Assembly (NCBI GenBank): GCA_945881965.1
Contig: CAMCVS010000009.1
Coordinates: 1 to 64,000 of the forward strand
Direction: 5' to 3'
Length of the DNA stretch: 64,000 bases
Source: Paracoccus haematequi
Lineage (GTDB): Bacteria; Pseudomonadota; Alphaproteobacteria; Rhodobacterales; Rhodobacteraceae
Shown here in pieces: positions 1-64,000 of the stretch. Numbering within the stretch: the first letter of the stretch is position 1; every line of letters begins with the position of its first letter. A program made the translations under genes and the position numbers. Under the pieces are notes generated by a model. The model saw nothing but the letters and a program-made list of their open reading frames with translations. It did not search any database and was not told the DNA's origin.

Positions 1-559
1 TGCGGTAAACCTCGTCCACCCCCGCGATGCGCGCGGCCAAGAGCACCAACGGATTGGCCACACCGTCCGGGGTGGGCACGGTGATGGCCAGCCGCGAAAC
101 ACCCGCCACCTTGGCCGGGATGGCGTTCATCAGCACCGAGGACGGATAGCTGGCCAGCCCCCCCGGCACATAAAGCCCCGCCGCAGACACCGGGGTCCAG
201 CGCCAGCCAAGTGTCGCGCCGCTATCATCGGTCCATTGCGCATCCGTGGGCAGTTGGCGGGCATGATAGGCGCGGATACGGGCGGCGGCGAGGTCGAGTG
301 CTGCGCGGTCTGCGGGGCTGACCTGCGCCACCAAAGCGTCGATTTCGGCGTCCGTGAACCGCAGCGTGGCGGGGGTCAGCGTCACGCGGTCGAACCGCTC
401 GGTCAGGTCGATCAGCGCGGCATCGCCGCGCGCCCGCACATCGGCGATGATCGCGGCGACAGCCGCGTCCACATCGGGGCTGTCCTCGCGTTTCATGGTC
501 AAGAGCGCGGCAAAGCGGGGGGCGAAATCGACATCTTGTGCGTCAAGGAATTGCGGCAT
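1..559 (-). CDS. hisD: histidinol dehydrogenase, N-terminal part (cut by window edge)
   Basis: HisD oxidises L-histidinol to L-histidine in two NAD-dependent steps, the last reactions of histidine synthesis, in the cytoplasm. The ATG at 557-559 opens a frame that stays open to base 1, so the gene continues outside the window and about 186 residues are visible. The start reads MPQFLDAQDVDF and is followed by the family motif region GLYVPGG and the downstream YPSSVLMNAIPA and AITVPTP segments. The catalytic zinc and NAD residues of the C-terminal half lie beyond the window. The gene follows DUF2948 and murA on the same strand, an order I know from Rhodobacterales. Confidence 0.93.
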   Translation of the reverse strand, partial: MPQFLDAQDVDFAPRFAALLTMKREDSPDVDAAVAAIIADVRARGDAALIDLTERFDRVTLTPATLRFTDAEIDALVAQVSPADRAALDLAAARIRAYHARQLPTDAQWTDDSGATLGWRWTPVSAAGLYVPGGLASYPSSVLMNAIPAKVAGVSRLAITVPTPDGVANPLVLLAARIAGVDEVYR

Positions 560-588
560 CGGGCACCTCGTGGTTCGGCAAGGCCCTA

Positions 589-635
589 GCGCGCGCAAGC
601 GCGCGCCTCAAGGGGGCTGCGGCGCTTTGCGCCGC
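589..635 (-). other. two GC hairpins between DUF2948 gene and hisD
   Basis: Between the DUF2948 stop and the hisD start there are two perfect inverted repeats. One is GCGGCGC/GCGCCGC around TTT at 619-635; the other is GCGCGCGC/GCGCGCGC around AA at 589-606. Neither is followed by a T-run on the minus strand, so they look like mRNA-processing or attenuating structures inside an operon rather than a classical terminator. Confidence 0.5.
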
Positions 636-639
636 GGGT

Positions 640-1122
640 TCAGCCGTGATCCGGGGCGCGCCCGGAGGGCGCGCGATAGGGCCGGGTCACATCTTTCAGC
701 GTGACCTCCAGCGCCTCGACACGGGCACGGATCGCGCCGTCACCTGCCAGCGTCAGCGTCAGCGTGCCACCCGGCGGATCAGCGTCCGGCGTCCAGTCCA
801 GCGCCAGCAGCGACAGCACCAGATCGCCCGCATCGCGGGCAAACCCGGTCGATGCCACGCCCAACACCTGATCGACCACCAGCACCGCCTGCACCCGTTC
901 CGCGCCGTGGCGCGCGCGGCCGCCATCCTCCCAGCGGAAGCGGTTGATCAGCAGCGCCAACCGCCGTTCGCGTGGTTTCCATGAGATTTCCTGCGCCGGG
1001 AACACCGCGTCCTGTACAAGCGCTGACAGGATCTGCAAATCCTCGGGCGTCAGCGCACCAAGGTTCAGCGCCGCCTCGCGGCCATCCTCGAACCTTGCGT
1101 CCTCCTGCGGCGTGGGGCTCAT
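640..1122 (-). CDS. DUF2948 family protein
   Basis: This 160-residue soluble protein of unknown function matches the DUF2948 family by its length, by the segment [20 protein letters not shown] near the N terminus, and by its place between murA and hisD. No catalytic motif, signal peptide or membrane segment is visible. Its start codon overlaps the murA stop by four bases (ATGA at 1119-1122), which suggests translational coupling. The last residues are Pro/Gly/Arg rich. Function cannot be inferred beyond its stable linkage to murA and hisD. Confidence 0.85.
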
Positions 1123-2387
1123 TTTCCCGAGACCCGCTCGATCTTGGCCCCGATCGCGGACAGCTTTTCCTCGACCCGCTCATAGCCGCGATCCAGGTGA
1201 TAGACCCGGCTGACCACGGTTTCGCCCTGCGCTGCAAGGCCCGCCAGGATCAGCGACACCGAGGCGCGCAAATCGGTCGCCATCACCGGCGCGCCCTTGA
1301 GCCTGTCCACGCCGGTCACGCGCGCGGTGCCGCCCTGCACCTCGATCCTGGCCCCCATCCGCATCAGTTCGGGCGCATGCATGAAGCGGTTCTCGAAGAT
1401 GCGTTCTTCCAGCACCGAGACGCCATCAGCGGTGCACAGCAGCGCCATCATCTGCGCCTGCAAATCGGTCGGGAAGCCCGGGAAAGGTTCGGTCACAACA
1501 TCCACCGCGCGGATACGGCCGTTCTTTTGCGCCACGGTCAGGCCACGCGGCGTTTCCGTCACGCTGACGCCCGCGGCATCCAGTTTCTCGCAGAACGCGG
1601 CGACAAGGTCGATCCGCCCGCCCAGACATTCCACTTCGCCGCCGCAGATCGCGGGGGCCAGCATATAGGTGCCCAGTTCGATGCGGTCGGTCACCACGGG
1701 GTGGGTCGCGCCGTGCAGGCGGTCCACGCCCTGAATTTCGATGGTGCCGGTGCCGTCACCCGCAATCTGCGCGCCCATCTTGCGCAGGCAGGTGGCCAGA
1801 TCGACGATTTCTGGTTCGCGCGCGGCATTTTTCAGCACCGAGGTGCCTTTGGCCAAGGTCGCCGCCATCAGGAAATTCTCGGTCGCCCCGACGCTGGCAA
1901 AGCGCATCTCATGCACCGCGCCGCGCAATCCGCCCTTGGTCGTGGCATGCAGATAGCCCTCGCGCAGGTCGATCTCGGCCCCCAGAGCGGTCAGCGCGTC
2001 GATGTGGATATCCATCGGGCGCGCGCCAATCGCACAGCCACCCGGCAGCGACACCACGGCGTGTCCGAGCCGCGCCAAGAGCGGGCCAAGGACCAAATTC
2101 GACGCCCGCATCTTGCGCACGATGTCGTAATCCGCGACCGGAGTGATGGTGCCGTGGCTGGCCATGGCCAGAACCTTGCCGCCCTGCAGCGATGTCACCT
2201 CGACGCCCAGCGATTGCAGCAGCGTGGTCATGGTGCGGATGTCCGACAGCCGTGGCGCATTGGTCAGCGTGAGGGGTTCCTCGGACAACAGCGTGGCAGG
2301 CATCAGCGTCAGGCAGGCATTTTTCGCCCCCGCAATCGGCACTTGCCCTGACAAAGGCCCGTTACCCGTCACCATGATCTGATCCAT
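1119..2387 (-). CDS. murA: UDP-N-acetylglucosamine 1-carboxyvinyltransferase MurA
   Basis: MurA transfers enolpyruvate from PEP to UDP-GlcNAc, the first committed step of peptidoglycan synthesis, in the cytoplasm. The 422-residue length is normal for the family. The fosfomycin-target cysteine is visible in [14 protein letters not shown] (about residues 115-128), the N terminus reads [14 protein letters not shown], and the C-terminal [16 protein letters not shown] segment is typical. It overlaps the small upstream gene by one base (TGATG) and the DUF2948 gene by four, so the three are probably one operon leading into hisD. No anomaly seen. Confidence 0.97.
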
Positions 2388-2623
2388 CAGCCCTGCCCCT
2401 GTTGCGGTGTTTTTGTTTGTGTTTCAAATGTGTTGGCCGGTTCGGTGTCGTCAGCGGGCGGGGTTGCCGGGTCGGCCTGAGTCTCTGCGCCCTGCACCCC
2501 GCGCAACGCCGCCTGCACCTTGCGCCGCGCCATGTTGGCCTTCAGCGCCGCCGTCAACCGCGCCGCCCGCCCGTTTGCCCCGCCGCCTGCCGCTGGCGTT
2601 TTGCTGTGTCCCGAACCCGTCAT
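2387..2623 (-). CDS. small basic hypothetical protein upstream of murA
   Basis: A 78-residue protein with a basic N-terminal half ([20 protein letters not shown]) and a low-complexity acidic and Thr/Pro-rich tail. I recognise similar short Arg/Lys-rich proteins in front of murA in related genomes, but no domain name applies. Its stop overlaps the murA start by one base (TGATG), which favours a real coupled gene. The start codon lacks a convincing Shine-Dalgarno sequence. It could be a nucleic-acid-binding or regulatory peptide; that is a guess from composition only. Confidence 0.6.
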
Positions 2624-2666
2624 TGCGCTGTCTTATCCCAGCGGCGCAGGACCGTCCAGATTGCCC

Positions 2667-2695
2667 TTGCACCAACCCCGGTTTGCGACTACTCA
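2667..2695 (+). promoter_or_regulatory. sigma-70-like promoter of tRNA-Thr
   Basis: TTGCAC (2667-2672), a 17-base spacer and TACTCA (2690-2695) lie 18 bases before the tRNA, which fits a short tRNA leader. Confidence 0.5.
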
Positions 2696-2713
2696 CCCGC
2701 CACGAAACGGCGC

Positions 2714-2788
<75 letters not shown>

Positions 2789-2919
2789 GTTTTTTCCGAA
2801 AATGCAGCGTTTTGCGCAGCAGCCGCTAGATTGGTGTCGCTTGTGCGTCATCCCGCTTGCGCTATGGGCAGGACGTCTTAATCTTGCCGCGACAGCATCG
2901 GGCGGGAAGGGATTTCGGT

Positions 2920-3903
2920 ATGACATGGCTTGCATCCTCGGTCATGGGGCGGCGCGGTGTGGCGCAGGCGCGGGCCGGGGCTCATCATCATCTCAGCGAG
3001 GCGGCGCAGGGCAAATTTCATTATGTTTATGGGCCTTATGCCGATCCCGTCATGCGGATCGCGCCCGGTGACGTGGTGGCGGTCGAGACGCAGGATGCCT
3101 TTGGTGGCGCGGTAAAGACCGAGGCTGATCTGCCGTCGCGCGTGCTGAACATGCCGTTCGTGAATCCACAAAACGGCCCCATCGCGGTGGCAGGCGCGCA
3201 AAAAGGCGATGTGCTGGCGGTCTATATCCACAGCCTGTTGCCGCGCGGGCCGCAACCCGTGGGCACCACGGCGCTGATCCCGGATTTCGGCGGGCTGGTG
3301 GCGTCCAGCCTGACCCATCTGAACGCGCCGATTGCGGAACGCGTCAAGAAGATGGTGGTGACACCCGATGGCGTGCAGTTTTCTGACAAGATCACCCTGC
3401 CCTACGAGCCGTTTGTGGGCACGATGGGCGTCAGCCCGGAGATCGAGGCGATCTCGTCGCTGGTGCCCGACTATTACGGCGGCAACATGGACCTGCCGGA
3501 CGTCGCCCCGGGATCGGTGATGTATTTCCCCGTCCAGCGCGATGAGGCGTATTTCTATATCGGCGATTGCCACGGGCGGCAGGGCGACGGCGAATTGTGC
3601 GGCGTGGCGGTGGAAATTCCGGCGACAGTGACGGTGCAGATCGACCTGATCAAGGGCTGGTCGATCCCCGGTGTGCGGCTGGAGACCGCGGATTTCATCA
3701 TGTCCGTCGGATCGGCCCGCCCGATGGAGGACGCCGCCCGCATGGCCTACCGCGATCTGATCCGCTGGATGGTCGAGGATTACGGGTTCGAAGAATCCGA
3801 GGCGTATTTTCTGGCCACGCAGGCCGGCAAGATGCGGGTCGGCAACATGGTGGACCCGAAATATTCGCTGGGTGCGTCGATGCTTAAGAAATATCTGGTC
3901 TAA
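2920..3903 (+). CDS. acetamidase/formamidase family protein
   Basis: The family hydrolyses short amides such as formamide or acetamide to ammonia and the acid in the cytoplasm. The 327 residues carry the expected beta-rich fold signatures: GDVVAVETQDAFGG near the N terminus, PFVGTMGVSPE mid-protein, GSVMYFPVQ and the metal/active-site-like IGDCHGRQGDGELCG. It is shorter than FmdA-type formamidases (about 400 residues) and resembles the compact subfamily. I chose the ATG at 2920 because GGAAGG lies about nine bases upstream; an in-frame ATG at 2857 lacks this. An SDR gene follows 15 bases downstream, and both converge on an amide-transport operon, which supports a role in amide use. The substrate is not determined. 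Confidence 0.85.
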   Translation: MTWLASSVMGRRGVAQARAGAHHHLSEAAQGKFHYVYGPYADPVMRIAPGDVVAVETQDAFGGAVKTEADLPSRVLNMPFVNPQNGPIAVAGAQKGDVLAVYIHSLLPRGPQPVGTTALIPDFGGLVASSLTHLNAPIAERVKKMVVTPDGVQFSDKITLPYEPFVGTMGVSPEIEAISSLVPDYYGGNMDLPDVAPGSVMYFPVQRDEAYFYIGDCHGRQGDGELCGVAVEIPATVTVQIDLIKGWSIPGVRLETADFIMSVGSARPMEDAARMAYRDLIRWMVEDYGFEESEAYFLATQAGKMRVGNMVDPKYSLGASMLKKYLV

Positions 3904-3918
3904 GAAGGACGAACGAAC

Positions 3919-4680
3919 ATGGATCTGGGATTGAAGGGCCTGCGCGTGCTGGTCACCGGCGGCACCAAGGGCATCGGCCTGAACTGCGCCGAGATTTTCG
4001 CCGCCGAGGGCGCGGCGGTGTCGGTCTGCGCGCGCGATGCGACGGGGGTGACGGCGACAGTCGAGGCGCTGAAGGCCAAGGGCGCGCATGCCTTTGGCCG
4101 CGCGGTGGATGTGTCCAATGCCCACGCGCTGAAATCCTGGGTGCAGGATAGTGCGGCGGCCTTGGGTGGCATTGATATCGTTGTGGCGAACGTGTCCGCG
4201 CTGGCCGTCAATGACGACGAGGCGGCGTGGCAATCCGGCTTTGACACCGACATGATGCATTCGGTGCGGCTGGTGAATGCCGCGATGCCGTGGCTCGAGA
4301 AATCCTCTGCGGCGTCGATCACGCTGATCTCGTCGGTGTCGGGGCGCGAGGTGGATTTCACCGGTCCCGCCTATGGCGCGTTCAAGGCGGCGCTGGTGCA
4401 TTATGCGCAGGGATTGGCGATGAAACTGGCCCCCAAGGGCATCCGCGCCAATACCGTCTCGCCGGGGAACACCTATTTCGACGGCGGCATATGGCAGTCG
4501 ATCGAAAAGCACAATCCGGCGCTGTTTGCCGAAGCCTTGGCAATGAACCCGATGGGCCGGATGGCGAACCCTGCGGAAATCGCGCGCGGGGTGGTGTTCC
4601 TTGCTTCGCCGGCGTCCAGTTTCACCAGCGGCACCAACCTTGTGATCGACGGCGCGTTGACCAAGGGCGTTCAACTTTAA
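3919..4680 (+). CDS. SDR family NAD(P)-dependent oxidoreductase
   Basis: A classical short-chain dehydrogenase of 253 residues. The cofactor motif TGGTKGIG is at residues 14-21, the catalytic serine is in LISSVSG, and the YxxxK pair is in YGAFK about 13 residues later; SPGN and the C-terminal FTSGTNLVIDGAL are typical of FabG-like members. The usual NNAG motif is replaced by ANVSA. AAGGA about nine bases upstream supports the start. It sits 15 bases after the formamidase gene and is probably co-transcribed. The substrate cannot be read from sequence; an alcohol or aldehyde released during amide breakdown is one possibility. Confidence 0.9.
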   Translation: MDLGLKGLRVLVTGGTKGIGLNCAEIFAAEGAAVSVCARDATGVTATVEALKAKGAHAFGRAVDVSNAHALKSWVQDSAAALGGIDIVVANVSALAVNDDEAAWQSGFDTDMMHSVRLVNAAMPWLEKSSAASITLISSVSGREVDFTGPAYGAFKAALVHYAQGLAMKLAPKGIRANTVSPGNTYFDGGIWQSIEKHNPALFAEALAMNPMGRMANPAEIARGVVFLASPASSFTSGTNLVIDGALTKGVQL

Positions 4681-4698
4681 CACCCTGATTGGTAACGC

Positions 4699-4995
4699 TT
4701 ATCGCGCGAAAACCTCTGGTCCCGTCACCACCGTGGCGGGGCCGTCCAGCAGATCACCGGCCTCGGCAAAGAAGCCCTTGGACCCTGCCGCGTTGTTGTG
4801 CCGGTCCATCGCGGCGCGGTCGGCAAAGCGTTCGTGGGTCACGAACAGGCAGGGATCATCGGCCGATTGGGTGACATAGAAACTGTGGGTGTCGGGTTCC
4901 TGCGCGCGGACGTAATCACCGACCCGCAGCAACGCAGCCATCACGGCGTCCTGATGCCCCGGTTTGGCGCGCAGAATGGCGGTGAGGGTGAACAT
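4699..4995 (-). CDS. ABM-domain (putative quinol monooxygenase type) protein
   Basis: A 98-residue single-domain protein of the antibiotic biosynthesis monooxygenase fold: beta strand FTLTAILRAKPG, helix with the typical AALLRVGDYVRAQEP stretch, then SFYVTQSADDPCLFVTHERFAD and a C-terminal strand. Such proteins form dimers and may act on quinols or bind small hydrophobic ligands. A strong AAAGGA ribosome site precedes the ATG. It lies 12 bases after the acyl-CoA synthetase gene and ends the amide operon. The actual reaction is unknown. Confidence 0.8.
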   Translation of the reverse strand: MFTLTAILRAKPGHQDAVMAALLRVGDYVRAQEPDTHSFYVTQSADDPCLFVTHERFADRAAMDRHNNAAGSKGFFAEAGDLLDGPATVVTGPEVFAR

Positions 4996-5007
4996 GCAGG
5001 TTTCCTT

Positions 5008-6720
5008 TCAGGCCTTCAGGCCCATCTCGCCCATCATCTTGTCGCGCATGACGAATTTCTGCGGCTTGCCGGTGACGGTCATCGGCATCTCGGACACAAA
5101 GCGCACATGGCGCGGCACCTTGTAATGCGCGATCTGGCCCCGGCACCAGTCGCGCAAGGCGTCTGGCGTCAGCGTTGCCCCGGCGCGCAGGATGATCCAG
5201 GCCGCGACCTCTTCGCCATATTTCGGATCGGGCAAGCCGAACACCTGCGCCTGCGCGATCGCGGGATGGGTGGTCAGGAATTCTTCGACCTCGGCCGGAT
5301 AGACGTTTTCGCCGCCCCGGATCAGCATGTCCTTGGACCGCCCCGTGATGCGGCAATAGCCGTCGGCGTCAATCGTGGCCAGATCGCCGGTATGCATCCA
5401 GCCGCGACGGACCGCCTCGGCGGTGCGCTCCGGGTCGTTCCAATAGCCCTTCATCACCAGATAACCGCGCGTCAGCAATTCGCCCTGATGGCCAATGGGC
5501 AGGGTGCGGCCATCGGGGCCGACGACCTTGCACTCAACATGCGGCTGGATGCGCCCCACGGTGGACACCCGCCGGTCAACCGGGTCATCGACGGCGGACA
5601 TGAAAGATATCGGGCTGGTTTCGGTCATGCCATAGCCGATGGTGATCTGATGGCAATGCATCTGGTCCATGACGCGGCGCATCAGCGGTTCGGGGCACGG
5701 CGCGCCCGCCATGATGCCGGTGCGCAGGCTGCGCAGGTCAAAGCTGGCAAATTCGGGGTGGTCCAGCATGGCCTGAAACATCGTCGGCACACCGTGGACA
5801 GCGGCGCAGCGTTCTGACGCGAGTGCGGCCAGCGTCTCGCGCGCATCGAAGGCCTCGCCCGGAATGACCATCGCCGCGCCATAGGCGCAGGCCGCCAGAT
5901 TGCCCAGCACCATGCCAAAGCAATGATAGAACGGCACCGGGATGCACAGCCCCTCGCCGGGTTGCAACCGCATCGCGCGCGCGGTGGAAATCGCGTTGTT
6001 GATGATGTTGCGGTGCGACAGCGTGGCCCCCTTGGGCGCGCCGGTCGTGCCGGACGTGAACTGGATGTTGATCGCATCATCGGGGTTCAGCGTGGCGCTG
6101 ATCGCGTCCAGACGGGTGCGGATGGCGCGGTTGCCCCGGTCCATCAGGTCTTCAAAGGCAAACGCGCCGGGGCGCGGCTTTGGCCCCATCTGCACCACCG
6201 AACGCAGGTGTGGCAGCCGCGCGGCGCGCAACCGGCCCGGCGGGCAGGTGGCCATTTCCGGGGCCAGTTCCGCCAGCATCGCCATGTAATCCGAGGTCTT
6301 GAATTGCGGTGCCGTGATCAGGCAGGACACGCCCGCCTTGTTCAGCGCATAGTCCAGCTCTGATGTGCGATAGGCCGGGTTGATGTTGACAAGAATCGCG
6401 CCGATCCGCGCCGTGGCGAATTGCGCCAGCAGCCATTCGGGCCGGTTGGGTGACCAGATGCCGACGCGGTCGCCCTTGTAGACCCCGATAGCCAGCAGCC
6501 CCGCCGCCAGACGGTCGATCAGCGCGGCCAATTCGGCATAGGTCCAGCGGTCGCCGGTCTGCCGGAACACTGCCGCCGTGCGAGGACCGTGACGGCGCAC
6601 CACCTCGGCCAGAAAGCCGGGGAGCGTGACGTCCAACAAGGGCCGATCCGTCGATCCTGCCACATGCGACAGCCCGTTGGCAGGGCGGATCCCCGGCCGC
6701 GATGAAAGCCGTGCGGTCAT
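5008..6720 (-). CDS. AMP-binding acyl-CoA synthetase (medium/short-chain type)
   Basis: Members activate a carboxylic acid with ATP to an acyl-adenylate and then to acyl-CoA. The 570-residue protein shows the P-loop-like [18 protein letters not shown] (about residues 210-227), the adenylate motif GYGMTETSP, and the C-terminal [28 protein letters not shown] and KPQKFVMRD with the catalytic lysine region. The start lies three bases after the amidase stop, so it is coupled to the transporter-amidase gene. Inference: it activates the acid released by amide hydrolysis. The chain length preference cannot be determined. Confidence 0.9.
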
Positions 6721-6723
6721 GGC

Positions 6724-9132
6724 CTACATCGCGCGCCAGTTGCCGGCCTGTTCAAAGGCCCCGGCGGCGCGGTAGATCGTGCTTTCCTCATAGCGCCGCC
6801 CGATCAGTTGCAGCCCGATGGGCAACCCGTCCGACATGCCGCAGGGGATCGACATCGCCGGATGCCCGGTCACGTCAAACGGCGAGGTATTGGGCAGCAT
6901 TTCGAACGCGCGCTGCACCCACAAAGCCAGTGTCGCGTCGCCGGGCGGCAGCGGCGTCGCCTTCATCGGCGTGGTCGGCATCAACAACAGGTCATAGGAC
7001 GCCAGCACCTTGTTGTATTCCGCGCGCAATTGCCGCGACAGGTTCTGCGCCTTGGCATAATACCGCCCGCGCGTGTGTTTCAGGTGATATTGCCCCACCA
7101 GCATCGAGATTTTCAGCGTGTCCGACAACTCGTCCGCGCGCGAGCGCCAGTTGGAATGATAATCCAACAGCGAGGTGGTATAGAGCCCCTCCCACCCGGT
7201 GCCGAACCCGTTGCCGATCATCATCTGGTTGGTCAGCCCTTCCAGCCCGATGGGCGTCCAGATCGCCGGACCATGCAGGTGCCACGGGATCGAGATGTCG
7301 TCCACGCTGGCGCCCAGACTGCGGAACACCTCGGCCCCGGCGCGGACTTTGGCGTCCACATCGGCTTCGGATTGCGGATGGCCAAAGCCCTCTTTGACCA
7401 CGCCGATGCGCAGGCCGGACACGCCGCGATTGACGGACGCGGTGTAGCGGTCGGTGACCACGTCATACTGGCGCGGGTCAAGGCCATCGGCCCCGGCGAT
7501 GACTTCCAGCATCAGCGCGTTGTCCATCACGGTCTGGGTCATCGGCCCGGTGTGGTCGATGGTGTTTTCGATCGGCATGATGCCGGAATAGGGTACAAGT
7601 CCATGCGTCGGCTTCATGCCATAGACGCCACAGAACGAGGCGGGCATCCGGATCGACCCGCCTTGGTCGCCGCCAATGGCCATATCGACCAGCCCTGCGC
7701 CGACCAGCGCCCCCGACCCAGACGACGATCCGCCCGCCGAATAGCCATGCTTGTGCGGGTTGTGCACAGCGCCGGTGGCGTTGGTATGGCTGCCGCCCGA
7801 CAGGCAGAAATATTCGCAATGCGCCTTGCCGACGATGGTCGCGCCCGCGTCCAGCAGCCGTGTGACGATGGTGGCGTCGATGTCGGGCGTATAGCCTTTC
7901 AGCGTCGCCGCCCCGTTCATCATCGGCACGCCCGCCAGACAGACGTTGTCTTTCAGCGCGATGGTCCGGCCCAACAGCGGCCCGCGCGGCGCGCCCCGGA
8001 TTTCGGTTTTCACATACCACGCGTTCATCGGGTTTTCTTCGGCCGTGGGCCGATACCCGGACGTGCGCGGATAAAGCACCGGGGGCAAATAATCCGGCAG
8101 CGCGTCCACCACGTCATAGGCATCCAGCGTGGGCTGCATCACGTCCAGAAATTCCTGCACGCGGGCGTCCGACATGTTCATGCCCAACTCGGCAACGACC
8201 GCCTTCATCTGCGCATGGGTGGGGCGTTGGACAGTCATGTAGGACATCCTTTCTTGCAACGGGGCCGGTGTGGCGGGTCTGTTAGAGCCGGGTTTCGCAG
8301 CGGGTGATGCGCTGGACTTTTGCGATTCAGGTCTTGTGCCATGTGCCGCAGGGCGGTCGGATTTCATCGCCGCAGGGGCGGATGACGCGGGCTTTGCCTT
8401 GGCAGCGGCAGTTCCACCCGGCGCACCGAAGCCGGTAAATTCCTCGATCAGGGCCGGATCGGCGGCGTCAGAGCCTGCCACCTCGCCCATGATCTGGCCC
8501 TTCTGGATCAACAGCACCCGGTCCGACAGCGCCGTGATGAAATCAAGGCTTTGTTCCACAAGGACAATACTCAGCCCTTCGCGGCGGTTCAGGGCCTTGA
8601 GCAGGTCGATGATCTCGTCGATGATCGAGGGCTGGATGCCCTCGGTCGGCTCGTCCAAGAGGATCAGGTCGGGTTCCGACACCAGACAGCGCGCCAGCGC
8701 CAGCAATTGCTGTTCGCCGCCCGACAATGCGCCGCCGTCGCGGTCCAAAAGGCGCGTCAGGCGGGGGAAATCGGCCATGACGCGGTCGATCGCCGTGTCT
8801 TCGTCCATGTCATGGGCCGCAACGCCCATCCGCAGGTTGTCGCGCACGGACAGGTTCGGGAAAATCCCCCGCCCCTGCGGCACATAGCCGATACCAAGCT
8901 GCGCCCGCCCCGAAGACCGCATCCGCACCATGTCCTGCCCGTCGAACACCATGCTGCCGCCCGTCGCCGGGATGATCCCCATCAGCGTTTTCAGCAGCGT
9001 GGATTTGCCCATGCCATTATGGCCCAGCACGCCAAGGATCTCGCCCGCGTTCACCGTCAGGTCGATGCCGTGCAGCACCGGCACCCGGCCATAGCCTGCG
9101 CGCAGTCCCGAAACTTTCAACAGCGGGCTCAT
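6724..9132 (-). CDS. ABC transporter ATPase (LivF/UrtE type) fused in frame to an amidase
   Basis: One uninterrupted frame of 802 residues. Residues 1-236 are a LivF/UrtE-like ATPase with Walker A GHNGMGKST (37-45), signature LSGGEQQ (136-142) and Walker B LILLDEPTEG. Residues 237-298 are an Ala/Pro/Lys/Ser-rich linker. Residues 299-802 are an amidase-signature enzyme with the likely Ser-cisSer-Lys triad S493 (GGDQGGSIRMP), S469 (AGGSSSGS) and K394 (IALKDN). No stop codon separates the two parts, so translation from the ATPase start must give a fusion. An internal ATG at 8238 (MTVQRPTHAQ) has its own ribosome site, so a free 504-residue amidase is also likely. The first ATG overlaps the previous ATPase stop by four bases. 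The ATPase half should power import of amides, and the amidase half should hydrolyse them at the membrane. A sequencing error that removed a stop codon is the main alternative. Confidence 0.85.
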   Translation of the reverse strand: MSPLLKVSGLRAGYGRVPVLHGIDLTVNAGEILGVLGHNGMGKSTLLKTLMGIIPATGGSMVFDGQDMVRMRSSGRAQLGIGYVPQGRGIFPNLSVRDNLRMGVAAHDMDEDTAIDRVMADFPRLTRLLDRDGGALSGGEQQLLALARCLVSEPDLILLDEPTEGIQPSIIDEIIDLLKALNRREGLSIVLVEQSLDFITALSDRVLLIQKGQIMGEVAGSDAADPALIEEFTGFGAPGGTAAAKAKPASSAPAAMKSDRPAAHGTRPESQKSSASPAAKPGSNRPATPAPLQERMSYMTVQRPTHAQMKAVVAELGMNMSDARVQEFLDVMQPTLDAYDVVDALPDYLPPVLYPRTSGYRPTAEENPMNAWYVKTEIRGAPRGPLLGRTIALKDNVCLAGVPMMNGAATLKGYTPDIDATIVTRLLDAGATIVGKAHCEYFCLSGGSHTNATGAVHNPHKHGYSAGGSSSGSGALVGAGLVDMAIGGDQGGSIRMPASFCGVYGMKPTHGLVPYSGIMPIENTIDHTGPMTQTVMDNALMLEVIAGADGLDPRQYDVVTDRYTASVNRGVSGLRIGVVKEGFGHPQSEADVDAKVRAGAEVFRSLGASVDDISIPWHLHGPAIWTPIGLEGLTNQMMIGNGFGTGWEGLYTTSLLDYHSNWRSRADELSDTLKISMLVGQYHLKHTRGRYYAKAQNLSRQLRAEYNKVLASYDLLLMPTTPMKATPLPPGDATLALWVQRAFEMLPNTSPFDVTGHPAMSIPCGMSDGLPIGLQLIGRRYEESTIYRAAGAFEQAGNWRAM
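8247..8255 (-). promoter_or_regulatory. internal Shine-Dalgarno for the amidase part
   Basis: On the minus strand AAGAAAGGA is followed by eight bases and then ATG (8238-8236), opening the amidase in the same frame as the ATPase. An in-frame ATG three codons earlier is too close to the site. This is what would be expected of a once separate amidase gene. Confidence 0.7.
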
Positions 9133-9857
9133 GCGCGGTGCCCCAGATACACTTCGCGCGCCCGCTTGTCCGCCGAAATGGCGTCCATGGTATCCTCCAT
9201 CAGGATGCCGCCTTCATGAAACAGCGTGACCTTGCGCGAGATCAGGCGGATGAACTGCATGTCATGTTCGACCACGATCAGGGCCGAGGTCTTGTTGATT
9301 TCCTCGATCAATTCGGCGGTGCGAAAGGTTTCCTCGTGGGTCATGCCGGCGGCGGGTTCGTCCAGCAGCACGAGCCAGGGTTCGGCCACCACGACCATGC
9401 CCAACTCGACCCATTGCCGCTGCCCATGCGCCAGACGGCCCAGTTGCATCTTGCGGATATCACCCAGCCGCAACCGTTCGATGGTCTCGGACACCAATGC
9501 GCGGGCGCGGCGGTCATCGTGCCAGCGCCGCGCCGAGACCCACAGGTTTTCGTCCACCGTCAGCCCGTCGAACACGTTGGGCACCTGCGTCTTGATGCCG
9601 ACACCAAGGCTTGCCACCTCAAAGGGTTCGGCACCGGTCATGTCCTGCCCCCGGATCAGCACCTCGCCCGCCGTGGGCGTCAACTGTCCGGTCAGGCATT
9701 TGAAGAACGTGGATTTTCCAGCCCCGTTCGGCCCGATCAGACAGCGCAATTCGCGGTCGAACAGGGTGAAGTCCACCTGATCCACGGCGCGCACACCGCC
9801 GAAATGCATGCACAGGCCGCGCGTTTCGACCACCACATCGCCGCGTTGCCGGGTCAT
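9129..9857 (-). CDS. ABC transporter ATP-binding protein (LivG/UrtD type)
   Basis: A 242-residue ATPase that, with the LivF-like partner, energises a branched-chain-amino-acid/urea/amide-type importer. Walker A is GPNGAGKST, the signature region is LAHGQRQWVELGM (the LSGGQ motif is replaced by the AHGQRQW form seen in UrtD-like proteins), Walker B is WLVLLDEPAAGM, followed by the H-loop IVVEHDMQF. I place the start at 9857 (MTRQRGDVVVE) because it forms an ATGA overlap with the permease stop; the frame is open further upstream but only through the permease gene. Confidence 0.92.
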   Translation of the reverse strand: MTRQRGDVVVETRGLCMHFGGVRAVDQVDFTLFDRELRCLIGPNGAGKSTFFKCLTGQLTPTAGEVLIRGQDMTGAEPFEVASLGVGIKTQVPNVFDGLTVDENLWVSARRWHDDRRARALVSETIERLRLGDIRKMQLGRLAHGQRQWVELGMVVVAEPWLVLLDEPAAGMTHEETFRTAELIEEINKTSALIVVEHDMQFIRLISRKVTLFHEGGILMEDTMDAISADKRAREVYLGHRA

Positions 9858-10897
9858 TCCATCCGCTCCGTTTGCGGGCGCGCGCGCCGTCTGACCCGCT
9901 TCGGGGCCTTCTTGCGCCGCGCCATCACCCAATCCGTCACCGTGGGGGCGACGCCCTTGGGCACCAGCAACACGAACACGATCAGGATGACGCCCAGCAC
10001 CAGATTGTTGTTCAAAAGGCTTTGCCCGCCCAACGCCGAGGTCAGGTAGAACAGCGCAAATGTTGCGCCGACCGGCCCGATCAGCGTGCCGCGCCCGCCC
10101 ACAATCACCCAGATGATGGTCAGCGCCGCGTTATACAGGCTGAACACATCCGGCGTGATCCGGCCAACCCCGTTGCAAAACAGCACGCCGCCGATGGCCG
10201 CGATGCCCGCGCCGATGGTGAAGATGCCCAGTTTGTACAGGCGCGAATCGTAGCCCAGCAATTCCGCGCGCAATTCGTTCTCGCGGATCGCCACGCAGAC
10301 CCGGCCAAAGCGGGTATGCACCAGCCAGCCAACGAACAGGTAACACAGGATCAGCGCCGCCATCGCGACATAGAACACATGTTCGGGGAACAAAAAGCTG
10401 CTGCGGTCCCACGGCAGGTTCAGCGGCGGCGAGGATACGCCGTTGAACCCGCCCAACAGCGCCTTGCCGATCTTGTATTCCGGGCCCGAGGTGCGCCGGA
10501 TCAGCGAAAAGAAAATCAGCGTCACCGTTAGCGTGATCACCCCCAGATAGACATCCGACACCCGCCCGAAAAAGATGAAATACCCCAGCGCCGCCGCAAA
10601 GGCCGCCGTGATCATCACCGCCACCAGAATGGCAGGCGTGGTATCGCCAAAGTTGATCGCGGCGATGGTATAGGCATAGGCCCCCAGCCCGAAAAACGCG
10701 ACCTGGCCAAAGCACAGGATGCCGCCATAACCCCAGATGAGCGCGAGGCTCAGCGCCAGCACCGCCAGCGCAATCGCGGTGGTCAGGTTGATGATGGTGA
10801 ACAGTTGCAGCACGTTGGGTGCCGCGAACATGAACACCAGCCCGAGAAAGGCATAAAAGAAGGTCGGGCGCATATTGCGCAAGATGCCGTTGTTCAT
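9854..10897 (-). CDS. branched-chain amino acid/amide-type ABC permease (LivM/UrtC type)
   Basis: A 347-residue inner-membrane permease with about nine to ten hydrophobic segments and the family pattern GYGGILCFGQVAFFGLGAYA, then RFGRVCVAIRENELRAELLG in the cytoplasmic loop that contacts the ATPases. The C terminus is very basic (ARRKKAPKRVRRRARPQ). The start overlaps the upstream permease stop by four bases, and the stop overlaps the next ATPase start by four. It forms the translocation channel together with the LivH-like partner. Confidence 0.92.
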   Translation of the reverse strand: MNNGILRNMRPTFFYAFLGLVFMFAAPNVLQLFTIINLTTAIALAVLALSLALIWGYGGILCFGQVAFFGLGAYAYTIAAINFGDTTPAILVAVMITAAFAAALGYFIFFGRVSDVYLGVITLTVTLIFFSLIRRTSGPEYKIGKALLGGFNGVSSPPLNLPWDRSSFLFPEHVFYVAMAALILCYLFVGWLVHTRFGRVCVAIRENELRAELLGYDSRLYKLGIFTIGAGIAAIGGVLFCNGVGRITPDVFSLYNAALTIIWVIVGGRGTLIGPVGATFALFYLTSALGGQSLLNNNLVLGVILIVFVLLVPKGVAPTVTDWVMARRKKAPKRVRRRARPQTERME

Positions 10898-11763
10898 AGC
10901 GACTTCCGAAAGAAACGGCCCGTGATGCCACGCGGCATCAGGCGCAACAGGACAATGGCGGCGATCAGCAGGGCGATCTCGCCGAATGTGGACCCCGCGA
11001 CGAACGAGAAGATGCCATTCAGCCCGCCCAGCAGCACCGATCCTGCCGCCGTGCCTGCCAGAATGGCCGACCCGCCCGAGATCACGGTGATGAACGCCTT
11101 GGCAATGTATGTGGCGCCGATGGTCGGCAGCACCCCGGTCATGGGGGCCAGCAATCCGCCCGCCAGACCCGACACCGCCGCACCCAGCCCGAAGGTGATC
11201 ATATAGATGCGGCTGGTAGAAACGCCCAAGGATGCGGCCATTTCCGCGTTCTGCATCGTGCCACGTGCCAGCAGGCCCAGCTTGGTGAACCGCAGCGTGA
11301 GCCAGACCAGAAACAGCAGCAGCACCGTAATCAGGATCAGGAACAGCTCATAGCCCGAGGCGGAATAGGTGCCGATCTTGATCGCGCCCAGCGGCGGGGC
11401 GACGGTGGTTCCGGTGGACGCGCCAAAGATCGACGTCACCAGCCCCACCAGCAACAGCGACAGCCCCCAAGTGGCCAGCAACGTGTCCACCATGCGCCCA
11501 TAGAGCCAGCGGATCAGCAACCGCTCGACGATCACTCCGATGATCCCCACGACCAGCGGCGCAAGGATCAGCATCGCCACCCAGATGTTGACGCCCGCAT
11601 TGGTCGACACCACCACGGTATAGCCGCCCAGCATCAGAAATTCGCCATGCGCCAGATTGATCACCCGCATCATGCCGAAAATGATCGCGAGGCCAAGGCT
11701 GATCAGCGCCAGGTTCGCAATGACATAGGCCAGTTGCAGGCCGATTGCAGCGACGAGATCCAA
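10894..11763 (-). CDS. branched-chain amino acid/amide-type ABC permease (LivH/UrtB type)
   Basis: A 289-residue integral membrane protein with the LivH pattern: GMMRVINLAHGEFLMLGGY near the N terminus, LLARGTMQNAEMAASLGV in the coupling loop, and GGSAILAGTAAGSVLLGG near the C terminus. The start codon is TTG at 11763, supported by GGAGAG four to five bases upstream; I see no better ATG. It is separated from the binding-protein gene by about 108 bases that hold a hairpin. Confidence 0.9.
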   Translation of the reverse strand: MDLVAAIGLQLAYVIANLALISLGLAIIFGMMRVINLAHGEFLMLGGYTVVVSTNAGVNIWVAMLILAPLVVGIIGVIVERLLIRWLYGRMVDTLLATWGLSLLLVGLVTSIFGASTGTTVAPPLGAIKIGTYSASGYELFLILITVLLLFLVWLTLRFTKLGLLARGTMQNAEMAASLGVSTSRIYMITFGLGAAVSGLAGGLLAPMTGVLPTIGATYIAKAFITVISGGSAILAGTAAGSVLLGGLNGIFSFVAGSTFGEIALLIAAIVLLRLMPRGITGRFFRKSL

Positions 11764-11832
11764 GGGGCTCTCCGTCCGGGTAAGGCGCGCGGTGGATGCG
11801 TGGCATCCGGCTGCGGGATATTGCGGGGATGC

Positions 11833-11854
11833 GCCGGGGACGTTTGCCCCCGGC
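11833..11854 (-). other. intercistronic hairpin after the binding-protein gene
   Basis: GCCGGGG and CCCCGGC form a 7-bp stem around eight bases just after the binding-protein stop. No T-run follows on the minus strand. Such stems often stabilise the upstream message and keep the binding protein more abundant than the permeases. Confidence 0.55.
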
Positions 11855-11871
11855 AGCGGGTCAGGTCAGGA

Positions 11872-13116
11872 TCACTTGATCCCTGCGGCGGCCAGACCGT
11901 TTTCGAAATAGAAGGTGGACAGGGTCGGATTGGCCTTCAGGTCGCAGACCAGTTGCGTGTCGGCGGGCGGTTGCGCGGCGAAACTTTCGACGATGTTGAA
12001 TTCCTGATCCTTCAACTCGCCCAGCACCACGTTCTGGATGGCGTGGTTGGTCTGGGGGTCGATGGTGATGGGACCAGACGGGCCGTTATAGACCAGACCG
12101 GATTTCAGCGCGGCTGACACCGCCGCGTGATCGGTGCTGCCCGCCAGCTTGACCGCCTCGGCCCACAGCATCGCGCCCTCATAGGACCGCACGGTCAACT
12201 CGTTCATCGTGGCGCGCTTGTCGCCGAACTTGGCGTCCATGCGGGCGAGGAAGGCGGCGTTTTCCGGGTTCTGCACACCTTCGAAGTAGGAATAGGCCGC
12301 CAACAGCCCGTTGCCCTCTTCGGCCGAGATCAGCTTGTGCTCGTTCCCGATGCCAAAGGTGGTGGAGGCGATCGGAATTTCCTTCATCATGCCCGCTGCC
12401 GCGTATTGGCGATAGAACGACACATGCGCGCCGCCGACGAGCGCCGAGAACACCATGTCGGGCTTGGCCTGCTGGATCTTGTTGATGGTCGGGCCAAAGT
12501 TGGTGACATCCAGCGGGAAGAACTCGACGGCGACCGCCTCGCCGCCCTGTTCCTTGACGAACCGTTCCACCCACTGCGCGATGATCTGGCCATAGTTATA
12601 GTCGGCGGCGATGATGTAGGCCTTCTTGCCCCATTTGTTCATCGCATAAGGCACGACCTTGGCCACGGTCTGCGCAGGTGTGGACCCGGTGCAGAAGTTA
12701 TTGAAATCGCAGACGCCACCTTCGTATTGCGTGTTGTAGAAATACATCGTCTTGAACCGCGCCAGCGTCGGGCGGATCGCCTCGCGGCTGGCAGAGGTAA
12801 TGCCGCCATGCACGGTTGCGGCGCGGTCGCCTGCGGCGGCCTGGGTGGCGTATTGGGTGTAAAACTGGATGTTGGACTGGGCGTCATACATCTTGAGCGT
12901 GACCTGCTTGCCCATCAGACCGCCTGCGGCGTTGATGTCGTCGATGGCCAGCGCTGTGGCATCGGCCATCGCAGTGCCATAGATGTCCAGACCGCCGGAC
13001 AGGTCCAGGATCGAGGCAAAGATGATGCTGTCGCTTTGCGCCCGGCCAATCACCGGCACCGCCGACAAGGCCAGCGCGGACGATCCGGCCAGAAAGCTTC
13101 TACGCGAAAAAGTCAT
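11872..13116 (-). CDS. periplasmic amide/urea-type substrate-binding protein with Tat signal
   Basis: A 414-residue type I periplasmic binding protein of the AmiC/UrtA/FmdD group. The N terminus carries a twin-arginine signal (SRRSFLAGSSALALS, then cleavage after GRAQS or nearby), so it is exported folded. FASILDLSGGLDIYG is the typical first strand and ligand loop, and residues such as GGITSASREA and STTFGIGNEH are in places that line the cleft in relatives. AGGAGAG precedes the ATG. It heads the permease-ATPase-amidase operon. The presence of an amidase, a formamidase-type enzyme and an acyl-CoA ligase nearby makes an amide the most likely ligand; urea or amino acids remain possible. Confidence 0.88.
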   Translation of the reverse strand: MTFSRRSFLAGSSALALSAVPVIGRAQSDSIIFASILDLSGGLDIYGTAMADATALAIDDINAAGGLMGKQVTLKMYDAQSNIQFYTQYATQAAAGDRAATVHGGITSASREAIRPTLARFKTMYFYNTQYEGGVCDFNNFCTGSTPAQTVAKVVPYAMNKWGKKAYIIAADYNYGQIIAQWVERFVKEQGGEAVAVEFFPLDVTNFGPTINKIQQAKPDMVFSALVGGAHVSFYRQYAAAGMMKEIPIASTTFGIGNEHKLISAEEGNGLLAAYSYFEGVQNPENAAFLARMDAKFGDKRATMNELTVRSYEGAMLWAEAVKLAGSTDHAAVSAALKSGLVYNGPSGPITIDPQTNHAIQNVVLGELKDQEFNIVESFAAQPPADTQLVCDLKANPTLSTFYFENGLAAAGIK

Positions 13117-13173
13117 GTCAGTCTCTCCTGTTGGTTTGCGACATCTGCGGCGCCCGTGCTGGGCAGACCCGGA

Positions 13174-14802
13174 TCAGTCCTTGGATTCGGACGTTCTGCC
13201 GTCCGTTTTGGGCGTGCGGGATAACCCGCTGCTGCGGCGATCCAGTTGCGCCGCGACACCGCGCACCCCGTCGCCGATATTCATACCGACCTCTTCACCC
13301 AGCCGCTGCACTGCGGGCAGTTGCAGCGCCATCGACAGCACACCATCGACAAGCTGGTTGACCGTGCCGCCCTCGCCGCCCGATCCGCCTTCGCCACCCG
13401 CCCGCCCCATGCCGGTGATATGGTTGATGCGGATGCTTTCGATCTTTTCGGCGGGCTTCAGCATCCGTTCGACTACGTCGGGAAGGGTGCGGATGCGGGC
13501 CTCGTCCAGCTTCATCGCCATCAGTTCCGGCGTCTGGCTGTTTTCGGCGGTAATGACGGCAGTGCGCCCCTCGGCCTCGGCCAAGAGCTTGGCCTTTTGC
13601 GCCTGTGCGCGGTCCAGCATTGCCTTGGCATCGGCCTCGGCCATCGCCAGCAGGGTGCCGACTTCGGACTTCACGCGGGTATCGTCCACCTCGGCCTGTT
13701 CGGTGGCGCGGATCAGCGCCAGCAGCTTTTCGCGGTCGGCGGCCGCCTGTTCGCGGATGGTGCGGACGCGCTCTTCGGCTTCGGCCCCGGCGGCGGTGGC
13801 GGCAATCGCCTCGGCCTCGGCATGGGCTTCTTCGACGCGCTTGGCGGCCAGCCGCACGGCATTGTCGGTCTTGGCCATCGCGGTGGCCAGTTCGGCGGCC
13901 AGCACCTGTTCGCGCAATTCGCGGTCCTTGCTGATTTCCGACAGGCGCACCTCGCGTTCGCGCGATATCCGCGCGGTTTCGCGGCGTTTTTCCGATGTTG
14001 CCTGTTCTTCGGCGGTCTCGGCGATGGACCGCGACCGGGCAATCTCGATCTCGCGGTGCTGGGTGATCATCGCCTCTTCTTCTTCACGGCTGATCGTCAG
14101 CTTGCGCTTGGTGGCGTCAAGCTGGCTTTGACGCACGGCGACCTCGGCATCGGCCTCGATCACGGCGCGCTCTTTTTTGTTCACCGCGATAATTTCGGCC
14201 AGTCGCCGCATCCCCAGCGCGTTGAAGGCGTTGTTTTCGTCCAGCGCGTGAAACGGAGTCTGGTCAATCCGGGTCAGTGAAACCGATTCCAGCAGCAGAC
14301 CGTTCTGCGCCAGATTGTCGGCCAGCACGGTGGACACCTCACGCGCATATCCGGCGCGATTGTCCTGCAATTCATCCATCGTATAGCGCGCCGCAACGGA
14401 CAGCATCGCATCGACCAGCTTGCCTTCCAGCGTTTCGGCCAGTTCCGCGGACCGGAAGGATTTCCCCGCCAGCGCCTGCGCCGCCGTCGCCACACCCTCG
14501 GCAGTAGCACGGACGCGGACATAAAACTCGGCCCCCACATCGACCCGCAGACGATCCTTGGTGATGATGGATTTCGGGCCCAGACGTTCGATTTCCAGCT
14601 TGGTGGTGCGCATGTTCACCTCGGCCACCTTGTGCAGGAACGGCAACGCGATGCAGCCCCCGTCCAGCACAACCCGCTGGCCCCCGGCCCCGGTCCGGAT
14701 CAGGCTGATTTCCCGGGTCGCCTTGCGGTAGTAGCGATTCAAGAAGAGGATCGCCAAAACCACGACAACGACAAGAATGATCAGGCTTGTGAAAACCAGC
14801 AT
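13174..14802 (-). CDS. flotillin/YqiK-like SPFH protein
   Basis: Flotillin-like proteins form membrane-anchored oligomers linked to ordered lipid domains and membrane stress. The 542-residue product starts with a hydrophobic anchor (MLVFTSLIILVVVVV), then an SPFH domain (about 30-220, with PFLHKVAEVNMRTTKLEIE), then a long Ala/Glu/Arg coiled coil (about 220-420), and ends with a Gly-rich stretch and a basic tail. I chose the ATG at 14802 because GGGAG lies eight bases upstream and the membrane segment begins there. It is 57 bases ahead of the amide-binding-protein gene on the same strand, so read-through into that operon is possible. Confidence 0.88.
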   Translation of the reverse strand: MLVFTSLIILVVVVVLAILFLNRYYRKATREISLIRTGAGGQRVVLDGGCIALPFLHKVAEVNMRTTKLEIERLGPKSIITKDRLRVDVGAEFYVRVRATAEGVATAAQALAGKSFRSAELAETLEGKLVDAMLSVAARYTMDELQDNRAGYAREVSTVLADNLAQNGLLLESVSLTRIDQTPFHALDENNAFNALGMRRLAEIIAVNKKERAVIEADAEVAVRQSQLDATKRKLTISREEEEAMITQHREIEIARSRSIAETAEEQATSEKRRETARISREREVRLSEISKDRELREQVLAAELATAMAKTDNAVRLAAKRVEEAHAEAEAIAATAAGAEAEERVRTIREQAAADREKLLALIRATEQAEVDDTRVKSEVGTLLAMAEADAKAMLDRAQAQKAKLLAEAEGRTAVITAENSQTPELMAMKLDEARIRTLPDVVERMLKPAEKIESIRINHITGMGRAGGEGGSGGEGGTVNQLVDGVLSMALQLPAVQRLGEEVGMNIGDGVRGVAAQLDRRSSGLSRTPKTDGRTSESKD

Positions 14803-14881
14803 GGACGCGCTCCCGCATAGCTTTGCCGCCGGTCCGAAAGACCGCAAAGCCGGTGTGTAATGGTCATCGAAGTCAGAAAAT

Positions 14882-14895
14882 CGAACAATTGTTCG
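14882..14895. promoter_or_regulatory. 14-bp perfect palindrome, possible operator
   Basis: CGAACAATTGTTCG is its own reverse complement and lies about five bases after the expected transcription start of the flotillin gene, a position typical for a repressor site. The protein that might bind it is not known. Confidence 0.5.
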
Positions 14896-14906
14896 TTTGA
14901 TAAATA

Positions 14907-14936
14907 AGTGTAGGCGTCTGCCCGAAAATCTGTCAA
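14907..14936 (-). promoter_or_regulatory. sigma-70-like promoter of the flotillin gene
   Basis: On the minus strand TTGACA (14936-14931), an 18-base spacer and TACACT (14912-14907) form a near-consensus promoter about 105 bases before the ATG at 14802. Confidence 0.6.
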
Positions 14937-15065
14937 TGGCCTTTTCAAGCGATCTTCGCTCTGGCTGTGGATAATCCGAGAGGCCGCTTTTTCAGGCACT
15001 TAGCTGGTGCGAAACGCGGCGAAGCGCGGGTTTGGCGGCGCAAAATGCGGCAGATCGCGAACAGG

Positions 15066-15731
15066 TCAGGTCGCTTGCGCCTGCGACTCGGTCCAGGCAG
15101 CCGCCAGCGCGGCCCTCACCCCGGTCAGCATGTCATCCAGATGCATCGACGCGTAGTCCGCGCGCTGGTGCGCCTCGACCGCGCCGTCAATGGCGATCTG
15201 GTCCTGCAATTCGGCAACTTGGGCAGGCAGATAGGGCAGATGGATGAAACCCGCATGGGTTGCGGGATGCCGCTGCGCGCAGTGGTGAAGGGTGACATAG
15301 GCGGTAGCGTTGCACAGGTAACTGCCCGCGCTGCCCGATTGGCGGCAGGGCAGCCCCGCCGCGCGCACCGCCGCTTGCATCGCATCGGCGGGCAAGGTGG
15401 TCAGATAGCCATCCGGCCCATCTGCGATCACCCGGCCATTCTGGCGATGACCGGCATTGTCGGGCAGTTCGAACCACGACCAGTTGCTGGCCATCCGTTC
15501 GATCCGCAGCATCGGCTCGCCGGGCCACAACCCCAGCGACAGGATCAGGCGCGGGCCTTCCGCGTCGATCATGTCCGGCATCAGGCGGCAGACAGCGGCG
15601 AAATCCACCGGCAGGATACGGGCCTGCACCCGCGCCCCGCCGATCCGGCTGCCGTCCAGCGCGCGCGCCACCCGTTCGGACGGATTGGCGCTGCGCCCGC
15701 CATAGCCCTGAAACCCGGTCACAAGGATCAT
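15066..15731 (-). CDS. pyroglutamyl-peptidase I family cysteine peptidase
   Basis: C15-family enzymes remove an N-terminal pyroglutamate from peptides in the cytoplasm. The 221-residue protein starts MILVTGFQGYGG, carries the catalytic cysteine in SAGSYLCNATAY, the glutamate region in PGEPMLRIERMASN, and the histidine in AGFIHLPYLP. I prefer the ATG at 15731 because GGGGAA lies six bases upstream and the family starts there. The sequence between the motifs is divergent (GLWPGEP), so substrate specificity may differ from the classical enzyme. It is flanked by unrelated genes. Confidence 0.85.
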   Translation of the reverse strand: MILVTGFQGYGGRSANPSERVARALDGSRIGGARVQARILPVDFAAVCRLMPDMIDAEGPRLILSLGLWPGEPMLRIERMASNWSWFELPDNAGHRQNGRVIADGPDGYLTTLPADAMQAAVRAAGLPCRQSGSAGSYLCNATAYVTLHHCAQRHPATHAGFIHLPYLPAQVAELQDQIAIDGAVEAHQRADYASMHLDDMLTGVRAALAAAWTESQAQAT

Positions 15732-15764
15732 GCCGGTTCCCCGTTGCGCCAAAAGTTTACCTAC

Positions 15765-17648
15765 TCAGTCAGCCCATTCCCAGGGCCGCGTGAACGCGCC
15801 CAGCACATGACCCACCTCGTCGTCATGCAAGACGCCGGTGCGGCGCACACGGGCGACCAGACCGCGTTTCTTGTCGTCGATGACATCCACCACCGCCGCG
15901 TTCAGTTTCGCCTCAGCCAGCGCGGCGTCATAGACCCGCGTGATGGCGCGCTTGCGCAGGTCGGGCTTGAACACCTTGCCAACGGCAGTTTTCGGCAGTT
16001 CGGACAGCACCTCGACATGCTTGGGCCAGGCGGCGCGTTCATGCACATGCACCTTGCAATGGTCGATCAGCGCCGCCCCGGTGACAGAGGCCCCGGCCAC
16101 CAGTTCGACATAGGCGCAGGGGATTTCACCAGCATGGGCATCGGGTTGGCCGATGGCACCGGCAAAAGCCACCGCCGGATGCGTCAGCAACGCCTCTTCG
16201 ATTTCCGCAGGGTCGATGTTGTGACCACCCCGGATGATCAAGTCTTTGGCCCGCCCGGTGATCCACAGATACCCGTCGCCGTCCAGCCGTCCCAGATCGC
16301 CGGTGCGCAGGTATTTGCCGTGGTAATACAGATCCTTGTTCTTGTCGGCCTCGGTATAGGTGGCAGGCGCGTTCACGCCGGGGCTGGACACGCAGATCTC
16401 GCCGACCTCGTCGGGTCCACATTCGACCAGTGCGCCGGGTCCGGCCTTCATGATCTTGATGTCGGTATAGGGAAAGCGGATGCCGACGGACCCGATTTTC
16501 TTTTCGCCATCGACCGGGTTGACCGACACGAGGCAGGTCGCCTCGGTCAGGCCGTAGCCTTCGACGATGGTGACATTCGTCGCGCCCACAAAGCGCTTGA
16601 ACAGTTCCAAGGGCATCGGGGCCGACCCGGAAAACGAGGTTTTCACCGAGCTGACATCCGCATTCACGGGGCGCTGCATCAACGCAGACACAGCGGTGGG
16701 CACGGTGATGACAAAGCTGATCTTCCAGCGCTCGATCAGCTTCCAGAAATTGTCGAACACGCCTTCGCCGCGATAGCCCGCAGGCGTCGGGAACACCACA
16801 TGCGCCCCCGATGTGACCACCGCCATCAGGATCACATGGCAGGCAAAGACGTGGAACAGCGGCAGCGGGCAGATCACGTTATCCTCGGGGGTGAACAGCA
16901 GCGTTCCGCCCAGCCAGCCGTTATAGATCACGCCGGAATAGCGGTGCTGCGCCACCTTGGGCATCCCCGTGGTGCCGCCGGTGTGGAAATAGGCGCAGGT
17001 GCGGTCCCCCGCCGCGTCCGCAAAAGCCAGCGTTTTCGGATGGCGCGCGATTTCGCGGGCGAAGGATTTGTAATCGGCGTGGCGCGGCCCGCTGACCTTG
17101 GGCCGGATCAGCGGCACGATCCAGCTTTTCGGCGGTGTGAGGTAGCGGTTCAGGTCCACCTCCAGCACGGTATGCACATTCGGCGCATGGCGCACCGCCT
17201 CGGCGGTCTTTTGCGCGATGTCGGTCTTGGGGAAGGGCCGCAGCGTGATCACCACGCGCGCCTTGGTCTCGCGCAGGATCGCCGCGATCTGTTCGGGTTC
17301 CAACAGCGGGTTGATGGGGGCCACGATGCACCCGATAGCGCCGCCCAGAATGGTCAGCACCGCCTCGGTGCAATTTGGCAGGATCATCGCCACCACGTCG
17401 TCTTGCGCCATCCCGATGTGGCGCAGCATGTTGGCGGTCTGGCAGACCTTGGCATACAATTCGCCCCAGGTCAGGGTTTCCGCCTTGTCCGCAGGCCCCG
17501 ACGTCAGTTGAAACGACACCGCCCGCCCATTGGGGTATTTCGCCGCCGTGCGCGCCAGCATCTGGTGCAGCGTCTTGGCCACGTCGCGGTCGGCCCACGG
17601 CATTTCGGTTTCAAGCGCAATCGTATCCTTGATGGATGCAAAACCCAT
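15765..17648 (-). CDS. acyl-CoA synthetase, AMP-binding family
   Basis: A 627-residue adenylate-forming enzyme that should activate a fatty or other carboxylic acid to its CoA ester. Visible motifs are FHTGGTTGMPKVAQHRYSG (about 215-233), EGYGLTEATC, RTGDLGRLDGDGY, GRAKDLIIRGGHNIDP, and KTAVGKVFKPDLR with the catalytic lysine. The true start is the ATG at 17648, preceded by GGGAGG with a six-base spacer; the frame is open further upstream without a ribosome site. It is longer than the synthetase at 5008-6720 and only loosely similar to it. The acid is unknown. Confidence 0.9.
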   Translation of the reverse strand: MGFASIKDTIALETEMPWADRDVAKTLHQMLARTAAKYPNGRAVSFQLTSGPADKAETLTWGELYAKVCQTANMLRHIGMAQDDVVAMILPNCTEAVLTILGGAIGCIVAPINPLLEPEQIAAILRETKARVVITLRPFPKTDIAQKTAEAVRHAPNVHTVLEVDLNRYLTPPKSWIVPLIRPKVSGPRHADYKSFAREIARHPKTLAFADAAGDRTCAYFHTGGTTGMPKVAQHRYSGVIYNGWLGGTLLFTPEDNVICPLPLFHVFACHVILMAVVTSGAHVVFPTPAGYRGEGVFDNFWKLIERWKISFVITVPTAVSALMQRPVNADVSSVKTSFSGSAPMPLELFKRFVGATNVTIVEGYGLTEATCLVSVNPVDGEKKIGSVGIRFPYTDIKIMKAGPGALVECGPDEVGEICVSSPGVNAPATYTEADKNKDLYYHGKYLRTGDLGRLDGDGYLWITGRAKDLIIRGGHNIDPAEIEEALLTHPAVAFAGAIGQPDAHAGEIPCAYVELVAGASVTGAALIDHCKVHVHERAAWPKHVEVLSELPKTAVGKVFKPDLRKRAITRVYDAALAEAKLNAAVVDVIDDKKRGLVARVRRTGVLHDDEVGHVLGAFTRPWEWAD

Positions 17649-17828
17649 GTGCAGCCTCCCTGTGATATCCCCATGGGGCGCGCGCGCCCCTTCCCTGTAA
17701 CATTTCTGCGTCAAGCGTCGCTGGCAAACAAGGCTGACGCAGGGGCGCAGTGCGTCATTTTCCACGAAGTCGCGCAAACAAAAGGGCGGCCCCGCGCGGG
17801 ACCGCCCCAAATGCCTTGTGACGCAGGA

Positions 17829-18254
17829 TCAGGCCTGCTTGCCGCCGGGGATGCGCAGCACCTGACCGGGATAGATCTTGTCGGGGTGCGACAGCATCGG
17901 CTTGTTGGCCTCGAAGATTTCGTTGTAGCGGTTGGCGTTGCCCAGCGTCTTTTTCGCGATGGCCGACAGGGTGTCGCCCTTTTCGACGGTGTGGAACATG
18001 TTCTCTTCGACATCGGCCTCGACGGCGGCGACGCCTTCGACGTTGCCGACAGCCAGAACGACCTTTTCACGCTCTTCGGCGGTCAGATCGCCGCCCTTGA
18101 CGGTGACCTTGTCACCCTCGACGACGATTTCCGCGCCCTTGGCGTCAAGACCCAGATCGGTGACTTCCTTGTGCAGCGCCTCGGCGGTCGGCGTCGCGTC
18201 TTCCGCATCGGCCACACGCTTGCCGGACTTCTTCCAGAAATTGAACAGACCCAT
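17829..18254 (-). CDS. BON and LysM domain protein (Kbp/YgaU-like)
   Basis: A 141-residue cytoplasmic protein with a BON domain (about residues 25-85, with GDKVTVKGGDLTAEEREKV) and a C-terminal LysM domain (about 88-137, with HTVEKGDTLSAIAKKTLG and IYPGQVLRIP). The E. coli homologue Kbp binds potassium; that role is transferred by family only. There is no signal peptide. GGAGGG four bases before the ATG at 18254 fixes the start. It is a single gene between the acyl-CoA synthetase and the ABC exporter. Confidence 0.9.
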   Translation of the reverse strand: MGLFNFWKKSGKRVADAEDATPTAEALHKEVTDLGLDAKGAEIVVEGDKVTVKGGDLTAEEREKVVLAVGNVEGVAAVEADVEENMFHTVEKGDTLSAIAKKTLGNANRYNEIFEANKPMLSHPDKIYPGQVLRIPGGKQA

Positions 18255-18371
18255 AACACCCTCCATAGGTTAAGTCGGGCGTATTAGCCGCAGCGCGGCA
18301 CAATCTGGCAAGGGGGAATTTGCCAGAAAAGGCGGCAAAGCACGCGGAAATGGCCGCGCGCGCGCCGGAAT

Positions 18372-20174
18372 TCAGGCCGCCGCCGCCCCGTCGGTGAATT
18401 GCAGCCGCGCCAGCCGCGCATATAGCCCGCCTTGCGCCACCAGCGCGTCATGGCTGCCTTTGGCCACGATGCGGCCCTGATCCAGCACAAGGATCAGATC
18501 GGCCTTTTTCACCGTCGCCAAACGGTGCGCGACCACCAGCGTGGTGCGCCCCGCCGACAGCCGTTCCACCGCCGTCTGCACCGCGACTTCGGATTCCGCG
18601 TCCAGCGCCGAGGTCGCCTCGTCCAACAGCAGCACGGGGGCATCGCGCAGAATGGCGCGCGCGATGGCGATGCGCTGGCGTTGGCCGCCCGACAACATCA
18701 CGCCGCGCTCGCCCAGTTCGGTGTCATAGCCCTGCGGCAGGGCCGTGATGAAGTCATGCGCGGCAGCGGCACGGGCGGCGGCCTCGATATCGGCGTCCGA
18801 CGCACCGGGGCGGCCAAAGCGGATATTGTCGTGCGCCGAGGCGGCAAAGATCACCGGGTCTTGCGGCACGATGGCGATGGCCTGGCGGAAATCGTCGCGC
18901 GCCATATCGCGCAGGTCGATGCCGTCCAGCGTGATGCGCCCCGCTTGCGGGTCGTAAAACCGCAGGATGGCCTGGATGATCGTGGTCTTGCCTGCGCCGG
19001 ACGGACCGACCAACGCCACCGTCTGGCCCGGTTCGATCACCAGATCGACACCGTCCAGTGCGGGGGTGTCAGGCCGCGACGGGTAATGCAGCGTGACGCC
19101 TTCAAACGCGATCCGCCCCGCGACCGGGCGCGGCAGCGCGCGGGGGCTGGACGGGTCCAACACCGTATCCTCGGCCTGCATCAGTTCGACCAGCCGTTCG
19201 GTCGCCCCCGCCGCGCGCTGCAATTCGCCCCAGATTTCCGACAGTGCGGCCACACCCCCCGCCACCATCACCGCATAGATCACGAACTGGATCAGCGTGC
19301 CCGCCGTCATTTGCCCGGCGCGCACGTCGTTTGCGCCGATCCACAGCACGCCGACGATGCCGGAAAATACCAACAGTATCACGATCACCGTCATCGCGGC
19401 CCGCGTGATGATGCGGCGGCGCGCGGACGCATAGCTTTCTTCGGTCACGCGGGCGAAACGCGCCTGCGCGCCGGCCTCGCCGGTGAACGCCTGCACCGTC
19501 TGCACCGATGACAATGCTTCGGACGCATTGCCCGAGGATTGCGCGATCCAGTCCTGGTTTTCGCGGCTGAGGCCCCGCAACCGCCGCCCCAGCGTCAGGA
19601 TCGGCACGATCACGGCGGGCACAATCAGCAACACCAGCCCGGTCAGTTTCGCCGATGTCAGCAGCATCAGCACCAGCCCGCCCACCAGGATCAGCGCATT
19701 GCGCAGCGCGACCGAAATCGACGATCCCAGCACCGACAGGATCAACGTGGTGTCCGTGGTGATGCGCGACAGCACTTCGCCCGTCATCACACGCTCGTAA
19801 AACGCGGGCGACAGGCTGATGACACGGTCAAACACGGCGCGGCGGATGTCGGCCACCACCCGCTCGCCCAATTGGGTGACCAAGGCATAGCGCAGCCCGG
19901 TGCCCAGCGCCAACAGCGCGGCAATCCCAAGGGCTGCGGCGAAATAGCGGTCCAGCAGTGCATCATCGCCCGCGCCGAAATTGTCCACCACCCGGCGCAC
20001 CGCCAAGGGCAGCACCAGCGAAATCGCCGCTGTCAGCACCAGCGCCGCCCCTGCCCCCGCCACCAACCCCAGATAGGGCCGCAGGAATGGGCCCAGCGCG
20101 CGCAGGGCCCCGATCCGGCGCGATTTGGCGCGCTCGGCGTGCGGGGACGCGGCCGGTGAAGATGTATCTGACAT
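18372..20174 (-). CDS. ABC exporter, fused membrane and ATPase domains (MsbA/lipid or multidrug type)
   Basis: A 600-residue half transporter that would work as a homodimer. The N-terminal region (about 35-310) has six hydrophobic helices with the exporter loop RRAVFDRVISLSPAFYERV. The ATPase (about 350-600) has Walker A GPSGAGKTT, Q-loop VPQDPVIFAAS, signature MLSGGQRQRIAIARA, Walker B VLLLDEATSALD and H-loop VAHRLATV. GGGAGA nine bases upstream supports the start. No neighbouring gene reveals the substrate. Confidence 0.9.
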   Translation of the reverse strand: MSDTSSPAASPHAERAKSRRIGALRALGPFLRPYLGLVAGAGAALVLTAAISLVLPLAVRRVVDNFGAGDDALLDRYFAAALGIAALLALGTGLRYALVTQLGERVVADIRRAVFDRVISLSPAFYERVMTGEVLSRITTDTTLILSVLGSSISVALRNALILVGGLVLMLLTSAKLTGLVLLIVPAVIVPILTLGRRLRGLSRENQDWIAQSSGNASEALSSVQTVQAFTGEAGAQARFARVTEESYASARRRIITRAAMTVIVILLVFSGIVGVLWIGANDVRAGQMTAGTLIQFVIYAVMVAGGVAALSEIWGELQRAAGATERLVELMQAEDTVLDPSSPRALPRPVAGRIAFEGVTLHYPSRPDTPALDGVDLVIEPGQTVALVGPSGAGKTTIIQAILRFYDPQAGRITLDGIDLRDMARDDFRQAIAIVPQDPVIFAASAHDNIRFGRPGASDADIEAAARAAAAHDFITALPQGYDTELGERGVMLSGGQRQRIAIARAILRDAPVLLLDEATSALDAESEVAVQTAVERLSAGRTTLVVAHRLATVKKADLILVLDQGRIVAKGSHDALVAQGGLYARLARLQFTDGAAAA

Positions 20175-20243
20175 GCGCGGCGTTCTCCCTGCTGCGGCCC
20201 GGTGTTCTTAGGCACAGGGGCCGGTCAGGGCAAGCACCCGGAT

Positions 20244-20276
20244 GTCGCGCGGGTGTCGCGTGTTTGTCGCGTGGGT
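20244..20276. repeat. three tandem 11-bp units
   Basis: Units GTCGCGCGGGT, GTCGCGTGTTT and GTCGCGTGGGT follow one another directly and a partial fourth begins GTCAC. They lie in the leader region of the ABC exporter gene and just before an orphan terminator. Confidence 0.6.
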
Positions 20277-20281
20277 GTCAC

Positions 20282-20302
20282 AGGCCCTTTTCGGGCCTTT
20301 TT
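20282..20302 (+). terminator. Rho-independent terminator with no annotated gene before it
   Basis: AGGCCC and GGGCCT pair around TTTTC and are followed by a T-run (20298-20302) on the plus strand. No plus-strand gene lies upstream; the exporter on the minus strand starts at 20174. Confidence 0.6.
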
Positions 20303-20344
20303 CGACCCGCAGGCGACCCCTGGGCGGCTGGGGCGGAGGGGGCC

Positions 20345-20376
20345 AAAAGCCGCGCGGCAGATTTTAACCAAATCTG
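20345..20376 (-). terminator. possible terminator region after tRNA-Gly
   Basis: Downstream of tRNA-Gly on the minus strand there is a perfect 7-bp stem (CAGATTT/AAATCTG, 20358-20376). It is followed by the palindrome GCCGCGCGGC and four T (20345-20358). Together they could end the tRNA transcript. Confidence 0.4.
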
Positions 20377-20439
20377 GCGCAATCAAGGCATGACCACCGC
20401 GTGTTCGGGGCATCAATCGCGTCACTATTGTGGCAGGGA

Positions 20440-20513
20440 TGGAGCGGGCGGCGGGAATCGAACCCGCGTCTCTTGCTTGGAAGGCAAGGGTCTTACCATT
20501 ACACAACGCCCGC
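20440..20513 (-). tRNA. tRNA-Gly (anticodon TCC)
   Basis: A 74-nucleotide cloverleaf on the minus strand. The acceptor strand GCGGGCG pairs with CGCCCGC, with discriminator T and an encoded CCA (20442-20440). The anticodon stem CTTGC/GCAAG holds loop CTTCCAA with anticodon TCC (20481-20479), reading GGA/GGG. The T-arm GGTTCGATTCC is canonical. Confidence 0.97.
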
Positions 20514-20523
20514 GTGGCCGTGG

Positions 20524-20552
20524 ACATAGCGCGACTGCCCGAACAGAGGCAA
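20524..20552 (-). promoter_or_regulatory. sigma-70-like promoter of tRNA-Gly
   Basis: On the minus strand TTGCCT (20552-20547), a 17-base spacer and CTATGT (20529-20524) end ten bases before the tRNA. Confidence 0.5.
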
Positions 20553-20656
20553 GCAGATTTGCCGCGCCATCTGCGCCGGACCGCCGTAGCAAAGCCTTAA
20601 TCATGATCGCTGCCCCAATTTCGCCACAATCAAGGTCCATTGATGGACTTGCGAAA

Positions 20657-20675
20657 ACCGGGTGGGGCCGATTCG
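20657..20675 (+). repeat. conserved leader element, copy 1
   Basis: ACCGGGTGGGGCCGATTCG ends exactly 12 bases before the ATG at 20688. A copy with one mismatch lies at the same distance before the paralogous gene at 21237. Confidence 0.75.
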
Positions 20676-20687
20676 TGGAAGAAGTAA

Positions 20688-21038
20688 ATGCTGCGCTCAC
20701 TTTTGATTGTGCTGACTTTCGGGGCGACGTCCTTTGCGACGTTTGCGCTTGCGAAGGATCACCATGTCATCATCACTGACTTCGGGTTCTTCCCGCAGAT
20801 CAGCTATGTCAAACCCGGCGATGTGGTGCATTTCAAGAACGACCTGTGGTTTCCCCATGAACTGGCGGGTGGCCAGAACGAACGCAACAAATGGACCCTG
20901 CGGGTCGAGGCATACGGCACCAAGTCCATGCGTGTGACCGGAACGACGGACGCACCTTTCAACAGCACAAGCTGGCCCTTGATCCCCGCAGAATTCAGTT
21001 TCGACGATCCGCCCGACGCGGCCACCGCCGACGACTGA
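20688..21038 (+). CDS. small secreted cupredoxin-like protein, copy 1
   Basis: A 116-residue exported protein: a Sec signal peptide (MLRSLLIVLTFGATSFATFALA) and about 94 mature residues. The core HVIITDFGFFPQISYVKPGD and VVHFKND resemble the first strands of a plastocyanin-like fold, with one histidine (FPHEL) where a copper ligand could sit. No cysteine is present, and the usual second His and Met ligands are not evident, so a type 1 copper site is unlikely. The mature end is acidic (FDDPPDAATADD). GGAAGAAG precedes the ATG. A paralogue follows 198 bases downstream. Function is unknown; a periplasmic binding or stress role is possible. Confidence 0.75.
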   Translation: MLRSLLIVLTFGATSFATFALAKDHHVIITDFGFFPQISYVKPGDVVHFKNDLWFPHELAGGQNERNKWTLRVEAYGTKSMRVTGTTDAPFNSTSWPLIPAEFSFDDPPDAATADD

Positions 21039-21205
21039 GACGCGCGCCGCGTTGCGCAGGGGTCCGTTGGATACGCTCAGGTCGCGAGACCTGTAAGCGC
21101 GTCGTGCGCTTGCCGCCCTATTCTGCCGCCGACCCGCACAGCCAAATCACGAACATTTTAAGCACAAATTTCCGCCGCATTCAGCGCCTATACCTTGGAT
21201 CGTTG

Positions 21206-21224
21206 ACCGGGTGGGGCCGAATCG
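21206..21224 (+). repeat. conserved leader element, copy 2
   Basis: ACCGGGTGGGGCCGAATCG differs from copy 1 at one base and also ends 12 bases before its ATG (21237). The bases between element and ATG differ, and the ATG context AATGCTGCG is again shared. Confidence 0.75.
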
Positions 21225-21236
21225 AAAGTGTGCAAA

Positions 21237-21584
21237 ATGCTGCGTTATGTTATGTTTGCTGTGCTAAGCGTGTTCTTCGCTCTGCCAACGGTTGCAGAGG
21301 CGCGGATTCACTATGTCATCATCACCACGCTGGGGTTCTTTCCGCAGACGACCTATGTCGATGCCGGCGACGTTGTGTTCTTCAAGAACGATGACGAATT
21401 GACCCACAAACTGGCAGGCGCCGGCAGCGCGGGATGGCCGTGGAGCGTGACCGTCGCGCCCGCCGAATGGGGTGTGGTCTATGTGACCAAAACCGCCGAA
21501 AGCACCTACAACAGCGTGACCGCCCCGCTGGAAGACGGTGTGCTGAGCTTTCAGGATCCGCCGCACGAGGCTCAGGCCGACTGA
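21237..21584 (+). CDS. small secreted cupredoxin-like protein, copy 2
   Basis: A 115-residue paralogue of the protein at 20688-21038. The signal peptide (MLRYVMFAVLSVFFALPTVAEA) is followed by HYVIITTLGFFPQTTYVDAG and VVFFKND, one histidine in LTHKLAG, and a C terminus LSFQDPPHEAQAD. Aligned positions VIIT, GFFPQ, YV, GDVV, FKND, H-LAG, NS, PL, SF and DPP are shared with copy 1. There is no cysteine. I chose the ATG that matches copy 1; a GTG nine bases earlier is in frame. The ribosome site is weaker than in copy 1 (GAAAG). A local tandem duplication followed by divergence is the simplest origin. Confidence 0.75.
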   Translation: MLRYVMFAVLSVFFALPTVAEARIHYVIITTLGFFPQTTYVDAGDVVFFKNDDELTHKLAGAGSAGWPWSVTVAPAEWGVVYVTKTAESTYNSVTAPLEDGVLSFQDPPHEAQAD

Positions 21585-21656
21585 TACGGCGACGGACCAG
21601 GGCGGCCCAGGGCGGCCCTTACGCTGCCTGACCCGGATCGCGACAACCGCAGATTT

Positions 21657-22331
21657 TCAATGCTGTGCAGGCCCTTCGTCCGCGACGAGGGGCTTTGGCA
21701 ATTCCGGCCCGCGCGCGCGATTGGAATTGACCGCCACGCCGACACGCCACATCTGCAACCGGTCGGCGGGGCCTGCGTGCAACAGCCGCGCCGCGCCATG
21801 CCCCGCCTCTCCCAGCCATAACGGCCAGTCTTCGGCATCCAGGATCACCGGCACCCGGTCGTGGATCGCCGCCAGCGGACCGTTCGCCGCCGTGGTGACG
21901 ATGGCGCATCCCGTGACCTGCACGCCGTCGCGGTCCCAGTCCTGCCAGATGCCCGCCATCACCAGCGGTGCCCCATCGCGGCGGGTGACGAAAAACGGCA
22001 GCTTTTCCGCGCCATCGCGTTGCCATTCATAAAAGCCATCGGTCGGGATCAGACAGCGCCGTGCGCGCACGGCGGCGCGGAACGCGGGCTTGTCCGCGAT
22101 GGTTTCGGCGCGCGCGTTGATCAGCAGCGGGCCGTCATTCGGTGTCTTGTACCATGTCGGCACAAAACCCCAGCGCATCGGGCGCAACCGCCGCGCGCCA
22201 TCCACCACCGCGATCTGCGTCGTGGGACAGACGTTGTATTCGGGCACGGGTGGCAAATCATTGGCGGGCGTGGCGCGGAACAACTGCGCCATCGCATCGG
22301 TCGGCAGGGTCAGGGCGAAACGGCCGCACAT
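21657..22331 (-). CDS. yedK: SRAP family protein (YedK/HMCES-like)
   Basis: These proteins form a stable thiazolidine crosslink with abasic sites in single-stranded DNA through the amino group and thiol of Cys2. The start at 22331 gives MCGRFAL with the essential Cys2 after Met removal; the frame is open a little further upstream but that would bury the cysteine. The other active-site residues are seen in INARAETI, DGFYEWQ and IHDRVPVI, and the 224-residue length is normal. It converges on the cupredoxin-like pair. No LexA-like site is obvious. Confidence 0.93.
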   Translation of the reverse strand: MCGRFALTLPTDAMAQLFRATPANDLPPVPEYNVCPTTQIAVVDGARRLRPMRWGFVPTWYKTPNDGPLLINARAETIADKPAFRAAVRARRCLIPTDGFYEWQRDGAEKLPFFVTRRDGAPLVMAGIWQDWDRDGVQVTGCAIVTTAANGPLAAIHDRVPVILDAEDWPLWLGEAGHGAARLLHAGPADRLQMWRVGVAVNSNRARGPELPKPLVADEGPAQH

Positions 22332-22449
22332 GGCGGAACCGTGCCGCAACGAACCCCGCGCTGCAAGAGAAAGCCGGGGCGCACATCGCCCCGGCCCCGA
22401 TCACGTCCGGGTCACGCGAACCCGCCGCGCGCTCCCAAATCCGGTGCGA

Positions 22450-22941
22450 TTACAGCTTGCCGGCTTCGGTCGAACCGATGGTCTTCCAGTTTTCGGTCGC
22501 GGTCGAGATCGTGCCGGGGACGTCCTTCAGGAACACGTTCTCATGCGCGCCCTTCGAGCTGTTCAGGTACAGCGTGCCGTCAACGACCGAGAAGAAATTC
22601 GGGTCGATCACGATCTTCTTGCCCTTGGACGCGCCGACAGCGCACCAGCCGCCATAGGCGGGCGCGAATTTGGCGGGGGTGGCAATGAACTTGTCGCGGT
22701 TGGCGGCGCTGGCGAAATGCCAGGTCGCGCCCTCGTAGACGGCGTTGAACTGTGCGTCGCCCTTGGTGGGCTTGCCGTCGGTGTGGAAGGCCACGGGGTC
22801 ATAGCCGCCGATGGCCGCGCCTTCGACGACGTGGACTTCGTTAGCGGCAAAAGCGGCGACCGGCAGGGCAACGGCCAGTGTCAGCGAAAGGGCCAGCGAT
22901 TGGGCCAGAGTTTGGGCAACAGCGCGAAGCGTAAAGGTCAT
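22450..22941 (-). CDS. exported YHS-domain protein
   Basis: A 163-residue protein with a Sec signal peptide (about 1-33, ending PVAAFAANE) and a YHS-type domain: GGYDPVAFHTDGKPTKGDAQ, then WHFASAANRDKFIATPAKFAPAYGGWCA. YHS domains are thought to bind metals, but no biochemical role is established for this type. GGGAGG seven bases before the ATG at 22941 fixes the start; the longer open frame upstream is not coding. It follows the sigma factor and nrsF genes by about 150 bases and has a promoter resembling those used by SigF (next entry), so it may be a target of that sigma factor. Confidence 0.85.
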   Translation of the reverse strand: MTFTLRAVAQTLAQSLALSLTLAVALPVAAFAANEVHVVEGAAIGGYDPVAFHTDGKPTKGDAQFNAVYEGATWHFASAANRDKFIATPAKFAPAYGGWCAVGASKGKKIVIDPNFFSVVDGTLYLNSSKGAHENVFLKDVPGTISTATENWKTIGSTEAGKL

Positions 22942-23029
22942 AAGACACCTCCCAGGGTGGTCAGGGTGAAGGCCAAGTGCAGTCTGCCCGTGGCCTGCCG
23001 CACATTCCGGTGTGCGAAGCATTAGATCA

Positions 23030-23055
23030 TTCGCCGCCTGCCCCGGTTTCGTTAC
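23030..23055 (-). promoter_or_regulatory. ECF (SigF-like) promoter before the YHS gene
   Basis: On the minus strand GTAACG (23055-23050), exactly 16 bases, then CGAA (23033-23030). This matches the Caulobacter SigF promoter as I recall it (GTAACC-N16-CGAA) with one change and lies about 88 bases before the ATG. Confidence 0.6.
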
Positions 23056-23092
23056 CAAGGTTTCAGTCACCTTGCGGGACCGTGATCCTGCG

Positions 23093-23728
23093 TTACCAGC
23101 GCAGGGTGCGCGGGCCGATGACGGCCCCACAGCCAGCGGCCATTAGGATGCCCAGCGTGTACCAGACCCCAATGAACCCCGGCGCGGCCTCGGCGCAGGC
23201 CAGCGCATAGGCCATCGCCGCCACGCTGCCCGCCACCAGACCCGCCGCCGCGCCCGCCAGCCGCAACTGCACCGGGGCCAGCGCGCGCGCTGCCAGCAGC
23301 GCTGCCGTCAGCGCGGGCAACGCTAGGATGAAGATCACAAAGGCACAGGGGATTGCGCCCTTGCCCATCAAGCGCATCATCCTTGCGTCAACGGTGGTGC
23401 TCCAGAGGTCCGCCGCCGCTGTTACCAGAGCCAGTGCAACCAGCACCGCCGCGCAAATCAACGGCAGCAGCACCTGTGCCCCCGGACGCCCCACGCGGCG
23501 CAACAGCCAGATCCCGATCCCGCCCAGCGCACCCGCATAGCCCAGCTTGAGCCATGTGGCGCTTTGCGGCCAGCTTGTGATTGGGATCAATCCCTGCACC
23601 AAAGCCAACCCCAGCACCGCCGCCCCACCCGCTAGCCCCAGCCCCAGCGCTAGCCGCGCCGCGTCAGGCGGGGCCGTCACCGGCCCTGCCCCGCGCGCCA
23701 GCATCGTGATCAGGTCGTCGGTTGTCAT
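23093..23728 (-). CDS. NrsF/DUF1109 family membrane anti-sigma factor
   Basis: A 211-residue inner-membrane protein with about six hydrophobic helices (for example ALGLGLAGGAAVLGLALVQ and PLICAAVLVALALV). It belongs to the family that in Caulobacter (NrsF) holds SigF inactive and releases it on chromate or cadmium stress through cysteines. Several cysteines are present (PLIC, IPC, LACAEA, AAGCG). Its start overlaps the sigma-factor stop by four bases (ATGA), the usual arrangement of such pairs. Confidence 0.85.
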   Translation of the reverse strand: MTTDDLITMLARGAGPVTAPPDAARLALGLGLAGGAAVLGLALVQGLIPITSWPQSATWLKLGYAGALGGIGIWLLRRVGRPGAQVLLPLICAAVLVALALVTAAADLWSTTVDARMMRLMGKGAIPCAFVIFILALPALTAALLAARALAPVQLRLAGAAAGLVAGSVAAMAYALACAEAAPGFIGVWYTLGILMAAGCGAVIGPRTLRW

Positions 23729-24285
23729 GACCCCACCCCGCGCATCAGCCGCTGCAATCCGCGATGCACCCGCACCTTCAGCGAGGTGACCGTGATCCCC
23801 ATCCGGGTGGCGGCCTCTTGGGATGTCAGCCCCTCGACCTTGACCAGCACGATGGCCTGCCGTTGGCTGTCGGGCAGCACGGACAGCAGCCGCGCCAGAT
23901 CGCGCTGCGCGCTCGCCGCCGTCACGCTATGGGCGGCATCGGCAGGTTCGTCCGTGGCAAAGCCGTCATCATCCGGCATGGCGTTCATATGCCCGCGCCG
24001 CCCGCGTTTGCGGTATAGATCCAGCAAGCGATAACGCGCGATCCCGTGCAGCCAGTTCGACACTGGCAGCGCCGGGTCATGTGTCCCGCGTTTCAGATGG
24101 ATCGCCAACAGCGTGTCCTGCACCAGATCTTCAACCTCGTCGGGCATGCCGCGCATCCGCGCGCCGTAATAGCCGCGCAAGCGGCGGGCGATCAGCGCCA
24201 GCGCGGCGTGATAGGCCGCCGTGTCGCCCGCCCGCGCGGCCGCCCAGAGCGGTGCCAGCCTTGCCTCGAACCCGTCCGCCGCCAT
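23725..24285 (-). CDS. RNA polymerase sigma factor, ECF type (SigF-like)
   Basis: A 186-residue ECF sigma factor. Region 2 contains DEVEDLVQDTLLAIHLKR and SNWLHGIARYRLLDLYRKRGRR; region 4 contains LPDSQRQAIVLVKVEGLTSQ, EAATRMGITVTSLKVRVHRG. I choose the ATG at 24285 (MAADGFEARL), which has CGGAACGGA about seven bases upstream; starts at 24306 or 24330 are possible. The coupled NrsF-like gene indicates control by a membrane anti-sigma factor. A matching promoter in front of the nearby YHS gene suggests a small metal- or oxidant-responsive regulon; this is inference. Confidence 0.88.
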   Translation of the reverse strand: MAADGFEARLAPLWAAARAGDTAAYHAALALIARRLRGYYGARMRGMPDEVEDLVQDTLLAIHLKRGTHDPALPVSNWLHGIARYRLLDLYRKRGRRGHMNAMPDDDGFATDEPADAAHSVTAASAQRDLARLLSVLPDSQRQAIVLVKVEGLTSQEAATRMGITVTSLKVRVHRGLQRLMRGVGS

Positions 24286-24402
24286 GACATTCCGTTCCGG
24301 CGACATCACCACAGCCGCGCTGAACGGCACACTACAGGCCCGCGACCCGAAAAGAAAAGGGACGCGCGGGTGACGCGCGCCGCCATCTGACGCGGAACGG
24401 GA

Positions 24403-25968
24403 TCACTTTACCGTAATGCGCCCGTCAATCCGGGGGATGTAGGGCGCATTGGCGGCCAGGTAGTCTGCCGTCACATCGGCCAGATCGGGGCCAAAGTCAT
24501 ACACATCCTGCGCGTCGCGGAACATGGCGTAACCGTCGCCGCCACCGCGCACATAGTTGTTGGACACCACGCCATACAGTTTCGCGGGATCAATCGGCGC
24601 GCCACCGACCATGACATCGGACACGCGGCTGCCCGCAGGCTGTGCCTTGTCATAGGCATAGGTCATCCCCGCCACCTGCAGGAACCGCCCCGCGCCTTCC
24701 TCGACCTTGGCCACGCCGTTTTCCAGCGCGGCCACAATCGTGGCTCCGGTGACGCGGAAGGTGGACAGCGTGTTCTGGAACGGCAGCACCGTCAGCACCT
24801 CGCCCATGGTCACGGGGCCCGCGTCAATCGCCGCGCGGATGCCGCCGCCGTTCTGGATAGCGATCTCGATCCCCTGATCCTTGACCCGCGCCAGCATCGC
24901 ATCCGCGATCAGGTTGCCCATGGCACATTCCTGCGCCCGGCACAGCGCGCGGTCCGCGCCGATTTCCACATCTGTCTGCGCCACGACGCGCGCCTTCAGT
25001 TCCGCAATCGGACCGGCCAGTTCCGCCACCCGCGCCAGCAGAGCGGCATCGGGCACCACGCTGGCATCCAGCAGGATGGTGTCGCCGGTGGCCTGCGTGA
25101 CATTGCCCGCATTATCAAAGGTCAGCACCAGATGGCCCAGATATTTCGAATAGGCATAGGCCTGCACCACCGGCACCGCACCGACCATCGCGGGATAGGC
25201 CATCGCGCCCTTTGCGGTGTTCGACATCAGCGTGTGCGAATGGCCGCCCACCACCGCATCCAATCCGGGCACGGCGGCAGCGATCTCCATGTCCTTGGTG
25301 ATGCCAACATGGTTCAGCGCGATGATCTTGGTCACACCTTGTGCGGTCAATTCGGCCACATCGGCGCGCAGGCTGTCGATCTCGTTCTGAAAGATCACTG
25401 CCGCGCCGGGGCTGGAGATTTCGACCGTGTCCGTGGTCAGCGCGGACACCAGCCCGATCTTTTCGCCGCCGACGTCCAGCACGGCATGGGGTTTGACCAA
25501 CCCGTTGAGCGTGTTGGACCGGCTGAGGTCCAGATTGCCCGAGATCACCGGGAATTTGACCTTGTCCAGAAACGCCTTCAACCCGTCCGGGCCATCGTCA
25601 AATTCATGGTTGCCCACCGCCATCGCGTCAAAGCCGATGCGCGCCATCATCTCGGCCTCGACCGCGCCTTTATAGGTGGTGTACATCAGCGAGCCCTGGA
25701 ACTGGTCGCCCGCGTCCAGCACGATCACATGGCCGCCACCCGCGCGGATCTGATCGCGCAGCGCGTTGACCTGGGTGTATAGTCGCGCCACGCCCCCGAA
25801 ACATTCGCTCTTGGCCTCGGTCGCGGCGTCGCAGGTGCTGTCGAACTTGTTAACCGATTCGATCCGGCTGTGCAGGTCGTTGACATGCAGCACATGCAGC
25901 GTGAAATCGGCCCGCGCGGGGGCCGCGCAAAGCATCAGGGCGGCAACGGAAACAGAACGCAGCATCAT
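24403..25968 (-). CDS. exported 5'-nucleotidase / metallophosphatase (UshA family)
   Basis: UshA-type enzymes hydrolyse nucleotides and UDP-sugars in the periplasm. The 521-residue protein has a signal peptide (MMLRSVSVAALMLCAAPARA), the metal motifs VNDLHSR, DAGDQFQG, GNHEFDDG and GGHSHT, and the C-terminal nucleotide-binding domain (about 330-521) with GNLIADAML and QNGGGIRA. GAGG seven bases before the first ATG supports the start. It is divergent from the DUF952-pyrD operon across a region with a large palindrome. It may feed nucleosides to the BMP-type transporter encoded 10 kb away. Confidence 0.92.
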   Translation of the reverse strand: MMLRSVSVAALMLCAAPARADFTLHVLHVNDLHSRIESVNKFDSTCDAATEAKSECFGGVARLYTQVNALRDQIRAGGGHVIVLDAGDQFQGSLMYTTYKGAVEAEMMARIGFDAMAVGNHEFDDGPDGLKAFLDKVKFPVISGNLDLSRSNTLNGLVKPHAVLDVGGEKIGLVSALTTDTVEISSPGAAVIFQNEIDSLRADVAELTAQGVTKIIALNHVGITKDMEIAAAVPGLDAVVGGHSHTLMSNTAKGAMAYPAMVGAVPVVQAYAYSKYLGHLVLTFDNAGNVTQATGDTILLDASVVPDAALLARVAELAGPIAELKARVVAQTDVEIGADRALCRAQECAMGNLIADAMLARVKDQGIEIAIQNGGGIRAAIDAGPVTMGEVLTVLPFQNTLSTFRVTGATIVAALENGVAKVEEGAGRFLQVAGMTYAYDKAQPAGSRVSDVMVGGAPIDPAKLYGVVSNNYVRGGGDGYAMFRDAQDVYDFGPDLADVTADYLAANAPYIPRIDGRITVK

Positions 25969-26011
25969 GGCGGGGCCTCATTTGGTTGGGTGCGACGTCA
26001 GGATGCGCTGC

Positions 26012-26046
26012 GTCTGCAACCGGGCTGTGACAGCGCCGTTGCAGAC
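26012..26046. promoter_or_regulatory. 35-bp near-perfect palindrome between divergent genes
   Basis: GTCTGCAAC (26012-26020) and GTTGCAGAC (26038-26046) are perfect arms. Inside them GCTGT and ACAGC flank the central G at 26029, so 15 of 17 base pairs match. It lies 44 bases before the 5'-nucleotidase start and 40 before the DUF952 start. It could be an operator for both promoters. Confidence 0.6.
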
Positions 26047-26085
26047 AAGGTTGACGAAAAGGCGCGACGGGTGCAAACCCGCGCC

Positions 26086-26421
26086 ATGCTGATTTACAAG
26101 ATATTCCGTGGCCCTGAACTGGCCGAACTGGCCGCACGGGGCGAAACGCTGGGCGCGCCGGTCGATATGGCGGACGGCTACGTGCATTTTTCCACCGCCG
26201 CGCAGGCGGGCGAAACGGCAGCCAAGTATTTCGCGGGCTTGGATGGGCTGTGGTTGCTGGCCTGTGATGTCGATACAATGGCAGAGGTGAAGTGGGAGCC
26301 CTCACGCGGCGGCGCGCTGTTTCCGCATCTGTTCCGTGCGCTGCGGGTTGCCGATGTGGTCTGGGCGCGCCCCCTGCCTTGGGACGGCACCCGGCATGTT
26401 TTCCCGGCAGAGATGGCATGA
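26086..26421 (+). CDS. DUF952 family protein
   Basis: A 111-residue soluble protein recognisable as DUF952 by [14 protein letters not shown] at the start and [20 protein letters not shown]; the family has no established reaction. The stop overlaps the pyrD start by four bases (ATGA at 26418-26421), so it is translationally coupled to pyrimidine synthesis. The frame is open upstream into the palindrome region, but only the ATG at 26086 begins at the family start. Confidence 0.85.
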
Positions 26422-27476
26422 GTTTGATCGAACGCGCGGGCCTCGCGCTGGCGCATCGGCTGGACCCGGAAACCGCGCATGGGCTGTCCTTGCGCGCGCT
26501 TCGGCTGGGTCTGGTGCCGTTGGCGGGGGTGGTCACCTCGCCGCGCCTGCGGGTGACGCTGGCGGGCATCGACCTGCCCAACCCGCTGGGACTTGCGGCG
26601 GGGTTCGACAAGAACGCGGTGGCGCTGCGGCCCTTGGCGCGCGCCGGGTTCGGGTTCATCGAGGTGGGGGCGACAACGCCCCGCCCGCAACCCGGCAACC
26701 CGCGCCCGCGCCTGTTCCGCCTGTCTGACGATGCCGCCGCCATCAACCGCTTCGGGTTCAACAATGACGGGATGGAGGCGATGGCGGCGCGGCTGGCGCA
26801 GCGCCCGCGCGGCATGGTGATCGGCCTGAACCTGGGCGCGAACAAGGACAGTGTTGACCGCGCCGAGGATTTCGCCCGTGTGCTGGCGCGCTGTGGCCCG
26901 ACAGTGGATTTCGCCACCGTCAACGTATCTTCGCCCAACACCGAACGGCTGCGCGATCTGCAAGGCGCGGGTGCGCTGGCCGCGCTCTTGGCGGGTGTGA
27001 TGGAGGCGCGCGACTGGCTGGCCCGCCCGATCCCGGTGTTCCTGAAAATCGCGCCCGACCTGACCGCCGACGCATTGGCCGATGTCGCCGAAGTGGCCGT
27101 CATGGCGCGCGTCGATGGCATCATCGCCACCAACACCACGCTGGCCCGCGACGGATTGAAAAGCCCGCAGGCCGATGAAAAGGGCGGACTATCAGGCGCG
27201 CCGCTGTTCGAACGATCCACCCGCGTTCTGGCGCAGCTCTCTGCGCTGACCGCAGGGCAGATGCCGCTGATCGGGGTGGGCGGTGTGGCCAGTGCCGAAC
27301 AGGCGTTCCAGAAAATCCGCGCGGGCGCAACGGCGGTCCAGCTTTACACCGCGCTGGTTTATCGCGGCCTGTCGCTGATCCCGCAGATGGCGCGGGATCT
27401 GGACGCGATCCTGGCGCGGCACGGGTTCGCAAACGTCGCCGAGGCCGTGGGCACGGGCCGCGCCGATTGGCTTTGA
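26418..27476 (+). CDS. pyrD: dihydroorotate dehydrogenase (quinone), class 2
   Basis: PyrD oxidises dihydroorotate to orotate with FMN and passes electrons to membrane quinones. The 352 residues contain the N-terminal amphipathic helical region ([20 protein letters not shown]) of class 2 enzymes, [35 protein letters not shown] with the catalytic serine, and [10 protein letters not shown] and [12 protein letters not shown] around FMN. It is coupled to DUF952 and directly abuts the convergent rhomboid-like gene (shared TGATCA). Confidence 0.96.
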
Positions 27477-28160
27477 TCAACGGCGGATGCGGTCCAGCAC
27501 CCGCGCCCAGCCCCCCGGCACCAACAGAAACGTCAACAGGAACCCGGTCACAAACCCGGTGATTTCCGCCAGCCACATGCCATCGGTGCCGAACAACAGC
27601 CCGAACAGCAGTTGCAACCCCAACAGAATCCCGATCAGCGAAAACGCCGCCGCCTCGCGCCCGCTTCCCGTAAGCCGCACCCACAGCAGGAATGTGAAGC
27701 CGCCGATCAGGCCATAAACGCCGGGAAACGCCCCCATCAGCCAGGGCTGCGCCACCATCACCGCGCCATGCGCCAGCGCCCCCGCAATCGACGCCACAAA
27801 GAACAATACCAGCACCGCCACGGGGCGCAGGATTTCGCCTACGAACTTGCCCAGCGCCAACAGCATCACGCCTGCAAACAGCGCCGTGGTGAACGCGCCA
27901 TGCACGAAGGGATAGGTGACAAAGCGCAGCAGATGTTCCGGCGGGAACCGCCCGTTGCCCAGCATCCAGCGGAACACATCGGCCGAAAACGCATAATCCC
28001 TGATCGCCGCCAGCCGCCAGCCCACCGCGTCCGCCCCGCCAATCAACCCGCGCGCGCCCAGCGTAAAGGCGATCTCGGGCAGGAACACCGCCAGGAACAG
28101 CAGCGCCACCACGGCGGGGATCGGGTTGACGGGGCTTTCCTCATGCGGATGCGGGGCCAT
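27477..28160 (-). CDS. rhomboid-family membrane protein lacking catalytic residues
   Basis: A 227-residue protein with six or more hydrophobic helices in rhomboid arrangement. The catalytic pair is missing: where active rhomboids have GxSG the sequence reads GAFPGVYGLIG, and where the histidine is expected it reads AEITGFVTGF. The HxxxN pattern in helix 2 is also lost (FVHGAFTTALFAG). It is thus probably a pseudoprotease that binds membrane proteins without cutting them. I choose the ATG at 28160 because AAGGAG lies seven bases upstream; ATG 28190 is in frame but lacks this. It is divergent from trpS and abuts pyrD. Confidence 0.85.
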   Translation of the reverse strand: MAPHPHEESPVNPIPAVVALLFLAVFLPEIAFTLGARGLIGGADAVGWRLAAIRDYAFSADVFRWMLGNGRFPPEHLLRFVTYPFVHGAFTTALFAGVMLLALGKFVGEILRPVAVLVLFFVASIAGALAHGAVMVAQPWLMGAFPGVYGLIGGFTFLLWVRLTGSGREAAAFSLIGILLGLQLLFGLLFGTDGMWLAEITGFVTGFLLTFLLVPGGWARVLDRIRR

Positions 28161-28234
28161 GGTGGTCTCCTTGACGGGGTGTGGTGCCATGGGTAAGCGC
28201 TGAGAGCAGCATTATCCAGACGGAGATCACGATC

Positions 28235-29299
28235 ATGACGGAACCCGTCGCCGCAACCCCCGCCGCGACCCCCGCCGCGTCACCGGCCGCGTCACCGTTC
28301 AAGACGCGGGTTTTCTCGGGCATCCAGCCGTCGGGCGGGCTGACGCTGGGCAATTACCTGGGCGCAATCAAGCGTTTTGTGCAGATGCAGGACAGCGGGA
28401 TCGAGACGCTGTATTGCATGGTCGATCTGCATGCGATCACCGTCTGGCAAGACCCCGACAAGCTGCGCCACAACACCCGCGAACTGGCGGCGGGGTTCAT
28501 GGCGGCGGGGCTGACGCCTGCGAAATCCATCCTGTTCAATCAGTCCCAGGTGCCCGAACACGCGCAACTTGGCTGGGTATTCAACTGCGTGGCGCGCATG
28601 GGCTGGATGGGGCGGATGACGCAATGGAAAGACAAGGCGGGCAAGAATGCCGAACAGGCCAGCCTGGGCCTGTTCGCCTATCCCGCGCTGATGGCCGCCG
28701 ATATCCTTGTCTATCACGCGACCCATGTGCCGGTGGGCGAGGATCAGAAACAGCATCTGGAACTGGCGCGCGATATTGCCGCGAAATTCAACCATGATTA
28801 CGGCGTCAATTTCTTTCCGCTGACCGAACCGGTGATCGAGGGTGCGGCGACCCGCGTGATGTCCTTGCGCGATGGCACGAAAAAGATGTCGAAATCCGAT
28901 CCTTCGGATATGGCGCGGATCAACATGACCGACGACGCCGACGCGATTGCGAAAAAGATCCGCAAGGCCAAGACGGATGCGGACGCGCTGCCGTCTGATC
29001 CCAAGGGGCTGGAGGACCGTCCCGAGGCGCGCAATCTGGTGGCGATCTATGCCGCCTTGGCCGGGACCAGCATCGCGGCGGTGCTGAGCGAACACGCGGG
29101 CCAACCGTTTTCGGCGTTCAAGCCGCGGCTGATTGATCTGGCGGTTGCAGAGCTTGCGCCGATTTCCAGCGAAATGGCCCGGTTGATGGCCGACCCGGCC
29201 GAGATTGACCGCATGCTGGGCCAAGGCGCGCAGACCGCCCGCGCCATTGCCGCGCCGATTCTGGACCGGACCTATGACATCGTGGGCATGATCCGTTGA
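28235..29299 (+). CDS. trpS: tryptophanyl-tRNA synthetase
   Basis: TrpRS charges tRNA-Trp in the cytoplasm. The 354 residues show the class I signature region ([17 protein letters not shown]), the tryptophan pocket (DLHAITV) and the KMSKS loop ([10 protein letters not shown]). The start at 28235 follows GGAG by about nine bases. An unusual feature is a 20-residue Ala/Pro/Thr/Ser-rich N-terminal extension made of short near-repeats ([14 protein letters not shown]) before the conserved KTRVFSG. It is divergent from the rhomboid-like gene by 74 bases and followed by a dispersed hairpin repeat. Confidence 0.96.
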
Positions 29300-29302
29300 T
29301 AT

Positions 29303-29400
29303 AGCGGAGCGGCTGCGCCGCGCATGATGTCTCGCAACCGGCTGACGCCGGATTGCTCGGGGTGCCTCCGGCGGGGATAGTTTTGAACCAGAGAAGACGG
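29303..29400 (+). repeat. dispersed intergenic hairpin repeat, copy A
   Basis: About 98 bases directly after the trpS stop. Two blocks are shared with copy B (61375-61471, minus): the first 21 bases beginning AGCGGAGCGGCTGCG, and 23 bases containing GGGGTGCCTCCGGCGGGGAT. The tail GAACCAGAGAAGA is also shared. Between the blocks each copy has its own hairpin, here CCGGC/GCCGG. Confidence 0.75.
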
Positions 29401-29535
29401 GCGCGGGTTTTGGCCTCTTTGGTGCGGGGCTTTTTGGCAGAAACCGCCCTCTGCGCCCGCGCACAGATTGCGCGCGGTCGTGGGCGTTTCGCGGTTTGAT
29501 CAGCGGCGCTATCCTGCGGCAAAAGGAGAACACCG

Positions 29536-30042
29536 ATGCCCTTCACCGCACCCTTCACCGCGCCTGCCGATCTGCGGATCGGCCATGTTCATCTGCGGGT
29601 TGCCGATCTGGACCGCGCCATTGCGTTCTATCGCGATGTCATGGGGTTGCAGGTCATGCAACGCTATGGCGCGCAGGCGGCGTTCCTGTCGGCGGGCGGG
29701 TATCACCACCATATCGGGCTGAACACCTGGGACAGTTTGGGCGCACCGCCTGCGCCGCAGAACCGTCCGGGGCTGTATCACGTCGCGTTCCTGTATCCCG
29801 ACCGGGCGGCGCTGGCGCGCGCGTTTGCGCAGGTCGTGGCAGCGGGCGTGGCCATTCAGGGCGCGGCGGATCACGGGGTGTCCGAGGCAGTGTATTTCGC
29901 GGACCCCGATGGCAATGGCATCGAAATCTACTGGGATCGCGCGCCGCAGGACTGGCCGCGCGATGCGCATGGCATGATTGCGATGAAAAATGCAGCACTC
30001 GATCTGGCGGCGCTGCTGTCCGAGGCGCAATTGGGCAATTAA
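29536..30042 (+). CDS. VOC family protein (glyoxalase/extradiol dioxygenase fold)
   Basis: A 168-residue vicinal-oxygen-chelate protein. The N-terminal module has GHVHLRVADLDRAIAFYRD, the second module GLYHVAFLYPDRAALARAF and the metal-ligand glutamate in FADPDGNGIEIYWDR; the histidine-rich GGYHHHIGLNTW stretch follows the CatE-like pattern. Such proteins may be dioxygenases, glyoxalases or resistance proteins. AAAAGGAGAA precedes the ATG. It stands alone between a repeat-containing gap and the candidate sRNA. Confidence 0.85.
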   Translation: MPFTAPFTAPADLRIGHVHLRVADLDRAIAFYRDVMGLQVMQRYGAQAAFLSAGGYHHHIGLNTWDSLGAPPAPQNRPGLYHVAFLYPDRAALARAFAQVVAAGVAIQGAADHGVSEAVYFADPDGNGIEIYWDRAPQDWPRDAHGMIAMKNAALDLAALLSEAQLGN

Positions 30043-30149
30043 TCAGTGTTAACGGCGCGGTTGTCACCAAACCGTTGCCGACTCGGTCTACAAAAAGCGT
30101 AATAGGTGTACAGGGTAACGCCGATGTATGGCCTGATTTGGTATCGAGT

Positions 30150-30258
30150 TTGCAGCTAGGCTGCATCGTGATTTTCAAATTTGCTTTTCATATATGTCGT
30201 TTTGCACCTCTGGTGCTCATGCAGCCCCCGGTCTGGTCCCCCGGCCGGGGGCTTTTTA
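30150..30258 (+). ncRNA. candidate small RNA with three hairpins
   Basis: The gap 30043-30356 has no gene and is visibly less GC-rich than its surroundings. Its second half contains three consecutive perfect stems: TGCAGC/GCTGCA (30151-30165), GCACC/GGTGC (30204-30216), and a strong terminator stem AGCCCCCGG/CCGGGGGCT (30223-30253) running into five T. This layout is typical of a bacterial sRNA of 100-150 nucleotides. I could not identify a convincing promoter (TTGCCG-N19-TAATAG further upstream is weak), so the 5' end is uncertain. An extended 3' end of the VOC mRNA is the alternative. Confidence 0.45.
30223..30257 (+). terminator. strong Rho-independent terminator
   Basis: The 9-bp stem AGCCCCCGG/CCGGGGGCT with a 13-base loop is followed by TTTTT. 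It ends either the VOC transcript or the candidate sRNA. Confidence 0.85.
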
Positions 30259-30356
30259 TGGGCAATGTTTCCGGGGTTGGTTGCACCAAAACGCAGGCGC
30301 GTTAGACTTGGGTGCACTGGTCCTGCGCCATGTCTGACCCGCAACGGAGGCAACCG

Positions 30357-31625
30357 ATGAAATTTGCGGTGCGGCGTGATCATCTGGCCCGTGCGCTGGA
30401 TGACTGGCAGGCGCGCGGATTATTGGCGTCCGATGTGGCCGACCGCTTGCGCGCAGATCTGGGTTCCGCAAATTCGGGTTCCGCAGAATTGGCGGCAGCG
30501 TCCGAGACGAATTTCGCGCGCTTTGCGTTGATGGCGGGCGCAGTGTGCCTTGGACTGGGCGCGATCAGTTTCGTCGCCGCCAACTGGGATGTCATGGCGC
30601 GCGGGGTGCGGCTGATCCTTGTGCTGGGGGTGCTGTGGTTGGCATGGGGGGGCGCGGGGCTGGCGGCGTGGCGCGGCTGGTCCACCCGGTTCGAGGCGCT
30701 GGCAATGCTGGCCACCTTGCTGTTCGGCGCGGCGATGGCGCTGGTCAGCCAGATTTTCCAGATTCAGGGCGAGATTGACGCCCTGTTGTTCCTGTGGGCG
30801 GCAGGGGCCTTGACAGGGGCGCTGCTGGCGCGCGCGCGGGGCGCGCTGGCGGTGGCGGTGCTGCTGATCGCGGCCTGGGACATCAGCGGCTTTGATCGCG
30901 GCGGGTTGGACGCGCAGGATGCGCTGGTGCTGGGCGGGCTGGCGGTGGCCGCCTGTGGGGCCTGGGCGTGGCGCGCGGGGTTTGCCGGACGGCTGGTGTT
31001 GGTGGGGCTGTTCGTCTGGGCCATCGGGGTGCTGTTGCGGCTGGACGTGTCGCCTGCGGCGGTGGTGCTGGGGATGACGCTGCTGCCCGGCGCGGGTGCG
31101 GTTCTGCTGTGGTCATGGGCCGGGCCGCGCCATCTGCACGGGGTTGAAGCGGAGGCCTTGGGCGAGGCGCTTGCGGTGCTGTGGATCGGGCTTCTGGCGC
31201 TGTTCCTGTTGGCGGCGGAATGGGATTACGGGCTGGGGGAGGCCCGCGGCCTGTTGCCAGCCGCGTTGCCGGGGATGGCGCTGGCGACCGTCGCGCTGTG
31301 GTTGGGGCGGGATGGTCCGGTGCGGTATGATCTTTGGGTGGCGCTGGTGGTTGTGGTGCTGACGGGGCTTGTCACGGCGCTGCCCGCAGGGCCATGGCCG
31401 CGCGCGGCGCTGATCCTTGCGGTGCCGGTCTGGGCGGTGCGGATGGGCGGGCGGCATGGGCTGACGGGGCTGCGACGGCTGGGCATGCTGGGCTTCGGCG
31501 CGGCGCTGCTGATGATCTATCTGCAAACGGTGGGCTCGCTGTTGGGCACCGCCGGGTTCTATGCCGGGGCGGGAGCGCTGTTGATCGCCGCCGCCTGGGG
31601 CTGGCGGCGCTGGGGGCGCGGATGA
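30357..31625 (+). CDS. DUF2157 multi-spanning membrane protein
   Basis: A 422-residue protein. The first 45 residues are soluble and helical (LARALDDWQARGLLASDVAD), typical of DUF2157, followed by ten or more hydrophobic helices beginning FALMAGAVCLGLGAISFVAANW. GGAGG seven bases upstream marks the start at 30357. Its stop overlaps the start of the GDYXXLXY-type gene by four bases; the two families are usual partners. Function is unknown. Confidence 0.85.
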   Translation: MKFAVRRDHLARALDDWQARGLLASDVADRLRADLGSANSGSAELAAASETNFARFALMAGAVCLGLGAISFVAANWDVMARGVRLILVLGVLWLAWGGAGLAAWRGWSTRFEALAMLATLLFGAAMALVSQIFQIQGEIDALLFLWAAGALTGALLARARGALAVAVLLIAAWDISGFDRGGLDAQDALVLGGLAVAACGAWAWRAGFAGRLVLVGLFVWAIGVLLRLDVSPAAVVLGMTLLPGAGAVLLWSWAGPRHLHGVEAEALGEALAVLWIGLLALFLLAAEWDYGLGEARGLLPAALPGMALATVALWLGRDGPVRYDLWVALVVVVLTGLVTALPAGPWPRAALILAVPVWAVRMGGRHGLTGLRRLGMLGFGAALLMIYLQTVGSLLGTAGFYAGAGALLIAAAWGWRRWGRG

Positions 31626-32155
31626 TGCGGGTCGCGCTGATCCTGCTGGTGGCGCTGCTGCACAGCGCGGTGGTCCTGTGGGGCGTGCTGGATCACGCGC
31701 GGCTGATCCGGTCGGGCACCGAAGTGGTGCTGAAGGCCACGGCCGTCGATCCGCGCGACCTGCTGCGCGGGCATTACGCCACGCTGCGGCTGGCGATATC
31801 AGAGGTGCCGCGCGGGTTGCCGGGAATGTTGCCGGGGGCGCTTCCCTTGGCCGGTTCCCCGATCTGGGTCATTCTGGCACCGGGCGCGGATGGCGTCTGG
31901 CAGGCGACCGGCATCGCGGCGGCGGACCCGGACGGCGTAGCAATCCGGGGCCAGTTGCTGAGCGAATACGGTGACACCCTGAGCATCGAATTCGACATCG
32001 CGCGCTATTACGCGCCCCGCGACCGCGCGCTGGTGCTGGAGGACGCGATGCGCCGGGACAGCGTCGCGGTCATTCTGGCGCTGGGCCCCGACGGGCAGGC
32101 GGCCTTGCGCGGCGTGGTGATCGACGGGGTCCGGCACATGGAAACGCTGTTTTAG
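31622..32155 (+). CDS. GDYXXLXY-type membrane-anchored protein
   Basis: A 177-residue protein with one N-terminal hydrophobic anchor (MMRVALILLVALLHSAVVLWGV) and a periplasmic beta-rich domain. The family name motif after DPRDLLRG is altered: HYATLRL replaces GDYxxLxY, so the Asp and the last Tyr are lost. PDGVAIRGQLLSEYGDTLSIEFDIARYYAP matches the family's second conserved block. It is coupled to the DUF2157 gene by an ATGA overlap. Function is unknown. Confidence 0.75.
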   Translation: MMRVALILLVALLHSAVVLWGVLDHARLIRSGTEVVLKATAVDPRDLLRGHYATLRLAISEVPRGLPGMLPGALPLAGSPIWVILAPGADGVWQATGIAAADPDGVAIRGQLLSEYGDTLSIEFDIARYYAPRDRALVLEDAMRRDSVAVILALGPDGQAALRGVVIDGVRHMETLF

Positions 32156-32166
32156 GCCCACCCGCT

Positions 32167-32195
32167 TTGACACGGCCACCGGGCGCTGCCACAGT
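32167..32195 (+). promoter_or_regulatory. sigma-70-like promoter of ilvE
   Basis: TTGACA (32167-32172), a 17-base spacer and CACAGT (32190-32195) lie about 20 bases before the ilvE start. Confidence 0.45.
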
Positions 32196-32215
32196 TGCCG
32201 CAAAGGGAGACTGAC

Positions 32216-33076
32216 ATGGCAACCGGCACCACGATCCGCACCTATTTCAACGGCAGATGGCACGACGGCGACATTCCCGTGATGCGCGCGGCAGATCATG
32301 GCGCGTGGCTGGGGTCGACGGTGTTCGACGGCGCGCGGTTTGCCTATGGCCTGACGCCGGACCTTGACCGCCATTGCGCGCGGGTGAACGCGTCGGCCCG
32401 CGCGCTGATGCTGACGCCCACGGTGGACGCGGACGAGATGGTCGAGATCATCCAGGCCGGATTGAAAGGCTATGGCGCCGACACCGCCGTCTATATCCGC
32501 CCGATGTATTGGGGCATCAACGGCGACACCTCGGCCATCGTGCCTTCGCCGGACGAAACCGGGTTCTGCATCTGCCTCGAGGCGATCCCGATGCCGCCGG
32601 AAGGCGCGACGACCACGCTGACCCGGACGCGGTTCCGCCGCCCGGTGCTGGAAGATGCGGTGGTCAATGCCAAGGCGGGGTGCCTTTATCCCAACAACGC
32701 CCGCATGTTGGCCGAGGCAAAGGCCAAGGGCTTCGGCAATGCGCTGGTGGCCGATGCGCTGGGCAATGTGGCGGAAAGCGCTACTGCAAATGTGTTCATC
32801 GTCAAGGATGGCGTGGCGATGACGCCGGTGCCGAATGGCACCTTCCTTGCGGGCATCACGCGGGCGCGCCATATCGCCAATCTGCGCGCCGCCGGCGTCG
32901 CGGTGGTCGAAACCGTGCTGACCTTTGACGATGTCGCCGCCGCAGACGAGGTGTTCCTGACCGGCAACATGGCCAAGATCACGCCGGTGGTGGCCTTTGA
33001 CGATGTGACCTATCAATCCGGCCCGGTGGCGCGGCAGGCGCGTGCGCTGTATTGGGACTGGGCGGCCAGCGCCTGA
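32216..33076 (+). CDS. ilvE: branched-chain amino acid aminotransferase (class IV)
   Basis: A 286-residue class IV PLP aminotransferase that would interconvert Val, Leu and Ile with their keto acids. The PLP lysine is in DAVVNAKAGCLYPNN; the strand and phosphate-binding motifs ESATANVFIVKDG, FLAGITRARH and EVFLTGNMAKITPV are present. GGGAGA five bases before the ATG supports the start. Class IV also includes D-amino-acid transaminase and aminodeoxychorismate lyase; the length and MYWGING region favour IlvE, with moderate certainty. Confidence 0.85.
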   Translation: MATGTTIRTYFNGRWHDGDIPVMRAADHGAWLGSTVFDGARFAYGLTPDLDRHCARVNASARALMLTPTVDADEMVEIIQAGLKGYGADTAVYIRPMYWGINGDTSAIVPSPDETGFCICLEAIPMPPEGATTTLTRTRFRRPVLEDAVVNAKAGCLYPNNARMLAEAKAKGFGNALVADALGNVAESATANVFIVKDGVAMTPVPNGTFLAGITRARHIANLRAAGVAVVETVLTFDDVAAADEVFLTGNMAKITPVVAFDDVTYQSGPVARQARALYWDWAASA

Positions 33077-33151
33077 TCCCTACCCGAAGCACACCACCCT
33101 TGCCGCTCGCCCGCGCCTGCGTCATGATCCGCCCGGACAAGGGGACCGACG

Positions 33152-33607
33152 ATGCGCAAGTTCATGGTGGTGCTGGACGACAGCCGCGAATGCCTGAACG
33201 CCATCCGCTTTGCCGCCATGCGCGCGGCGAAATCCGGTGGTGGCGTGGTCATCCTGTCGGTGATCCCGCCCGAGGATTTCAACCACTGGATCGGCGTGGG
33301 CGACATCATGCGCGAAGAGGCGCGCGCGCGGATACAGGCGCATTTCGACGTCTTCGCAAAATGGATGCGCGACAAGCAGGGCGTGGACCCGGAACTGGCG
33401 ATCCGCGAAGGGGAACCGGTGGCGCAGATCCTGGCCCATATCGCCGAGAACCCCGATATCGGCGTGCTGGTGTTGGGGGCGGCCACCGACAAGAATGGCC
33501 CCGGCCCTTTGGTCACCGCGATGTCGCGCGCGGCGGGCAGCTTGCCGGTGCCGCTGACCATCGTGCCCGGTGACATGTCCAAGGAACGGCTGGACGCGAT
33601 CACCTGA
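33152..33607 (+). CDS. universal stress protein (UspA family)
   Basis: A 151-residue single-domain Usp protein: MRKFMVVLDDSRECLNAIRFA at the start, VVILSVIPP, then IGVLVLGAATDKNGPGP, where the ATP-binding G-2x-G-9x-G pattern is only partly kept. AAGGGG lies before the ATG. It is followed 14 bases later by a DUF1801-like gene. Its stress role is inferred from the family. Confidence 0.88.
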   Translation: MRKFMVVLDDSRECLNAIRFAAMRAAKSGGGVVILSVIPPEDFNHWIGVGDIMREEARARIQAHFDVFAKWMRDKQGVDPELAIREGEPVAQILAHIAENPDIGVLVLGAATDKNGPGPLVTAMSRAAGSLPVPLTIVPGDMSKERLDAIT

Positions 33608-33621
33608 CACGGGGGCTGCGC

Positions 33622-34242
33622 ATGATCACCGACGTGGCAGAGTATTTCACCAGGGGATGTGGCCGCTGTGCGCGGTTCGGCACGCCCGATTGCGCGGCGC
33701 AGGTTTGGGCGGCGGGGCTGTCGGCGTTGCGCGCGATCTGCGTGGATGCCGGGCTGAGCGAAACGGTGAAATGGGGGCAGCCTTGCTATACCCACGCCGG
33801 GCGCAATATCGCGATCATCGGCGCATCGCGGGCCGATTTCCGCCTTGGTTTCTTCGATGCGGCCCTGTTGTCGGACCCTATGGGTATTCTGGAACGCCAA
33901 GGGCCGCATACGCGTCATCCCAATGTCATCCGCTTTGCCGATGATGCGGGGCCTGCGGCGCTGCTCGCGCCGATCGGCGCGATCCTGACCGAGGCGATGG
34001 GCCATGCCGCAGCCGGACGCCGCGCGCCGCGCGACACGAACGCGCCCGACCTGCCCGATGACCTGCGTGATGCGCTGGACGGCGACCCGGACTTGGCAGA
34101 AGCCTTTCAAAGCCTGACGCCGGGACGGCAGCGCAGCTATGTCATCGCGCTGTCAAGCGCCAAAGCCGCGGACACGCGCTTGCGCCGCATCGCCGGATTC
34201 CGCGACCGGATTATCGCGGGCAAGGGCGCGACCGAGCGTTAG
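33622..34242 (+). CDS. YdeI/OmdA-like DUF1801 family protein
   Basis: A 206-residue protein with the DUF1801 core (about 10-120: AICVDAGLSETVKWGQPCYTHAGRNIAIIG, FRLGFFDAALL) and a C-terminal YdeI-type helical domain ending LTPGRQRSYVIALSSAKAADTRLRRI. Relatives have been linked to bacteriocin protection and to iron- or envelope-related functions, but no reaction is known. It begins 14 bases after the stress-protein gene and is probably in the same transcript. Confidence 0.8.
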   Translation: MITDVAEYFTRGCGRCARFGTPDCAAQVWAAGLSALRAICVDAGLSETVKWGQPCYTHAGRNIAIIGASRADFRLGFFDAALLSDPMGILERQGPHTRHPNVIRFADDAGPAALLAPIGAILTEAMGHAAAGRRAPRDTNAPDLPDDLRDALDGDPDLAEAFQSLTPGRQRSYVIALSSAKAADTRLRRIAGFRDRIIAGKGATER

Positions 34243-34254
34243 GGCATCTCACAG

Positions 34255-34269
34255 TTAGAACCATTCCAA
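34255..34269. promoter_or_regulatory. Irr-box-like (ICE) site before nfuA
   Basis: TTAGAACCATTCCAA fits the alphaproteobacterial Irr box TTAGAA-N3-TTCTAA with one mismatch. It ends three bases before the -35 of the putative nfuA promoter, so binding there would affect transcription of an Fe-S assembly gene. Confidence 0.5.
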
Positions 34270-34272
34270 ACC

Positions 34273-34301
34273 TTGACCTTTAAGCATGGTGGGCGCATAT
34301 C
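34273..34301 (+). promoter_or_regulatory. promoter of nfuA-tsaB-rimI
   Basis: TTGACC (34273-34278), a 17-base spacer and CATATC (34296-34301) lie 30 bases before the nfuA start. Confidence 0.5.
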
Positions 34302-34331
34302 TGGTTCCTGACAGAAATGCTAGGACGCCCC

Positions 34332-34892
34332 ATGTTCATCCAGACCGAATCCACGCCGAACCCCGCCACGCTGAAATTCATGCCCGGACAGGCGGTCATG
34401 GACATGGGCACCGCCGATTTCCCGGCCCCGGTGGGCGCGGACGTGTCGCCGCTGGCCGCGCGGATATTTGCGGTGCCGGGTGTGGCGGCGGTGTTTCTGG
34501 GCAATGATTTCGTGACGGTGACCAAGGACGCCGCGACACAATGGGATCACATAAAACCCGCCATTCTGGGCGCGGTGATGGAGCATTTCCAGTCGGGCCA
34601 GGCCGTGATGGCGGGCGACGCCGACACGTCCGGTCACGTTGCCCATTCCGGCGAGGATGCCGGGATTGTCACCCAGATCAAGCAGTTGCTGGATACCCGC
34701 GTGCGCCCCGCCGTGGCGCAGGATGGCGGCGACATCACGTTCCACGGCTTTGACCGCGGCGTGGTCTATCTGCACATGAAAGGCGCCTGCGCAGGCTGCC
34801 CGTCCTCGACGCTGACGCTCAAGATGGGGATCGAGAACCTGCTGCGCCACTACATCCCGGAGGTGACAGAGGTGCGGCCCGTTGCCGTCTGA
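34332..34892 (+). CDS. nfuA: Nfu-type Fe-S cluster carrier protein
   Basis: A 186-residue protein with an N-terminal Nfu domain (MFIQTESTPNPATLKFMPGQ) and a C-terminal NifU-like domain (about 112-180) with the cluster-binding CxxC in KGACAGCPSS. It receives and delivers [4Fe-4S] clusters to target enzymes. AGGA seven bases before the ATG at 34332 fixes the start over the upstream in-frame ATG. It leads an operon with tsaB (11-base overlap) and rimI. An Irr-box-like site precedes the promoter, which suggests iron control. Confidence 0.93.
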   Translation: MFIQTESTPNPATLKFMPGQAVMDMGTADFPAPVGADVSPLAARIFAVPGVAAVFLGNDFVTVTKDAATQWDHIKPAILGAVMEHFQSGQAVMAGDADTSGHVAHSGEDAGIVTQIKQLLDTRVRPAVAQDGGDITFHGFDRGVVYLHMKGACAGCPSSTLTLKMGIENLLRHYIPEVTEVRPVAV

Positions 34893-35484
34893 GGTCTTGG
34901 GGTCCGGGCCTCTGGTGCTGGCATTCGACACATCGGCGGCGCATTGCGCCGCCGCTTTGTTGTCGGGCGACCGGGTTCTGGTGGCGCGCGCCGAGACGAT
35001 GACACGCGGACAGGCGGAACGGCTGATGCCGCTGCTGCAAGAGGTGCTGACAGACGCGGGCGTGACGTGGCGCGACCTTGATCTGATCGGCGTCGGTGTC
35101 GGGCCGGGAAATTTCACCGGGGTGCGGATCGCGGTGGCGGCCGCGCGCGGGCTGGCTTTGGGGCTGGAGATTCCGGCGCGCGGCCTCAGCGGCTTTGCCG
35201 CTGTCAGGCAGCATGGCGGATTGGCGGGCACCGCACCTGTCGCGTTGCCTGCGCCGCAGGCGCAGGTCTGGCTGGACGATGGCGCGGCTGCGCCGCGCCT
35301 TGTGACCCCAGCCGAGGCCGAAGGCCTCGGTGCCCTGTCGATGCCAGCGCCGGAGGCGCTGGCGGTCGCTATCGCCCGCGCGGTGGCCTGCGGTGCGGGG
35401 GCGGCGCCTCCGGCGCCGCTTTACCTGCGCGCGGCGGAGGCCGCGCCTGCCGCTGATCCACCCCCGGTGATGCTGGATGCCTGA
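34882..35484 (+). CDS. tsaB: tRNA threonylcarbamoyladenosine biosynthesis protein TsaB
   Basis: TsaB is the inactive Kae1-like partner that activates TsaD in synthesis of t6A at position 37 of ANN-decoding tRNAs. The 200 residues show LVLAFDTSAAHCAAALL, RGQAERLMPLLQEVL and IGVGVGPGNFTGVRIAVAAARGLALG, all typical. The start is not certain: a TTG at 34882 has GAGG about nine bases upstream and gives an 11-base overlap with nfuA; TTG 34897 is another choice. The C-terminal half is Ala/Pro-rich. It overlaps rimI by eight bases. Confidence 0.88.
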   Translation: MPSEVLGSGPLVLAFDTSAAHCAAALLSGDRVLVARAETMTRGQAERLMPLLQEVLTDAGVTWRDLDLIGVGVGPGNFTGVRIAVAAARGLALGLEIPARGLSGFAAVRQHGGLAGTAPVALPAPQAQVWLDDGAAAPRLVTPAEAEGLGALSMPAPEALAVAIARAVACGAGAAPPAPLYLRAAEAAPAADPPPVMLDA

Positions 35485-35899
35485 TCCGGACGCGCTGGCC
35501 GCCACACATAAGCTGGCTTTTGCGGGCGGGTCGCTCCGCGCTTGGTCAGCCGCGGAAATCGACGCGCTGCTTGTCTCGCCGCATGTGTTCCTGATCGGGG
35601 ATGCCCGCGCCTTTGCCATGGGCCGCGCCGTGGCCGACGAGGCCGAGCTTTTGACCCTGGCCACGCACCCGGATCATCGCCGCCAAGGGCTTGGCACCCT
35701 TGCCATCCAGGCCTTTCACCAAGTGGCCGCCGCCCGCGCCGCAACCCGCGCCTTTCTGGAGGTGGCCGAGGACAACGCCGCCGCCCGCGCGCTGTATGCG
35801 GCGCAGGGCTATGCCCAGATCGCGCGTCGCGCCGCCTATTTCCGCGCACCCGACGGGGCAGCGGTGGCCGCATTGATCCTGCAACGGGCCTTGCCCTAG
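35477..35899 (+). CDS. rimI: ribosomal-protein-alanine N-acetyltransferase (GNAT)
   Basis: A 140-residue GNAT enzyme. The acetyl-CoA motif A is in ELLTLATHPDHRRQGLGTLA, and EVAEDNAAARALYAAQGYAQI is the RimI-type C-terminal segment. RimI acetylates the N-terminal alanine of ribosomal protein S18. Adjacency to tsaB (overlap of eight bases) is a very common arrangement and supports the assignment. Confidence 0.88.
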   Translation: MPDPDALAATHKLAFAGGSLRAWSAAEIDALLVSPHVFLIGDARAFAMGRAVADEAELLTLATHPDHRRQGLGTLAIQAFHQVAAARAATRAFLEVAEDNAAARALYAAQGYAQIARRAAYFRAPDGAAVAALILQRALP

Positions 35900-35929
35900 C
35901 GGCAACCGCCATCTGGCCCAAGAATCCAG

Positions 35930-35959
35930 TTGACCCCCCCGGTCCAGCTTGGCCTAATC
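35930..35959 (+). promoter_or_regulatory. putative promoter of the nucleoside transporter operon
   Basis: TTGACC (35930-35935) is followed after 18 bases by CTAATC (35954-35959); it lies about 60 bases before the BMP-protein start. Confidence 0.4.
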
Positions 35960-36020
35960 GCGCAATAACGCGCATCACGGCCATCGCGCCACAGATGCCG
36001 ACAACCGGGAGAACGAACCA

Positions 36021-37016
36021 ATGACCCTGACCCATAAATTCCTGTCCGCCACTGCCGCACTGGCCCTGACAGCGGGGGCCGCGCTGGCCGACCCGGCGCT
36101 GATCTTTGACCTAGGCGGCAAGTTCGACAAATCCTTCAACGAATCCGCCTTTGGTGGCGCGCAGAAATGGGCGGCGGAAACCGGCGGCAAATTCGGCGAG
36201 TTCGAGATCACCTCGGACGCGCAGCGCGAGCAGGCGATCCGTCAATTTGCCGAAGGCGGGTCGAACCCCATCGTCATGGCGGGCTTTTCCTGGGCCACGC
36301 CGCTGGAAACCGTCGCCAAGGATCACCCCAACACCAAATTCGTGATCATCGACATGGTGGTGGATGCGCCCAATGTCCGCTCGGTGGTGTTCAATGAACA
36401 CGAAGGATCGTATCTGGTCGGCATGATGGCCGCGATGGCGTCGGAATCGGGCACGGTCGGCTTTATCGGCGGGATGGACATTCCGCTGATCCGCAAATTC
36501 GCCTGCGGCTATGCGCAGGGCGTCACGGCGGTCAAGGCCGATGCCAAGGTGATCGCCAACATGACCGGCACCACCCCCGCGGCCTGGAATGACCCGGTCA
36601 AGGGGTCGGAACTGACGCTGGCGCAGATTTCGCAGGGCGCGGATGTGGTCTATGCCGCCGCAGGTGGCACCGGCGTCGGCGTGCTGCAAACGGCGGCCGA
36701 TCAGGACATCCTGTCGATCGGCGTGGACGCCAACCAGAACTACCTGCACCCCGGCGAAGTGCTGACCTCGATGCTCAAGCGCGTCGATGTCGCCGTCTAT
36801 GACGCGTTCAAGGCGGGCGACAAGGTCGAGGTCGGCGTGAATGTCATGGGCATCGCCAATAGCGGTGTGGGCTATGCGCTGGACGAACATAACGCCGCGC
36901 TGGTGTCTGCCGACATGAAGGCCGCCGTTGACGCCGCCGCCGCCAAGATCGCATCGGGCGAGTTGAAGGTGCATGACTACATGTCCGACGAAAAGTGCCC
37001 CGCGCTGACGTTCTGA
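36021..37016 (+). CDS. BMP family nucleoside-binding periplasmic protein
   Basis: A 331-residue binding protein of the basic membrane protein/PnrA family, which captures purine nucleosides in known cases. The signal peptide (about 1-24, ending GAALADP) is followed by IFDLGGKFDKSFNESAFGGA, GFSWATPLETVA, GSYLVGMMAAM and FIGGMDIPLIRKFACGYAQG, all conserved. No lipobox cysteine is evident, so it is probably soluble in the periplasm. GGGAGA eight bases upstream fixes the start. It is followed by a terminator-like hairpin and then ATPase, two permeases and purine nucleoside phosphorylase. Confidence 0.93.
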   Translation: MTLTHKFLSATAALALTAGAALADPALIFDLGGKFDKSFNESAFGGAQKWAAETGGKFGEFEITSDAQREQAIRQFAEGGSNPIVMAGFSWATPLETVAKDHPNTKFVIIDMVVDAPNVRSVVFNEHEGSYLVGMMAAMASESGTVGFIGGMDIPLIRKFACGYAQGVTAVKADAKVIANMTGTTPAAWNDPVKGSELTLAQISQGADVVYAAAGGTGVGVLQTAADQDILSIGVDANQNYLHPGEVLTSMLKRVDVAVYDAFKAGDKVEVGVNVMGIANSGVGYALDEHNAALVSADMKAAVDAAAAKIASGELKVHDYMSDEKCPALTF

Positions 37017-37035
37017 TCTGTTGACACCCTGACGG

Positions 37036-37066
37036 GGCCGCGCTGATCCGTTCAGTGCGGCCTTTT
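37036..37066 (+). terminator. intercistronic terminator-like hairpin
   Basis: GGCCGCGCTGA and TCAGTGCGGCC pair (one G-U) around TCCGT, followed by TTTT. It sits between the binding-protein gene and the ATPase gene and probably lets only part of transcription continue. Confidence 0.75.
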
Positions 37067-37085
37067 CGCACCGGATATGGCGCGC

Positions 37086-38627
37086 ATGACCGATCCCGTC
37101 CTCGAACTCATCGGTATCTCGAAATCCTTTGGCCCGGTGCAGGCCAACAAGGATATTTCGCTGCGCGTCATGCCCGGCACCATCCACGGCATCATCGGCG
37201 AAAACGGCGCGGGGAAATCGACGCTGATGTCGATCCTGTATGGCTTTTACCGTGCCGACAGCGGCACGATCCGGGTGCGCGGCCAAGAGGTGCAGATTGC
37301 CGACAGTCAGGCCGCGATTGCCGCCGGCATCGGCATGGTGTTCCAGCATTTCAAGCTGGTCGAGAATTTCACCGTCTTGGAAAACATCGTGCTGGGGGCC
37401 GAGGATTCTGCGTGGCTGCGCCCGTCGCTGGCCCGCGCCCGCAAGGAATTGCGCAGCTTATCCGATGATTACGGCCTGTCCGTCGATCCCGATGCGGTGA
37501 TCGAAGAGATCGGCGTGGGCATGCAGCAGCGCGTCGAAATCCTCAAGGCGCTCTATCGCCGCGCCGATATCCTAATCCTGGACGAGCCTACCGGCGTGTT
37601 GACCCCCGCCGAGGCGGATCAGTTGTTCCGCATCCTTGGTCGCTTGCGCGCCGAGGGCAAGACGGTGATCCTGATCACGCACAAGCTGCGCGAAATCATG
37701 GAGATCACCGATTCCGTGTCCGTCATGCGGCGCGGCGAGATGGTGGCATCCGTGACCACCCGCGACACTTCGCCCGAGCAGCTTGCGGAACTGATGGTGG
37801 GGCGCAAGGTGCTGTTGCAGGTGGGCAAATCCCCTGCCCGACCCGGAGCTGCGGTGTTGCAAGTGGACGACCTGCGCGTGACCGATGCCAAGGGCGTGCA
37901 GCGCGTCAAGGGCGTCAGCCTGACCGTGCATGCGGGCGAAATACTGGGCATTGCGGGTGTGGCGGGCAACGGGCAATCCGAACTCTTGGAGGTGTTGGGC
38001 GGCATGCGCCCCGCCACCGGACGGGTGCGGATGGACGGGCAGGACATCGACCTGACCGGGCACCATTCCGACGGCCGCACAAGGCGCGCGCGCGGCATCG
38101 GCCATGTGCCAGAGGATCGCCAGCGCGAGGGCCTGATCATGGAGTTTTTCGCCTGGGAAAACGTCGCCTTCGGCTATCACGATGCGCCTGCGTATAATCA
38201 CGGCCCGTTGATGGATCAGAACGCGCTGCGCAACGACACCGCCGCCAAGATGGCGCGGTTCGATGTGCGCCCGAACAACTGCTGGCTGACCGCGCGGAAT
38301 TTTTCCGGCGGGAACCAGCAAAAGATCGTCGTGGCGCGTGAAATCGAGCGGAACCCCCGCCTGTTGCTGGTGGGTCAACCCACGCGCGGCGTGGATATCG
38401 GTGCGATCGAATTCATCCACAAGCAGTTGATCGCCTTGCGCGATGCGGGGGCGGCGATCCTGCTGGTGTCGGTGGAACTGGATGAAATCATGGCGCTGTC
38501 CGACCGCATCGCGGTGATGTTCGACGGCCAGATCATGGGTGAACGGCAGCCCGACGCGACGACCGTGCAAGAGCTGGGCCTGTTGATGGCCGGTATGACA
38601 GGCACTGTTCCGGGGGCGGCCGCCTGA
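37086..38627 (+). CDS. ABC transporter ATPase with two ATP-binding domains (sugar/nucleoside type)
   Basis: A 513-residue double ATPase of the RbsA/NupA class. The first domain has Walker A GENGAGKST and Walker B ILILDEPTGVL; the second has the degenerate GVAGNGQSE loop typical for this class, then the signature NFSGGNQQKIVVAREI and LLLVGQPTRGVD. Both halves drive the two permeases encoded next. The start may be ATG 37086 or 37077; neither has a strong ribosome site. Its stop overlaps the next start by one base (TGATG). Confidence 0.93.
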   Translation: MTDPVLELIGISKSFGPVQANKDISLRVMPGTIHGIIGENGAGKSTLMSILYGFYRADSGTIRVRGQEVQIADSQAAIAAGIGMVFQHFKLVENFTVLENIVLGAEDSAWLRPSLARARKELRSLSDDYGLSVDPDAVIEEIGVGMQQRVEILKALYRRADILILDEPTGVLTPAEADQLFRILGRLRAEGKTVILITHKLREIMEITDSVSVMRRGEMVASVTTRDTSPEQLAELMVGRKVLLQVGKSPARPGAAVLQVDDLRVTDAKGVQRVKGVSLTVHAGEILGIAGVAGNGQSELLEVLGGMRPATGRVRMDGQDIDLTGHHSDGRTRRARGIGHVPEDRQREGLIMEFFAWENVAFGYHDAPAYNHGPLMDQNALRNDTAAKMARFDVRPNNCWLTARNFSGGNQQKIVVAREIERNPRLLLVGQPTRGVDIGAIEFIHKQLIALRDAGAAILLVSVELDEIMALSDRIAVMFDGQIMGERQPDATTVQELGLLMAGMTGTVPGAAA

Positions 38628-39721
38628 TGGACAAGATGCCGAAATGGGCCGATGTCGTGCTGCTGCCCTTGATCTCGCTGCTGCTCGCCGGGGCGATTTC
38701 GGCGCTGGTGCTGCTGGCCACCGGCGTGAACCCGGTCGCGGCGCTGGGGGTGATGATCGACGGCGCGCTGGGGTCGACGCGCGGCTGGGGCTATACGCTG
38801 TATTACGCCACCAATTTCATCTTTACCGGGCTGGCGGTGTCGGTGGCGTTTCATGCCCGCCTGTTCAACATCGGCGGCGAAGGGCAGGCGCTGCTGGGCG
38901 CGGTCGGTGTCACGCTGGCCTGCCTGATGATCCCCTGGCCGCATTGGACCATCGCGCTGTTGGCGGCCGTCGTGGCATCCGCGCTGTTCGGCGCGGCCTG
39001 GGCGCTGATCCCCGCGTGGCTGCAGGCGAAACGCGGCAGCCATATCGTGATCACCACCATCATGTTCAACTTCATCGCGGGCGCGCTGCTGAATTACCTG
39101 CTGGTCGAGGTGATGAAACCCGCAGGCATCATGGAACCCGCGTCTGCCAATTTCCCGCCCGCCGTGCATCTGCCCAACTTTGCCGACATGTTGGCCCCCT
39201 TTGGCATCCCGTTCTCGCCTGAGGCCCCTGCCAACGTCGCCTTCCTGCTGGCGCTGCTGGCGGCGTTTCTGGTCTGGGTGCTGATCTGGCGCACGCGGCT
39301 GGGCTATGAAATCCGCGCCTTCGGGTTCTCTGAGACCGGCGCGCGTTATGCCGGTATCTCGGGCACCCGCATCATCCTGATATCCATGCTGATTTCGGGC
39401 GCGCTGGCGGGCATGATGAGCGTGAACAACGTGATGGGCGAGGCGGAACGGCTGGTGCTGAATTCCGCCGAGGGCGCGGGGTTCATCGGCATCGCGGTGG
39501 CGTTGATGGGGCGCAATCACCCGGTGGGTGTGGTGCTGGCGGCGGTGCTGTTCGGGTTCTTGTATCAGGGCGGCGCGCAATTGTCGTTCCAGTTGCAGAT
39601 CCCGACCGAGATGGTGACGATCATTCAGGCGCTGGTGATCCTGTTCACCGGCGCGCTGGACCAGATGATCCGCGCGCCCTTGGAACGCGCGTTTCTGTCG
39701 CTGCGAAAGGCGCGGGCCTGA
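38627..39721 (+). CDS. ABC permease of nucleoside transporter, first
   Basis: A 364-residue inner-membrane protein with about nine hydrophobic helices. FTGLAVSVAFHARLFNIGGEGQ and SHIVITTIMFNFIAG are hallmarks of BMP-linked (NupB/YufP-like) permeases, and the coupling region is RAFGFSETGARYAGI. It overlaps the ATPase stop and the second permease start by one base each, so all are translated in concert. It forms the channel with the next protein. Confidence 0.92.
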   Translation: MDKMPKWADVVLLPLISLLLAGAISALVLLATGVNPVAALGVMIDGALGSTRGWGYTLYYATNFIFTGLAVSVAFHARLFNIGGEGQALLGAVGVTLACLMIPWPHWTIALLAAVVASALFGAAWALIPAWLQAKRGSHIVITTIMFNFIAGALLNYLLVEVMKPAGIMEPASANFPPAVHLPNFADMLAPFGIPFSPEAPANVAFLLALLAAFLVWVLIWRTRLGYEIRAFGFSETGARYAGISGTRIILISMLISGALAGMMSVNNVMGEAERLVLNSAEGAGFIGIAVALMGRNHPVGVVLAAVLFGFLYQGGAQLSFQLQIPTEMVTIIQALVILFTGALDQMIRAPLERAFLSLRKARA

Positions 39722-40701
39722 TGGATTTCTTTACCTTCGTGCAAATCCTTGACGCCACGCTGCGCTTTGCCACGCCATTATTGCTGGCCTGTCTGGCGGG
39801 GCTGTTTTCCGAACGCGCGGGGATTTTCGATATCGGGCTGGAAGGCAAGATGCTGGTCGCGGCCTTTCTGGCCGCCGCAGTGGCCGCCACATCGGGGTCG
39901 GTCTGGGTCGGGCTGATGGCGGGCATCGCAGGCTCGCTGGTGCTGGCCGTGGTGCATGGGCTGGCCGCGATCACCTTTCGCGGCAACCAGTTGATTTCCG
40001 GCGTGGCGGTGAATTTTTTCGCCTCGGGCATCACGGTGGTGGTGGCGCAAAGCTGGTTCGCGCAAGGTGGCGGCACCCCGCAATTGTCGGGCGACGCACG
40101 GTTCGCCGCGATCATCTGGCCCGGCGCGCTGACGAAAATCCGCGAATTGCGCGCGGCGGACCCGCTGACGCAGACCTATTCCGAACTGATTTCCGGCCAT
40201 GCCATCATCGTCTATATCGCGCTGGCCTTGGTGCCGTTGTCGTGGTGGGTGCTGTATCGCACGCGGTTTGGCCTGCGCCTGCGCGCGGTCGGTGAAAACC
40301 CGGCGGCGGTGGATACGGCAGGCATTTCGGTCGTGCGCCTGCGCTTTGCCGCCGTGCTGATCGCGGGCGTTTTGTGCGGGCTGGCGGGGGCTTATCTGTC
40401 CACCGCCTTGCAGGCCGGGTTCAGCAAGGAAATGACGGCGGGGCGCGGCTATATCGCGCTCGCCGCGCTGATATTCGCCAAATGGCGGCCCTGGCATGCG
40501 CTGTGGGCCTGCCTGCTGTTCGGATTTTTGCAGGCGCTGGCCCTGCGCCCCGATGTGCTGGAAGGCGTGATCGGCCTGAAGGTGCAGGGGCAACTCTTGG
40601 ACGCCCTGCCCTATATCCTGACTGTCATCATCCTTGCGGGCTTCGTCGGAAAGGCGATCCCGCCGCGCGCCGGAGGCGAACCCTATGTCAAAGAGCGATG
40701 A
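39721..40701 (+). CDS. ABC permease of nucleoside transporter, second
   Basis: A 326-residue permease of the NupC/YufQ-like type: TPLLLACLAGLFSERAGIFDIGLEGKML at the start and RFGLRLRAVGENPAAVDTAGI in the coupling loop, ending in KWRPWHALWACLLFGFLQAL. About eight hydrophobic helices are visible. The last 17 bases overlap the purine nucleoside phosphorylase start. Confidence 0.92.
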   Translation: MDFFTFVQILDATLRFATPLLLACLAGLFSERAGIFDIGLEGKMLVAAFLAAAVAATSGSVWVGLMAGIAGSLVLAVVHGLAAITFRGNQLISGVAVNFFASGITVVVAQSWFAQGGGTPQLSGDARFAAIIWPGALTKIRELRAADPLTQTYSELISGHAIIVYIALALVPLSWWVLYRTRFGLRLRAVGENPAAVDTAGISVVRLRFAAVLIAGVLCGLAGAYLSTALQAGFSKEMTAGRGYIALAALIFAKWRPWHALWACLLFGFLQALALRPDVLEGVIGLKVQGQLLDALPYILTVIILAGFVGKAIPPRAGGEPYVKER

Positions 40702-41488
40702 AACCGCAGCGCTGATCCGCACCCGCGCGGGCGATGCACCCGTGCGGCTGGGGCTTGTGCTGGGGTCCGGCCTTGGCCATCTGGCGGACGCGGTCGATGG
40801 CGTGGCGATCCCTTATGGCGATCTGCCGGGGTTTCCCCATGCGGGCGTGTCGGGGCATAACCCGAACCTTGTCGTGGGCAATCTGGAAGGGGTGCGCGTC
40901 GCGGTATTTGGCGGGCGGGCGCATTACTATGAACGCGGCAATGCCGCCGCGATGCGCCTGCCGCTGGAGGTGCTGCGCGGCTTGGGGGCCGAAGGCGTGA
41001 TCCTGACCAATGCGGCCGGGTCGCTGCGCCCCGACATGCCGACCGGGTCGATCATGTGCCTGTCGGATCACATCAACTTTTCTGGGCTGAACCCGCTGAT
41101 CGGCGAGGCGACGGACGCGCGGTTTGTCCCCATGACCGACGCGCATGACGCCGCCTATCGCGCCGCATTGGTCGCGGCTGCCGCGCAGGCGGGCGTGACG
41201 ATGGCGCAAGGCGTCTATGCTTGGTACTCCGGCCCGTCGTTCGAGACTCCTGCCGAAATCCGCGCGCTGAAGATTCTGGGGGCGGACGCCGTGGGCATGT
41301 CCACCGTGCCCGAGGTGATCCTGGCGCGGTTTCTGGGCCTGCGGGTGGCGGCGATATCGACCATCACCAACATGGCTGCGGGCATGAGTGCGGAAAAGAT
41401 CAGCCACGAACACACCAAGGCGATGGCCCCGATTGGTGCGGCGAAACTGGAACGGGTGTTGCGTCAGTTCCTGCGCGATCTGGCCTGA
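40685..41488 (+). CDS. purine nucleoside phosphorylase
   Basis: The enzyme splits purine nucleosides with phosphate to the free base and (deoxy)ribose-1-phosphate. The 267-residue product has the trimeric-class motifs GLVLGSGLGHLAD, GVSGHNPNLVVG, FGGRAHYYE, LTNAAGSLRPDM, YAWYSGPSFETPAEIR and GADAVGMSTVPEVI. GGAGGCGAA before the ATG at 40685 fixes the start. It is coupled to the nucleoside transporter, so imported nucleosides are cleaved on entry. Confidence 0.94.
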   Translation: MSKSDETAALIRTRAGDAPVRLGLVLGSGLGHLADAVDGVAIPYGDLPGFPHAGVSGHNPNLVVGNLEGVRVAVFGGRAHYYERGNAAAMRLPLEVLRGLGAEGVILTNAAGSLRPDMPTGSIMCLSDHINFSGLNPLIGEATDARFVPMTDAHDAAYRAALVAAAAQAGVTMAQGVYAWYSGPSFETPAEIRALKILGADAVGMSTVPEVILARFLGLRVAAISTITNMAAGMSAEKISHEHTKAMAPIGAAKLERVLRQFLRDLA

Positions 41489-41597
41489 CTCGCTGACGTG
41501 ATCCGTGCCGCGCTGCGGCAAATCCCGCAGATAGGCGTTTGACAGGCTGGCCCGAAATGCGTCTTCTGACCGCAGGATCGCGATAGGCCAGTCCGCC

Positions 41598-42512
41598 ATG
41601 CAAATCTACCTGCCCATTGCCGAAATGTCGGTCAATGCCTTCCTGCTTTTGGGGCTGGGTGGATTTGTGGGCGTGTTGTCGGGGCTGTTCGGCGTCGGCG
41701 GCGGGTTCCTGCTGACCCCGCTGTTGTTTTTCATCGGCATCCCGCCCGCGATTGCCGTGGGCACACAATCGACGCAGATCGTGGCGTCATCGGTGTCGGG
41801 CCTGATGGCGCATCTGCGCCGCCGCACCGTGGATTTGAAAATGGGCACCGTGCTGTTTCTGGCTGGCCTTGCTGGCGCGGTCCCCGGTGTGGCGCTGTTT
41901 TCATGGCTGCAACGCGTGGGCCAGGTCGATCTGGTGGTGCAGCTTTGCTATGTGGTGTTCCTCGCCGCCGTGGGGGGGCTGATGTTCGTCGAAAGCCTGA
42001 CCGCGATCCGGCGCGCGCGGCGGTCCGGCCCGGTGGCGCGCAGCGGGCAACGCCGCGATTGGGTCCACAAGCTGCCATTCAAGATGCGGTTTCGGGTGTC
42101 CGGCCTGTATATCTCGGTCATTCCGCCGGTGATCGTGGGCTTTGTTGTCGGTGTGCTGTCGGCGATCATGGGGGTTGGCGGCGGGTTCATCATGGTGCCC
42201 GCGATGATCTATATCCTGCATATGCCGACCAAGGTGGTGGTGGGCACCTCGCTGTTCCAGATTCTGATCGTGGCGGCGTTTACCGCGATCCTGCATGCGA
42301 CGACGAATTACACGGTGGATATCGTGCTGGCGGTGCTCTTGTTGGTCGGCGGCGTGATCGGCGCACAGATCGGCGCAGGGCTGGGTGCGCGGCTGAACGC
42401 CGAACAGTTGCGCATCCTGATGGCGGTGCTGGTGCTGGCCGTCTGCGCGAAACTGGCGCTGGACCTGGTGCTGCGACCGGCGGATGTCTATTCCATCGGG
42501 GTGGCGGGATGA
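41598..42512 (+). CDS. TauE/SafE family membrane permease
   Basis: A 304-residue protein with about eight hydrophobic helices built as two repeats. Each repeat starts with the family motif: GVLSGLFGVGGGFLLTP near residue 28 and GVLSAIMGVGGGFIMVP near residue 188. The family exports sulfite, sulfoacetate or other small anions, or acts as a general permease; the substrate here is open. Its stop overlaps the TIGR02186 gene start by four bases, a common pairing in alphaproteobacteria. Confidence 0.9.
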   Translation: MQIYLPIAEMSVNAFLLLGLGGFVGVLSGLFGVGGGFLLTPLLFFIGIPPAIAVGTQSTQIVASSVSGLMAHLRRRTVDLKMGTVLFLAGLAGAVPGVALFSWLQRVGQVDLVVQLCYVVFLAAVGGLMFVESLTAIRRARRSGPVARSGQRRDWVHKLPFKMRFRVSGLYISVIPPVIVGFVVGVLSAIMGVGGGFIMVPAMIYILHMPTKVVVGTSLFQILIVAAFTAILHATTNYTVDIVLAVLLLVGGVIGAQIGAGLGARLNAEQLRILMAVLVLAVCAKLALDLVLRPADVYSIGVAG

Positions 42513-43270
42513 GGCGGGCGATCTGGCTGGCGATCTGGCTGTGGGCCGCGCCGGGGCTGGCACAGGAGACCGTGGTGCTGGGCCTCAGCCAGGACCGCGT
42601 GGCGATCACCACGCAATTCGACGGATCAGAGTTGCTGATCTTCGGCGCGATTCGACGCGAAACCGCGATCCCTGACGGGCCGCTGGATGTGATCGTGACG
42701 CTGGCGGGGCCGTCGCAACCCGTCACGGTGCGCCGCAAGGAACGCCGCTTTGGCATTTGGGTCAACACGGTCGCGGTGCCGCTGGCGGCGGCACCCTCGT
42801 TCTATGCGGTGGCCAGTTCCGCACCCCTGACCGATATCCTGACCGAGACCGAGGATCTGCGCCACGCCATCACCACGCGCCGCGCCATCCGCGATGTCGG
42901 CGCGGCCAGCGTGGCCCCCGATGTGGCGAATTTCTCGGAAGCGCTGATCCGCCTGCGCGAGGCGCAGGGCACCTATCTGCGGCTGGATGGCGCGGTGCGG
43001 GTCGATCAGGCAACGCTGTTCCGGCTGCGGCTGGACCTGCCCTCGGCGCTGGTCGAGGGCGCCTATGCCACGCGGATCTTTCTGGTGCGCGATCAGGTGG
43101 TCATCGCGCGCGAAGATGCCGTGATCGACGTCCGCAAAGAGGGGCTGGAGCGCGCCTTGCACGCCATGTCCCGCGAACAGCCGCTGCTCTATGGGGTCTT
43201 GTCGCTGGCGATTGCGGTGGTGGCGGGCTGGGGGGCGGCGGCGGTGTTCCGGGCGATCCGGGCGGGCTGA
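42509..43270 (+). CDS. TIGR02186 family exported protein
   Basis: A 253-residue protein with a signal peptide (MRRAIWLAIWLWAAPGLA), a periplasmic beta-rich domain beginning ETVVLGLSQDRVAITTQFDG, and one hydrophobic helix near the C terminus (about 226-248) that anchors it in the inner membrane. The family is named only by its genome linkage to TauE-like permeases, and it probably helps that transporter. It is coupled by an ATGA overlap. Confidence 0.85.
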   Translation: MRRAIWLAIWLWAAPGLAQETVVLGLSQDRVAITTQFDGSELLIFGAIRRETAIPDGPLDVIVTLAGPSQPVTVRRKERRFGIWVNTVAVPLAAAPSFYAVASSAPLTDILTETEDLRHAITTRRAIRDVGAASVAPDVANFSEALIRLREAQGTYLRLDGAVRVDQATLFRLRLDLPSALVEGAYATRIFLVRDQVVIAREDAVIDVRKEGLERALHAMSREQPLLYGVLSLAIAVVAGWGAAAVFRAIRAG

Positions 43271-44167
43271 TCACTTGCAATACGGCCCCGACCGGTGCCG
43301 CGCGGTGTCGAAATGGAAATGATCGCGGTGAAAGCGGTCAGAGTTCGGGCCCAATACGGTGCCAAACGGGCCACAGGCCGCGCGGTGCAGCGATTTCATC
43401 AGGCGCCCGTTGCGCCCCGAACTCCAGTCGCCCAGCACGGTCACACTGGACCCGTCGCGAAAGGTAATGCCAGAGATGTCGATGGCGCGGCCCTGCGCGT
43501 GTTCGGACAGTCGCGCGCCGCGCTGGTTGTTGCGCCCCCGGCAGGCATAGGACGCGGCGACGCGCAATTGCGCCACGCCGCCGCCGCGCTGGCCCGCCTC
43601 GGGGATCAGGCCGCGGTCCACCCAGCGTTTCAGCGCCTTGGCCGTGCCGCAGTCGATGGTGGCCGGGGTGGACAGGCGCACGCCCGATACGGCGCGCAGC
43701 CGCACGGCGCTGGCGATCCCACAAGCTCCCGCCCCGGGGACCGCGCCGATGGCCTCGCCCACAAGGCCGGGATCGCCGCAAAGACCGCCGCCCTTGGTGG
43801 CCTGGGTCGCTGCTTGCTGTCCCGCGCGCCGCTCGGCGCGTTCGCGCGCGCGCCGTTCGGCCCGGGTTTCAGTCCGCGTTTCGCGCGCTTGGGGCGCGGT
43901 TTGGGCCGTGGCCTGATCCGGGCCCTGTTGCGTCGCAGGGGCCAGCGTCGCAGGCCGCGCCTGCGGGCGGATCACGGCGCGGGGGTCCGTGGCCGGTATG
44001 GCGGCGGGTTGCGATGGCGCGGGCGCGGCGGGTGGCGGTGTGCCTGCCTCGGTAACCGGTGCCACAGGTCGCGCCACGGGTCGCAAGGATGTGCGCGGCG
44101 CATCGGCCCAGACGGACGATGCCAACGCCGCCACCAAAAGCGCCGATGCCAAGCGGGCCCGCGTCAC
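43271..44167 (-). CDS. extensin-like C-terminal domain protein, exported
   Basis: A 298-residue protein. The GTG start at 44167 shares a GTGA with the tyrC stop. A signal peptide ([20 protein letters not shown]) is followed by a long Pro/Ala- and then Arg/Glu-rich low-complexity region (about 28-130) and the extensin-like domain (about 135-298) with four or more cysteines, LSEHAQGRAIDISGITF and FHRDHFHFD. The His/Asp arrangement resembles LAS-type peptidases, so a cell-wall peptidase role is possible. It directly abuts the convergent TIGR02186 gene (TGATCA). Confidence 0.85.
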   Translation of the reverse strand: MTRARLASALLVAALASSVWADAPRTSLRPVARPVAPVTEAGTPPPAAPAPSQPAAIPATDPRAVIRPQARPATLAPATQQGPDQATAQTAPQARETRTETRAERRARERAERRAGQQAATQATKGGGLCGDPGLVGEAIGAVPGAGACGIASAVRLRAVSGVRLSTPATIDCGTAKALKRWVDRGLIPEAGQRGGGVAQLRVAASYACRGRNNQRGARLSEHAQGRAIDISGITFRDGSSVTVLGDWSSGRNGRLMKSLHRAACGPFGTVLGPNSDRFHRDHFHFDTARHRSGPYCK

Positions 44168-45081
44168 ACCTTGCCCGTCCGGCCGAAATCCGGCGCTGCG
44201 GTATCTTGGCCCGCTTCGATGATGCCGCGCCGGATGGCGCGGGTGCGGGTGAAATAGTCGAACAGATAGGCCCCGTCCCCCGACCGGATCGCGCGTTGCA
44301 GCACGAACAGCTCTTCTGTGAAGCGGCCCAGAATCTCCAGCGTCGCGTCCTTGTTGGTCAAGAACACATCGCGCCACATCGTGGGGTCCGACGCCGCGAT
44401 GCGGGTGAAATCGCGGAAGCCCGCCGCCGAATACTTGATCACTTCGCTATCCGTCACCCGCGCCAGATCATCGGCCACGCCCACCATGGTATAGGCGATC
44501 AGGTGCGGGGTGTGGCTGGTCACGGCCAGCACGAGGTCATGGTGATCGGCGTCCATCTCGGACACATTCGCCCCCATGCCGCGCCACAGCGCCGCCAGCC
44601 GGTCCACCGCGGCCCGGTCCGCGCCCGCGTCCGGAGTCAGGATGCACCAGCGGTTGATGAACAGCGTGGCAAAGCCGGATTCGGGGCCGGAATGTTCGGT
44701 CCCCGCCAGCGGATGACCCGGCACGAAATGCACATCCGCGCGCAACAGCGGCCCAACCTCGGCCATCACCGATCCCTTGACCGATCCGACGTCGCTGACC
44801 GTGGCGCCGGGGGCCAGATACGGCGCGATTTCGGCCGCCACGGCCCCCATCGCCCCCACCGGCACACACAGCACCACCAGATCCGCGCCTGCGACCGCCT
44901 CCGCCACGCTGTCGCAGACCCGGTCCACCAGCCCGATCCGCCGCGCGGTGTCGCGCGTGGCGGCAGAGCGGGCATAGCCCGTCACCTCGCCCGCCAGCCC
45001 GTTCCGCCGCATCGCCAGCGCCATCGACCCCGCGATCAGGCCCAGCCCGATCAGAGCAACCCGTTGGTAAACCCGCGTCAT
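44164..45081 (-). CDS. tyrC: prephenate/arogenate dehydrogenase
   Basis: A 305-residue NAD(P)-dependent enzyme of tyrosine synthesis: the Rossmann motif [15 protein letters not shown] near the N terminus, then [34 protein letters not shown] and the helical C-terminal dimer domain with [13 protein letters not shown]. No chorismate mutase or ACT domain is present. It overlaps hisC (upstream) and the extensin-like gene by four bases each. Whether prephenate or arogenate is preferred cannot be read. Confidence 0.9.
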
Positions 45082-46175
45082 GCCCGCGCCCCAACCCGCG
45101 CCTCGACCACGCGCGCAATCACGTCGGCGACCCGGCGACAGGCGGCCTCGTCGCCCACGGTGATCCGCAGCGCCTCGGGCAGGCCGTATCCCGTGACGCG
45201 GCGCACAAGGATGCCATCCGCGCGTAAGGCGGCATCCGCCACCCCGGCCTCTGTGGCATCCGCCAAGCGCGCCAACACGAAATTCGCATGGCTTTCGTCA
45301 CAGCCCACCCCGGTCTGGCGCAATCTATCCGTCAACCAGCGCCGCCATGTTGCGTTCTGGTCGCGGCACATGGCGACAAAATCGCGGTCCTGCACCGCCG
45401 CAATCGCCGCCGCCATCTGCAAATCCGACAGGTTGAACGGCTGGCGCAGCCGCGTCAGCACGTCGATGATCTCGCGTGACGCATAGCCCCAGCCGATGCG
45501 CAGCCCGCCCAGCCCGTAAATCTTGGAAAATGTCCGCGTCATGATCACATTGGGATGGGCATCGACCAGCGCCGCGCCGCCATCAAAGCCGTCGACATAT
45601 TCGGCATAGGCCCCGTCATGCACCAGCACGACATGGTCGGGCAGGCCCGACGCCAACCGCCACAGGTCGGCGTCAGCGATCATGGTGCCGATGGGATTGG
45701 CCGGATTGGCCAGAAACACCACGCGGGTGCGATCCGTCACGGCGGCGAGGATCGCATCGACATCCACCACGCGGGTCTGCTCCGGCACCGTCACCGGCAC
45801 CGCCCCCGCCGCGCGGGCCAGAATGGGATACATCGAAAACCCGTGCTGCGTGGTGATCACCTGATCCCCCGGCCCCGCATAGGCTTGGGTCACGAATTGC
45901 AACACCTCGTCCGATCCCACTCCGCAGATGATCCGGTCGGGGTCCAACCCATGCACCGCGCCAATCGCCGCCCGCAGCCCCGCGTGATCCGTGGACGGAT
46001 AGCGGTGCAGCGTGCCAACCGTCGCCGCAATCGCCGGGGCCACAGCGGGCGAACAGCCGAACGGGTTTTCATTCGACGACAGTTTCAGCACCTGCGCGTG
46101 GCCTGCCACCGCGCTGTCGCCGCTGACATACAGCGCGATATCCATAATGCCGGGCTGCGGCACGGGGTGGGTCAT
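45078..46175 (-). CDS. hisC: histidinol-phosphate aminotransferase
   Basis: A class I PLP aminotransferase of 365 residues. Motifs: [48 protein letters not shown] and the PLP-lysine region [20 protein letters not shown]. It acts in histidine synthesis and in many alphaproteobacteria also in aromatic amino acid synthesis, which fits its coupling to tyrC. AAAGGAG precedes the ATG. Confidence 0.93.
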
Positions 46176-46209
46176 GCGGGTCTCCTTTGGCAGCCTGCGG
46201 CGGCGCCGG

Positions 46210-46740
46210 TCACTTCTTGGCTTTCGCAGACAGCCAATCCATCGTCGCCATCAGCACACCTGACACGACAAACACCAGATGAATGGCCGCCAGCCAGAAC
46301 AGTTCACGTTCGTTGAACGCGGATTCCGCGTCGGCCTGACCGATTTCCATAAAGCGTTTCAGCAGATGAATCCCGGAAATCGCCACGATAGACGCGATCA
46401 GTTTCATCTTCAGACCGCTGAAATCCACCCGCCCCATCCATTCGGGCCGGTCAGGATGCGCGCCGATGTCGAGCTTGGAGACAAAGTTCTCATAGCCCGA
46501 GAACAGCACGATCACCAGAAGGTTGGCCGCCAGCGTCAGGTCGATCAGCGTCAGGATCGCGAGGATCGCCTTCTCCGCGCTCATGGTCAACGCTTGCGGC
46601 GCGTAATAGGCCAATTCACGCAGGAACACGACCGTCAGCATCGCCAGCGCAACAGCCAGACCGATATACATCGGCGCCATCAGCCAGCGGCTGGCGAACA
46701 GCCCCCGTTCCAACGCGCCTTCCAGACCCTTTTCCGCCAT
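46210..46740 (-). CDS. TIGR00645/YqhA family membrane protein
   Basis: A 176-residue inner-membrane protein with four hydrophobic helices and the family markers [48 protein letters not shown] and [20 protein letters not shown]. Function is unknown. AGGAG before the ATG at 46740 fixes the start. It lies downstream of rpsD, separated by a terminator and a hairpin repeat. Confidence 0.88.
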
Positions 46741-46850
46741 GTCCCGCTCCTGTTGCCGCCCCTTTGCCGCTCTGACTTCCTTTGCCATGCCCCGCGCGCG
46801 CCGAAAAGGTCTGGCGTTCATGCAAACTGTCACAGCCCAGAGACCACCCC

Positions 46851-46920
46851 CGGCTTCTTCGGTTCAAAACTATCCCGGGGGGGCGCCGCAGGCGCGGGGG
46901 GCAGCGCCCCCCTCTGGCTT
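46851..46920 (-). repeat. dispersed intergenic hairpin repeat, copy C (partial family member)
   Basis: On the minus strand a GC-rich hairpin block (GGGGGGC/GCCCCCC) is followed by GGGATAGTTTTGAACC and GAAGAAG. The second block matches copy A (GGGGATAGTTTTGAACCAG), and the hairpin block differs. Confidence 0.6.
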
Positions 46921-46939
46921 AACAAGAAAGAGCGCGCAC

Positions 46940-46967
46940 AAAAAAGGGCGCCCCCTGCGGGACGCCC
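46940..46967 (-). terminator. Rho-independent terminator of rpsD
   Basis: On the minus strand a 9-bp stem (GGGCGTCCC with GGGGCGCCC, one G-U) and a short loop are followed by six T, 26 bases after the rpsD stop. Confidence 0.85.
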
Positions 46968-46992
46968 CCATGATCCGACCCATGTGGGGGTC

Positions 46993-47613
46993 TTAGTTCT
47001 TGGCGTAGAATTCCACGACCAGGTTCGGTTCCATCACCACCGGATAGGGCACATCGGCCAGCGTCGGCTGCCGCACGAAAGTGGCGGTCAGTTTCGAATG
47101 ATCGACTTCCAGATAATCGGGCACGTCGCGTTCGGCCAAGGCGATGGCTTCCATCACCACCACCATCTGCTTGGATTTCTGCCGGACCTCGATCACGTCG
47201 CCTTCCTTGACGCGGTAGGACGCGATGTTGACCGAACGGCCATTCACCAGAACATGGCCGTGGTTCACGAACTGACGCGCGGCGAACACGGTCGCGACGA
47301 ATTTGGCGCGATAGACCACCGCGTCCAGACGGCGTTCCAGCAAGCCCACCAGATTCTCACCGGTATCGCCCACAACCCGCGCGGCATCGGCATAGATGCG
47401 GCGGAACTGCTTTTCGGTGATGTTGCCGTAATAGCCCTTCAGCTTTTGCTTGGCGCGCAGCTGGGTGCCGAAGTCGGACAGCTTGTTCTTGCGGCGCTGG
47501 CCGTGCTGGCCGGGGCCATATTCACGCTTGTTCACCGGGGATTTCGGACGGCCCCAGATGTTTTCGCCCATGCGGCGGTCGATTTTATACTTGGCAGCAA
47601 GACGCTTGGTCAT
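46993..47613 (-). CDS. rpsD: 30S ribosomal protein S4
   Basis: S4 binds 16S rRNA early in 30S assembly. The 206 residues start [21 protein letters not shown] and contain the S4 RNA-binding domain (about 95-160, [21 protein letters not shown] and [18 protein letters not shown]), ending VEFYAKN. AAGGAG precedes the ATG. It is transcribed alone, with its own near-consensus promoter, a structured leader and a terminator. Confidence 0.98.
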
Positions 47614-47662
47614 CGCTGATCTCCTTCGTTGTTACAGAAGGGCGTTGTCCTTTTCCGCAAGC

Positions 47663-47709
47663 CTGCCTTACGGCAGCCAAGGGACGACAGGCCTCCCCTT
47701 GCGGGGGCC
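47663..47709 (-). promoter_or_regulatory. structured rpsD leader: two hairpins with GNRA-type loops
   Basis: In the roughly 107-base leader two stems are seen on the minus strand: a CCCC/GGGG stem capped by GCAA (within 47690-47709) and CTGCC/GGCAG capped by GTAA (47663-47676). Both loops fit the GNRA pattern, which favours stable RNA folds and protein contacts. Confidence 0.5.
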
Positions 47710-47727
47710 GCCAACACCAGAGCCGCG

Positions 47728-47755
47728 CTTATACGCGGGCGCGTCGCAGAGTCAA
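47728..47755 (-). promoter_or_regulatory. sigma-70 promoter of rpsD
   Basis: On the minus strand TTGACT (47755-47750), a 16-base spacer and TATAAG (47733-47728), near consensus. Confidence 0.75.
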
Positions 47756-47774
47756 CGCTGCCGTTACCCGCGTG

Positions 47775-48839
47775 TTACGCAACATCCTGCAACAGGATCG
47801 CCGCCTCGGGCGCGGACAGGTTGCGCCGCGCGTATTCGCCAAAGGTATGCGGGTCCTGTTCCAGCCCCGGAAACTGTTTCAACAGCCGGATCCGGTCGCC
47901 ATCAGTCAGGGTGGACAGCGCGGCATTGGCGGGGTGGAAACTTTCCGTCTCGATCCCGTTGGCCCACAGGATGTTATGCGCGGGCAACAACAGGTGGATA
48001 TAGGTCACCTCGCGCAGCATGTGGTCCACCACAACCGTGGACCCGTTCACCATGTCCTTGGCGGCCACAAGCACCTCAGGGGTGTTGAACAGGTCCATCG
48101 CCTCGGGGCCTTCCAGCAGCATCCGGTGTTCGGGTGATACCAGCAGATCGCCTTCCGGACGACCCCGGCCAAGCGCGGCAGGGCGGATGCGGATCGGGCG
48201 CAGTTTCGGCATCGCGTAAAGCCGCGCCCCCGTCATGCGCCGGTTGCCGACCCAGAGGATATCCTGCGGGCCATTGTCCTTGGTCAGGACCTGATCGCCT
48301 TCTTGCAGCATCTCGACCGGCACCGGGCCTTTCAGCGTCAGGATGCGGGTGCCGGGGGTGAAACAGATCACCCCGCCCGACCCCGGCCCCAGCGGGTTCA
48401 GGTTCAGCCCTTCCAGCGTGTGATGCACCACCCACAGATCGGTGTCGCGCGGCGGCAACTGATCCAAGAACATCAACAGGGGCGTGCTGTCGCGGCCCAG
48501 GTCGATCATGGTGATGGTATAGGTTCGCGCGCCGTCGGTGACGACCACCGCCTGTTCAGTCAGCGGAACCTCGACCGGGACAGCGTCCAGATCGCGTGTC
48601 CCCGCCACAGCGGCCCCTACCAATCGCCGCACCATGCGTGCCGCGCGTTTGCGAATATTGCCGTCGCCATCGCCCTCGTCCAGACGCAAGATCTCGGACG
48701 GGCCATCCACGCGCACCGCATCACCGTGCCAGCGCCAGGCGGCACCCACACTCAACGCATGTATCGGCGCGGCCGAAAGGCCGTCGATCTCTGTCTGTGA
48801 CCAGGAGATGACGAACGTGCCCCGAAAGCCCGTTCTCAT
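47775..48839 (-). CDS. Hint (hedgehog/intein) domain protein
   Basis: A 354-residue protein. Residues about 155-305 form a Hint domain: the nucleophile-type cysteine in VICFTPGTRILTLKG, the middle motif DLLVSPEHRMLL, and the end motif LLPAHNILWANG-IETESF. The N-terminal 150 residues are not recognisable and have no signal peptide. Rhodobacterales commonly carry such Hint proteins, often alone or with calcium-binding repeats; autocatalytic cleavage is the family property but the final splice-site Asn is not obvious here. It is divergent from nothing and lies between rpsD and the LpxR-like gene, all on the minus strand. Confidence 0.8.
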   Translation of the reverse strand: MRTGFRGTFVISWSQTEIDGLSAAPIHALSVGAAWRWHGDAVRVDGPSEILRLDEGDGDGNIRKRAARMVRRLVGAAVAGTRDLDAVPVEVPLTEQAVVVTDGARTYTITMIDLGRDSTPLLMFLDQLPPRDTDLWVVHHTLEGLNLNPLGPGSGGVICFTPGTRILTLKGPVPVEMLQEGDQVLTKDNGPQDILWVGNRRMTGARLYAMPKLRPIRIRPAALGRGRPEGDLLVSPEHRMLLEGPEAMDLFNTPEVLVAAKDMVNGSTVVVDHMLREVTYIHLLLPAHNILWANGIETESFHPANAALSTLTDGDRIRLLKQFPGLEQDPHTFGEYARRNLSAPEAAILLQDVA

Positions 48840-49005
48840 CTGCTCTGCTGCCTCGTGTCGTTTTTTGGTTATTGAAAAAAGGTTAACAGAGCCGAATCAT
48901 TGACGGAAGTCTCTCATTAGCGTCACCCCTAGCGCAAAAGTAGTAGATCGGCCCATTTGACACACTCAACGAACCGAAACCGGGTTTTCGCGCCGCCAGA
49001 GCAGC

Positions 49006-49926
49006 TTAGAAGCGGAAGTTCACGCGGATCGCGCCGACAAGCTGGCCCTCGGATTGGCGTTGCGCCTCGGGTGTCAGCCAGGTCAGGCCATAGAACCCGC
49101 CTGCCCGGTCGCCCTGCCAACTGACCCCGGCGCGGACCCGTCCGCGCGCGTCGTCCAGCGCCACCGGGCTGCGGGCAGGAAAAAACGCGCTGTCGGCCAC
49201 ATGCGCGATATCCGCGCCCAGCACAAAGCCCATCCCGGTGCCGCCGCCGCTGATGGCGCGGTAGCGGTGCCCGGTGACGGGGTCACGCGCCATCAGATCG
49301 CCCACCCCTTGGCCGAACATCAGGTCCACACCGCCGCGCAGCAGGGTTTCCGCCCCGGCACGGCCTTCAACAAAGGAGCGCAACCGCGCGGTGCCAAAGG
49401 AAATTTCACGCCCCATCTCGACCACCAGCGTGGGATGCACGGCATTGCCAACCTGATTGGCGCGCGTCGCTGCCGAAGGACCGACCAGCCCGAACGCCTG
49501 GTGCAGATTGTCCTGCACCTCGTCCAGCCCGGTTTGCGGCCCGGTCAGCACCAGATCGCCGCCCAGCGTCACGTCCCAGCCGCCGCTGCGATAGTGCGTA
49601 TGCGCGCCCAGCGACAGCGCGGTGGCATAGAGCCGGTCAATGCCGGGGGACGTCAGATTGGCGGGCGCAATGATCTGCGCGCCGAACCGCACCTCGACGA
49701 CCGCGCCGGGGCGGTCGGGCAGCGCGCCCTGCCAGTCGCGGCCATAGACCCGGCTGGTGGCGACAGAGGCCGTCTGCCAGCGGTCACGGCGGTCGCCAAA
49801 GCTGTCGTTGACCACCAGCATCCCGAAACCCAACTGGCGGATGGGTTTTTCGTCGGCGGCGCCACCTGTGGCGGACAAGATCAACGCCAGAGAGGCGGCA
49901 AACGGTCGGATCATCGCGAACCCCAT
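49006..49926 (-). CDS. LpxR-type lipid A deacylase family outer-membrane protein
   Basis: A 306-residue protein with a signal peptide (MIRPFAASLALILSATGGAA) and a beta-barrel pattern ending in aromatic NFRF, as expected for outer-membrane proteins. LGFGMLVVNDSFGDRRDRWQT matches the DUF2219/LpxR motif NDxxGDxRDRWxT, which carries catalytic and calcium residues. In Salmonella, LpxR removes the 3'-acyloxyacyl group of lipid A; here the role is inferred. The start could be 49926 (GGGGGG six bases upstream) or 49914. Confidence 0.8.
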   Translation of the reverse strand: MGFAMIRPFAASLALILSATGGAADEKPIRQLGFGMLVVNDSFGDRRDRWQTASVATSRVYGRDWQGALPDRPGAVVEVRFGAQIIAPANLTSPGIDRLYATALSLGAHTHYRSGGWDVTLGGDLVLTGPQTGLDEVQDNLHQAFGLVGPSAATRANQVGNAVHPTLVVEMGREISFGTARLRSFVEGRAGAETLLRGGVDLMFGQGVGDLMARDPVTGHRYRAISGGGTGMGFVLGADIAHVADSAFFPARSPVALDDARGRVRAGVSWQGDRAGGFYGLTWLTPEAQRQSEGQLVGAIRVNFRF

Positions 49927-50067
49927 GTTTTGCCCCCCGGCGAAGACGTTGTAACGGGGCCGCCGCAACGGGGCTAGTGCCGCCACGCCACAGCGGTGGC
50001 AAAAACGGTGGCTTTCCGGGATTGCCCGCCTGTGTCACAGTTCGCCATCACCGCCGGAGACGCCGCC

Positions 50068-51234
50068 ATGCCCCTGCCCCGCCTGACAAATTCCGACATC
50101 ATCGCCCTGACCGACCTGCGCCACACCCTGCACCGCGCCCCCGAGGTGTCGGGCCAAGAGGCGGGAACGGCCGCGCACATCGCGGCTGTGCTGCGCGATC
50201 TGCGCCCCGATCAGGTGCTGACCGGGCTGGGCGGGCATGGCGTCGCCGCGATCTGGAACGGGGCCGCAGATGGCCCCACGGTGCTGTTGCGCTGCGAGTT
50301 GGACGCGCTGCCGATCACGGAAACCGGGCGGCCCGACTGGGTGTCGCAGGTGCCGGGTGTGGCGCATCTCTGCGGGCATGACGGGCATATGGCGATGCTG
50401 ACCGGGGTGGCGCGGCTGTTGTCACGCCAGCCCCCGCTGCGTGGGCGCGTCGTGCTGATGTATCAACCCGCCGAAGAGGATGGCGCAGGCGCGCGGGCCG
50501 TGGTGGCCGATGCCCGCTACGCGGCTCTCCGCCCCGACTGGGCCTTTGCGATCCACAATTTTCCGGGCCTGCCGTTTGGCCATGTGCTGGTGACGGACGG
50601 CCCGGTCAACTGTGCCTCACGCGGGATGAAGGTGGCGCTGCACGGGCGCACCGCCCATGCGAGCCAGCCCGAAACCGGCACCTCGCCCGCCCATGCCTTG
50701 GCACGGCTGATGCCGACGCTGACGGCCCTTTCGGGCGGCACGGTAACGGATGCCGATTTCCGGCTGGCGACGGTCACCCATGCCCGTCTGGGTGAACCTG
50801 CGTTCGGTATTGCGCCGGGGGCGGCGGAATTGTGGGTGACCCTGCGCAGCCGCGTTGATAGCGGCATGGCCGGGATGATCGCCGCGGCCGAGGCGCTGGT
50901 GGGCGATGTGGCGGCGGCAGAACATCTTGGGCATGATATCAGCTATCACGACATCTTCGACCACTGCGACAATGACGCCGAGGCCGTGGCGCATATCACC
51001 GCAGCCGCCCAAGCCATGGGCCTGACCCACAGCGCGGATGGCCTGCCAATGCGCGGGTCCGAGGATTTCGGACAGTTCGGCAAGGCAGGCGCCCGCGCCG
51101 CGATGCTGTTCCTTGGCGCCGGGGCGATAGCCGATCTGCACAACCCGGATTATGACTTTCCTGACGATCTTATCCCCAAAGGCACCGGGATTTTTGTCGA
51201 AATCCTACGATCCGTGGGGGTTTGGGCCGCTTAA
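50068..51234 (+). CDS. M20 family amidohydrolase/peptidase
   Basis: A 388-residue metal-dependent hydrolase of the hippurate hydrolase/IAA-amino-acid hydrolase type. Metal ligands are seen in VAHLCGHDGHMAML (Cys, His), QPAEEDGAGA (Glu, Glu), AIHNFPGLPFG (His) and LHNPDYDFPDD (His near the end), with the lid domain between about 180 and 290. GGAG eight bases before the ATG at 50068 selects this start over the longer frame. The substrate, an N-acyl amino acid or related amide, is unknown. The stop overlaps that of the convergent helicase (TTAA). Confidence 0.88.
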   Translation: MPLPRLTNSDIIALTDLRHTLHRAPEVSGQEAGTAAHIAAVLRDLRPDQVLTGLGGHGVAAIWNGAADGPTVLLRCELDALPITETGRPDWVSQVPGVAHLCGHDGHMAMLTGVARLLSRQPPLRGRVVLMYQPAEEDGAGARAVVADARYAALRPDWAFAIHNFPGLPFGHVLVTDGPVNCASRGMKVALHGRTAHASQPETGTSPAHALARLMPTLTALSGGTVTDADFRLATVTHARLGEPAFGIAPGAAELWVTLRSRVDSGMAGMIAAAEALVGDVAAAEHLGHDISYHDIFDHCDNDAEAVAHITAAAQAMGLTHSADGLPMRGSEDFGQFGKAGARAAMLFLGAGAIADLHNPDYDFPDDLIPKGTGIFVEILRSVGVWAA

Positions 51235-52766
51235 TCGGACTCGAGCGCCAGCGTGCTGCCCGCCTTCAGGTCATCCACCCGCAACGGCCCCGTGGGGCGC
51301 GACAGCCGGTTGCGCACCACCCACATCAGCCGGGTTTCCGCCCGCGTGATCGCCACATAGGCCAGCCGTTTCCACAACGGCTGCCCCGCCTCGGACCGGC
51401 CCGCCTGCGCCGCCGCATACAAGTCGGGCGCGAAAACCTGCACATCGGGCCATTGCGACCCCTGCGCCTTGTGGATCGTCACAGCGGCCCCATGCAGGAA
51501 TGTCGCCCCCATCGTGGCGGCATAGGGGATGAACGGTTCTTCCAAATCGGGTTTTTCAATGCGCACGATGGAGGACGCCGACAGTTGCGGGTCTTCGGCC
51601 CCCATCACATGCAGGCGCGAAAATCCGGGGCGTCGGCCTGCGCCCAGATAGATCACCTGCGCGCCCTTGATCAGGCCGCGCGCTTCAAGATCAATCCGTT
51701 TCTTGCGGTGTTTCAACGGCAATTCGATGCCGTCGCAGATCAGTGGTTCCCCCGGCAGCAATTCGAAATCCGGTGCGCCATGCGCGGCCCGAAACGCCGT
51801 GATCAGCCGCACCCGCGTCGCGTTGCGCCAGACCAGAACGGGGGACCGCGCCATCAGGTCGCTTTCGACCCGTTCGGCCCAGACGACGCGGTCATCGTGC
51901 CGTGCAGCGTCCTGCACCATCTGCTCGAAATCGTGAAATTCGAGGGCCGGATCAGCCAGCGCATGGGCCAGATCCAGGATCGGGTTATCCGCCGTCTGCC
52001 TATGCACGCGGGACAGGTGCATCCGTTGCGCCGCGGGCAGGCGTTCAAAGGCCATCGTGCCGGATTGGCCAACGGGGGCCAACTGTGCGGGATCGCCGAA
52101 CAGCACCAGCATCGGGAAAATCTCGCGCAGGTCGTCGAACTGCCGGTCATCCAGCATCGAGCTTTCGTCGATGAACCCGATATCCAACGGCTCTTCGCGC
52201 CGCTTCCAGCCGGTGATGAAATCCGACCCGCGCAAACCCGCCGTGCCAAGCGCGGCGGGCATCGACGGGTGCTGACGGAAAAACTCCAGCGCGCGGTCCA
52301 TCTGGATATCGGTCAGGCCCGGCACCTCGGGGCGGTCGCCCTTGCCGTCGCCCGCCAGCCATTCCGCAAGCCGTTCATAGATCGGATCATAGACCGGCGT
52401 ATAAAGAATCCGGTGAATGGTTGTGGCCGGCACGCCGCGAAAGCGCAGCACCGAAGCCGCCTTGTTGGTCGGCGCCAGCACCGCCAATGTGCGGCGGTCG
52501 CGGCGGCGGCGGGATTCGTAATCGCCCGACACGATTTCCACACCCGCCGCTTTCAGCGCGGTCACCAGTTGCGCCAACAACAGCGTCTTTCCCGACCCCG
52601 CCTTGCCAGTGATCGCCAGCACGGCAGATTCTCCCTCGCGCGGGGGCAACAGGGTGCCGTCGTCGATGTCCACGCCCATCTCGCGCAGCACCTCCGCGAT
52701 GCGGTCATGGGCTGCGGCCTGATCGGCGGACAGGGTCGGGGTGGGGGCTAGGGCGGGCGCGGTCAT
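51231..52766 (-). CDS. RecD-like (UvrD-type C-terminal) ATP-dependent DNA helicase
   Basis: A 511-residue superfamily 1 helicase. The Walker A motif is ITGKAGSGKTLLL (about 52-64), motif Ia is LAPTNKAAS, Walker B is IGFIDESSML, followed by FGDPAQLAPVG, the arginine region SRVHRQ, and the C-terminal UvrD-like TIHKAQGSQWPDVQ and RLAYVAITRAETRLMW. It lacks the N-terminal domains of true RecD2. It probably acts in repair or recombination. No partner gene is adjacent. Confidence 0.88.
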   Translation of the reverse strand: MTAPALAPTPTLSADQAAAHDRIAEVLREMGVDIDDGTLLPPREGESAVLAITGKAGSGKTLLLAQLVTALKAAGVEIVSGDYESRRRRDRRTLAVLAPTNKAASVLRFRGVPATTIHRILYTPVYDPIYERLAEWLAGDGKGDRPEVPGLTDIQMDRALEFFRQHPSMPAALGTAGLRGSDFITGWKRREEPLDIGFIDESSMLDDRQFDDLREIFPMLVLFGDPAQLAPVGQSGTMAFERLPAAQRMHLSRVHRQTADNPILDLAHALADPALEFHDFEQMVQDAARHDDRVVWAERVESDLMARSPVLVWRNATRVRLITAFRAAHGAPDFELLPGEPLICDGIELPLKHRKKRIDLEARGLIKGAQVIYLGAGRRPGFSRLHVMGAEDPQLSASSIVRIEKPDLEEPFIPYAATMGATFLHGAAVTIHKAQGSQWPDVQVFAPDLYAAAQAGRSEAGQPLWKRLAYVAITRAETRLMWVVRNRLSRPTGPLRVDDLKAGSTLALESD

Positions 52767-52808
52767 GGCGCGGACCCTAGCCCCGGGGCGCGGAAAGGGC
52801 CAGATGGA

Positions 52809-53534
52809 TCAGGCCGAAGCGGCCATCTGCGACGCCGCGCGCCCTGCGGTCTGCCGCGTTGGAGAGATCATCTGCGGCAACACAGGCGCGTTGACCGGAC
52901 CTGCCTCTGTCGCGCCGGTTTGCGGCAATGCGCCAAACGCCGCATCAAACCAGCCGCGCGATTGTGCCGCCGTCAGTCCGGCGGCAGCGGCCACGCGGGC
53001 GGCAGCGGCGGGGTTGTGTTCCCACAGCCCGACCCCGATCTGATCGCGCCCCTCGCCCTGCCAGCCCATCACGTCGGGTTCCGCCCCGATGCGGCGATAG
53101 ATCCGCACCATGCGGATATCGAACACGCCGACGAAATGCCGCAGGCCGAAACCTTGCAGGATTTCCCCCCCTGCCAGCATCAGCGCGGCGGCCACTTGCG
53201 GACCCGCGCCGGGGGCCAGACAGAACCGGGTGCACTCCCAGATCAGCGGGCTTTCGATCCGGACCCCGTTAGTCAGGTGGCCGAAATGATCGTTGACCAT
53301 GGTGCGCCCTGTTGTGGGCAGAAACCGCATCGACCCGCCATGCGCGCCGTCCGCGCCCTGCCAGATCACGTAAAGCGGGTTCATCGCGTCGTATTCGTCC
53401 CGCTCTTCGCCGTCCGGCGTTACGCTGACCGCCCATCCCAGCCGGTCGCGGAACTGTGCGGTGCGGTCCAGATACATGCTGCGCGCCAGATGCGGCACGC
53501 GGTCGAGTTGGTCTGCATAAAGATATCGCAACAT
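52809..53534 (-). CDS. luxI: acyl-homoserine lactone synthase (LuxI family)
   Basis: LuxI enzymes make N-acyl-homoserine lactones from S-adenosylmethionine and acyl-ACP. Of 241 residues the conserved set is present: R24, F28, W34, D46, D49, R70 (GSMRFLPTT), E100 and R103 (WECTRF). The last 40 residues are a non-conserved Ala-rich tail. It follows a luxR-type gene by 60 bases that hold an inverted repeat covering the ribosome site. The acyl chain cannot be predicted. Confidence 0.95.
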   Translation of the reverse strand: MLRYLYADQLDRVPHLARSMYLDRTAQFRDRLGWAVSVTPDGEERDEYDAMNPLYVIWQGADGAHGGSMRFLPTTGRTMVNDHFGHLTNGVRIESPLIWECTRFCLAPGAGPQVAAALMLAGGEILQGFGLRHFVGVFDIRMVRIYRRIGAEPDVMGWQGEGRDQIGVGLWEHNPAAAARVAAAAGLTAAQSRGWFDAAFGALPQTGATEAGPVNAPVLPQMISPTRQTAGRAASQMAASA

Positions 53535-53541
53535 TTAACTT

Positions 53542-53574
53542 CCCCTTGGTTGCTGTGCATTTGCACCCCAAGGG
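53542..53574 (-). promoter_or_regulatory. inverted repeat over the luxI ribosome-binding site
   Basis: CCCTTGG (53574-53568 on the minus strand) pairs with CCAAGGG (53549-53543), which contains the AAGGGG Shine-Dalgarno of luxI. The 18-base interval contains a second palindrome GTGCA-AA-TGCAC (53566-53555). The element could be an operator, a hairpin that hides the ribosome site, or both. Confidence 0.55.
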
Positions 53575-53594
53575 TGTATCACGTTTCTTATACG

Positions 53595-54362
53595 TTAGCT
53601 TGCCGTGCGCGCGGTGCGTTGCGTGGACATATCCGCGCGCGACGCCCCCTCGACCACGATCAACCCACGGGCCAGGGCGCGGGCGACCGCATGGGTGGTG
53701 TTCATTGCGCCCAGCTTGAACCGCGCGCTTTCGATGTAGGCGCGCAGCGTGTGTTCGGAAATCGCCATGGTGTCGGCCACCTGCGCGCGGGCATAGCCCA
53801 TGGCCAAGAGCGTCATCGCCTCGACCTCGCGCGGGGACAAAGGTTGCGAGGGCGCGGGCGTGCGGTCGGGTTCCAGATCCAGCGCCTTTTCGTTGAAATA
53901 ATGCGCGATCAGGATCAATTCGCGGCGGTGGCTGTCAGTAAACGCGGCCCAGGTTGCGTCATCGCAGCGGTGGTTGACGGTGAACATCGCGAATTGCCCG
54001 TTCGGGCCGCGGATCGGCACCGAAAACCCCTGATTGCCCAGCCCGTGTGCCAAAGCATCGTGCAGGAACAGCCGCGCCGATTTCGACGACCAGTCCAGCC
54101 GTTTCCAGTCAACCGGGTGAAAGCGTTGGAAACACCCCAGCACCACCGGGTCGATACGCAGGTAATCCTGCGCGAGATAGCGGTTGACCCATGCGTCGGA
54201 ATAGGTGCCGCAGCCGTATTGTTCGCCCGCCGCGCTGACCCAGTGATAGACCATGTGATCCACATCAAAGGCATCGCGCAGCGCAAGGATGGCGGTCTGC
54301 AACCCTTCGCGCGTGTCAGATCGTTCGAGATCCTCCAGGATATGTTCGACCGCTGACGTCAT
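53595..54362 (-). CDS. luxR: LuxR family quorum-sensing transcriptional regulator
   Basis: A 255-residue regulator. The autoinducer-binding domain (about 1-165) has the TraR-type residues W58, Y62 and D71 in DAWVNRYLAQDYLRIDPVV; the HTH domain (about 174-235) reads LSPREVEAMTLLAMGYARAQ, then ISEHTLRAYIESARFKLGA. GGGGGA before the ATG at 54362 fixes the start. It is 60 bases upstream of luxI on the same strand, so the two form a signal-response pair. The genes are preceded by a short gene and a CtrA-type site. Confidence 0.93.
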   Translation of the reverse strand: MTSAVEHILEDLERSDTREGLQTAILALRDAFDVDHMVYHWVSAAGEQYGCGTYSDAWVNRYLAQDYLRIDPVVLGCFQRFHPVDWKRLDWSSKSARLFLHDALAHGLGNQGFSVPIRGPNGQFAMFTVNHRCDDATWAAFTDSHRRELILIAHYFNEKALDLEPDRTPAPSQPLSPREVEAMTLLAMGYARAQVADTMAISEHTLRAYIESARFKLGAMNTTHAVARALARGLIVVEGASRADMSTQRTARTAS

Positions 54363-54522
54363 GTGGTCCCCCGCGCGGCATTGCGCCCTGTTGCTGCGAC
54401 GCCAATTCCGCCAGCGCGACAAGGCAGGTCGCATCCAGCTGGTCGGCCAACTGCGCCAGACCGTTCGCATGAGCATAGGACCGCAGGTCCGTCAGCACGT
54501 CAATGATCCAGTCGTTTGCCAT
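54316..54522 (-). CDS. short conserved-looking protein upstream of luxR
   Basis: A 68-residue protein (MANDWIIDVLTDLRSYAHAN at the start, then GLAQLADQLDATCLVALAEL), predicted fully helical, with a disordered Gly/Ser-rich end. I remember similar short proteins in front of luxR genes in related bacteria, without a named function. Its 3' end overlaps luxR by 47 bases in another frame, so it is probably translated from the same message. AGGGCGAG lies before the ATG. Confidence 0.6.
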   Translation of the reverse strand: MANDWIIDVLTDLRSYAHANGLAQLADQLDATCLVALAELASQQQGAMPRGGPHDVSGRTYPGGSRTI

Positions 54523-54543
54523 TGCATTCTCGCCCTAGAATAG

Positions 54544-54559
54544 TTAACAGATCGTTAAC
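54544..54559. promoter_or_regulatory. CtrA-type binding site TTAA-N7-TTAAC
   Basis: GTTAAC, five bases, GTTAAC gives a perfect TTAA-N7-TTAAC match on both strands, ending 22 bases before the short gene that leads luxR and luxI. TATTCT follows closely on the minus strand and may be a -10 element, which leaves open whether CtrA would activate or repress. Confidence 0.65.
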
Positions 54560-54666
54560 TCAATCATAACACGAGTGATGCTGTCCCGAAACCCACCGTT
54601 TCCAATCCCCCATTTATGGCGGGGTGATCCGGCCCAAGCCTTTGTGCCTGCGATACGGCCCAAACC

Positions 54667-54700
54667 AAAAGGCCCGCGAACCGGGGCGGGTTCGCGGGCC
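54667..54700 (-). terminator. Rho-independent terminator of ccr
   Basis: A perfect 12-bp stem GGCCCGCGAACC/GGTTCGCGGGCC with a 6-base loop, followed by TTTT on the minus strand, 24 bases after the ccr stop. Confidence 0.9.
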
Positions 54701-54724
54701 AATCCGATCACAGGCGCGCGCGGG

Positions 54725-56011
54725 TCAGGTGCGGGCGGCCAGCACGTCTTCGACGGTGCGCAACCCGGTGCGCGGCGCAGTCACCAGCACGGCCATGTTG
54801 CCGGGCTTGTGCTGGTTCTTCATCATCTTGGTGTGGGCCTTGGGGATATCCGCCCAGGAAAACACCTCGGACATGCAGGGGTCCAGCCGGCGCTCCAGCA
54901 TCAGCTTGTTCGCTGCAGCCGCCTGTTTCAGGTGGGCGAAATGCGAACCTTGCAGGCGCTTTTGGTGCATCCACATGTAACGGACGTCAAAGGTGCAGTT
55001 GAACCCGGTGGTGCCCGCGCAGATCACCACCATGCCGCCCTTTTTCACCACCAGCGACGACACCGGGAATGTCGCCTCGCCGGGGTGTTCGAACACCATG
55101 TCGACGTTGATGCCCTTGCCGGTGATGTCCCAGATCGCCTTGCCGAACTTGCGCGCCTCTTTCAGCCACACATTGTATTCGTCGCTGCCGACCTTGGGCA
55201 GTTGACCCCAGCAGGAAAAATCCTTGCGGTTGATGACGCCTTTGGCGCCCAGGCCCATGACGAAATCACGCTTGTCCTCTTCGGAAATCACGCCGATCGC
55301 ATTGGCACCGGCCGCATTGACCAGTTGGATCGCATAAGACCCCAGACCGCCCGACGCGCCCCAGACCAGCACGTTCTGCCCCGGTTGCAGGTCATGCGGC
55401 GGGTGGCCGAACAGCATGCGATAGGCGGTGGCCAGCGTCAGCGTGTAACACGCGCTTTCTTCCCATGTCAGATGGCGCGGGCGCGGCATCAATTGCTGCG
55501 CCTGCACGCGGGTGAACTGCGCAAACGACCCGTCATGGGTTTCATAGCCCCAGATGCGCTGGGTGGGCGAAAACATCGGATCGCCGCCGTTGCATTCCTC
55601 GTCGTCGCCGTCGTCCTGGTTGCAGTGGATCACCACCTCGTCGCCGACTTTCCAGCGCTTGACCTTGTCGCCCACCTTCCAGACGATGCCGGACGCGTCC
55701 GAGCCCGCGATGTGATAGGGCTGTTTGTGGCCGTCAAACGGGCTGATCGGAACGCCCAGACCGGCCCAGACGCCGTTATAGTTGACGCCGGCCGCCATCA
55801 CCAGCACCAGCACCTCGTGGCTGTCGATCTCCCAGGTATCGACGACCTCGACCTCGAACGACTTTTCCGGCTCGCCGTGGCGTTCGCGCCGAATGGCCCA
55901 AGCATACATCTGTTTCGGCACATGACCCAAGGGCGGCATTTCGCCGACCTCATACAGATCCTTGATGGGGGCGTCATAGGGGGCGATCCGGGGTTCGGTG
56001 TCCAGTGCCAT
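54725..56011 (-). CDS. ccr: crotonyl-CoA carboxylase/reductase
   Basis: Ccr reductively carboxylates crotonyl-CoA to ethylmalonyl-CoA with NADPH and CO2, the key step of the ethylmalonyl-CoA pathway. The 428-residue medium-chain dehydrogenase has AAGVNYNGVWAGLG, the NADPH motif WGASGGLGSYAIQL, WGYETHDGSFAQF and MHQKRLQGSHFAH with the CO2-binding histidine region. AGGAG six bases before the ATG at 56011 fixes the start; the frame is open upstream without function. It is divergent from ecm. Confidence 0.96.
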   Translation of the reverse strand: MALDTEPRIAPYDAPIKDLYEVGEMPPLGHVPKQMYAWAIRRERHGEPEKSFEVEVVDTWEIDSHEVLVLVMAAGVNYNGVWAGLGVPISPFDGHKQPYHIAGSDASGIVWKVGDKVKRWKVGDEVVIHCNQDDGDDEECNGGDPMFSPTQRIWGYETHDGSFAQFTRVQAQQLMPRPRHLTWEESACYTLTLATAYRMLFGHPPHDLQPGQNVLVWGASGGLGSYAIQLVNAAGANAIGVISEEDKRDFVMGLGAKGVINRKDFSCWGQLPKVGSDEYNVWLKEARKFGKAIWDITGKGINVDMVFEHPGEATFPVSSLVVKKGGMVVICAGTTGFNCTFDVRYMWMHQKRLQGSHFAHLKQAAAANKLMLERRLDPCMSEVFSWADIPKAHTKMMKNQHKPGNMAVLVTAPRTGLRTVEDVLAART

Positions 56012-56081
56012 GGGCGTCTCCTGTTCATATCCATGCCGCGATGCAGAATCGCGGGCCTGTCGCACCAGATACAAACGCCTG

Positions 56082-56093
56082 CGCAACATTGCA
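56082..56093. promoter_or_regulatory. CGCAA/TTGCA inverted repeat on the ccr side
   Basis: CGCAA-CA-TTGCA in the 266-base gap between ccr and ecm. It resembles the half-sites TTGC(G/A) reported for regulators of short-chain acyl-CoA metabolism (RamB/ScfR type), a comparison from memory. Confidence 0.35.
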
Positions 56094-56222
56094 ATGGGAT
56101 CAGGGGGTGTTTTTGTAATTTTATGACCGAGCGGTTGCAGAAAGCCGCGCGGCATGCCGCCATCTTGTGCCGCGACGCGGCGAATTGACGGCGGCAGAAA
56201 ATTCCGGCATTTACGCCAAAGA

Positions 56223-56237
56223 CGCAAGATTATTGCG
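56223..56237. promoter_or_regulatory. CGCAA/TTGCG inverted repeat on the ecm side
   Basis: CGCAA-GATTA-TTGCG, perfect arms, 41 bases before the ecm start. It shares its half-sites with the element on the ccr side. Confidence 0.4.
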
Positions 56238-56277
56238 ACCCAAGATGATTGCTCCTCCCCGCCGAAAGGATCGCGCC

Positions 56278-58263
56278 ATGACCCAGCCAACCGCCCAGAC
56301 CAAAGACAAGCCCTGGCTGTTCCGCACCTATTCCGGCCATTCAACGGCAGCAAAATCGAACGCGCTGTATCGCACCAACCTGTCCAAGGGCCAGACCGGG
56401 CTGTCGGTCGCCTTTGATCTGCCCACACAGACCGGCTATGACAGCGATCACGTGCTGGCGCGCGGCGAGGTGGGCAAGGTCGGCGTGCCGATCAGCCATC
56501 TAGGCGACATGGCGACGCTGTTCGACCAGATCCCGCTGGACCAGATGAACACCTCGATGACCATCAACGCCACCGCGCCCTGGCTGTTGGCGCTGTATGT
56601 CGCGGTCGCCGAACAGCAGGGTGCCACAGTATCGGAACTGCAAGGCACGGTGCAAAACGACCTGATCAAGGAATACCTGTCGCGGGGCACGTATATCTTC
56701 CCGCCCAAGCCTTCGATGGCGATCATCGCCGATGTGGCCGAATACTGCTACAAGCACATCCCGAAATGGAACCCGATGAACGTGTGTTCCTATCACCTGC
56801 AAGAGGCGGGCGCGACGCCGGAACAGGAACTGTCCTTCGCGCTGGCCACCGCAACGGCGGTGCTGGACGAATTGCGCGGCCGCGTGCCTGCGGATGAATT
56901 CCCCGAACTGGTCGGGCGGATTTCCTTCTTCGTGAACGCGGGCATCCGTTTCGTGACCGAGATGTGCAAGATGCGCGCCTTCGTCGATCTCTGGGATGAA
57001 ATCTGCCGCGACCGCTATGGCGTGACCGATGCGAAATACCGCCGCTTCCGCTATGGTGTGCAGGTCAACAGCCTTGGTCTGACCGAACAGCAGCCGGAAA
57101 ACAACGTTTACCGCATCCTGTTGGAAATGCTGGCTGTGACGCTGTCGAAACGCGCGCGCGCCCGCGCCGTGCAACTGCCCGCGTGGAACGAGGCGCTGGG
57201 CCTGCCGCGCCCCTGGGATCAGCAATGGTCGCTGCGGATGCAGCAGGTGCTGGCCTATGAAACCGACCTGTTGGAATTTGACGACCTGTTCGACGGCAAC
57301 CCCGCGGTGGACCGCAAGGTTGAAGAACTGAAATCAGGCGCGCGCGCCGAACTGGCGTTGCTGGACGGGATGGGCGGGGCCATCGGCGCGATTGATTACA
57401 TGAAGGCGCGGCTGGTGGACAGCAACGCCGACCGGCTGAACCGGATCGAGCGGCAAGAGACCATCGTTGTGGGCGTCAACCGCTGGCAGGCGGGCGAGCC
57501 GTCGCCGCTGACCGCAGGCGATGGCGGCATCATGGTGGTGGACCCGGCGGTCGAGGCCGAACAGATCGCCCGCCTGAACGCATGGCGCGCCGCCCGCGAC
57601 GCAGGCGCGGTCAAGGCCGCACTTGCCGACCTGCGTGCGACGGCCCGCGAGGGGCGCAACATCATGCCGCCCTCTATCGCCTGCGCCAAGGCGGGGGTGA
57701 CCACCGGCGAATGGGCCGGCGAAATGCGCGCCGTGCATGGCGAATATCGCGGCCCCACCGGCGTGTCGCGGTCGGTGTCGAACAAGACCGAAGGTCTGGA
57801 CGAATTGCGCAGCGCCGTCGATGCCGTCAGCGACCGTCTGGGCCGCCGCTTGCGCTTCCTCGTGGGCAAACCGGGGCTGGACGGGCACTCGAATGGGGCC
57901 GAACAGATCGCCTTTCGCGCCCGCGATTGCGGGATGGAGATCGACTATCAGGGCATCCGCCTGACCCCCGCCGAAATCGTCGCCGCCGCCGCCGAAAGCG
58001 ATGAGGGCGGCGCGCATGTGGTGGGCCTGTCGATCCTGTCGGGTTCACATCTGCCACTGGTGGCCGACGTGATCGACCGGATGCGCGCGGCGGGGCTGGG
58101 CCATGTGCCCGTCATCGTGGGCGGGATCATCCCCGATGACGACGCCAAGGCGCTGTTGGCGATGGGGGTTGCGCGGGTTTACACCCCCAAGGATTTCGAG
58201 CTGAACAGCATCATGCGCGATATCGTGGTGCTCGCGGACCCAGAACAGGTCGCGGCAGAATAA
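56278..58263 (+). CDS. ecm: ethylmalonyl-CoA mutase
   Basis: Ecm is the B12-dependent mutase that turns (2R)-ethylmalonyl-CoA into methylsuccinyl-CoA. The 661-residue protein has the substrate barrel (about 20-500, with SVAFDLPTQTGYDSDH and MNTSMTINATAPW) and a C-terminal B12 domain with the cobalt-ligand motif KPGLDGHSNGAEQIA (about residue 540) and GLSILSGSH. MeaA-like size and its position opposite ccr separate it from methylmalonyl-CoA mutase. AAGGA before the ATG at 56278 fixes the start. Confidence 0.94.
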   Translation: MTQPTAQTKDKPWLFRTYSGHSTAAKSNALYRTNLSKGQTGLSVAFDLPTQTGYDSDHVLARGEVGKVGVPISHLGDMATLFDQIPLDQMNTSMTINATAPWLLALYVAVAEQQGATVSELQGTVQNDLIKEYLSRGTYIFPPKPSMAIIADVAEYCYKHIPKWNPMNVCSYHLQEAGATPEQELSFALATATAVLDELRGRVPADEFPELVGRISFFVNAGIRFVTEMCKMRAFVDLWDEICRDRYGVTDAKYRRFRYGVQVNSLGLTEQQPENNVYRILLEMLAVTLSKRARARAVQLPAWNEALGLPRPWDQQWSLRMQQVLAYETDLLEFDDLFDGNPAVDRKVEELKSGARAELALLDGMGGAIGAIDYMKARLVDSNADRLNRIERQETIVVGVNRWQAGEPSPLTAGDGGIMVVDPAVEAEQIARLNAWRAARDAGAVKAALADLRATAREGRNIMPPSIACAKAGVTTGEWAGEMRAVHGEYRGPTGVSRSVSNKTEGLDELRSAVDAVSDRLGRRLRFLVGKPGLDGHSNGAEQIAFRARDCGMEIDYQGIRLTPAEIVAAAAESDEGGAHVVGLSILSGSHLPLVADVIDRMRAAGLGHVPVIVGGIIPDDDAKALLAMGVARVYTPKDFELNSIMRDIVVLADPEQVAAE

Positions 58264-58267
58264 CCGT

Positions 58268-58343
58268 GGCGGCTGACAAGCAGCCGCCCTATGGGCGCGA
58301 TCCTGCGGGCGACATCGCGTAGGGCGGCTGCTTGCCAGCCGCC
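58268..58343 (+). terminator. double hairpin between ecm and hrpB
   Basis: Two hairpins GGCGGCTG/CAGCCGCC (58268-58288 and 58323-58343) lie five bases after the ecm stop. They are also inverted copies of each other (22 of 23 bases across 58268-58290 and 58321-58343). No T-run follows the second, so termination is not assured. Confidence 0.5.
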
Positions 58344-58366
58344 TTGCCCTTGCCTAAACCGCGCCC

Positions 58367-60820
58367 ATGACGCACCCCCGCCTGCCCATCGACGACGCCA
58401 TCCCTGCGCTTTTGGACGCGCTGCGCGCCCATGGCCGCGCCGTCCTGCAAGCGCCGCCCGGCGCGGGCAAGACCACGCGCGTTCCGCTGGCCATCCTGGA
58501 CGCCGCCCTGACGCCGCAACGCATCGTCATGCTGGAACCCCGCCGCCTTGCCGCCCGCGCCGCCGCCGAACGCATGGCCGACACGCTGGGCGAAGCCGTC
58601 GGCCAGACCATTGGCTACCGCATCCGGGGTGAAAGCCGTACTTCGGGCCAGACCCGGATCGAGGTTGTCACCGAAGGCATCCTGACCCGCATGATCCAGT
58701 CGGACCCGGAATTGCGCGGCATCGGTTGCGTGATCTTTGACGAATTTCACGAACGCAACCTGAACGCCGATCTGGGCCTTGCACTGTGCCTCGAAATCGC
58801 CAGCCTGCGCGATGACCTGATCCTGTTGCCGATGTCGGCCACGCTGGACGCCGCCCCCGTCGCTGCCCTGATGGACGCGCCCATCATCACCGCCGAGGGG
58901 CGCGCCTTTCCCGTCGCCATCCACCACCGCGACCGCCCTCTTGGCCCCCGCGACCGCATCGAGGACGCCACCGCCGCCACCATCCTGCACATCCTGCCCG
59001 ACACCGAGGGCGGCATCCTCGTGTTCCTGCCCGGCGAGGGCGAGATCCGCCGCGTAGACGCCCTGCTCCGTCCACATCTGCCGCCCGATGTCGCCCTGCG
59101 CCCGCTGTTTGGCGCGATGGATTTCCGCGACCAGCGCGCCGCCATCGCCCCCGTCACCACCGGGCGCAAGGTGGTGCTGGCCACGTCGATTGCCGAAACC
59201 TCGCTGACCATCGCGGATATCCGCGTCGTGGTGGACGCAGGCCGCGCGCGCCGCGCCCGGTTCGATCCAGGGTCGGGCATGGCGCGGCTGGTGACCGAAC
59301 GGGTCACCCGCGCCGAGGCCACGCAGCGCACAGGCCGCGCGGGCCGCACCGCGCCGGGTATCTGCCACCGCCTCTGGACGCGCGGCGAGGAAGGCGCGCT
59401 CGCCGCCTTCCCGCCGCCCGAAATCGACACTGCCGATCTGGCGTCGCTGGCGCTTGATCTGGCGCTTTGGGGCGCGCGCGCCGATCAACTGCCGTTCCTG
59501 ACCCCGCCGCCTGCCCCCGCGCTGGCCGAGGCGCAGGCGCTTCTGACCCAGATCGGCGCGCTGGATCAGGGCCGCATCACGCCGCATGGCCGCGCGCTGG
59601 CCGCCCTGCCGCTGCACCCGCGTCTGGGTCACATGCTGCTGCGGGCCGGACCGCGCGCCGCCCCTCTGGCCGCCTTGCTGGCAGAGCGCGACCCCCTGCC
59701 CCGCAGCGCGCCGGTGGACCTGGCCCTCCGGCTGGCCGCCGTAACTGATCCCGGACGCTTTGCCGCCGACCACCCCCATGCCCCGCATCGCGGCACCATC
59801 GAGCGCATCCGCGACGAAGCACGCCGCTTGAAACCCCATGCCGGACCGGAAACTTCGCTCACCCTGCCCGAGATGGCCGCCCTCGCCTATCCCGACCGCA
59901 TCGGCCAGCGCCGCAAGGGGGACGCGCCGCGTTACCTGCTGTCCGGCGGCAAGGGCGCCGTGCTGTCTGACGCCGACCCGCTGGCGCAATCGCCCTGGCT
60001 GGTCATCACCGACACCGATGGCAACCCGCGCGAGGCCACCATCCGGCAGGCCATCCCGATCACGCTGTCGCAACTCCGCGCGCTGTTCGCCCCGCGCATC
60101 ACCATGCGGCAGGTCTGCGACTGGTCCGCCCGCGAGGCCCGCGTCATCGCCCGCCAACAAGAGGTGCTGGACGCGGTGATCCTCGATGACCGTATCTGGA
60201 CCACCGCCCCGCCGGATGCCATCGCGCGTGCGATGATGGACGGCATCCGCACCCTGCCGCTGCCACTTTCGGACGCCGCGCGCCGCTTTATCGCCCGCGT
60301 CACGCTGGTCCGTGCAGCACCAGACATGTCGGGCCAAGACCTGCCCGACATGGCGGAACCCGCGCTGCTGAACGGGGCCGAGGACTGGCTCTTGCCCCAT
60401 CTCGGCAAATGCCGCTCTGCCGCCGACTGGAAAGCCTTCGACCTGCTGCCCGCGCTGCGCGCCCGCCTGACCTGGGACCAGTCCCAGACACTGGACCGCC
60501 TGGCGCCTGCGCATTTCACCACGCCGCTCGGCCGCGATATCCCCATCGACTATGCGGGCGAGCACCCGGAAATCACGCTGCGCCTGCAAGAGATGTTCGG
60601 CCAGACCCGCCATCCGACGGTCGCAGGCCGCCCCTTGCGCGTCACGCTCTTGTCGCCGGGGCAGAAACCAGTGCAGACCACGCTGGATATTCCGGGCTTC
60701 TGGGACACATCCTATGCCGATGTGCGCCGCGATATGCGCGGGCGCTATCCCCGCCACCCCTGGCCGGAAAACCCGCGCGCGGCCGATCCAACGCTCCGTG
60801 CAAAGCCGCGCGGCACCTAG
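58367..60820 (+). CDS. hrpB: ATP-dependent helicase HrpB
   Basis: An 817-residue DExH-box helicase. Walker A is APPGAGKTTRVPLA, motif Ia LEPRRLAARA, motif II FDEFHERN (DEFH), motif III LPMSATLDA, motif VI EATQRTGRAGRTAPG, and the C-terminal HrpB domain ends with the Pro/Arg-rich RYPRHPWPENPRAADP. The cellular role is not well defined; an RNA-related function is assumed. No strong ribosome site is seen at the ATG. The stop shares CTAG with the convergent hydrolase gene. Confidence 0.94.
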   Translation: MTHPRLPIDDAIPALLDALRAHGRAVLQAPPGAGKTTRVPLAILDAALTPQRIVMLEPRRLAARAAAERMADTLGEAVGQTIGYRIRGESRTSGQTRIEVVTEGILTRMIQSDPELRGIGCVIFDEFHERNLNADLGLALCLEIASLRDDLILLPMSATLDAAPVAALMDAPIITAEGRAFPVAIHHRDRPLGPRDRIEDATAATILHILPDTEGGILVFLPGEGEIRRVDALLRPHLPPDVALRPLFGAMDFRDQRAAIAPVTTGRKVVLATSIAETSLTIADIRVVVDAGRARRARFDPGSGMARLVTERVTRAEATQRTGRAGRTAPGICHRLWTRGEEGALAAFPPPEIDTADLASLALDLALWGARADQLPFLTPPPAPALAEAQALLTQIGALDQGRITPHGRALAALPLHPRLGHMLLRAGPRAAPLAALLAERDPLPRSAPVDLALRLAAVTDPGRFAADHPHAPHRGTIERIRDEARRLKPHAGPETSLTLPEMAALAYPDRIGQRRKGDAPRYLLSGGKGAVLSDADPLAQSPWLVITDTDGNPREATIRQAIPITLSQLRALFAPRITMRQVCDWSAREARVIARQQEVLDAVILDDRIWTTAPPDAIARAMMDGIRTLPLPLSDAARRFIARVTLVRAAPDMSGQDLPDMAEPALLNGAEDWLLPHLGKCRSAADWKAFDLLPALRARLTWDQSQTLDRLAPAHFTTPLGRDIPIDYAGEHPEITLRLQEMFGQTRHPTVAGRPLRVTLLSPGQKPVQTTLDIPGFWDTSYADVRRDMRGRYPRHPWPENPRAADPTLRAKPRGT

Positions 60821-61377
60821 GCGCGGCCCATCCAGCCCGCCACTTGCGCGGCGTCGATCACATCGGCCAGCACCGGGGCCAGTGTCCCCAACACCACGTC
60901 GCGCACGGTATCGGGGTCAATCTCGCGCCCATCGGGGCACGTCACCGCAAACCCGAACACCCCATCGCGCACCACCGCCATGCGGAACCCGGCATCAAAC
61001 CCCGCCCGCACCGTGGACGACACGCAATGGTTCACGCTCGCGCCCACCACGACAAACCGCGCCACGCCCGCGCCCCGCGCCCACTCTGCCAGATCCGTGG
61101 ACGCAAACGCCCCCGACGTGGTTTTCACGAACACCTGCTCGCCCGCCACAGGGGCCGCGCACTCCATCACCGCAAACCCCGGCTTGTCGCGGCGAAAGGC
61201 CGACCCCGCGCGCGGATCGTCATGCATCACATGCACCACAGGCCAGCCCCGCGCCCGGAACAACGCCAGCAGATCGGCCACCACGCCTTCGGCCTCTGGG
61301 TTCGACCGCGCCAGACCCGCCACGGTCCGCCGCGCGAATTCCTGTTGCAGGTCGATCACCAAAAGCGCTGCGTCCAT
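60817..61377 (-). CDS. isochorismatase-family cysteine hydrolase
   Basis: A 186-residue cysteine hydrolase: the Asp of the triad in ALLVIDLQQEFA, the Lys in QVFVKTTSGAFASTDL, and the cysteine in VVVGASVNHCVSSTVRAG. Members hydrolyse nicotinamide, ureidoacrylate, isochorismate or similar amides; the substrate here is unknown. The start codon ATG at 61377 lies within the end of dispersed repeat copy B, which also supplies the bases before it. Confidence 0.88.
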   Translation of the reverse strand: MDAALLVIDLQQEFARRTVAGLARSNPEAEGVVADLLALFRARGWPVVHVMHDDPRAGSAFRRDKPGFAVMECAAPVAGEQVFVKTTSGAFASTDLAEWARGAGVARFVVVGASVNHCVSSTVRAGFDAGFRMAVVRDGVFGFAVTCPDGREIDPDTVRDVVLGTLAPVLADVIDAAQVAGWMGRA

Positions 61378-61471
61378 CTTCTCTGGTTCCCAAATATCCC
61401 CGCCGGAGGCACCCCGAGGCGGCGGCACAGCCGCCAACGAGATATAAAAGCGCGGCGCAGCCGCTCCGCTG
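61375..61471 (-). repeat. dispersed intergenic hairpin repeat, copy B
   Basis: Begins three bases after the argF stop (minus strand) and ends in the ATGG of the isochorismatase gene. It shares with copy A the first 21 bases, the 23-base block with GGGGTGCCTCCGGCGGGGAT and the tail GAACCAGAGAAGA. The middle hairpin is GGCGGC/GCCGCC, a different but equally paired stem. Confidence 0.75.
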
Positions 61472-61473
61472 GA

Positions 61474-62400
61474 TTACACGCCGAGGCACCAGCGCATGAC
61501 CGCCTTTTGCGCATGCAAGCGATTTTCCGCCTCGTCAAAGATCACCGAATGGGGGCCATCCATCACGCCGCTGGTCGCTTCGTCATTCCTGTGTGCAGGC
61601 AGGCAATGCATAAACAGCGCGTCGGGTTTCGCCCGCGCCATCAGCGCCTCGTTGACCTGATAGGCGCGCAACTGGTTGTGCCGCCGCTCGCGCGCGGATT
61701 CGGGATCATGCATCGACACCCAGGTATCCGTCACCACCAGATCGGCCCCCATCACGGCGCGTTCAGGATTGCGGTCGATGGTGACGGGGTAACCTTTCGC
61801 CGCCGCCCATTCCAGCCAGACGCGTTCGGGGTCCAGCGTTTCCGGCCCGGTAAAGGTCAGATCAAAGCCGAACTGCCCCGCCGCATGGGCGAAACTGGCA
61901 AAGACATTGTTGCCGTCTCCGGACCACACCACCTTCTTGCCGGCAATCGGGCCGCGGTGTTCCTCATAGGTCATCACATCGGCCATGATCTGGCAGGGAT
62001 GGGTGCGGTTGGTCAGGCCGTTGATGACGGGGACCGTGGCATGTTCCGCCATTTCCAACAGTGTCGCCTCTTCAAAGGTGCGGATCATGATCAGATCGAC
62101 ATAACGCGACAGCACACGGGCGGTGTCGGCGATGGTTTCGCCGTGGCCCAGTTGCATTTCCTTGCCCGACAGCACCATCGTCTCGCCGCCCATCTGGCGG
62201 ACTCCGACGTCGAAGGACACCCGCGTGCGGGTCGAGGGTTTTTCAAAGATCAGCGCCACCATCCGCCCCGCCAGCGGCTGGTCGTCATCGCGCGCGCCGC
62301 GGGGGCGGTTGTTGCGCGCGGTCTTCATCGCGCGGGCGGCGTCGATCATGACGCGCAGATCGGCGGGGTCGGTCAGGTGGATATCAAGGAAGTGCTTCAT
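61474..62400 (-). CDS. argF: ornithine carbamoyltransferase
   Basis: ArgF makes citrulline from ornithine and carbamoyl phosphate. The 308 residues show the carbamoyl-phosphate loop [44 protein letters not shown], the ornithine loop [11 protein letters not shown] and [10 protein letters not shown]. It follows argD by 81 bases, which hold a hairpin repeat, so the two arginine genes are probably one operon. Confidence 0.96.
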
Positions 62401-62424
62401 GGCATGGGACTTTTCTTTGCCGAA

Positions 62425-62480
62425 CGGCCGGGGGCTCTGCCCCCGGACCCCCGGAGTATTTCTGGCAAAATGAGAGCAGG
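62425..62480 (+). repeat. dispersed hairpin repeat, copy D (related type)
   Basis: CCGGGGG/CCCCCGG with loop CTCTG, followed by ACCCCCGGAGTATTTCTGG and CAAAATGAGAGCAGG. I recall very similar units spread through Rhodobacterales intergenic regions. It lies between argD and argF, on the strand opposite to these genes. Confidence 0.55.
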
Positions 62481-62481
62481 A

Positions 62482-63669
62482 TCAGGCGACCTTCGTCGCG
62501 GTTTCCAGCGCGATGGCGGCGGCGTCCAGCCGTGACAGCGCCTCGGTCGCCTCACTTTCCGTCAGGGTCAGCGGCGGCAACAGGCGCAGCACGTTGTCAG
62601 CAGCGGCGACGGTCAGGATCCCGGCGTCATAGCCGGCCTTGACCACATCGGTGTTGGTCGCGACACATTTCAACCCGAGGATCAGGCCCACACCGCGTAC
62701 GCCCGCGAACACCGTCGGATGGCGCGCCACCAGGCTGTCCAGCCCTTGCAGCAAATGGCCCGACACGCGGTTGACATGATCCAGGAACGCCGGGTCCGCG
62801 ATGATTTCCAGCACCTTGGCCCCCACGGCGCAGCCCAGCGGGTTGCCACCGTAGGTGGACCCATGCGTGCCCGCCACCATCCCCGATGCCGCGCGTTCGG
62901 TGGCCAAGAGCGCGCCCAGCGGGAACCCCCCGCCGATGCCCTTGGCCACCATCATGATATCCGGCGTGACACCCGCCCATTCATGCGCGAACAGCCGCCC
63001 CGTGCGCCCCATGCCACATTGCACCTCGTCAAAGATCAACAGCGTACCGGTCGCATCGCAGATCTCGCGCAGCCCCTTCAGGCATTGATCGGGCACCGGG
63101 CGGATGCCGCCCTCGCCCTGCACGGGTTCGATGATGACGGCGCAGGTCTGGTCCGTGATCGCGGCTTTCAGCGCCTCATGATCGGCCCATTTCAGATGCA
63201 CGAAGCCCGGCATCAGCGGACCAAAGCCCTTGACCATCTTTTCCGACCCGGCAGCCGCAATCGCCCCGGTCGAGCGGCCATGAAACGCGCCCTCGAAGGC
63301 CACGATATTCACGCGCTCCGGTTGGCCGTTCTCGTAATGGAACTTGCGCGCCATCTTGATCGCCAGTTCGGCGGTCTCGGTCCCCGAATTGGTGAAGAAC
63401 ACCGTATCGGCAAAGGTCAGGTCCACCAGCATCGCCGCCAGCCGTTCCTGTTCCGGGATGGTATAGATGTTCGACACATGCCACAGCCGCCCCGCCTGTT
63501 CGGTCAGCGCCGCCACCAGCGCGGGATGCGCATGACCCAGCGCGTTCACCGCGATGCCCGAGCCGAAGTCCAGAAACCGTCGGCCATCCGCCTCGGTCAG
63601 CCAGGCGCCCGCGCCAGACACGAAAGACAGCGGCGCGCGATTATAGGTCGGCAGAACGGCAGAGATCAT
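62482..63669 (-). CDS. argD: acetylornithine transaminase
   Basis: A class III PLP aminotransferase of arginine synthesis; many also act on succinyldiaminopimelate. The 395 residues show DFGSGIAVNALGHAHP, TNSGTETAELAIKMAR, FEGAFHGRSTGA, EPVQGEGGI, LIFDEVQCGMGRTG and the PLP lysine in VAKGIGGGFPLGA. AGGAGAA before the ATG at 63669 fixes the start. Confidence 0.95.
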   Translation of the reverse strand: MISAVLPTYNRAPLSFVSGAGAWLTEADGRRFLDFGSGIAVNALGHAHPALVAALTEQAGRLWHVSNIYTIPEQERLAAMLVDLTFADTVFFTNSGTETAELAIKMARKFHYENGQPERVNIVAFEGAFHGRSTGAIAAAGSEKMVKGFGPLMPGFVHLKWADHEALKAAITDQTCAVIIEPVQGEGGIRPVPDQCLKGLREICDATGTLLIFDEVQCGMGRTGRLFAHEWAGVTPDIMMVAKGIGGGFPLGALLATERAASGMVAGTHGSTYGGNPLGCAVGAKVLEIIADPAFLDHVNRVSGHLLQGLDSLVARHPTVFAGVRGVGLILGLKCVATNTDVVKAGYDAGILTVAAADNVLRLLPPLTLTESEATEALSRLDAAAIALETATKVA

Positions 63670-63853
63670 CGGTTTCTCCTTCGGGAAACGGGCGGATGTC
63701 CCGGGCAAAAGCAATCGGGAACGGTGGGCAGTTGAACAGGCTGTCGGGGGGGTGCGCAAGGGCTGGTGGCGGTTGCGAAAATGAAAACGCCGCAAAACGC
63801 CTTATCGGCGCAGTCGTGCGTGTCGCAAGTCGGTCTGCGTTGGGTGCATTTTC

Positions 63854-64000
63854 ATGAAGTTTCCGATATCTGATTGCCCGCCGTATTACCAGCGGGATTC
63901 TGCCCTGATCCGCGCCCTCACCCGCGCCCGCACCCCCCGGGTGCCCCGCGCGAATCACGCCCTTGCCCTCGGCGTCCCGATGGCTAGAATGGCGGCCTGA
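63854..64000 (+). CDS. possible 48-residue protein ending at the window edge
   Basis: An ATG at 63854 opens a 48-codon frame (MKFPISDCPPYYQRDSALI at the start, Arg/Ala-rich end) that stops with TGA on the last base of the window. There is no clear ribosome site and I recognise no family. It is divergent from argD. It may be a small basic protein or chance. Confidence 0.3.
   Translation: MKFPISDCPPYYQRDSALIRALTRARTPRVPRANHALALGVPMARMAA

Follow-up and report, generated by a model that had tools for sequence, protein, structure and literature searches.

CsrA/RsmA sites are short protein-binding leader hairpins with a GGA core in the loop, and ANTAR targets comprise a tandem of two hexaloops in which position 1 is A and position 4 is G. 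The leader element analyzed here, from a two-gene locus of Paracoccus haematequi, resembles CsrA/RsmA sites and similar small leader hairpins bound by proteins or sRNAs in being a predicted short 5′-UTR stem-loop with a fixed loop that stands before many unrelated genes. However, where their loop has GGA, its own reads UGGGGG or GUGGGG, with GGA only in L034 and L080 (GUGGGA). With ANTAR-target hairpins it shares the hexaloop stem-loop in mRNA leaders, but loop position 1 is U or G instead of A, and one hairpin is modelled instead of two. The Breaker laboratory's structured RNA candidates from Rhodobacterales, HRC-8-4 and uORFC-8-2 (PMC8632094) and SAM/SAH (PMC2864571), are likewise structured RNAs of leaders or intergenic regions that are confined to this order, but their genes (cco genes, cysS and metK) differ from those found here, and HRC-8-4 (PMC8632094) ends in a U run, whereas none was seen in the present hairpin leaders. 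None of the Rfam 15 covariance models matched the leader at the hairpin, including when a permissive E-value was allowed. Searches of the open literature, together with term checks in three surveys of structured RNAs from bacteria, turned up no hairpin with these genes; an earlier unnamed sighting is possible. Judged from sequence comparison, the leader hairpin is probably an undescribed gene-control switch point.

The locus lies within a window of 64,000 nucleotides, the whole stretch of DNA that was analyzed, and comprises the following features.

20440 to 20513, minus strand: tRNA-Gly(TCC), the upstream neighbor, conserved in part of the cupredoxin-like family (neighborhood comparison)
20617 to 20630, plus strand: upstream conserved motif AATTTCGCCACAAT, a possible promoter-like element or operator (recurrence in homologues, by eye)
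20651 to 20676, plus strand: leader hairpin of gene 1, GCGAA-AAC-CGG-[GUGGGG]-CCG-A-UUCGU (covariance model R1 match at 20647-20682, 29.6 bits; unaided fold; covariation)
20688 to 21038, plus strand: gene 1 (P0001, 116 aa), exported Cys-free cupredoxin-like protein (ORF, paralogue alignment, profile comparison)
21166 to 21181, plus strand: the same upstream motif before gene 2, AAATTTCCGCCGCATT (by eye)
21203 to 21225, plus strand: leader hairpin of gene 2, UUGA-C-CGG-[GUGGGG]-CCG-AA-UCGA, with a weaker outer stem (R1 match at 21196-21231, 25.1 bits; constrained fold)
21237 to 21584, plus strand: gene 2 (P0002, 115 aa), exported Cys-free cupredoxin-like protein (ORF, paralogue alignment, profile comparison)
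21657 to 22331, minus strand: SRAP/YedK-like gene, convergent, the downstream neighbor conserved in the cupredoxin-like family (neighborhood comparison)

The product of the gene at 21657-22331 is named here as SRAP/YedK-like, which we take to denote an SOS response-associated peptidase, and among the genome stretches fetched this gene adjoins most Cys-free cupredoxin-like members. The span 20440-22331 forms a conserved neighborhood of tRNA-Gly(TCC), a Cys-free cupredoxin-like gene and the SRAP/YedK-like gene.

Both open reading frames are present as the first-pass annotation had described them, namely as a tandem of exported proteins: the products share 41% identity across 115 aa (E=3e-26, pairwise protein alignment), and each has a cysteine count of 0. 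The same annotation had named a single conserved histidine; the pair has two in common (H25 and H57), neither of which is conserved in the wider family. The homologues were gathered by a profile search of 397 Rhodobacteraceae genomes, which returned about 30 full-length sequences, and 31 proteins were compared. None of the 31 has a cysteine in its mature part, and histidine is entirely missing from some. Profile-profile comparison (hhalign) against five cupredoxins that do carry Cys, taken from these same genomes, gave a probability of 99.5% (E 1.3e-22), which makes the family homologous to the type 1 copper cupredoxins (plastocyanin/amicyanin; Pfam Copper-bind, Cupredoxin_1). Unlike those proteins, the family lacks the Cys ligand in 31/31 members and does not conserve the His and Met ligands; the ligand loop is replaced, with the copper loop YFCAFHRNMKG of the Cys-bearing cupredoxins aligning to YNSVTAPLEDG. 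Because profile homology is combined with the absence of cysteine and a replaced ligand loop, the Cys-free family is, on these sequence grounds, a descendant of type 1 copper proteins that has lost the copper site, which bears out the earlier suggestion as far as cupredoxin descent and the missing type 1 copper ligands are concerned. Matches in the PDB are weak (amicyanin and Cu nitrite reductase), Pfam Cupredoxin_1 matches 3 of 24 cupredoxin-like proteins, an AlphaFold model built from two sequences has a mean pLDDT of 49.8, too low to bear on a Greek-key beta barrel, and a scan of the genome contigs returned no named homologues of the family. In the protein tree, gene 2 clusters with the single-copy homologues of two relatives within the genus, to the exclusion of gene 1, so the duplication is older than the splits from these two relatives.

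The 19-mer ACCGGGTGGGGCCGAWTCG ends exactly 12 bases before the ATG of both genes, and its copies (20657-20675 and 21206-21224) differ at one base (T/A). This agrees with the original description of the element, and no further copy at up to 3 mismatches was found in the window, where shuffles average 0.16 matches. Exact matches to its 16-base core in the own genome are confined to the two window sites. The word GGTGGGGCCG is not enriched in that genome (34 sites vs 51 for the reversed word), and a word search there returned four further exact sites besides the window pair. Among the leaders of the cupredoxin-like family, GGGTGGGGCCGA or CGGTGGGGGCCGA occurs at up to 3 mismatches in 20/31 and at up to 1 mismatch in 14/31; dinucleotide-preserving shuffles lead one to expect 1.4 and 0.02, respectively. 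The comparison of upstream regions proposed at the outset gave a divided result, as the element is kept in these 20 homologues, while the other 11 of the 31 have no recognizable copy and the distance varies. From the end of the element to the ATG there are 16-26 bases in the homologues, so the 12-base spacing of the window pair does not hold generally. Homologues with the element are dispersed over the protein tree, a pattern suggestive of an ancient origin followed by losses, although the deep forks of the tree are weak. Two other candidates were tried and rejected: an upstream coding extension (R-V-G-P reading frame), in which the frame relative to the ATG varies and in-frame stops are present, and a GANTC methylation site as the core of the element, which is missing in many homologues.

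The duplicated element is best read as the conserved tip of a small RNA stem-loop. Two forms share one layout, consisting of GG, six bases (GUGGGG or UGGGGG), CC and then an outer stem; the GG/CC closing pairs are invariant, and the outer stem changes in sequence with its pairing kept. Compensatory base changes exceed what column make-up and neighboring registers yield. In alignment A3, which was built before any covariance model and is therefore not biased to the stem, covariation is 0.324 vs 0.153 in shuffles (sd 0.038, 0/500), slid registers reach at most 0.18, and columns 10-27 and 11-26 show five or six pair types each; RNAalifold on A3 retained only the three inner pairs. Native 5′ and 3′ flanks fold together at -6.75 kcal/mol vs -4.81 kcal/mol when swapped between homologues (p=0.00035, 20000 permutations), in a test that used a hand-set core and flanks of 13 bases; its p-value follows one set-up correction, an earlier core placement having given p=0.11. 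Taken singly, neither window leader folds more stably than shuffled sequences do (z 0.23 and 0.92), and in the gene 2 leader the unconstrained minimum is a different fold, the hairpin coming from the constrained fold only. The first-pass annotation had proposed an element under selection as an RNA or DNA control site; kept in 20/31 homologues and covarying as a hairpin, it is best read as an RNA site rather than as a by-product of duplication.

Covariance models built from 17 leaders (R1) and 23 leaders (R2) were run on the 397 Rhodobacteraceae genomes, and R2 matched in 159 of them (E<=0.02). A total of 84 newly fetched R2 loci were examined. In the best 68 (E<=3.8e-4, newly fetched loci only), the hairpin lies just upstream of a same-strand gene in every case (68/68), and this gene encodes a Hint-domain protein (Pfam Hint_2) in 63, a membrane protein of ∼115 aa in 4 and a small membrane protein in 1; some of the weaker loci among the 84 are apparently inside coding sequence. 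One early match (L176) precedes a gene for a DUF5930-type protein. The own genome has three matches at E<=0.02, namely the two window hairpins and a third ahead of a Hint gene (G000:C6:106638). Hint leaders are matched exactly in at least 120 stretches, and among the 80 matches listed all come from genera that we assign to Rhodobacteraceae or, by title, from unclassified Alphaproteobacteria. The element had been presented as a property of this gene; instead, the same hairpin precedes several unrelated genes across Rhodobacteraceae, and the R1/R2 matches before other genes rule out an element private to the cupredoxin-like family. Covariation in 33 members outside that family is 0.484 vs 0.211 (sd 0.025; slid registers at most 0.20), a value that leans towards the stem, the set having been gathered with a stem-favoring model. 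Pair 13-24 in the Hint leaders is CG in 39, UA in 17 and UG in 1, and one control of this pair count treats sequences without regard to relatedness.

A class-wide sample beyond Rhodobacteraceae contained no convincing member. Weak matches (E>=4.8e-4) in ten genomes of other families were rejected; of the eight read, several had a GGTTGGGGCC variant or ORF overlap and none had the Rhodobacteraceae gene contexts. Spread by phage was also rejected: five viral contigs match, but the context is not leader-like and is apparently coding.

Several leaders have features of their own. The hairpin-bearing leaders of the ∼115-aa membrane protein (L156, L161, L170, L225, L229, L233, L236, L257, L260) often have the Shine-Dalgarno site directly 3′ of the stem, and the one such protein tested had no Pfam match. 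In L158 and L239 the hairpin precedes a gene for a small membrane protein with LCR(M/L)xPARIW; one was tested and had no Pfam match. A weak intergenic match in the own genome (G000:C4:196226-196261; L005, L147; 13.8 bits) lies ∼55 bases ahead of the gene for an RTX-repeat (calcium-binding) protein. Hint leaders L261-L340 are conserved well past the stem (GTCCTTCTGTCGTTGTYGGTGGGGGCCRRCRCGGATGTGACC) and may form a second outer stem, UCUG/CGGA.

The sequence TTGAC occurs in 120/126 Hint leaders vs 9 expected, nearly always 61-82 bases upstream of the loop. A box ∼70 bases upstream implies that the hairpin should be transcribed, and a start ∼35 bases past it would place the hairpin within the 5′ untranslated region. 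The window itself yielded no consensus promoter. Inspection by eye showed a motif different from the TTGAC box, AATTTCGCCGCAAT, in many homologues, at ∼40-60 bases 5′ of the hairpin. It is sometimes tandem with a period of ∼10-11 bases and also stands before some membrane-protein genes; besides the window pair, L019, L031, L036, L156 and L161 are instances of it. A search for intrinsic terminators found no terminator-like site on the plus strand at the window hairpins, and the 3′ flanks of the hairpins have no U runs.

It is fairly probable that the hairpin is a post-transcriptional control site in mRNA leaders, bound by one shared, putative trans-acting factor. Located in the 5′ untranslated region, it would head the mRNAs for the cupredoxin-like, Hint-domain, ∼115-aa membrane and DUF5930-type proteins; one small RNA or RNA-binding protein common to them would bind it, and the bound factor would set the translation or stability of this mRNA group. 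What the sequences display is conservation, covariation, strand and position, recurrence before unrelated genes and, in the Hint class, an upstream promoter box; action at the RNA level in the cell, reading by a trans-acting factor and the direction of control are inferred. Conservation is highest in the loop, the stem persists in its pairing but not in its sequence, and the same tip precedes unrelated genes, which is how a site recognized by a shared factor would be built. From one form to the other, GGUGGGG moves by one base against the stem, as would suit a reader that recognizes this linear string directly, such as a small RNA with CCCCACC; such an RNA and a protein would be equally possible readers.

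An unlikely alternative is a hairpin that acts without a partner, as a passive 5′ stabilizer or a translation-initiation structure tuning mRNA decay or ribosome access. The hairpin is indeed close to the Shine-Dalgarno site, to which the outer stem extends in some cupredoxin-like leaders (L083, L042, L024, L038), but a passive stem would need no invariant UGGGG loop, and in the Hint leaders the Shine-Dalgarno site is well downstream of the stem. Because the outer stem of the Hint leaders stops short of that site, the stem cannot act solely through ribosome access. Slightly less probable again is that a transcription factor binds the element as DNA, in an operator or as part of a promoter, with the inverted repeat CGG-N6-CCG as a dimer site. 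The element is near promoters, and the T/A variable base of the window copies sits in GAWTC, a GANTC context as methylated by CcrM; however, GANTC is missing in many homologues, and the element lies ∼70 bases downstream of the TTGAC box in Hint leaders and in a single orientation relative to the gene in 68/68 of the best new loci. Its asymmetric centre does not vary, whereas changes in one arm are compensated in the other, and this greater conservation of loop than of arms differs from what a DNA palindrome shows. It is highly improbable that the element is a coding feature or a chance remnant of the duplication, kept only through recent common descent: the window copies adjoin and are paralogous, but their proteins differ by 59%, the duplication predates the split from the two genus relatives, the frame relative to the ATG varies with in-frame stops present, and 14/31 homologues keep the element at up to 1 mismatch.

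The post-transcriptional control site may extend to a regulon: the chances are about even that the hairpin marks a Rhodobacteraceae-wide post-transcriptional regulon co-controlling Hint-domain, envelope and copper-free cupredoxin proteins, through a small RNA whose seed resembles CCCCACC or through an RNA-binding protein not yet described. The hairpin ties Hint-domain proteins to other, unrelated genes, and its invariant loop would be a ready bait for finding the regulator. A leader hairpin that stands before unrelated genes in about 40% of the sampled genomes of Rhodobacteraceae, a large and ecologically important family, and that has no Rfam entry, points to an unnamed regulator.
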